Virus record (IMG/VR): IMGVR_UViG_3300046616_000397
Span: 1 to 23,901 of that record
Strand: one strand, 5' to 3'
From: a virus
Length of the DNA stretch: 23,901 bases
Within the stretch, counting starts at the first letter, position 1. Each line of letters opens with the position of its first letter. The translations under genes and the position numbers were made by a program. Positions 1 through 23,901 of the stretch are shown here, piece after piece. Below the pieces are notes generated by a model. It was given only the letters and a program-made list of their open reading frames with translations. It did no database searches and was not told the DNA's origin.

Positions 1-117
1 GTCAGTCTCGACGCTGCCGACCGGGTACGCCCCCACGAGAACGACCAGGGCGAGCGATGCGCGGCCAGCCTCACGCACATGTCCGCCAAGGCGCGCGAGG
101 CCAGCCTCATCCCGTAG
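1..117 (+). CDS. 3' end of an unknown gene
   Basis: The first reading frame is open from base 1 to a TAG at 115-117 and gives 38 residues ending in AREASLIP. Codons are G/C-rich at the third position, as in the neighbours, which supports real coding. The start lies outside the window and no domain is recognisable. The TAG overlaps the -35 hexamer of the promoter for the next gene, so the gene ends exactly where a new transcription unit begins. Confidence 0.45.
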   Translation, partial: VSLDAADRVRPHENDQGERCAASLTHMSAKAREASLIP

Positions 118-143
118 ACACGCAACACGTGATGCGTTAGAGT
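115..143 (+). promoter_or_regulatory. sigma70-type promoter for the 177-968 gene
   Basis: TAGACA (115-120, 5/6 to TTGACA), a 17-bp spacer and TAGAGT (138-143) form a plausible housekeeping promoter. The same -10 hexamer TAGAGT recurs at 2191-2196 before the next operon. The predicted start of transcription would be about 150, leaving a short leader with an AAAGGAG ribosome binding site. Confidence 0.5.
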
Positions 144-176
144 GGGGATCTCGCCAAGGGGACAAAGGAGAACGCC

Positions 177-968
177 TTGACCACCACGCCCACGCCCGAA
201 GAACGCCGCGCCCGCATCCGCGAGCTGGTCGACCTGTTCCTCGACGCCGAGGCCGACGTCGCGCTCGCCAGCGACTACGGCGCCATGACCGATGAGGAGC
301 TACTGAAGAGCGACGTCGGCACCCGCGTGCGCGAGATCCTCTTTCACCAGCTCGACAAGCAGGGCAAGGAGTTCTACGCCAACGCCCGGCTCAAGGGCTC
401 CGGCTCGGCCATGCTCGCGGGCATCGCTCTGGCGCGCGACTGGGTCTACCCCGAGCCGATGTGGGACGGATTCCGCGACGCCGCCGAGTGGGACGAGCCC
501 TACACGCCGACCGCCAAGGACCGAGAGGAACTGCAGCGCCGTATCGAAGCGCGCGGGGGTGTCGACGACCACGCCCAGGCCGAGCAGATCGCCATGAAGA
601 TCGCCGATGAGAACGGCTTGGGCGCCGAGGAAACCCCCAAACCGGCCGAGGACGCCGAGCCGAAGGAGTGGGGCATCGTCCAGCTCTCCCACCGGACCCA
701 GTCGCCGCTGCGGCGAGCGACGGTCCACAAGGCGCCCTGCGCCGCGCTGGCGAAGGCAGTGAAGGCCGGGACGACCAGGGAGCGCACCCTGGGCGAGCTG
801 TGGAACGTCGTCATCGCGGGCTTCTACGCGGACGGGCCGGAGCCGGGCACCAACCTCACGACGGTCTACACCCTGTGCGTGCAGTGCGGCGCGGACCAGG
901 CGCTACAGCAGGCCAAGGGCGACGACCTCGAAGCCTGGAAGAACGGCACGCGGCTGCAGAGGGCCTGA
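177..968 (+). CDS. unknown protein, 263 aa, C-terminal cysteine pair
   Basis: Function not recognised. The TTG start is chosen because AAAGGAG lies at 165-171, about 5 nt upstream, and no better start follows closely. The N-terminal 60 residues are predicted helical and charged. Residues 125-165 are acidic and probably a linker. The C-terminal part (about 165-263) carries Cys188 and a CVQC pair (Cys234, Cys237), which could form a small metal-binding knuckle. It is followed after two bases by a 47-aa gene that also has a CxxC pair, so the two are probably co-transcribed from the promoter at 115-143. It may be an early or host-takeover gene by position, but nothing in the sequence proves this. 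Confidence 0.75.
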   Translation: MTTTPTPEERRARIRELVDLFLDAEADVALASDYGAMTDEELLKSDVGTRVREILFHQLDKQGKEFYANARLKGSGSAMLAGIALARDWVYPEPMWDGFRDAAEWDEPYTPTAKDREELQRRIEARGGVDDHAQAEQIAMKIADENGLGAEETPKPAEDAEPKEWGIVQLSHRTQSPLRRATVHKAPCAALAKAVKAGTTRERTLGELWNVVIAGFYADGPEPGTNLTTVYTLCVQCGADQALQQAKGDDLEAWKNGTRLQRA

Positions 969-970
969 CC

Positions 971-1114
971 ATGCCGGACCCGACCGCGTACACCCTGATG
1001 TTGGCCTCGGAGCACAAGCAGGGCCTCCACGAGGACACCCCGCACAAGATGTGCAGGCAGTGCCACCCCGCCGAAGCGGCACTCCTCGACCAGCTCAACG
1101 ACGACCAAGCCTGA
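971..1114 (+). CDS. small zinc-knuckle-like protein, 47 aa
   Basis: The ATG follows the previous stop by two bases, suggesting translational coupling. The protein has His15, His20, His26 and a CRQCH motif (Cys29, Cys32, His33), a spacing typical of small metal-binding peptides in phage genomes. There is no membrane segment. It is followed by a GC-rich hairpin, which makes it the last gene of the first unit. Function unknown; the tiny size and lack of a full CxxC...CxxC set limit confidence in zinc binding. Confidence 0.65.
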   Translation: MPDPTAYTLMLASEHKQGLHEDTPHKMCRQCHPAEAALLDQLNDDQA

Positions 1115-1117
1115 CCA

Positions 1118-1143
1118 GCCGGGCAGCCCGCCAACTGCCCGGC
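1118..1143 (+). terminator. hairpin terminator
   Basis: Perfect 9-bp stem GCCGGGCAG / CTGCCCGGC with an 8-nt loop, beginning four bases after the stop codon of the 47-aa gene. No T-tract follows, which is common for high-GC actinobacterial terminators. Confidence 0.6.
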
Positions 1144-1199
1144 CCCGTCACTTCTTTACAACTCCATCAGCAGTTCCTCGACCGCCACGAAGGAACACC

Positions 1200-1649
1200 A
1201 TGACCGCCATCATGAACCGGCGCACCATCGCGGGCGCCGACGCCTACCTGCGCCTGAACCACCGCACCCGGCACGCCGAGATCGTCCACGGCTCCCAGGT
1301 CGACTACGTCCTCACCCAGGTCCACTCGGACCGCGACGTCAAGCCGCAGAAGGGTGGGGGGTTCGTCGTCACCGCCGACGACTGGACCGTCATTCAGTAC
1401 GTCCCGCTCCACTACAGCCAGGACATGCGCAAGCTCGACGGGGAGTACCAGCACTGGGCCGCGCCCACGGGCGGCAAGCCGATCCCGCAGACGCAGCCCA
1501 TGAGCGGCAAGGGCCTGCAGACGCTCGTCCGGCGCGCGCCGGGCCACTTCTACCTGACCCGGCTCGGCGAGATCGTGCACCTGCAGCGGGGCCGGATCGT
1601 CAACCAGTTCAGGCCGCTGACGGCCGCCGACATGGCCACGGCCGCCTGA
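1200..1649 (+). CDS. unknown protein, 149 aa
   Basis: The ATG is preceded by GAAGGA at the usual spacing. The protein begins with a basic stretch, then a mixed beta-rich region (about residues 25-80) with several aromatic residues. No signal peptide, membrane helix or known motif was found. It lies after the terminator at 1118-1143, so it either has its own promoter in the 1144-1199 gap, where I see no good hexamers, or depends on readthrough. The next gene begins within 15 bases of its stop, so the two probably form a pair. Confidence 0.75.
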   Translation: MTAIMNRRTIAGADAYLRLNHRTRHAEIVHGSQVDYVLTQVHSDRDVKPQKGGGFVVTADDWTVIQYVPLHYSQDMRKLDGEYQHWAAPTGGKPIPQTQPMSGKGLQTLVRRAPGHFYLTRLGEIVHLQRGRIVNQFRPLTAADMATAA

Positions 1650-1662
1650 GAGGATGACCGGC

Positions 1663-2067
1663 ATGGCGAAGGACGTGTCTCCCGAGGCGGAGACGACAGG
1701 GAAGCTGACGGCGACGTACCTGGTGTACGTGTCCGTCGAGGAAGAGGAGCAGGTCCCGGAGGCGGCGAAGGGGCTGAAGGCGCCGCTGCGGAAGGCCGTC
1801 GAGGAGTCGTGCCCCGGTCAGGCCGGGTGCGCGGTGGTACAGAAGGTGATCAACGCGGCCCCGCCCGAGGGGTCTGGGTTCAGGGGGTGGACGGTCATGG
1901 TGACGGTGCTCATCGACCTGACCGTGTGGCGCCGGGACCTGAGCCTGACGGATGGCCGGTACGCGTCCATGACGGTGAGGGACCTGCTCGCCGACGCCGA
2001 CCTGACGGCCAGCACAGCCCGGCTCGACAGGGTGGTGACGCAGCTGCTGGCGCACGCGCGGGCGTAG
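1663..2067 (+). CDS. unknown protein, 134 aa
   Basis: Two in-frame ATGs lie 9 bases apart. The second (MAKDVS...) is preferred because GAGAGG at 1648-1653 is 9 nt upstream of it but abuts the first. The protein looks like a single alpha/beta domain: a beta-rich segment (about 15-30, LTATYLVYVSVEEEE), a helix, a Cys pair (CPGQAGC, about 50-56), a second beta segment (VMVTVLIDLTVW) and a C-terminal helix. No family recognised. A strong hairpin follows it and closes the unit. Confidence 0.75.
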   Translation: MAKDVSPEAETTGKLTATYLVYVSVEEEEQVPEAAKGLKAPLRKAVEESCPGQAGCAVVQKVINAAPPEGSGFRGWTVMVTVLIDLTVWRRDLSLTDGRYASMTVRDLLADADLTASTARLDRVVTQLLAHARA

Positions 2068-2076
2068 ACTGGCCAT

Positions 2077-2112
2077 GGAGCCCCACCCCTTCTATCCAGG
2101 GGGTGGGGCTCC
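2077..2112 (+). terminator. strong hairpin terminator
   Basis: Perfect 13-bp stem GGAGCCCCACCCC / GGGGTGGGGCTCC with a 10-nt loop, starting 10 bases after the stop at 2065-2067. It separates the first block from the operator/promoter region that follows. Confidence 0.8.
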
Positions 2113-2131
2113 GTCATGTCCGGCTCTGGCC

Positions 2132-2162
2132 TGCAAAAGTAACTGAGCGTCAGTTTTCTGCA
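2132..2162 (+). promoter_or_regulatory. palindromic operator candidate
   Basis: AACTGA-GCG-TCAGTT (2141-2155) is a perfect inverted repeat, extended by a second pair of TGCA half-sites (2132-2135 and 2159-2162). It is AT-rich relative to its surroundings and lies just upstream of the TAGAGT -10 at 2191. This fits an operator for a dimeric regulator, possibly one of the two DNA-binding-like proteins encoded directly downstream; the regulator is not identified. Confidence 0.45.
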
Positions 2163-2168
2163 TATGCC

Positions 2169-2196
2169 TGGGCACGGTGGTATGTGCGTGTAGAGT
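2169..2196 (+). promoter_or_regulatory. possible promoter of the 2266-4218 operon
   Basis: TGGGCA (4/6 to the -35 consensus), a 16-bp spacer and TAGAGT, the same -10 as in the promoter at 115-143. The -35 is weak, which would fit regulation through the adjoining palindrome. Confidence 0.4.
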
Positions 2197-2265
2197 GAAG
2201 GCCACGCGGACCCGCCAGTCCGCAAGATCAACTTTCTTCAATCTCCACCCGCCAGGAGATCATCC

Positions 2266-2541
2266 ATGCCTTCATCTGAGTGCTCCATGCCCTCGAAGCC
2301 ACGTGTACCCGTCGAGCTTCCCAAGGAAGAGATCGACGACTACACCTTCACTCCGGATCTCGCCCGTGAGTGGCTGGGGCTGACTCAGGATGAGATGGAC
2401 GACCTGGTACGGAGGTCTCGGCTGAACCGCACTCGCGGACTCGTCGGCCCCCTGGAGCTGGTCAACGGTGGACAGGGGAGCTTCACCATGCGCTCCGTGT
2501 TCGACTACCGCCGCAACCTGCTGGCAGCCATCACACTCTGA
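2266..2541 (+). CDS. small DNA-binding-like protein, 91 aa
   Basis: The ATG has AGGAGA 7 nt upstream. Residues 30-55 (LAREWLGLTQDEMDDLVRRS) could form a helix-turn-helix-like segment, though this is only a visual impression. Near the C-terminus the motif FDYRRNLLAA resembles LDYRRNLRKI in the next protein, hinting at a related fold or partnership. It is the first gene after the operator/promoter region and probably co-transcribed with the next gene (23-base gap). Function unknown; a transcriptional regulator of its own operon is a reasonable guess. Confidence 0.65.
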   Translation: MPSSECSMPSKPRVPVELPKEEIDDYTFTPDLAREWLGLTQDEMDDLVRRSRLNRTRGLVGPLELVNGGQGSFTMRSVFDYRRNLLAAITL

Positions 2542-2564
2542 ACCTTCAGGAAGGGCAACCCGCC

Positions 2565-3113
2565 ATGCCCGCAGCACATCCGCACCTGTTTGCCGTCCGC
2601 GACAACCTCGACCTGCGTGACAAGGAAGCCCACCGCCTGGTGGCCATGGCCGCCATCGACGACCTCTCCAACCGGGCCCGGCCCAGCTTCCGCTGGACGC
2701 ACACGGACATCGCTCAACTGCTGGGCGTTCCCCAGCCGTTCGTGTCCCTGGTCGGCAACTACCTCGACTACCGGCGGAACCTGCGCAAGATCGGCACCGA
2801 GAAGGGGATACGCCCCTACCGGTCCACCTGCGCCCAGACGTTCCTGTACGGGGAGGACGACCACCCGCTGGACATCCTGAATCTGGGTACCAGCGGAGAA
2901 CGTACGGAACAGATGGCCAAGATGCTGATGGAGGCCACCGCGCGCAAGGTCCGAGTCGATCCCGAGGCCGTCCTGAACATCGAGCGGATGCTGGGCCGGT
3001 TCTGCGGCATGGCCTGGCAGACGGTCGTCGACACGGTCCAGCGCCAGCAGACCGCCCGCAACGACGTCATCAACCTCTCCACCACCACCGCCATGGGGGT
3101 CAAGGCAGCATGA
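2565..3113 (+). CDS. helix-turn-helix-containing protein, 182 aa
   Basis: AGGAAGGG lies upstream of the ATG. Residues about 42-68 (RWTHTDIAQLLGVPQPFVSLVGNYL) look like a helix-turn-helix: a helix beginning TDIAQLLGV, a turn at the glycine/valine and a recognition helix QPFVSLVGNYL. The N-terminal 40 residues are helical. The C-terminal half (about 110-175) is helical with no known motif. The stop overlaps the next start by four bases (ATGA). It is probably a transcriptional regulator or a replication/partition accessory protein. The HTH call is moderate and the exact role unknown. Confidence 0.7.
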   Translation: MPAAHPHLFAVRDNLDLRDKEAHRLVAMAAIDDLSNRARPSFRWTHTDIAQLLGVPQPFVSLVGNYLDYRRNLRKIGTEKGIRPYRSTCAQTFLYGEDDHPLDILNLGTSGERTEQMAKMLMEATARKVRVDPEAVLNIERMLGRFCGMAWQTVVDTVQRQQTARNDVINLSTTTAMGVKAA

Positions 3114-3688
3114 ACGACACCACCACCGAGCGCACCGGCACGACGGTCACTCTCGTCTACTCGCCTTCGGGCAGCAGCAGGGTCATCAAGAAGTTCTTCA
3201 AGGGGATGACCGAGGACGACATCGTCGCTGTCACCGCCGCCCTCGCGGGGCGCCGGGTCGACGTGACGCCGCTTCACAAGTCCGACCTGAAGCAGCTGCG
3301 GGACTCACACGACAGGCAGGTCAGCTGGTACGCCGACCGGATGGCGGAGGCCCTGGCCGAGGGCATGGGCCGCTGGTTCCGGTGGGCGCCCAAGCGTGCC
3401 CGCAAGGTCACCCTCGACCTCCTCTCGGACTACCTGCGGGGCGCCACGGCCACCCTGATGAGTGAGCTGACCGCCGCCCACTCCGAGATCCACCGCACGC
3501 ACGAGCAGGCCCGCGCGCTGCGTCTGCAGCCGTATCCGGAGCCGGTCGCCGAGCCCCTCATCCCCTGCCGCTGCTGCTCGGCGACCTTCGTGCGCGCCGA
3601 CTTCTTGCCCGAGGGGTGGACGCCCGACCACGACGGATACCCGCGCTGCCCGCAGCACCGTGTCACGGCGAAGGACCAGGTGCGATGA
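3110..3688 (+). CDS. unknown protein with C-terminal zinc-ribbon-like motif, 192 aa
   Basis: It starts in an ATGA overlap with the upstream gene. The N-terminus (residues 10-50) is a beta-then-helix segment and the middle (60-140) is helical and rich in Arg and Trp. The C-terminus has CRCC (Cys153, 155, 156) and CPQH (Cys180, His183), spaced as in a single small zinc ribbon. This suggests nucleic-acid or protein binding, but no family is recognised. Its own stop overlaps the next ATG, continuing the coupled run. Confidence 0.75.
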   Translation: MNDTTTERTGTTVTLVYSPSGSSRVIKKFFKGMTEDDIVAVTAALAGRRVDVTPLHKSDLKQLRDSHDRQVSWYADRMAEALAEGMGRWFRWAPKRARKVTLDLLSDYLRGATATLMSELTAAHSEIHRTHEQARALRLQPYPEPVAEPLIPCRCCSATFVRADFLPEGWTPDHDGYPRCPQHRVTAKDQVR

Positions 3689-3876
3689 GATTCGCGATCG
3701 GGGCGATCCTCGGCGCCATCGCCGCCGGGGTCGCCCACCACGCGGGCCAGAGCACGGAGATTGCCTGCCTGGTCGGCATCGGCCTGATCATCGCGGTGTG
3801 GTTCCGCCTGGCCGACGCGCTGTGGGACCTGGGCTGCATCATCCTGGCCTGGGCGCTCAGCGGGGGTACCGACTGA
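3685..3876 (+). CDS. small membrane protein, 63 aa
   Basis: The start is the ATG in the ATGA overlap with the upstream gene, giving MRFAIGAILG. An earlier in-frame start exists but lies deep inside the upstream gene. Two hydrophobic segments are seen: about 3-20 (FAIGAILGAIAAGVAHHA) and about 26-58 (IACLVGIGLIIAVWF and LGCIILAWAL). It is likely a one- to three-span inner-membrane peptide. Function unknown. It is paired with a second small membrane protein directly downstream. Confidence 0.7.
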   Translation: MRFAIGAILGAIAAGVAHHAGQSTEIACLVGIGLIIAVWFRLADALWDLGCIILAWALSGGTD

Positions 3877-4031
3877 TGCGCACCCTCATCGGCGCCGCCT
3901 TCGGTATCGCCACCGGCGGCGCCGCCTGGCTCGCCAAGGACTCCGGCGCGGGCGTCTTCGTCGGGGCGCTCACGGCGATCACCATATGGTTCTGGGCCTG
4001 GGGCAACCTTCCGGGGCGCCGCCGTGACTAA
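3876..4031 (+). CDS. small membrane protein, 51 aa
   Basis: The ATG overlaps the previous stop by one base (TGATG), a coupled arrangement. Residues 2-20 (glycine/alanine-rich) and 25-43 (AGVFVGALTAITIWFWAW) are hydrophobic, followed by the basic tail GRRRD, which suggests a cytoplasmic C-terminus. Function unknown; paired small membrane proteins in phage operons may act in superinfection exclusion or membrane modification, but nothing specific is visible. Confidence 0.65.
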   Translation: MRTLIGAAFGIATGGAAWLAKDSGAGVFVGALTAITIWFWAWGNLPGRRRD

Positions 4032-4218
4032 GGCCATCGACAAGGTGTGCTCGCGCTGCGGCGTCGTCCATTTCAGCCTGGCGACCGAGGCCGACGGCGA
4101 CCTGGTGCACTTCCAGATCGTCGTGACGAAGTGGCCCTGCACGGAGCCCGCCGTCCGCGAACGGCCCGGCCTGGCCGACATGCTGGCCACGGCGCTGGTG
4201 AGCGCCAGGGCCGCGTAG
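4024..4218 (+). CDS. small zinc-knuckle-like protein, 64 aa
   Basis: The GTG start overlaps the end of the membrane-protein gene by eight bases. Residues 9-12 are CSRC followed by GVVHF, with a further Cys at about position 39. A treble-clef or knuckle-type site is possible but incomplete. No membrane segment. It is the last member of the coupled run before the bipartite element that precedes dCTP deaminase. Confidence 0.6.
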   Translation: MTKAIDKVCSRCGVVHFSLATEADGDLVHFQIVVTKWPCTEPAVRERPGLADMLATALVSARAA

Positions 4219-4221
4219 TAG

Positions 4222-4258
4222 CTGTCTCACCGCCAGTCGGCGCCCCCATGGGGTGGAG
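4222..4258 (+). promoter_or_regulatory. bipartite late element, copy A
   Basis: CTGTCT (4222-4227), a 20-nt spacer and ATGGGGTGGAG (4248-4258), four bases after the upstream stop codon and 26 nt (from its A) before the dCTP deaminase ATG. The segment GCCAGTCGGCG (4232-4242) is perfectly complementary to CGCCGACTGGC (4279-4289) in codons 2-6 of that gene, so the transcript could fold over the RBS and start. It is a slightly diverged member of the seven-copy family. Confidence 0.6.
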
Positions 4259-4273
4259 AAAGGGGACCACCAC

Positions 4274-4825
4274 ATGCTCGCCGACTGGCAGATCAAAGAC
4301 CGCATCATCTCGGGAGATTTTGACATCTCCCCGTTCGACCCGGAGCGGGTACAGCCCGCCTCCGTGGACATGCTGCTCGACCAGTACGTGCGTACGTTGG
4401 ATCGGCCGTTCCCCGAGGGTTCGGCGATCGACGTGGCGGACGTGCGAGCCGGGCACACCACGCTCCACGAGATCGACGGGGACGGCTGGCTGCTGGAGCC
4501 AGGAGCCTTCCTTCTCGGCTGCACCGTCGAGCGTGTGACCCTGCCGCCCGACCTGGCGGCGAGGGTCGAAGGAAAGAGTTCCCTGGGCCGGTTGGGCCTG
4601 ACCGTGCACGTGACGGCGGGCTTCATCGACCCGGGGTTCAGCGGACAGATCACGCTGGAGATCGCCAACCTGTCCGGCAAGCCGATCCGGCTCCGGCGGC
4701 TGATGCCGATCGCCCAGCTGTGCCTCATCCCCATGCAGGCCGTCCCCACGAGGCCGTACGGAAGCGCGGGCAACCACTACCAGAACCAGTTCGGGCCCAC
4801 CGAATCTCGTTACGAAATGCGCTGA
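4274..4825 (+). CDS. dcd: dCTP deaminase
   Basis: Deaminates dCTP to dUTP, supplying the dTMP pathway during phage replication. The ATG giving MLADWQIKDR matches the family's usual N-terminus and lies behind an AAAGGGG site; an earlier GTG would add an atypical extension. Conserved blocks are VQPASVDMLLD (27-36), EGKSSLGRLGL (99-109, Arg106 aligning with the catalytic-region Arg115 of E. coli Dcd), TAGFIDPGFSGQITLEIAN (114-132, Glu129 aligning with catalytic Glu138), PYGS (161-164) and a C-terminal YQNQFGPTESR. Length (183 aa) is normal for the trimeric family. TAGFIDPGF is closer to bifunctional dCTP deaminase/dUTPase enzymes (TAGWIDAGF) than to the E. coli TAHRIDPGW, so it might also hydrolyse dUTP; this is inference. 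It carries its own copy of the late element. Confidence 0.95.
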   Translation: MLADWQIKDRIISGDFDISPFDPERVQPASVDMLLDQYVRTLDRPFPEGSAIDVADVRAGHTTLHEIDGDGWLLEPGAFLLGCTVERVTLPPDLAARVEGKSSLGRLGLTVHVTAGFIDPGFSGQITLEIANLSGKPIRLRRLMPIAQLCLIPMQAVPTRPYGSAGNHYQNQFGPTESRYEMR

Positions 4826-4866
4826 TCTTTACGTTTCGTCGCTGGTTTTCTCTGGTCTGGCTGTGG

Positions 4867-4888
4867 TTGTCAGTGGCCGCCACCACAA
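4867..4888 (+). promoter_or_regulatory. inverted repeat upstream of the 578-aa gene
   Basis: TTGT-CA-GTGG-CCG-CCAC-C-ACAA is a near-perfect inverted repeat in the 93-base gap before the next gene and includes a -35-like TTGTCA. It may be an operator or a short hairpin; no convincing -10 follows. The rest of the gap shows only a TAAGGAG ribosome binding site. Confidence 0.3.
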
Positions 4889-4918
4889 TGCAAACACCGC
4901 CAGCGTAAGGAGAACACC

Positions 4919-6655
4919 ATGAAGCGGAAGTCGCTTCAGCCTTGGCCGGAGACGGTCTGGCACACCAGCGGTCGAGTGAAGAACTCCAGCTCTCTGCGGG
5001 CGATCCGCCAGCGCCTGCAGCAGGAGCCGTTCCAGCACTGGAGGGAGTTCACCCCCTCCGACGACCCGAAGTGGTGGTGGGGGTTCGACGCCGCCTGGCG
5101 CACCTGGGACGGCGACCGCATCAAGGCCCGGCTGGAGCTGCAGCCGGACCTGACTGCAGCCGCCCTCCTGAGGCTGTCCAAGAAGAAGCTGGACACCAGC
5201 GACGTCAACATCGAGATGTGCTGGAGGCTGACGGCCGAGGCCGACAGCCCCTGGAACCTGGACTGGCAGTCGCCGATGATCATGTTCGGCGATGTCCGCC
5301 CGTATGACTGGGTCTCCGGGCGCATGCCGCTGGTCGACTACACCTTCACCAAGGGAGTGGACCTCCCGGACTACAGCAAGATGTTCTCCGCCATGTCGGC
5401 GGCCTCCTGGTACATCACCGTCATCACCCACGACAAGCGGCCGATCAGCGCTGTGGTGCACGAGACGGAACCCACGCTCGGCACCTACCTGCCCCCTTCC
5501 CTGCGAGGGCGGGTGGTGGAGGTGCGCGTCTTCGGGGATCAGGACCGGCTCGTCAACACCCCCACCGTGCTGCCGGAGAGCAGGCTGCAGCTGTCTCGGG
5601 GCGGGGCGCTGATCCTACCGACGAGTCCTCGCCAGGAGGAGTGGGGCTGGGCCGACTACCGTGTGCGGCGGCCGTCCGGCGGGAACATGGAGCAGCTGCT
5701 GAAGGAGACGGCCGAGGCCGTCACCCGGTACGCCGCGCTCCGGCCGCACTACGGTAGCGCGGCCCGCTGGTGCGTGAAGGACCTGCGCGAGACGTGGGTG
5801 TTGCCGGAGATCACGGTGGCGCCCAAGCGGATACTGCTGGAGAAGGACCAGGCCGTCGAGCGTACCCGTGAGCTGGAGCGGCAGCTGGCCGACCTGCAGG
5901 GCGTCCTGGACGACGAGCGGAAGATGGCTCAGCAGGTGCGGGCGTCCAGGGACGACGCCGAGAGCAGGCTGCAGGAGCTGCGCGCACAGCCGCTGGCCCA
6001 GCAGGCGAAGGAGGCCGAGCGGCAGGCCCAGGAGGCGCGGGCGCTCAGCGAGCTGTCCGACGCCGAGGTGGAGCGGCTCACCGGCGAGGTGGGATGGCTC
6101 CGCCGTCAGCTGGCGCAGGTACCGGGCCGGGCGTACGGGGAACCGGTGCCGGAGCCGTCCAAGGGGCCGGAGAGCTGGCAGGAGCTGCTGGAGCTGGCGC
6201 CCGAGCTGCTGGAGCACGTGCAGGTCCTCGACAGCGTGCGCGCCCCGCTGCAGAAGCTGTACGGGCACGCGTCCTCGACGTCGTGGCTGCGGCGGACGTG
6301 GGACACCCTGGAGGCGCTGAACGCCTACGTCGCGGCCAAGAAGGAGCACGGCACGCACGTGCTGCCGCACTTCGCCACGTACCTGGAGTGGCCGCAGGCC
6401 ACCGACCTGATCCCCCGGACCTGGTTCCGGCCCTCCGAGGTGAGCCTGGAGCGCACCGGGAGCGACTGGAAGCGGACCCGGCTGTTCGAAGTGCCGGGCC
6501 TGGGCGAGGTGTTCATGGGGCTCCACGTCCGTATCGGGCAGGGCAGCGGCGGCCTGGCGCCCCGGATGCACTTCTACGACGACACCTGCGGACCGACCGA
6601 GAAGGTCCACGTCGGCTACATCGGCCCGCACCTTCCGAACTGGAAGGGCCGCTAA
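4919..6655 (+). CDS. large coiled-coil protein of unknown function, 578 aa
   Basis: TAAGGAG lies 7 nt before the ATG. Three parts are visible: an N-terminal tryptophan-rich globular region (1-300, including the PKWWWGFDAAWRTW stretch near 50-63), a charged heptad-like coiled coil (about 302-400, EKDQAVERTRELERQLADLQ and following) and a C-terminal globular region (415-578). The C-terminus ends RMHFYDDT...VHVGYIGPHLPN, a beta-rich module that resembles, from memory, the C-terminal part of uncharacterised Streptomyces proteins with similar coiled coils; I cannot name a family. No nuclease, ATPase or membrane motif is seen. It stands alone between the dCTP deaminase and the repressor-like module. 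Candidate roles include host takeover, defence or a structural accessory, none shown. Confidence 0.75.
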   Translation: MKRKSLQPWPETVWHTSGRVKNSSSLRAIRQRLQQEPFQHWREFTPSDDPKWWWGFDAAWRTWDGDRIKARLELQPDLTAAALLRLSKKKLDTSDVNIEMCWRLTAEADSPWNLDWQSPMIMFGDVRPYDWVSGRMPLVDYTFTKGVDLPDYSKMFSAMSAASWYITVITHDKRPISAVVHETEPTLGTYLPPSLRGRVVEVRVFGDQDRLVNTPTVLPESRLQLSRGGALILPTSPRQEEWGWADYRVRRPSGGNMEQLLKETAEAVTRYAALRPHYGSAARWCVKDLRETWVLPEITVAPKRILLEKDQAVERTRELERQLADLQGVLDDERKMAQQVRASRDDAESRLQELRAQPLAQQAKEAERQAQEARALSELSDAEVERLTGEVGWLRRQLAQVPGRAYGEPVPEPSKGPESWQELLELAPELLEHVQVLDSVRAPLQKLYGHASSTSWLRRTWDTLEALNAYVAAKKEHGTHVLPHFATYLEWPQATDLIPRTWFRPSEVSLERTGSDWKRTRLFEVPGLGEVFMGLHVRIGQGSGGLAPRMHFYDDTCGPTEKVHVGYIGPHLPNWKGR

Positions 6656-6660
6656 CCCGC

Positions 6661-6690
6661 TTGACTCTTATCGTGGACGATAACTATCAT
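6661..6690 (+). promoter_or_regulatory. near-consensus promoter of the membrane protein/XRE operon
   Basis: TTGACT (6661-6666, 5/6), an 18-bp spacer and TATCAT (6685-6690, 5/6). This is the best sigma70-type promoter in the window. The spacer is almost filled by the first palindromic operator, so binding there should block RNA polymerase directly. Confidence 0.7.
6668..6683. promoter_or_regulatory. operator O1, 16-bp palindrome
   Basis: TTATCGT-GG-ACGATAA, palindromic except for the central two bases and lying between the -35 and -10. An inverted identical copy lies 34 bp away. AT-rich in a GC-rich setting. Likely the binding site of a small dimeric regulator, most simply the XRE protein encoded at 7306-7551. 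Confidence 0.7.
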
Positions 6691-6701
6691 CGAGCTAATC
6701 G

Positions 6702-6717
6702 TTATCGTCCACGATAA
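6702..6717. promoter_or_regulatory. operator O2, 16-bp palindrome
   Basis: TTATCGT-CC-ACGATAA, the reverse complement of O1, just downstream of the expected transcription start (about 6697) and overlapping the AAGGA ribosome binding site at 6716-6720. O1 and O2 with flanking C/G also form a 17-bp inverted repeat. Centre-to-centre spacing is 34 bp, close to three helical turns, compatible with cooperative binding on one DNA face. Confidence 0.7.
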
Positions 6718-6731
6718 GGACTCACCTCGCC

Positions 6732-7304
6732 ATGACATCTCGCACCGAAGCCGTCGCCGACTGGATGCTCACGCGGTCCACCAGGACGGCGCTCCCCGTG
6801 GCCCTCATGGTCTTCGCCGCCTACAACTCCTTCCAGACGCTGCTGCACCCCATGGTCAGCGCGAAGGAGACTGGCACACCCGCGCCGAAGGACCTCCCCG
6901 GCGCCGTCCAGGCCGTCACAGTCGAGCTGGCGGACCCGAGCTTCACCGACCGCCTCGTCGCCGCCCTGCCGAGCCTCCTGCAGGTCGCCTTGGTAGTCCT
7001 TGCGTACAGCTACCTCATGTGGGAGAGCCGTTACGACCACTACGCCAAGACGCGGGCGCGGCGAGTGATGATCACGGTCGGCATCGCAAGCATCCTGATC
7101 ATCCTCGCCCCCGGCTTCATCGGCGTCATCACCAAGTTCTACTTCGGCATCGACGTGCCCTCGAACCAGTTCGATCTGGGCTCGGTGATGTCCGGCGGAG
7201 CGTTCGGCCTGCTGCTGGTCGGAGCGGTCGGCAACCGCATCAAGTGGGTGGCAGAGCACGAACGGGCGAAGAAGCTCGACGCCGAGCTGGAGAACGTGGT
7301 CTGA
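6732..7304 (+). CDS. four-helix membrane protein of unknown function, 190 aa
   Basis: The ATG follows an AAGGA site by 11 nt, slightly long. Four hydrophobic segments are visible: about 20-40 (ALPVALMVFAAYNSFQTLL), 77-96 (LPSLLQVALVVLAYSYLMW), 110-135 (VMITVGIASILIILAPGFIGVI) and 149-168 (SVMSGGAFGLLLVGAVG), with an extracytoplasmic-looking loop at 45-75 and a charged helical C-terminal tail. No family recognised. It shares a strongly operator-controlled promoter with the XRE protein that begins one base after its stop. A repressed membrane-protein/regulator pair fits an exclusion, immunity or toxin-like function, but this is inference. Confidence 0.75.
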   Translation: MTSRTEAVADWMLTRSTRTALPVALMVFAAYNSFQTLLHPMVSAKETGTPAPKDLPGAVQAVTVELADPSFTDRLVAALPSLLQVALVVLAYSYLMWESRYDHYAKTRARRVMITVGIASILIILAPGFIGVITKFYFGIDVPSNQFDLGSVMSGGAFGLLLVGAVGNRIKWVAEHERAKKLDAELENVV

Positions 7305-7305
7305 C

Positions 7306-7551
7306 ATGCCGCCCACCGACTTTGAGCACGAGATCACCATCCGCCTCGACGCCATCCTCCGCGAGCGCGGCATGAGCCCGGCCGAGCTGGCCCGGCAGGC
7401 TGGCATCACGGAGGCGAATATCTCCAAGCTGCGCAACGCCAAGGTCGCCGCCGTCCGCTTCGCCACCCTCTCCGCCATCTGCCGCGTACTGGACTGCGGC
7501 GTCGGCGACATCCTGGAGTACACGCCCGCCAAGGAGCCCGTCTCCGACTGA
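7306..7551 (+). CDS. small XRE/Cro-CI family transcriptional regulator, 81 aa
   Basis: A single helix-turn-helix domain of the Cro/CI (XRE) class: an initial helix EITIRLDAILRERG, then MSPAELARQAGITEANISKLRNAK (about 23-46), with the AELARQAG helix, the turn and the recognition helix TEANISKLRN, ending in ATLSAICRVLDCGVGDILEY typical of the compact YozG-like subgroup. It has no dimerisation or peptidase domain. It is translated one base after the membrane-protein stop. It probably binds the twin palindromes upstream of the operon and represses its own transcription; that partnership is inferred from position. Confidence 0.88.
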   Translation: MPPTDFEHEITIRLDAILRERGMSPAELARQAGITEANISKLRNAKVAAVRFATLSAICRVLDCGVGDILEYTPAKEPVSD

Positions 7552-7565
7552 CCCACCCCCTCTTC

Positions 7566-7602
7566 CTGTCTCACCCCTCTCTCGGCCCCCTCAAGGGGCG
7601 GA
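7566..7602 (+). promoter_or_regulatory. bipartite late element, copy B
   Basis: CTGTCT (7566-7571), a 21-nt spacer and AAGGGGCGGA (from 7593), 26 nt before the ATG at 7619. TCACCCCTC (7571-7579) pairs perfectly with GAGGGGTGA (7605-7613), which contains the ribosome binding site, and an inner GCCCC/GGGGC stem (7585-7589/7595-7599) stacks inside. The leader can therefore fold into a long hairpin hiding the RBS. Confidence 0.65.
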
Positions 7603-7618
7603 AGGAGGGGTGATTTGC

Positions 7619-9784
7619 ATGTACGACGCTCGACACGACGCACCGGACGACCTGTGGACGGACGAGTCCTGGACCGCCGAGGAGTCCTCTCGCGAGCCGA
7701 TGCGTCCTGCTGCGCGCGGCCCACGCCGCAACCCCTCCCGCGAAGACCGTTCCGTACGTCGCCGGATGCGCCGCGCGGGCGCGCAGGAGGAGAACAGCAT
7801 GCCCAGCCCTGACCGCTCCGAGCTGCTGCAGCGGATCGAGCGTGCCGCATCGTTCGACGAGCAGCTCAAGCTCGTCGCCCAGCTTCACGAGTTCGACCGT
7901 GCCGCGCAGCGCACCGCCGCGCTGGACCACGAGGCGGACCTGGCCGACACCTCGATCCGGGAGAGGTTCACCCCGGTTGTCTCCTCCGTCGCGCGCGGCA
8001 CGTCCGCGTCCGACTGGCTGGACACCGAGGTCGCCGACACCCCGTTCGACCACGGCCAGCTGATCGCGCAGGCCGCGCTGTGGTTCGGCGGCGTGCCGGA
8101 CTTCGTCAAGGCCGACCAGGAGGAGTTCGCCGAGCAGGCCGTCGGCAAGGCCCGCCAGGTCAGCGCGAGCCTCGGCGCGCAGTCCCAGACGGCCGAGGAC
8201 ATCTTCGTCGGCTACGCGACGTTCCTGCGCACCCAGGCCGTCACCGTCGAGGCCGCCTCGGGCGTGGACCAGATCCAGCAGACCACCGCGCCGGACGGCG
8301 TCACCAATAAGCCGACCCCGCTGCCCCCGGACGTCTTCGACAACTTCGCGCCGCCGGTCGCCGACATCAACACCGCCGTCTCCGGCACGGAGACCTCCAG
8401 CGCGGCCCCGGCGATCCAGATGTCCCAGCAGGGCGGGAACTCCAGCCCCGAGCAGCCCGGCGGCCACGACAGCAGCGGCCAGCTGACCGGCCCCGGCGCC
8501 GAGCCGTCCCTGTCCGGCGGTGGCGGCAGCTCCTCGCCGGAGCGCGCGGGCGGCCACTCCATCTCCGGGGACCTCCCGGCGCAGGGCGGGCCGACCAACG
8601 CCACTCCGCAGGCCGAACCGGCGCAGGAGGAGACCGAGCAGACCCAGGAGGCCGGTGACGTCTCCCAGCGGCCCAAGACGGCCGCGTCCGGCCTGGAGCA
8701 GGTCCAGCAGTCGGTCGACGTCCACGACCAGGACCACAAGACGCCGCTGCCGACCACCGTGGCGTTCCCGTGGACGCTGGACGAGGGCGGCGAGGCCCAC
8801 GGCATGACCGGCGACGCCCAGTACGACCAGGGCGGCCAGGTCTCCTCCGGCCACCAGCCGCACGCCTCCCTGCAGCGGCGGGCCGACCAGTGGACCCAGC
8901 CGAACCAGATCATCGAGCCGAACATCGCCAACTCGCCGCGCTCCACGCCGCCCAGGAACGTCGGGCAGGCCGGTGACGGCGCTGCGGACGCCCGCGCGGC
9001 AGACACGGCGCCCTCGTTCGGTGACGCACACGCCGCGCCCCAGTACACCCAGGGCTACACCAGCACTGCCCCGGCCGCGCCCGCGCAGGACGTGCCGTAC
9101 TCCATGGGCGGTGACAACGGGCAGTCCCTGAAGCACCCCGCGTTCGCCTCGCGTCGCGTGGCGTCCCGGCAGGACATGCAGCACCCGGACTTCCAGAAGG
9201 GCTACAAGTACGCGGCCCGCTGGAAGGAGGGCACTCCGGTGGTCCGGCCCGGCTCGCCGGAGCTGGAGGCCGGTATCTACGCCGGGTTCACCGACAACCC
9301 GCACTCGCGCGGTGCGTGGCTGTCCGCGCACGCGGCCTTGACGTCCGTCGAGCCCGCCCTGGGCCGCCGGATCGCCCAGCACCGGGAGCTGACCCACAAG
9401 GTGGCCGCCGCGCAGGCGCTGCCCACCGATGGCACCTACCTGCAGGTCCAGGCCGCCACCGGGATCGACCTGGCCACCACCAACCCGTCCACCTCGCCGT
9501 CGCCGTCCGGCGACACCCCGATCAACGGCCCCGGCAAGCCCGGCCCGCTCGCGGGACAGATGGACGCAGCCGCCCCGGCCGGTGCCGCCCCCTACAACGG
9601 GGCCGAGCCGATGGGCCAGCCGGTCGTGCCGTCCTCGGCGGCCGTGCCGCAGGGCCAGCCGGTGACCATACCCGACAGCGGCATGGCGTCCGCGTACAAC
9701 TCCGGCTCCGGCCTGTCCCCGACGGCGGCTGCGTTCCGCCGACGCGTGCAGTCGGGCCTCCTCGCCGAGCGAAAGGGCGCCTGA
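7619..9784 (+). CDS. large, partly disordered late (probable virion) protein, 721 aa
   Basis: Function not recognised. The ATG at 7619 follows GGAGGGG by 8 nt. A second in-frame ATG at 7799 (residue 61) has an even better AGGAGGAG site, so a shorter form is possible; residues 1-60 are Arg-rich and disordered. Residues 61-215 are helical (LLQRIERAASFDEQLKLVAQL and following), 220-500 are low complexity rich in Gly, Ser, Pro and Gln, and 525-600 look globular (YKYAARWKEGTPVV...). The C-terminus ends in an Arg-rich helix (AAAFRRRVQSGLLAE). The motif HASLQ at 415-419 recurs in two other late proteins. It heads a coupled cluster with an unknown protein, a membrane protein and a thermonuclease. Scaffold, ejection or capsid-associated protein are possibilities. 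Confidence 0.75.
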   Translation: MYDARHDAPDDLWTDESWTAEESSREPMRPAARGPRRNPSREDRSVRRRMRRAGAQEENSMPSPDRSELLQRIERAASFDEQLKLVAQLHEFDRAAQRTAALDHEADLADTSIRERFTPVVSSVARGTSASDWLDTEVADTPFDHGQLIAQAALWFGGVPDFVKADQEEFAEQAVGKARQVSASLGAQSQTAEDIFVGYATFLRTQAVTVEAASGVDQIQQTTAPDGVTNKPTPLPPDVFDNFAPPVADINTAVSGTETSSAAPAIQMSQQGGNSSPEQPGGHDSSGQLTGPGAEPSLSGGGGSSSPERAGGHSISGDLPAQGGPTNATPQAEPAQEETEQTQEAGDVSQRPKTAASGLEQVQQSVDVHDQDHKTPLPTTVAFPWTLDEGGEAHGMTGDAQYDQGGQVSSGHQPHASLQRRADQWTQPNQIIEPNIANSPRSTPPRNVGQAGDGAADARAADTAPSFGDAHAAPQYTQGYTSTAPAAPAQDVPYSMGGDNGQSLKHPAFASRRVASRQDMQHPDFQKGYKYAARWKEGTPVVRPGSPELEAGIYAGFTDNPHSRGAWLSAHAALTSVEPALGRRIAQHRELTHKVAAAQALPTDGTYLQVQAATGIDLATTNPSTSPSPSGDTPINGPGKPGPLAGQMDAAAPAGAAPYNGAEPMGQPVVPSSAAVPQGQPVTIPDSGMASAYNSGSGLSPTAAAFRRRVQSGLLAERKGA

Positions 9785-9787
9785 CCC

Positions 9788-11023
9788 ATGGACATCGCAT
9801 CCCTGATGTGGGACGAGACCGGCCGCGACCTCGACCACGAGCGTCGTGAGCTGGCCCGTACGGCCGCCCTGAACGACGCCGAGCGCATGGTCGGCCAGTT
9901 CCTCTACCAGGCGGCCAACGACGTCGACCTGGTCAACCGGTTCGCGCTGGCCGACTCGCAGCTGCAGGCCGTGGCGTCCCTGCGCGGTTACCCGCTGCAG
10001 GACCTGACCGGCGACCTGACCGAGCGATGGCAGCTGCTGTCCCAGACGCGTACGGCGACCGCTCAGAAGACGGCCGCCCGGCGGCAGGTGACGGCCGCCC
10101 AGGAGCAGGCCATGGACACCGTGGCGGCCCGCCTGGCCGCCGTGGCGGCGCGGCAGAACCCCGGCGTGCCGATGGTCGAGTGCCTGAAGCTGGCCACCGA
10201 GGCCGTCCGGGTGCACGCCGACGCCTACCCGCTGGCGTACGAGTCGTGGGGCGGCACGCACGACGGCCCGGTCACCAACCGGGCCAAGAACTTCACCCCG
10301 GGCCAGCTGCCCAAGGCTCTTCCGGAGAGTGCCAGCGGCCCGGCGGCCGACCCGGGCGCCAACGGCGGCTCCGGCACCTTCGACGAGGTCAACAAGCGCC
10401 TGGACGGCCTGGAAGAGGGCCTCGGTTCGGCTGCCTCACTGGACCCGACTGTGGCCGGGTTCTACCAGCGGCTGAAGGACTGGTGGCACGGCGGCGAGGA
10501 GGCGCAGCACACCCCGGCGCCGTCCGCGCCCGCCCCGGCGGCTCACGAGGAGCGGGCCCCGTACATGACCCCGGGCAACAACGCGGCCTCCGACCACGTC
10601 GATGACGCAGTCACGCGTCACCACGACGAGCAGGGGCGCCGCGAGTTCAACGACATCATGAACCGGCTGAACGGCGACCAGGCCGAGATGAACCACAAGT
10701 GGGACACCCCGCGCGCGGACCGCTTCGAGAGCCCGGCGGACACCGAACAGCGCACGAAGTACCTGCAGCAGGCGCACGACCGGAGGACCGACGACATGGA
10801 GCACAGCCTGGACGAACTGGGGCACACCCCTTCCAGGCTGCCGTTCTCCCACGCGGAGCCGGGCGAGCGCGGGACGGGTGAGCCGCCGGTGCGGTCGGTG
10901 GTGACCGACTTCTCCCACCCCGACAGCGGCGCGCCCGCCGGTGGCCAGCAGTCGCTGCCGACCGACCCGGCCGAGCACGCCTTCTCCCACCGGGCCAGCC
11001 TCCAGCACAGCCTGTTCGAGTAG
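9788..11023 (+). CDS. unknown late protein, 411 aa
   Basis: It starts three bases after the upstream stop with a weak GAAAGGG site, so it is probably translationally coupled. Residues 1-160 are almost entirely helical (ERRELARTAALNDAERMVGQFLYQAANDVDLVNRF and following) with an alanine-rich coiled-coil-like stretch near 90-125. Residues 165-215 and 250-280 are disordered linkers, and 285-345 are charged helix. The last ten residues RASLQHSLFE repeat the ASLQ motif found internally in two other late proteins. Domain style resembles its 721-aa neighbour, so the two may act together in head assembly; this is inference from context only. Confidence 0.75.
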   Translation: MDIASLMWDETGRDLDHERRELARTAALNDAERMVGQFLYQAANDVDLVNRFALADSQLQAVASLRGYPLQDLTGDLTERWQLLSQTRTATAQKTAARRQVTAAQEQAMDTVAARLAAVAARQNPGVPMVECLKLATEAVRVHADAYPLAYESWGGTHDGPVTNRAKNFTPGQLPKALPESASGPAADPGANGGSGTFDEVNKRLDGLEEGLGSAASLDPTVAGFYQRLKDWWHGGEEAQHTPAPSAPAPAAHEERAPYMTPGNNAASDHVDDAVTRHHDEQGRREFNDIMNRLNGDQAEMNHKWDTPRADRFESPADTEQRTKYLQQAHDRRTDDMEHSLDELGHTPSRLPFSHAEPGERGTGEPPVRSVVTDFSHPDSGAPAGGQQSLPTDPAEHAFSHRASLQHSLFE

Positions 11024-11031
11024 GAGCAGCG

Positions 11032-11244
11032 ATGGACCCGAACCTCACCTGGGGAGCCATCCTCGGCACCGCGTTCGCCTACGAGATGTACGGCGTCTTC
11101 AACGGCAAGCTGGGCGACACGCTCTCCGAGCGGGTTCGGACCTGGTTCCACACCAGCACCCGGCCCGGCAAGGCGGCCTTCGTCATCGCCTGGCTGGGCC
11201 TGACGGCCTGGTTCATCCCGCACATCATCTTCGGAGGTCAGTAG
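11032..11244 (+). CDS. small phage membrane protein, 70 aa
   Basis: AGGAGC lies 6 nt before the ATG. Two hydrophobic segments (about 7-23, WGAILGTAFAYEMYGVF, and 48-66, AAFVIAWLGLTAWFIPHII) flank a hydrophilic centre with the motif GDTLSERV. The pattern YExY...GDTLSE with a terminal membrane helix is, from memory, frequent in small proteins of actinobacteriophages, often near lysis or structural genes. Holin-like function is possible but not demonstrated. Coupled between the 411-aa protein and the thermonuclease. Confidence 0.75.
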   Translation: MDPNLTWGAILGTAFAYEMYGVFNGKLGDTLSERVRTWFHTSTRPGKAAFVIAWLGLTAWFIPHIIFGGQ

Positions 11245-11601
11245 GTGTTCATCTACCAGGCCACCGTGGAGAAGGTGGTCGACGGCGACACCCTGGACCT
11301 GCAGCTCGACCTCGGGTTCGGAGTGCTCACCCGGCAGCGGGCGCGCCTCCTCGGCATCAACGCCGCCGAGCACGGCACCGAACTCGGCGACAAGGCCACC
11401 GCCTTCGTCCGGGACTGGGTCCAGAAACATGGGCCGGTGCTCACCGTCCGGACCCAGAAGGACAAGCGGGAGAAGTACGGTCGCTACCTCGCGACGGTCC
11501 TGTCCGGCACCGAGGACCTGGGCCAGGCGCTGATCGACGCCGGACTGGCTCTCCCGTACGACGGAACCGGCCCCCGGCCCGTCCCGGAACCGGTACCGTA
11601 G
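11245..11601 (+). CDS. staphylococcal-nuclease-like thermonuclease, 118 aa
   Basis: Cleaves DNA and RNA in characterised relatives, with Ca2+. GTG start directly after the upstream TAG, with GGAGG 7 nt before it. Core motifs are VVDGDT (Asp13), RLLGINAAE (Arg34, Asn39, Glu42) and KYGRYLA (Arg80), aligning with Asp21, Arg35, Asp40, Glu43 and Arg87 of S. aureus nuclease. The Asp40 equivalent is Asn, a replacement also seen in phage-type relatives (INAPE). There is no signal peptide, so it acts inside the cell or in the virion. It is slightly shorter than the classical enzyme, with a proline-rich tail. Role could be host DNA degradation or packaging-related trimming. Confidence 0.9.
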   Translation: MFIYQATVEKVVDGDTLDLQLDLGFGVLTRQRARLLGINAAEHGTELGDKATAFVRDWVQKHGPVLTVRTQKDKREKYGRYLATVLSGTEDLGQALIDAGLALPYDGTGPRPVPEPVP

Positions 11602-11659
11602 CCGAAGGCCCCATGGCCACCAGCCTGTCGCGATTCGGCATCCACACGCGCGGGCTACT

Positions 11660-11690
11660 CGCCCCTCCTGCCTAGACGTCAGGAGGGGCG
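11660..11690 (+). terminator. hairpin terminator
   Basis: Perfect 11-bp stem CGCCCCTCCTG / CAGGAGGGGCG with a 9-nt loop, followed by TTGTG. It ends the 7619-11601 cluster, and the next bipartite element begins five bases later. The short gap 11602-11659 holds no convincing gene. Confidence 0.8.
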
Positions 11691-11695
11691 TTGTG

Positions 11696-11732
11696 CTGTC
11701 CGGGGGCGTCGCTCCACCTGTAGGGGGTGGAG
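11696..11732 (+). promoter_or_regulatory. bipartite late element, copy C
   Basis: CTGTCC (11696-11701), a 20-nt spacer and AGGGGGTGGAG (11722-11732), placed directly behind a terminator and 20 nt before the ATG at 11742. CTCCACC (11712-11718) pairs with GGTGGAG (11726-11732), which overlaps the ribosome binding site. It is the most compact and most diverged copy. Confidence 0.55.
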
Positions 11733-11741
11733 GTGAGCGGT

Positions 11742-12263
11742 ATGACGCTGCGCGTAGTGGTGGCGCATCAGTCCGGCGACGGGATCACGATCGCGCACTG
11801 CCCGTTCTGCGGATCGGGGCAGGTCATCGGCCGCTCGGACGGCAACACGGAGTGCTCGTTCTGCAATCAGTCGTTCCTGGTCAGGGTGCAGCCGATGTAC
11901 TCGGCGTTCCCTCAGACGATCGACGGAATGCCGATGCAGATCCCCGGGATGCCGCCTCCGACCATGCCCGGGATGCCGCCGGGCGGTGACCCCAACGACC
12001 CGAACGCGATGCCGCCGGGCGCTGAAGGCGCGGACGGGGCCGAGGACGGCGGTGGTGCGCCTCCGTTCGGCGGAGGCAGCGACTCAAGCGACTCGGGCTC
12101 CGACAGCGGCGGCTCGGACGGCTCCGGTGGCGGCGACAAGGACTCCGGCGGCGGGCCGCCGTTCGGGAAGAAGGAGTCCGTCTACCGAGCGTCCGGCGGC
12201 CGGACGCTCGGGCGGGCCGCGTACGTCGACTACCTCGCCGGGCTCCTGGGAGGCCAGCAGTGA
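11742..12263 (+). CDS. zinc-ribbon protein with acidic low-complexity tail, 173 aa
   Basis: The ATG is preferred over two upstream GTGs because GGAGGTGA (11729-11736), a perfect anti-SD match, lies 5 nt before it. Residues 20-45 hold CPFCGSGQV...ECSFCNQSF, a four-cysteine CxxC...CxxC zinc ribbon. Residues 52-85 are Met/Pro/Gly-rich (IPGMPPPTMPGMPPGG), and 86-145 are a Gly/Ser/Asp run with two PPFG repeats. The C-terminal 30 residues (RTLGRAAYVDYLAGLLGG) form a helix. Located two genes before the portal in the late region, so a head-assembly accessory is plausible. No named family. Confidence 0.78.
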   Translation: MTLRVVVAHQSGDGITIAHCPFCGSGQVIGRSDGNTECSFCNQSFLVRVQPMYSAFPQTIDGMPMQIPGMPPPTMPGMPPGGDPNDPNAMPPGAEGADGAEDGGGAPPFGGGSDSSDSGSDSGGSDGSGGGDKDSGGGPPFGKKESVYRASGGRTLGRAAYVDYLAGLLGGQQ

Positions 12264-12442
12264 TCTCCCTGCGCGCCCTGGTGACGCTGGAGCTGGACGG
12301 CGTCGTCTACGCCTCCGGTGAGGTGCTGGAGCTGCCTGAAGGCCAGGAAGCCCGCGCGGCCCAGCTGCAGTCATACGGGTACGCCGACGCAGCCCCGGCG
12401 GAGCCGGTGAAGAAGACGCGGCGGAAGACCCCCTCCTCCTGA
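12260..12442 (+). CDS. small phage protein, 60 aa
   Basis: The GTG start overlaps the previous stop (GTGA). The N-terminal 35 residues (LVTLELDGVVYASGEVLELPEGQEARAAQL) match the style of small phage proteins built as a short beta sheet, 'x-G-xxY-x-x-G-E-V-xEL', often encoded beside portal and connector genes. The C-terminus is a basic tail (KKTRRKTPSS). Function unknown; a minor head component is the natural guess. Confidence 0.72.
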   Translation: MISLRALVTLELDGVVYASGEVLELPEGQEARAAQLQSYGYADAAPAEPVKKTRRKTPSS

Positions 12443-12448
12443 TCGGCC

Positions 12449-12485
12449 CTGTCTGTGGCGGCTCGCCCACCCCCAAGGGGTGAGC
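12449..12485 (+). promoter_or_regulatory. bipartite late element, copy D
   Basis: CTGTCT (12449-12454), a 20-nt spacer and AAGGGGTGAG (12475-12484), the consensus copy, six bases after the upstream stop and 27 nt before the portal ATG. CTGTGGCGGCTC (12453-12464) pairs with GAGCCACCACAG (12482-12493) with one mismatch, reaching the first bases of the AGGAGG ribosome binding site (12492-12497). Confidence 0.65.
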
Positions 12486-12501
12486 CACCACAGGAGGATT
12501 C

Positions 12502-14685
12502 ATGGCAAGCCAGCGGGGCGGAGCCCAGCCGAACTACGACGGCGAGCAGTCACGGATCGACCGCTTGTTCCGCCGCTTTTCCTCGCGGCCGAGCGAGTCG
12601 GGCGAAGAGGCCGAGATGCGCGCCAACCGGCGCGTCGCCCAACGGAAGACGGCAGCGGCGGGCTTCACCGGCGGCGGTGCGGGCGGTCCTTCGGTGGACT
12701 TCGCCACGGTCAGGCCGCGCGACCCGCTGTTTTATTGGAGACAAAACAACCTCCCGTTCCAGTTCGACGACCCGGCGCAGATGCAGAAGATGCGGGCGTA
12801 CTGCCGACTTCTTTACATCTCGCATCCGCTGGTCGGCTCCTGCGTCGACATCTACTCGAAGTACCCGCTGCTCGGGCTGAAGATGACGTGCAAGGACGAG
12901 CGGCTCACGGAGTTCTACACGGACCACTTCCTCTCCGAGGACGGCCTGGACTACCAGAAGTTCCTGGTCAAGATGGGCCGGGAGTACTGGACCACCGGCG
13001 AGGCGTGGCCGCTGGGCACCTTCAACGAGGACCTCGGTGTCTGGGACGACGAGGAGCTGCTGAACCCCGACGACGTCGAGGTGCAGCCGAGCCCGTTCCT
13101 GCGCGAGCCCCGGTTCCTGATCCGGCTCCCGCAGAGCATGAAGGAGCTGATCCGCACCCGGCAGCCCGCCTGGGAGTACGAGAAGCTCATCACGGCGTAC
13201 CCGGAGCTGACGTACTACTCCGACGACAACGCCCTCATGCCGGTGTCGAACATCCTGCTGCGGCAGATCAAGTTCGAGGCGGACACGTTCAACCCCCGGG
13301 GCATCCCGCTGCTGTACAGAGCGATGCGTTCGCTCATGCAGGAAGAGATGTTGAACGCGGCCGTCGACTCCATCGCCGACAGGCTGTACACCCCGCTCAT
13401 CCACGCCAAGCTCGGCGCGTCTGCGTCCGACCTCGGCACGAACGTGCCGTGGATCCCGACCATGGACGACCTCGCCGACTTCGAGGAGGCCGTGGACGCG
13501 GCCCTCGCGGGCGACTTCCGCATCATCATGACCCACTTCGCGGTCCAGATGGAGTCGGTGCTGGGCAAGGAGGACATCCCCGACCTGACCGGCGACTTCG
13601 ACCGGATCGAGGGCCGGGTCCTGCAGACCTTCGGCCTGTCCAAGACCATGCTCGCCGGTGCGTCCTCCGGTGAGACGTACGCGGCCGACGCCCTCAACCG
13701 CGACCTGGTCACGCAGATGCTGACCAACTACCAGAACCTCATCTCCTCCCACTACCGCCAGCGGGCCCTCGTCGTCGCCGAGGCCCAGGAGCACTTCGAC
13801 TACGAAGAGCGCAACGGCAAGCGGTACGTGAAGATGGAGGAGATCTACGAGATCGACGAGGAGACCGGCGAGGGCCGGATCGTCGAGCAGCCGAAGCTGC
13901 TGATCCCCGACCTGCAGTTCAAGACCATGAGCTTGCAGGACGAGGCCGCGCAGAACGAGTTCTTCGAGGCCCTGCGCGAGGCCGGGGTGCCGATCAGCAT
14001 GAAGACCCGGCTGCACAACATCAACATCGACTTCGACGAGGAGATCGAGAAGTCGCGCGACGAGGCCGTCGAGATGGCGGTGGCCGAGCAGGAGACCCGC
14101 AAGGCCATCTATGTCGCGCTCAAGGACAAGGGCCTGCCCATCGGCCAGGACCTGCGCTCCGACTTCGAGCCGCGCGCCCTGGACGAGTCCCAGGACCCCA
14201 GTGCGATGCCGACCGCGCCGTCGCGGATCCCGATCCTCGGCATGGACCCGGTCACCACGCAGCCCACGCTCGCGCCGACCATGCAGGACCTGACCTCGAC
14301 GCCGCCGGACGGCGGGGTCGCCGAGCCCGGCATGGAGCCGGAGCCGGTCGACGGCAGCCAGGGCGGCGCAGAGCAGCGCCCCGACGAGTCCGACGAGGCG
14401 CGCGGTGACATGCCCAAGCAGTCCTCGCTGATCCCGTACCCCCGGCCGCGCCTGGACGACGTGGTGGGTCTGTTCCAGAACCACGAGCGGATGAAGGCCC
14501 TGGCCGACGAGCACCAGCCCAAGGTCAAGGTGCCGGTCAAGCCGGTCGTCGAGGACGACGCCGAGGTTCCGGTCCCCGAGGCGATCGAGCGCAAGCAGGC
14601 CGTCGGCCTTTACCAGGGTCCGCGCCACCTCGGCATGCGCCGCCACATCACGGAGGCCGACATCAACATGGAGCTGCAGGTATGA
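12502..14685 (+). CDS. phage portal protein
   Basis: Forms the ring at the capsid vertex through which DNA is packaged. AGGAGG precedes the ATG by 4 nt. At 727 aa it is longer than typical siphophage portals (about 450-550) but fits larger actinophages. The call rests on the overall portal pattern: an N-terminal region with SHPLVGSCVDIYSKYPLLGL (about 109-128), GREYWTTGEAWPLGTF (about 159-174), long beta/alpha core, PRGIPLLYRAMRSLMQEEMLN, LTGDFDRIEGRVLQTFGLSKTMLAG and SGETYAADALNRDLVTQMLTNYQ (about 390-415). The last 180 residues are an extended Pro/acidic tail. The next gene's ATG overlaps its stop. An AT-rich codon patch at 12728-12748 is unlike the rest of the gene. Confidence 0.85.
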   Translation: MASQRGGAQPNYDGEQSRIDRLFRRFSSRPSESGEEAEMRANRRVAQRKTAAAGFTGGGAGGPSVDFATVRPRDPLFYWRQNNLPFQFDDPAQMQKMRAYCRLLYISHPLVGSCVDIYSKYPLLGLKMTCKDERLTEFYTDHFLSEDGLDYQKFLVKMGREYWTTGEAWPLGTFNEDLGVWDDEELLNPDDVEVQPSPFLREPRFLIRLPQSMKELIRTRQPAWEYEKLITAYPELTYYSDDNALMPVSNILLRQIKFEADTFNPRGIPLLYRAMRSLMQEEMLNAAVDSIADRLYTPLIHAKLGASASDLGTNVPWIPTMDDLADFEEAVDAALAGDFRIIMTHFAVQMESVLGKEDIPDLTGDFDRIEGRVLQTFGLSKTMLAGASSGETYAADALNRDLVTQMLTNYQNLISSHYRQRALVVAEAQEHFDYEERNGKRYVKMEEIYEIDEETGEGRIVEQPKLLIPDLQFKTMSLQDEAAQNEFFEALREAGVPISMKTRLHNINIDFDEEIEKSRDEAVEMAVAEQETRKAIYVALKDKGLPIGQDLRSDFEPRALDESQDPSAMPTAPSRIPILGMDPVTTQPTLAPTMQDLTSTPPDGGVAEPGMEPEPVDGSQGGAEQRPDESDEARGDMPKQSSLIPYPRPRLDDVVGLFQNHERMKALADEHQPKVKVPVKPVVEDDAEVPVPEAIERKQAVGLYQGPRHLGMRRHITEADINMELQV

Positions 14686-17600
14686 CATTCACGCTGGTTC
14701 CTGTCACGCGGACCTACACGGACGGCTCGGGCAATCCCCGCAGTGGAACGGTTCGGCTGCAGCTCGTCGGCGTGCTCACCAACAGCGGGGAGATCGCCGA
14801 CCGGCGGCCGTACACGGCCACGCTCGACTCCCTGGGGAAGATATCCCTGAGCGTCCAGGCCACCAACGACCCCGACACGCTTCCGGTGGGCGGCGGCACC
14901 TACGAGGTGACCGAGACGCTGTCCGGGCTGGCCACGGCCACCTACTTCATCGCCGTGCCGTACGACGGCGGGACGGTCGACCTGGCCACCGCGCCCCGGC
15001 TGGCCGAGGCCCTCGCGCCGGGCATCTTCTTCCAGCCCGTCAACACGCGTGGCCTGCCCAACGGGTACGCGGGCCTGGACGGCTCCGGCCGCGTCCCCCT
15101 GGACCAGCTGCCTGCCAACCTTGGCACCGGCGGCGGGAGCGCCACGCCGATCAGCGGTGACAACACCGATATCCAGGCCCTGGGTACCCGGGCGGCCGGG
15201 GCCAGCGGCAAGGCGGCCGACGCCCAGCACGTCCACCAGATGCCGCTGCTGCACCAGGTGGGACTGCCGACGGCCAGCATCCCCCTGAACGGCCAGCGCA
15301 TCACCGGCGCGGCCGACGGCGTGAACCCGCAGGACTACGCCACCGTGGCCCAGCTCGGCGGCTCCGCGCTGGCCTGGTACAACGTCAAGGACAAGCTCTA
15401 CGGCGCCAAGGGCGACGGCGCCACCGACGACCGGGCCGCGATCCAGGCCGCGATCGACGCCTGCCCCTCCGGCGGCATCGTCTACTTCCCGGCGGGTGTC
15501 TACCGCACCTCGGCCACCCTGAAGCCGAAGCCGGGCGTGGTCCTGCAGGGCGTGCACGCCAGCCTGATGTCCGGACCGGGCCTGACCGACCCGCCGTCCT
15601 ACATCCAGCCGCTGGCCTCCTTCACGGGCACCGCGCTGCTGACCTACCAGGACCAGACCACCGGCGGCTACTCCAGTCTGGCGGCCGAGCACCGGCTGCA
15701 GGACATCATGCTCGACGGCTCGACGCTGGACGGCACCAAGCCGGTCGACGGCATCTACGCCGCAGGGAACGTCCAGAACCTCGTCATGCGCAACGTGACG
15801 ATCCGGAAGATGTCCAACAACGGCATCGTCACCGCCGGGGTCAGCAACGTCTTCCCGTACTCCTGGCGTCTGCACTCGGTCATGGTCGACAACTGCCGTG
15901 GCAACGGCATGCTGCTCAACCGCATGACCGACATCACCCTGGACGACTGCCAGGTCATCGGCTGCTGGGCGACCGGCTTCATCCTCAACAACATCGCCAA
16001 CTCCACCCTCCTGGGCTGCCGCTCGGAGTGGAACGGCAACTACGGCTACTACATCACCGGCTCCTGGGGCAACGGCGCGGGCTCCGGCGGCGCCGTCATG
16101 TCCGCCTGCAGCACGGACCGCAACGGCTGGGACGGCGTGCGCGTGGACGCCACCGGCAACGGCCCGCTGACCATCGGAGAGCTGGTCACCCGCCGCGACG
16201 GCCGCAACGGCGGCTCCGGCGGCGCGAACTACGCGGGCCTGTCCCTGGTCGGCTCCACCATGCCGGTCGTAGTCAGCGGACTGACCTGCTACCCGGGCGT
16301 GGACGACAACGGCAGCGGCACCAACTCACCCCAGTACGGCGTCCGCCTGTCCGGCGCCTCCAACGTCCAGCTCGACATCGCCTACCTCCACGCCGACGCG
16401 CAGGGCCTGTACGACGACGGCACCAACACGGCCGTCACGATCGGCGCCACCGTCACCACGGCGACCGGCCCAACCACTGCGCCGGTGCGCGCGACGCGGC
16501 CCTCGCTCGCGGTGGACTGGCTGAACGTCAAGAAGTACAACGCCAAGGGCGACGGCGTCACCGACGACGCCCCGGCGATCCAGGCCGCCATCAACGCCGC
16601 CAGCGCGGCCGGGGGTGGCACGCTGTACTTCCCGGCGGGCCGCTACATCCTGAACGCCGCGCTCACCTGGGCCAGCGGCGTCAACGCGATCGGCGCGGGC
16701 GCCCGCGTGTCCATCCTGCAGTCGACCAACCAGACCCTGGACTGCATCACCGGCACCGACATCAGCGGCGTCACCCTGCAGGCGCTGCAGCTGTCCGGCC
16801 CCGGGCGCGGCTACGGCTCCGGCGTGCGCTTCACCCGCTTCTCCGCGCCGTCGACCGCGAACATCAGCCTGCGGGACATGCTCATCCAGAGCTTTGGCGG
16901 CGACGGTGTCTTCTGCCACGAGCTGGCTTCCAGCACGCTGCACCGCGTGCGGGTGCGGACCTGTGGCGGCCTCGGCTTCCACCTGCGCTCTCCGCAGGAC
17001 ACCGTCCTGGGCGGTACCTCGACGTCGCTGATCTCGTGCTCCGCCGAAGGCAACGTCACCGGCGGCTTCTGGCTCGACGGCATGGCCTACACGACCCTGA
17101 ATGCCTGCTCCGCCTCCAACACTCCGGCCGGGTACCGGCTGGACAACTGCCTGGCCGTCAACATCACCGGCTCCGGCGCCGAGCAGTGCACCACCGGCCT
17201 GATCATCTACGGCGGCAACGGCACGGTCGTCAACGGCTTCTACACCGAGGCGTCCGACGGTACGAGCGTCTGGCTCACCAACGCGACCTCCGGCGCGATC
17301 CTCAGCGGCATCGTGGAGGCGTCGCCCGGCTCGGGCGCCACCACCTGCCTCAGGGCGGACGCGGGCACGTACGGCACCGCGCTGGGCCTGATCGCGGTCA
17401 AGCCGAACGCCCTGAACGGCACCGTCAACCTCCTCGGCCAGGGCGACGGCTCCGTCACGCTGGCCGGGCGCACCGTGGTGCCCGCGACCGGCACTGGCGC
17501 CCGTATGGGCACGGTCGTCCTCGTCGGCGGCACGGCCACCGTGAACACCACGGCGATCGGGGCGGGCAGCGTCGTCATGCTGACCACCCAGGCCCCGGGC

Positions 17601-17717
17601 GGCACGGTCGGCACCCCGTACGTCTCCGCGCGGACGGCGGGCACCTCGTTCGCCGTCACCTCAACGTCGGCCAGCGACACCTCGACGGTCGGCTGGCGCA
17701 TCCTCGACCCGTCCTGA
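14682..17717 (+). CDS. tail fibre/spike with two pectate-lyase-like beta-helix domains, 1011 aa
   Basis: Likely host-receptor binding or polysaccharide-cleaving tail protein. ATG overlaps the portal stop (ATGA). Residues 1-120 form a beta-rich attachment domain (TYTDGSGNPRSGTVRLQL). Residues 120-228 carry phage-fibre motifs (GLDGSGRVPLDQLPA, AADAQHVH, DYATVAQLG). Two copies of the pectate_lyase_3 opening motif follow: YNVKDKLYGAKGDGATDD...YFPAGVY (233-274) and LNVKKYNAKGDGVTDD...YFPAGRY (about 612-655), each starting a right-handed beta-helix with many repeated short coils. The last ~75 residues (MGTVVLVGGTATVNT...GTPYVSARTAGTSFAVTSTSASDTS) resemble a terminal domain common in actinophage fibres. 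Two full helix domains in one chain is unusual. Catalytic residues cannot be assigned by eye. Confidence 0.85.
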   Translation: MTFTLVPVTRTYTDGSGNPRSGTVRLQLVGVLTNSGEIADRRPYTATLDSLGKISLSVQATNDPDTLPVGGGTYEVTETLSGLATATYFIAVPYDGGTVDLATAPRLAEALAPGIFFQPVNTRGLPNGYAGLDGSGRVPLDQLPANLGTGGGSATPISGDNTDIQALGTRAAGASGKAADAQHVHQMPLLHQVGLPTASIPLNGQRITGAADGVNPQDYATVAQLGGSALAWYNVKDKLYGAKGDGATDDRAAIQAAIDACPSGGIVYFPAGVYRTSATLKPKPGVVLQGVHASLMSGPGLTDPPSYIQPLASFTGTALLTYQDQTTGGYSSLAAEHRLQDIMLDGSTLDGTKPVDGIYAAGNVQNLVMRNVTIRKMSNNGIVTAGVSNVFPYSWRLHSVMVDNCRGNGMLLNRMTDITLDDCQVIGCWATGFILNNIANSTLLGCRSEWNGNYGYYITGSWGNGAGSGGAVMSACSTDRNGWDGVRVDATGNGPLTIGELVTRRDGRNGGSGGANYAGLSLVGSTMPVVVSGLTCYPGVDDNGSGTNSPQYGVRLSGASNVQLDIAYLHADAQGLYDDGTNTAVTIGATVTTATGPTTAPVRATRPSLAVDWLNVKKYNAKGDGVTDDAPAIQAAINAASAAGGGTLYFPAGRYILNAALTWASGVNAIGAGARVSILQSTNQTLDCITGTDISGVTLQALQLSGPGRGYGSGVRFTRFSAPSTANISLRDMLIQSFGGDGVFCHELASSTLHRVRVRTCGGLGFHLRSPQDTVLGGTSTSLISCSAEGNVTGGFWLDGMAYTTLNACSASNTPAGYRLDNCLAVNITGSGAEQCTTGLIIYGGNGTVVNGFYTEASDGTSVWLTNATSGAILSGIVEASPGSGATTCLRADAGTYGTALGLIAVKPNALNGTVNLLGQGDGSVTLAGRTVVPATGTGARMGTVVLVGGTATVNTTAIGAGSVVMLTTQAPGGTVGTPYVSARTAGTSFAVTSTSASDTSTVGWRILDPS

Positions 17718-17731
17718 CCCCTGGAGCCCCC

Positions 17732-18529
17732 GTGGTAGCCGCAATCGCGCCCCAGACGCTGTTCGAACTCGGGCAGCAGGAAGCCGCCATCAAGTACCAG
17801 GAGGACTATGTCTCCAACACCTGGTCGAACCTGAACAAGTACGCCAAGGAGACGCCCGGGATGGCCGGGTACGACGGCCAGTCCTGGTGCGTCATCTTCC
17901 TGCTGTGGCTGGCCTACCGGGCCGGTGATGTCGGCATCATCCCCAACAGCCCCGACTGCCTGCAGGTCATCAACACCTACCAGTCCTGGAACCGGTGGAG
18001 CTGGTACCCGGCGGTCGGCGCGCAGGTCATGCTGGGCACCAACGGCGGTGACCACACCGGTCTGGTGTACGCCTACAACTCCACTCAGATCTGGACGATA
18101 GAAGGCAATTCAAACACCACTGGTGCGGCCGAGGGCGACGGCGTCTACCTGCGGGTGCGCAACCGCTCCGACACCAACGTCTACGGCTACGGCTACCCGA
18201 AGTACTGCAGCCCGATGGTGACCGCCGACCCGGGCTGGGTCGACGACGGCACCCTGCTCAAGACGTCCTCCGGCACGGCGGCGGCCTACGCGCCATACCC
18301 GGGCGCCGACTGGTTCGACATCGGCCGGACGTCACCGCTCGTCCTGGCTGCAGCCCAGCGCCTGGTCGCGGTCGGCGCAGGCAGCTACACCCCGACCGCC
18401 GACATCGGCTCCGGCGACCTCACCGCGTGGGGCAACTGGCACGTGACGTGCGGCTCTCCGGGCGGCGCGTACACCGGCGTGCCCAATGAGACCATCTGGC
18501 GGGCCCTGCAGGTACCTCACAGCCACTGA
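17732..18529 (+). CDS. CHAP-like cell-wall hydrolase, 265 aa
   Basis: Likely cysteine peptidase/amidase acting on peptidoglycan, as lysin or tail-associated hydrolase. GTG start with GGAG 5 nt upstream, 14 bases after the fibre gene's stop. CHAP features: GQSWCVIF (nucleophile Cys53), GGDHTGLV (His108) and IEGNS (Glu124/Asn126), in the expected order. Residues 192-262 (TSPLVLAAAQRLVAVG...GNWHVTCGSPGGAYTGVPNETIWRALQ) look like a C-terminal peptidoglycan-binding-type domain. No signal peptide. Its place behind the fibre and in the same coupled cluster argues for a virion-associated role, with the separate endolysin next door. An AT-rich patch covers the catalytic IEGNS codons. Confidence 0.78.
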   Translation: MVAAIAPQTLFELGQQEAAIKYQEDYVSNTWSNLNKYAKETPGMAGYDGQSWCVIFLLWLAYRAGDVGIIPNSPDCLQVINTYQSWNRWSWYPAVGAQVMLGTNGGDHTGLVYAYNSTQIWTIEGNSNTTGAAEGDGVYLRVRNRSDTNVYGYGYPKYCSPMVTADPGWVDDGTLLKTSSGTAAAYAPYPGADWFDIGRTSPLVLAAAQRLVAVGAGSYTPTADIGSGDLTAWGNWHVTCGSPGGAYTGVPNETIWRALQVPHSH

Positions 18530-18532
18530 TTG

Positions 18533-18567
18533 CTGTCTCGGTCGCGGGTTCCGGCCCAAGGGGTGAG
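18533..18567 (+). promoter_or_regulatory. bipartite late element, copy E
   Basis: CTGTCT (18533-18538), a 19-nt spacer and AAGGGGTGAG (18558-18567), four bases after the upstream stop and 36 nt before the GTG start. A perfect 14-bp palindrome GGTGAGATCTCACC covers 18562-18575. The upstream arm GTCTCGGTCGCGGGTTCC (18535-18552) pairs with 18587-18604 across the RBS end, start codon and first codons (see the separate hairpin feature). Confidence 0.65.
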
Positions 18568-18605
18568 ATCTCACCACCCTCCGGGAGGAACCCGTGACCG
18601 AGACA
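18534..18605 (+). repeat. 19-bp inverted repeat enclosing an endolysin start codon
   Basis: Bases 18534-18552 can pair with 18587-18605 over 19 positions, 18 Watson-Crick and one G-U, in RNA. The loop of 34 nt holds AAGGGGTGAG and part of the GGGAGG ribosome binding site (18583-18588). The right arm contains the GTG start (18594-18596), so in this fold translation initiation would be hidden. Confidence 0.75.
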
Positions 18606-19469
18606 ACCCCCGACTGGCGCCGCCTCGTCGACCACGTCCAGTCCATACCCGAGAAGATCTACGAGACCTGGAACAGCCGCGACGGCTGGGACAACCACAC
18701 CATCTTCGGCAAGGAGTATGGGTGGGACGGGGTCGCCTGGTGCGCGATCTTCGACTGGGACATGTACCACGACGTCCAGCTCGACGCGATCGTCCCCAAG
18801 ACGGCGTCCGTCGCGGGCATGACCGCCTGGGCCAAGCAGAAGGGCCAGTGGAGCGAGTACCCGAGCGTCGGCGCCTGGGTCAACTTCTCCAACGGCGGCC
18901 ACACGGAGCTGGTGGTCGGCTTCGACGAGACGTGGGTGTACACCAAGGGCGGCAACTCGATCCAGACCGGGTCCGAGGACAACGGGCAGGGCAACGGCGT
19001 CTGGTCCCACGTCACCGCCCGCCGCGCCACCAAGGTCGTCGGCTACTTCGCCCCGCACTTCCCCGACGGCGTCTGCCCGCCCACGGCCGACCCTGCCGAC
19101 CCGCGCGGAGGCAAGGCGGTCGCCTCCTGGCGCTGGTCGGCCCCGGTCGTCGCCAAGCCGCCGACTCCGCCCGCGCCGGGCAAGCCGACCCCGAGCACCC
19201 CGAAGTGCCCGGCCTTCCCCGGCCGTGAGTACTTCAGGCTCGGCGCAAGGAACAAGTACGCCCTGCAGCTGCAGAAGTGGCTCGACAAGGGCAACTGGGG
19301 CCCGGAGTACGTCGTCGGCCCGTCCGAGACGATGTCATCCATCGACCTGAAGAAGGTCAAGGCACTGCAGCAGCACTACCTGTCGGCGCTCGGCCCGGCC
19401 GACGGCCTGTGCGGCCCGAAGACCTGGCAGTACGCCTTCGAGGTCGCCAACGGTCTGCGCAAGAAGTAA
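18594..19469 (+). CDS. CHAP endolysin with C-terminal peptidoglycan-binding domain, 291 aa
   Basis: Likely the phage endolysin. GTG start with GGGAGG 5 nt upstream. CHAP domain (about 20-155): YGWDGVAWCAIF (Cys50), SNGGHTELVVGF (His103) and KGGNS (Asn121). A proline-rich linker (about 184-206) leads to a peptidoglycan-binding-type domain at 212-285 (YALQLQKWLDKGNW...DLKKVKALQQHY...ADGLCGPKTWQYAF), the usual endolysin architecture. The catalytic part is paralogous in pattern to the upstream CHAP protein. No signal peptide, so release needs a holin or similar. The start codon lies within the 19-bp inverted repeat, which may time its synthesis. A strong terminator follows. Confidence 0.87.
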   Translation: MTETTPDWRRLVDHVQSIPEKIYETWNSRDGWDNHTIFGKEYGWDGVAWCAIFDWDMYHDVQLDAIVPKTASVAGMTAWAKQKGQWSEYPSVGAWVNFSNGGHTELVVGFDETWVYTKGGNSIQTGSEDNGQGNGVWSHVTARRATKVVGYFAPHFPDGVCPPTADPADPRGGKAVASWRWSAPVVAKPPTPPAPGKPTPSTPKCPAFPGREYFRLGARNKYALQLQKWLDKGNWGPEYVVGPSETMSSIDLKKVKALQQHYLSALGPADGLCGPKTWQYAFEVANGLRKK

Positions 19470-19479
19470 CACCCACAGT

Positions 19480-19517
19480 GAAGGCCCGGATTGTGATCGT
19501 CCGCAATCCGGGCCTTC
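19480..19517 (+). terminator. strong hairpin terminator
   Basis: Perfect 14-bp stem GAAGGCCCGGATTG / CAATCCGGGCCTTC with a 10-nt loop, 11 bases after the endolysin stop. The next bipartite element begins only four bases after the hairpin. Confidence 0.85.
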
Positions 19518-19520
19518 GCC

Positions 19521-19557
19521 CTGTCTGGACCACTGAGCGCTGCCGCCAAGGGGTGAG
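19521..19557 (+). promoter_or_regulatory. bipartite late element, copy F
   Basis: CTGTCT (19521-19526), a 21-nt spacer and AAGGGGTGAG (19548-19557), directly behind a terminator and 38 nt before the ATG. No pairing of the 5' part with the start region is evident here, but GGGGTG (19550-19555) pairs with CACCCC (19562-19567). It is the copy that argues most for a promoter rather than a purely RNA-structural role. Confidence 0.65.
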
Positions 19558-19585
19558 GACCCACCCCCACCTAGGAGTTGCGCCC

Positions 19586-19933
19586 ATGACGACCGAACCC
19601 CAGAGCATCGGGGAGCTGTGGCGGCTGATCGAGCGTGACTCGGACAACACTCGCGAACGCGTCAACCTGACATACGGGCAGATCAAGCAGGAGCTGAACG
19701 ACGTCAAGAAGCGCCTGGACGGCTTCGTTACCCGCGATCACTTCGAAGCAGAAAAGCGTCTCCTGCAGCAGCGCGTCGACCACCTGGAAGAGGCGGTGAA
19801 GAAGCTGGAGGAGGAAGCGTCCGAAGAGGAGCGCTCCCGCCAGCAAGGCCGCCGCGACTTCCTCTACAAGGGCATCATCCCAGGCATCTCCCTGATCATC
19901 GCCGCCATCTCCCTGTTCGCCGTCTTCCACTGA
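19586..19933 (+). CDS. coiled-coil protein with C-terminal membrane helix, 115 aa
   Basis: The ATG has TAGGAG 8 nt upstream; longer upstream extensions would run through the endolysin and its terminator. Residues 5-90 are a charged amphipathic helix with clear heptads (LYGQIKQELNDVKKRLD, KRLLQQRVDHLEEAVKKLEEE), and 96-113 (IIPGISLIIAAISLFAVF) are one transmembrane segment. This XhlA-like layout is frequent beside endolysin genes and suggests a lysis accessory or holin-type protein. It could instead anchor a virion component; context favours lysis. Confidence 0.78.
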   Translation: MTTEPQSIGELWRLIERDSDNTRERVNLTYGQIKQELNDVKKRLDGFVTRDHFEAEKRLLQQRVDHLEEAVKKLEEEASEEERSRQQGRRDFLYKGIIPGISLIIAAISLFAVFH

Positions 19934-19943
19934 ACGCCCCTTG

Positions 19944-19980
19944 CTGTCGCCCCACCGGCAGCGACCCCCAAGGGCTGAAG
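19944..19980 (+). promoter_or_regulatory. bipartite late element, copy G
   Basis: CTGTCG (19944-19949), a 20-nt spacer and AAGGGCTGAAG (19970-19980), 10 bases after the upstream stop and 37 nt before the GTG start. Bases 19945-19959 can pair with 20003-20016, which include the start codon at 20007-20009, with one bulged C and one G-U pair. Confidence 0.6.
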
Positions 19981-20006
19981 GGTTTCGGTCGTTGAGGGAG
20001 GCGCCG

Positions 20007-22226
20007 GTGGGCGGCAAGTTCGAGCGCAGCGAGCGCCTGGAGCACCAGACCCTGGGCGTGCAGCGTCTCGCGGTGCGCTCCGAGGACTACTGGGAGTACA
20101 AGCCCGAGCAGCGGGTACAGACGATCGACGGTGTCACCGGCGTCGTCAAGCACGTCGAGGACGGCCCCTTCCCCGGCTCCGAGGAGTACGAGGTCGTGCT
20201 GGACCGAGGTCTGGGTGGCGGCCGGTACACGGCCTCCCAGCTCAGCCCGGCGCCGATCACCGCCGAGGCCATGGAGCAGACGGCGGCCGTCGACTACCCG
20301 GAGCTGTCCCAGATCCTCGTCGAGCGCCCGGACCCGGCCCGCCAGTTCGTCACGGCGGGCAAGAACCCCTTTGCCGACAGCGACAGCGACGAGCCGGATT
20401 CGGACGACTCGGAGAACGACGACGACTCCGGAGAAAACGACTCCAAGGACTCGGACGACGACTCCGACGACAAGGATGACTACGACTCCAGCGACGGCGA
20501 CGACGACGCGCCGCCGTGGGCCAAGAAGGCGTCCGCCCTCTTCTCCGACCTGGTCGTGACGGCCGCCGCTGACACCGACTTCCGCTTCCACATCACGGCC
20601 GCCTGGCGCGACGTGGTGGCCAAGGCCAAGCGGATCCGCTCCGAGGGCCGCCTGCGCGTCACCCTCGCCTCCGACGGCCTGGTCTACGCCGAGGTCAAGG
20701 GCGACCACCACGTCTACGAGACCGGCCTGCAGCGCATGCCGGGCAAGGTGGCCGCGCACTCTTGGTCCTGCGGCTGCAAGTGGGGCGCCTACCACTGGGG
20801 CGCCGACGACGACTTCAGCCGGTTCGCCGGGCGCATGTGCTCCCACGCGCTGGCCCTGCAGTACGAGGCCCAGTCGAGGGGCATGTTCGGCCGCGACGTC
20901 AACGCCGACGAGCACAAGCCCACCTGGGTACCCCGCCATGTCGTCGTCCGCTACGACATCGACGCCGACACCAACCGGCTCGCCCCGGCGACCGCTCGCA
21001 AGCTCTCCTCGTGGGACGCCCCCGAGCCGTCCATGTGGGACATGGACGCCGAAGAACACGGCGACCACGACTACTTTGCGGAGAAGCAGCGGAAGTCGAA
21101 CGAGTGGGACAGCATCCACGAAGGTCTTGGCGATATCCACCGGGGCGTCAACGTCCATCTGCGCCCCGAGGATCACGCGATCGTCCACGACGAGTCCCGC
21201 CCGATGCACGAGCGCGCCCAGCACCTGATGAAGTCACTCCCGCACAGCGACCTGGCCCGGGGCAGTGAGGGCCTGGGACGCCACTGGACGGACAACCACG
21301 GCGTGGCCGAGTCCTTCGGCGAGATGGACGATCGCCCGAACCGGCACGGCACTCACCCCACGTCGGTCGTCTTCCACGCGGAGAAGCCTGACCGGCACGC
21401 GATCGACGAGGACCCGGACCAGTCCGACGGAATGATCTACGGCTACCACGACCACGGCGAGAGTGAGATCCCGCTCCACCCTGGGGCCGGGGTGCACCTC
21501 AAGGGCGTCTCTTGGAAGAACATGAACACGCCCGACGAGGACTTCCGGACGTTCAAGGGCGACGGCCTCTTCGACCACCTCTGGGAGCACCAGCGTCACG
21601 ACTTTCCCGGCGGCCATGCCGCTCACGCTTCCCTGCAGCAGGCGCCCATGTCGGTCGTCGCCCGTGCGACCGTGGTCGCCGGTGAGGACCAGGAGGAGCT
21701 GCTGCTGGCCTTGAGCGTGGCGGGCATCCGGCCGCTGGCCAATGCCGACGCGCCGTTCGGGGAGCCGTCGGGGACGTCGTACCTGCTGCCCAAGGCGCCG
21801 GGAGCCACGGCGCCGAAGAGGCCCTGGGAGAACCCGGCGTCGGCCGGACCGCTCGCGGGCGGGGACCCGGCGGGCTGGAACCGGCAGCTGCCGCTGCAGT
21901 CGTACGCCCACGGGGGTCTGGAGGCGGCGCTGTTCGAGCCCGGCGGCACGGAGGCGGAGCTGCACGACGAGCCGGAGGGTGCGCTGCCCTCGACGGACGG
22001 GGCGGTGCCGACGGATGAGGCGTCGGACCTGACGCCGTCGATGACGGCGGGCCTCAAGCGGCAGGCGCTGAAGGACTTCTCTCTCGCTGAGCAGCAGGCG
22101 CTGATCAACGAGGGTGAGGGGGTGCGGGCGGCGAACCTCGACCGCCTGGACATCAAGGGGACCCACTACGCCGACCTGGAGCACGTCCTGGCGGCACAGG
22201 AGGATGACACCACATGGCTGGACTGA
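20007..22226 (+). CDS. SWIM zinc-motif and predicted ADP-ribosyltransferase protein, 739 aa
   Basis: The GTG giving MGGKFERSER is chosen because GAGGGAGG lies 5 nt upstream; longer frames start inside the leader element. Residues 35-80 look like a small beta-barrel (VTGVVKHVEDGPFPGSEEYEVVLDRG). Residues 124-167 are an Asp/Ser-rich acidic linker. Residues 250-285 hold SWSCGCKWG...GRMCSHAL, a SWIM-type CxC...CxH site (Cys255, Cys257, Cys278, His280). Residues 370-505 match the R-S-E ADP-ribosyltransferase plan: HRGV (Arg379), GLGRHWTDN (422-430) and GESEIPLHPGAGVHL (Glu485-x-Glu487). HASLQ (540-544) recurs in other late proteins, and the C-terminal 200 residues are unassigned. It may be packaged and modify host proteins, as T4 Alt does; that role is inference. 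Confidence 0.72.
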   Translation: MGGKFERSERLEHQTLGVQRLAVRSEDYWEYKPEQRVQTIDGVTGVVKHVEDGPFPGSEEYEVVLDRGLGGGRYTASQLSPAPITAEAMEQTAAVDYPELSQILVERPDPARQFVTAGKNPFADSDSDEPDSDDSENDDDSGENDSKDSDDDSDDKDDYDSSDGDDDAPPWAKKASALFSDLVVTAAADTDFRFHITAAWRDVVAKAKRIRSEGRLRVTLASDGLVYAEVKGDHHVYETGLQRMPGKVAAHSWSCGCKWGAYHWGADDDFSRFAGRMCSHALALQYEAQSRGMFGRDVNADEHKPTWVPRHVVVRYDIDADTNRLAPATARKLSSWDAPEPSMWDMDAEEHGDHDYFAEKQRKSNEWDSIHEGLGDIHRGVNVHLRPEDHAIVHDESRPMHERAQHLMKSLPHSDLARGSEGLGRHWTDNHGVAESFGEMDDRPNRHGTHPTSVVFHAEKPDRHAIDEDPDQSDGMIYGYHDHGESEIPLHPGAGVHLKGVSWKNMNTPDEDFRTFKGDGLFDHLWEHQRHDFPGGHAAHASLQQAPMSVVARATVVAGEDQEELLLALSVAGIRPLANADAPFGEPSGTSYLLPKAPGATAPKRPWENPASAGPLAGGDPAGWNRQLPLQSYAHGGLEAALFEPGGTEAELHDEPEGALPSTDGAVPTDEASDLTPSMTAGLKRQALKDFSLAEQQALINEGEGVRAANLDRLDIKGTHYADLEHVLAAQEDDTTWLD

Positions 22227-22648
22227 TGGACGACGTGGCCGAGCCGATCCCCGCTGAGACGGCGGCCGACGGCAGCGACCCGAAGTGCCCCTTCCGAGGA
22301 GACAGCCAGCGCTTCACCTGGCCCCGTGACCTGCAGATCGGCCAGCTGCAGGACGAGGTCACCGAGGCGCTCGGCCCGGACGTCCGGCTCGCGGCCTTCT
22401 TCCCGCTCGACGACGAGGGCGAGCCGGTCCCGGTCGGCGCGCAGACCCCGATCACGCTGTACGTCACGCCGTCCTCGGCGGACCTGGCGGCCGTGAAGCA
22501 GGTGCTGGCCACGCACAGGCCGGACCCGTACTACGGCATGACGGACGAGCAGAAGACGCAGGCGCAGCTGCGGGAGAAGATCGCTTCGGGCCAGCCGCTG
22601 ACTCCGGAGGAGACGACGGCGGCCCTGCAGATGCTGCTCACTGGATGA
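22214..22648 (+). CDS. unknown late protein, 144 aa
   Basis: The ATG lies within the end of the upstream gene (13-base overlap), with AGGAGG 10 nt before it, so the two are coupled. An N-terminal 25 residues are acidic/disordered. Residues 30-90 look like a small mixed domain (FTWPRDLQIGQLQDEVTEALGPDVRLAAFFPLDDEGEPV), and 105-143 are helical, with EQKTQAQLREKIASGQPLTPEETTAALQMLL. No family recognised. It is the last plus-strand gene before the bidirectional terminator and may partner the ADP-ribosyltransferase protein. Confidence 0.72.
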   Translation: MAGLMDDVAEPIPAETAADGSDPKCPFRGDSQRFTWPRDLQIGQLQDEVTEALGPDVRLAAFFPLDDEGEPVPVGAQTPITLYVTPSSADLAAVKQVLATHRPDPYYGMTDEQKTQAQLREKIASGQPLTPEETTAALQMLLTG

Positions 22649-22660
22649 AAAAACTGAAAA

Positions 22661-22698
22661 CCGTTGAGCCGTCTTTCCGTTGAAAGGCGGCTCAACGG
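22661..22698. terminator. bidirectional terminator between convergent genes
   Basis: A 17-position stem: CCGTTGAGCCG / CGGCTCAACGG plus inner CTTTC / GAAAG, joined by one T-G (U-G in RNA) and closed by a CGTT tetraloop. On the minus strand it is followed by a T-rich tract (complement of AAAAAACTGAAAA at 22648-22660), so it serves the minus-strand gene best, and it also ends the plus-strand late block. Confidence 0.85.
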
Positions 22699-22700
22699 CG

Positions 22701-23901
22701 TTATGCGTGCACGGCCGCTGTGAATCGCCGGTTGATCAGGCCCATCTGAAGCGGGTTCTGCATGGCGTGCCCGACCGGCAGCAGCTTCGAGGTGCTGGTG
22801 AACAGGTCCTCCGTCGCCTGCAGGATGACCTCGCACTCGCACTGACCACTGCAGGGCTCCTCGTGATCCTTCTTGCGCCGGATGGCGGTGTGGAGGAGGT
22901 AGGCGGTCACCACGTACGAAGGCAGGCCAAGTTCGCGAGTGACCGTCTCGGCGCGCCCGCGCAGGTCGGTGGGCACGTAGGGGGCGAGGTGGAGAGAGGC
23001 GTCGTGGATCTCCTGGATCCGCTTACGCAGGCGCAGGTCGAGGTGCTTCCAGTTCCAGAAGTCGTACAGGCGGTCCAGAAGATCGCGGGTGCGGGTGGGA
23101 CGGCGGTGGGGGACCTGGTCGTCGTAGATCACCTCGGGGACTGCCCGGGTCAGGGTGAGCCACAGCGGGCGCAGGTCGTTGATGGCGGCGTGGGCCTTGA
23201 TGAGGTGGTCTATGCGCTCCAGCTTCGGGGCCGCCGCGCCTCCGACGATGAGGAGGACTGCGCTGACGAGGGCGAAGTCGGAGGTGACGTTCACGAACTG
23301 GTCGCCGCCGAGGAACGGTTTGTTGAAGAGGCGGACGATCAGGTAGCCAGAGCGCAGGATGCCGTAGAACGAGCCACAGGAGCAGCCCAGCGACATGACC
23401 TGCATGCCGTACTTGAAGGCGCCCTTGGCTGACGGCTCGCGCGCCGTGGCGGAACAGGTCAGGGAGGCGCAGACCAGGCCGAAGACCAGGTAGGCGTAGA
23501 AGAGCAGCATCTGCAGACTGCCCCAGAAGTGCCCGGCCTGGACGAAGATGAAGTCCGAGTCCTCTTGGTTGCCGGTACGCCGCTGTGCCATCGGAAAGAG
23601 GGCGACCACCGCGACGACGAAGAGCCAGCTCACGATGCGCCGGGGGTTGCTGCTGATGACCATCCGGTAGCGGGGCTCGCGTCTGCCGTCCATGCGGCCG
23701 GGTACGACGTTGGTGACCCAGCGCAGGAGTCCGGCGACGGCAGCGATCCCGAAGATGTGTTTGGTCAGGACGGCGACGTCGTCTACGCCGGTGGTCTCGT
23801 ACAGGAAGTCCCCAACGCTCTGGATCTTCGCCAGCATCGCCATGTCGAGGGCGAAGAAGAAGATCCAGAGAGGGCGGCTGCGTGAGTTGCGGAGCGCGGC
23901 A
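22701..23901 (-). CDS. MAB_1171c/DUF6545-like membrane protein, 5' end outside the window
   Basis: The frame stays open to the right edge; 399 residues are visible. The ATG at 23843 has no ribosome binding site and the upstream codons encode a hydrophobic PLWIFFFALD, so the true start is probably beyond the window. Membrane segments lie near the visible start, then KHIFGIAAVAGLL, RIVSWLFVVAVVALFPM, HFWGSLQMLLFYAYLVFGLVCASL, SLGCSCGSFYGILRSGYLIV and DFALVSAVLLIVGGAAA. The cytosolic C-terminal part has LRPLWLTLTRAVPEVIYD and LRLRKRIQEIHDASLHLAPYV, which resemble, from memory, the DUF6545 domain of MAB_1171c family putative transporters common in Streptomyces beside XRE regulators. A cysteine cluster CSGQCEC follows. 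Substrate and function unknown. Its orientation suggests the edge of the late phage block. Confidence 0.68.
   Translation of the reverse strand, partial: AALRNSRSRPLWIFFFALDMAMLAKIQSVGDFLYETTGVDDVAVLTKHIFGIAAVAGLLRWVTNVVPGRMDGRREPRYRMVISSNPRRIVSWLFVVAVVALFPMAQRRTGNQEDSDFIFVQAGHFWGSLQMLLFYAYLVFGLVCASLTCSATAREPSAKGAFKYGMQVMSLGCSCGSFYGILRSGYLIVRLFNKPFLGGDQFVNVTSDFALVSAVLLIVGGAAAPKLERIDHLIKAHAAINDLRPLWLTLTRAVPEVIYDDQVPHRRPTRTRDLLDRLYDFWNWKHLDLRLRKRIQEIHDASLHLAPYVPTDLRGRAETVTRELGLPSYVVTAYLLHTAIRRKKDHEEPCSGQCECEVILQATEDLFTSTSKLLPVGHAMQNPLQMGLINRRFTAAVHA

What the first reader, a model, noticed from the sequence alone, without database searches (positions are those of the whole stretch)
20007..22226. 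SWIM zinc motif fused to a predicted arginine-type ADP-ribosyltransferase in a late phage protein
One protein combines a small N-terminal barrel, a long acidic linker, a CxC...CxH SWIM site and an R...(W)T...ExE set (Arg379, 426-428, Glu485/Glu487) of the R-S-E ADP-ribosyltransferase class. Late expression suggests packaging in the virion and possible injection, as with T4 Alt. The SWIM domain may direct it to DNA or to a protein. I know of no described phage effector with this combination.
Basis: partly seen in the sequence, partly recalled or inferred. Interest (0 to 1): 0.7.

Follow-up and report, generated by a model that had tools for sequence, protein, structure and literature searches.

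The report
Phage head-module SWIM protein carrying ADP-ribosyltransferase
A large Streptomyces phage has, among its capsid genes, a conserved zinc-motif protein with slots that hold interchangeable enzyme domains, here a predicted ADP-ribosyltransferase probably packed in the virus and delivered into the bacterium, and cultured mycobacteriophages have the same carrier protein, so the idea can be tested.

Summary
Window 20007-22226 (+, GTG start, good ribosome site) encodes 739 aa: SH3/Tudor-like barrel, acidic linker, SWIM motif (C255xC257...C278xH280), then a predicted R-S/T-E ADP-ribosyltransferase (ART; R379, T428, E485/E487). The ART model is confident (pLDDT 82); all 50 entries listed by the structural aligner are ART or ART-like, at modest Z (at most 5.9). 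R379, S/T428 and E487 are invariant in 24 related modules. The protein belongs to a family of large actinophages (Bxz1 group, Myrna, E3, Skog, Finch) encoded between the portal and the capsid protease/major capsid genes. Barrel, SWIM domain and C-terminal tail are fixed. The ART is a cassette (20996-21737) with sharp DNA borders; relatives carry it in another slot, in both, before the SWIM domain, or not at all, and others carry Arr-like ART, GNAT, Nudix, 2H or LysM domains. Best reading: a head-module effector carrier, working like T4 Alt and polyvalent proteins but on a SWIM protein rather than MuF. Catalysis, packaging and injection are inferred, not shown. Arginine specificity is plausible for this module only: position -2 is D, Q, S or N in many siblings.

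The parts
20007..22226 (+). CDS, SWIM carrier protein with ART cassette, 739 aa, GTG start
   Evidence: SD GAGGGAGG at 19994-20001; full-length relatives
20094..20252 (+). SH3/Tudor/KOW-like N-terminal barrel, residues 30-82
   Evidence: AF2 model pLDDT about 88; VIA-align Z 7-8.5 to Tudor/KOW/chromo barrels
20370..20510 (+). acidic D/E/S-rich linker, residues about 122-168
   Evidence: sequence; pLDDT mostly under 50
20565..20894 (+). conserved helical + SWIM domain, residues 187-296
   Evidence: Pfam SWIM matches in 3 relatives
20769..20846 (+). SWIM zinc motif C255xC257-x20-C278xH280
   Evidence: invariant in 10 divergent phages
20996..21737 (+). exchangeable cassette (slot 1)
   Evidence: DNA identity to L016, L014 and L015 stops at about 20995-21000 and resumes at 21738
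21063..21617 (+). ART module, residues 353-537
21141..21143 (+). R379, predicted catalytic Arg (strand 1)
   Evidence: invariant in 24 modules; falls at CTA1 residue 7 / PTX S1 residue 9 by alignment ranges, if ungapped
21285..21290 (+). W427-T428, S/T motif (strand 2)
   Evidence: S/T in all 24 modules
21459..21467 (+). E485-S486-E487, ExE motif
   Evidence: E487 invariant in 24 modules; -2 position variable
22053..22169 (+). conserved C-terminal tail ending in GTHY, residues about 683-721
   Evidence: conserved in 61 distinct tails from Streptomyces to Mycobacterium phages
12502..14685 (+). portal protein (context)
   Evidence: PHROG portal 5.5e-136
22214..22648 (+). 144-aa gene overlapping the stop of the SWIM-ART gene; unknown function (context)
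   Evidence: conserved, also in ART-less L034

Best explanation
The protein is a capsid-module carrier ('chassis') of large actinobacterial myoviruses: an SH3/Tudor-like barrel, a SWIM zinc domain and a conserved C-terminal tail, with slots in which enzymatic effector domains are inserted and exchanged. In this phage the slot-1 cargo is an R-S/T-E mono-ADP-ribosyltransferase. The carrier is probably made late, assembled with the portal and capsid (perhaps trimmed by the neighbouring head protease), packaged inside the head, and delivered with the DNA into Streptomyces, where the ART transfers ADP-ribose from NAD+ to host (or phage) macromolecules early in infection, as T4 Alt does. Shown here: the domain content, the ART-superfamily resemblance of the model, conservation of the active-site set, head-module synteny, and cassette exchange. 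Inferred: NAD+ catalysis, packaging, injection. Not identified: the substrate.
For: ART module model pLDDT 82.1, pTM 0.80; all 50 entries listed by VIA-align are ART or ART-like proteins (pertussis S1, LT-IIb, Tpt1, TreX, CTA1, IcmQ, Scabin, PARP4, pierisin; Z 2.8-5.9). Alignment ranges put R379 at CTA1 residue 7 and PTX S1 residue 9 if ungapped. R, S/T and E are invariant in 24 modules. Purifying selection. Family between portal and protease/MCP in 9 cultured phages of several genera; MCPs of the window clade are about 57-61% identical to those of Finch, E3 and Skog. Same chassis with ART in slot 1, slot 2, both, before SWIM, or absent. Sharp DNA cassette borders. Other cargo: Arr-ms, GNAT, NUDIX, GDSL, 2H, LysM; DUF7178 and ParB-like inserts in the neighbouring head protease. 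Homologous ART modules in Myrna gp78, Tonenili gp097 and Phrappuccino gp195. Literature: about 44% of phage ARTs lie in contexts suggesting head packaging (PMC9503650).
Against: No virion proteomics or enzymology was found for any member. Foldseek alone gave no significant PDB hit (best E 1.1), and the VIA Z scores are modest and a re-ranking of Foldseek's own list. No significant Pfam or NCBIfam match for the window protein. Profile comparison with T4 ModA/B not significant (prob 2.9%). Some sibling modules have lost R and E, so ART activity is not always required.
Confidence: 0.55

Rival explanations
1. Active ART inside an assembly protein, acting in the producing cell late in infection on phage head proteins, host proteins or defence factors, and not injected.
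For: Position among head genes downstream of endolysin genes; an alternative along these lines (countering immunity that targets the packaging apparatus) is raised in PMC9503650.
Against: Cargo varies (ART, GNAT, Nudix, 2H, LysM) while the chassis is fixed, which fits delivery of effectors better than one fixed late function.
Confidence: 0.25
2. The ART module is a degenerate or non-catalytic binding domain kept for structure; cassette exchange reflects drift or surface variation.
For: Some siblings have lost R and E; Z scores to known ARTs are modest.
Against: All 24 full modules aligned here keep R, S/T and E; purifying selection; the degenerate copies are separate modules, often beside an intact one.
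Confidence: 0.12
3. A superinfection-exclusion or anti-host toxin expressed from the phage genome; the SWIM domain guides it to DNA.
For: SWIM domains are described elsewhere as DNA- or protein-binding (general knowledge); related roles for some phage ARTs are discussed in PMC9503650.
Against: Head-gene synteny across several genera, most members without ART; no ART-specific partner or immunity gene found: the overlapping 144-aa gene also occurs in ART-less L034.
Confidence: 0.08

Closest known systems
SWIM protein family of Ceeclamvirinae and relatives (Myrna gp96, ArcherS7 (Bxz1 species) gp96, E3 gp76, Skog gp157, Finch gp16, Phrappuccino gp52; PHROG 2940 / 30974)
   Same: Member by sequence: SWIM domain, C-terminal GTHY tail, position between portal and protease/MCP
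   Different: These have no ART module in this protein; several carry LysM instead. Annotated 'LysM-like endolysin' or hypothetical
Phage polyvalent proteins and MuF-fused effectors (PMC5512222, PMC9503650)
   Same: Multi-domain proteins of head-gene context with ART, GNAT, 2H, ParB and Nudix domains; predicted packaging and injection
   Different: Carrier is a SWIM protein, not MuF, portal or N4-type; the ART is R-S/T-E, whereas the 2017 survey places Alt/VIP2-type R-S-E ARTs outside genuine polyvalent proteins
T4 Alt / ModA / ModB
   Same: R-S-E type active site and ExE; Alt is packaged and injected (literature)
   Different: No significant sequence relation to ModA/ModB; Alt not compared; none is on a SWIM chassis
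Myrna gp78, Tonenili gp097 and Phrappuccino gp195 ART modules
   Same: Homologous ART (hhalign prob 98.2%, E 5e-14), ExE conserved in 5 of 5
   Different: On other polypeptides; some beside GNAT or ParB-like domains or in triplicate

Membership tests
ART superfamily, R-S-E clade | ART fold (split beta sheet) | tested here: met
   AF2 model; all 50 VIA entries listed are ART or ART-like, Z up to 5.9; Foldseek alone not significant
ART superfamily, R-S-E clade | Arg in strand 1, S/T in strand 2, Glu before a late strand | tested here: met
   R379 in E25-31, T428 in E74-76, E487 at start of E135-138 of the model; invariant in 24 modules
ART superfamily, R-S-E clade | The three residues line one NAD+ pocket | not tested
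   no model coordinates available; only alignment ranges and strand positions
ART superfamily, R-S-E clade | NAD+-dependent activity | not testable with these tools
   needs enzyme assay
Arginine-specific (ExE) ARTs | Glu at -2 from the catalytic Glu | tested here: met
   E485-S-E487 in the window; but D/Q/S/N in many siblings
Arginine-specific (ExE) ARTs | Arginine is the acceptor | not testable with these tools
   substrate unknown
T4 Alt/Mod family | Significant profile similarity to ModA/ModB | tested here: not met
   hhalign prob 2.9%, E 0.016; motifs align but not significant
T4 Alt/Mod family | Similarity to T4 Alt itself | not tested
   Alt sequence was not fetched or compared
SWIM zinc finger | CxCx(n)CxH | tested here: met
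SWIM zinc finger | Recognised by Pfam SWIM PF04434 | tested here: inconclusive
   3 of 25 aligned members match (best 4.6e-5); the window protein does not
Polyvalent / head-packaged effector proteins | Several effector domain types on one head-module carrier family | tested here: met
Polyvalent / head-packaged effector proteins | Present in virions and injected | not testable with these tools
   no proteomics found in the papers searched
MuF proteins | MuF domain | tested here: inconclusive
   no Pfam MuF match in the window protein or listed for relatives; a missed distant match is not excluded

The most novel reading that the evidence does not exclude
Large actinobacterial myoviruses, including laboratory mycobacteriophages of the Bxz1 and Myrna groups, share an unrecognised head-delivery platform: a SWIM/Tudor carrier with a conserved C-terminal docking tail and interchangeable effector slots (ART, Arr-like ART, GNAT, Nudix, 2H, LysM), exchanged as cassettes and injected at infection. 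Changes at the ART -2 position (E/D/Q/S/N) would mean that the phages switch ADP-ribosylation targets by swapping cassettes.
Probability: 0.45. Interest if true: 0.78.

Novelty: new variant of a known kind. Interest (0 to 1): 0.62.

Why it matters
It would add a carrier protein to the known phage head-delivery platforms, in phages that infect Streptomyces and Mycobacterium, and would turn a family annotated 'LysM-like endolysin' or hypothetical in about 200 sequenced phage records into a testable effector-delivery system. The cassette borders and the two slots show how such cargo is exchanged.

Tried and rejected
Pfam, NCBIfam and PDB sequence searches with the protein or the ART module: no useful match. 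Foldseek PDB on the ART model: no significant hit. hhalign against T4 ModA/ModB: motif-consistent but not significant. tblastn of the module in the phage collection: none, although profile and fold searches later found Myrna gp78 and others. Immunity-gene idea for the overlapping 144-aa gene: rejected, it is present in ART-less L034. The tail motif as a signal shared by other head proteins: not found in other ORFs of the loci. Promoters and terminators: none found by consensus, so 'late expression' rests on gene position only. Search for published virion proteomics of relatives: nothing found in the papers held. ART module in bacterial genomes: one locus in 84,980 species, itself a 156,949-bp contig of Streptomyces sp. 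MH60 of the same length as IMG/VR record 2862465376; the pattern search may miss distant relatives. A wider scan of Streptomyces genomes could not be centred.

Full report
Observation. Window 20007-22226 (+) is an open frame of 739 aa that starts at GTG, with GAGGGAGG five bases upstream. An N-terminal five-stranded barrel (residues 30-82, pLDDT about 88) and a low-confidence acidic linker precede the SWIM domain in the predicted model. The barrel aligns with Tudor, KOW and chromo barrels at Z 7-8.5; such small barrels match many proteins and say little about function.

What the family is. tblastn finds the SWIM region in 210 phage records, 196 of them Mycobacterium. In nine cultured phages examined (Skog, Myrna, Finch, Phrappuccino, Pupper, E3, Stormageddon, ArcherS7, Tonenili) the gene lies between the portal and the next large gene, in several annotated as capsid maturation or prohead protease, followed by the major head protein. 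A profile scan finds 79 IMG/VR contigs, which partly overlap the phage records; one relative is a 156,949-bp contig of Streptomyces sp. MH60. The window clade's portal, protease and major capsid proteins are homologous to those of Finch, E3 and Skog (MCP about 57-61% identical). Contractile-sheath matches are above the family cut-off in Myrna and Finch and weaker, below it, in three Streptomyces-type contigs.

Chassis and cargo. Nine close members align full length. Barrel, SWIM domain and C-terminal tail are conserved; the ART sits before a short helix (slot 1: window, L012, L013), after it (slot 2: L014-L017) or in both (L018, L019). Between the window and L016, L014 or L015 the DNA identity stops at about 20995-21000 and resumes at 21738, so a 742-bp cassette differs while the flanks stay 79-94% identical. 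An HMM of the module finds it in the SWIM protein of 21 of the 79 contigs, sometimes before the SWIM domain or in several copies; the others have none. Pfam and NCBIfam find other domains in the same chassis family: Arr-type ADP-ribosyltransferase, GNAT, Nudix, GDSL, 2H phosphoesterase, LysM. The downstream head gene, homologous to head maturation proteases, carries a DUF7178 domain and a stretch that reads like a ParB-type domain in L011, with the same inserts visible in L016 but not in L015. A C-terminal tail ending in GTHY is shared by 61 distinct members from Streptomyces to Mycobacterium phages. I read it as a candidate docking or targeting tail; that is inference.

Is it an ART? Twenty-four full modules keep HRG, an S/T at 428 and E487. 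The AF2 model of the window module has pLDDT 82.1 and pTM 0.80; R379 lies in strand 1, T428 in strand 2, and E487 at the start of a later strand. Foldseek alone found no significant PDB match. VIA-align, re-ranking Foldseek's list, gave Z up to 5.9, and all 50 entries shown are ART or ART-like proteins. The aligned ranges start at model 21 = CTA1 1 and model 20 = pertussis S1 2, which places R379 (model 27) at CTA1 7 and S1 9 if there is no gap; from general knowledge these are the catalytic arginines. BFVD adds significant matches to phage proteins, among them Myrna and Pupper proteins, and profile comparison links the Myrna gp78, Tonenili gp097 and Phrappuccino gp195 modules to this one (prob 98.2%, E 5e-14). 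Against T4 ModA/ModB the profile match is not significant, but it aligns E485/E487 with ModA E163/E165. Alt itself was not compared.

Specificity. The residue two before the catalytic Glu is E in the window, its slot-1 relatives and the Myrna, Tonenili and Phrappuccino modules, but D, Q, S or N in many siblings. Arginine specificity is therefore a reasonable guess for this module only. Several separate copies have lost R and E.

How it probably works. Published surveys place many phage ARTs in head-gene contexts and propose packaging and injection (PMC9503650, PMC5512222). In those two papers SWIM is mentioned once, for SWI2/SNF2 ATPases, and not with ARTs. The head synteny and the interchangeable effector-like cargo fit the packaging model. 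I therefore favour a head-packaged, injected effector carrier whose ART acts on host macromolecules early in infection. Packaging, injection, catalysis and target are not shown. The main rival is an ART acting late in the producing cell.

Limits. No coordinates were available, so the R379-T428-E487 distances were not measured. No virion proteomics was found in the papers held. Many family members are metagenomic contigs, possibly fragments. The window's own record is a 23,901-base fragment.

Noticed in passing
C-terminal tails of SWIM proteins; window about 22053-22169: Universal tail F[ST]xAEQxxLIxEG..ARNLDxLDLxGTHYE in 61 distinct tails; not found in other ORFs of the fetched loci. Candidate capsid-docking or targeting tail.
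   Followed up: partly
SWIM family and Finch gp12, gp13, portal and protease (L003): Tetrapeptide [KR]TA[AGS] recurs; the broader [RKHQ]TA[ASG] is enriched in the SWIM family (140 against 21.7 in shuffles), partly because of conserved chassis positions. Candidate prohead-protease processing site.
   Followed up: partly
L035/L036/L037/L038/L040, L039:8009-8497, L041:8406-8891, L046:5932-6435: ART module copies lacking the catalytic Arg and Glu, often beside intact copies.
   Followed up: partly
L011:15980-19480 and L016:16068-19685: Head maturation protease ORF carries inserted ParB-like and DUF7178-like segments, absent in L015.
   Followed up: partly
L127:1358-7450 (Phrappuccino gp195): 2030-aa protein with three ART modules and a kinase-like N-terminal region.
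   Followed up: partly
L026:4613-12163 and L026:11971-20430: Giant multi-domain ORFs with several ART modules; one also matches Arr-type ART, GNAT and 2H families.
   Followed up: partly
L047:1102-5805: Protein encoded upstream of the portal combines Pfam ART-PolyVal, an Arr-ms match and an R-S/T-E ART module of the window's family.
   Followed up: partly
window 16028-19469: Two neighbouring endolysin-like genes; 18594-19469 matches endolysin PHROGs; the first, about 17.7-18.5 kb, was judged from sequence only.
   Followed up: no
window 22214-22648: 144-aa gene overlapping the SWIM-ART stop, conserved also in ART-less L034; unknown function.
   Followed up: partly
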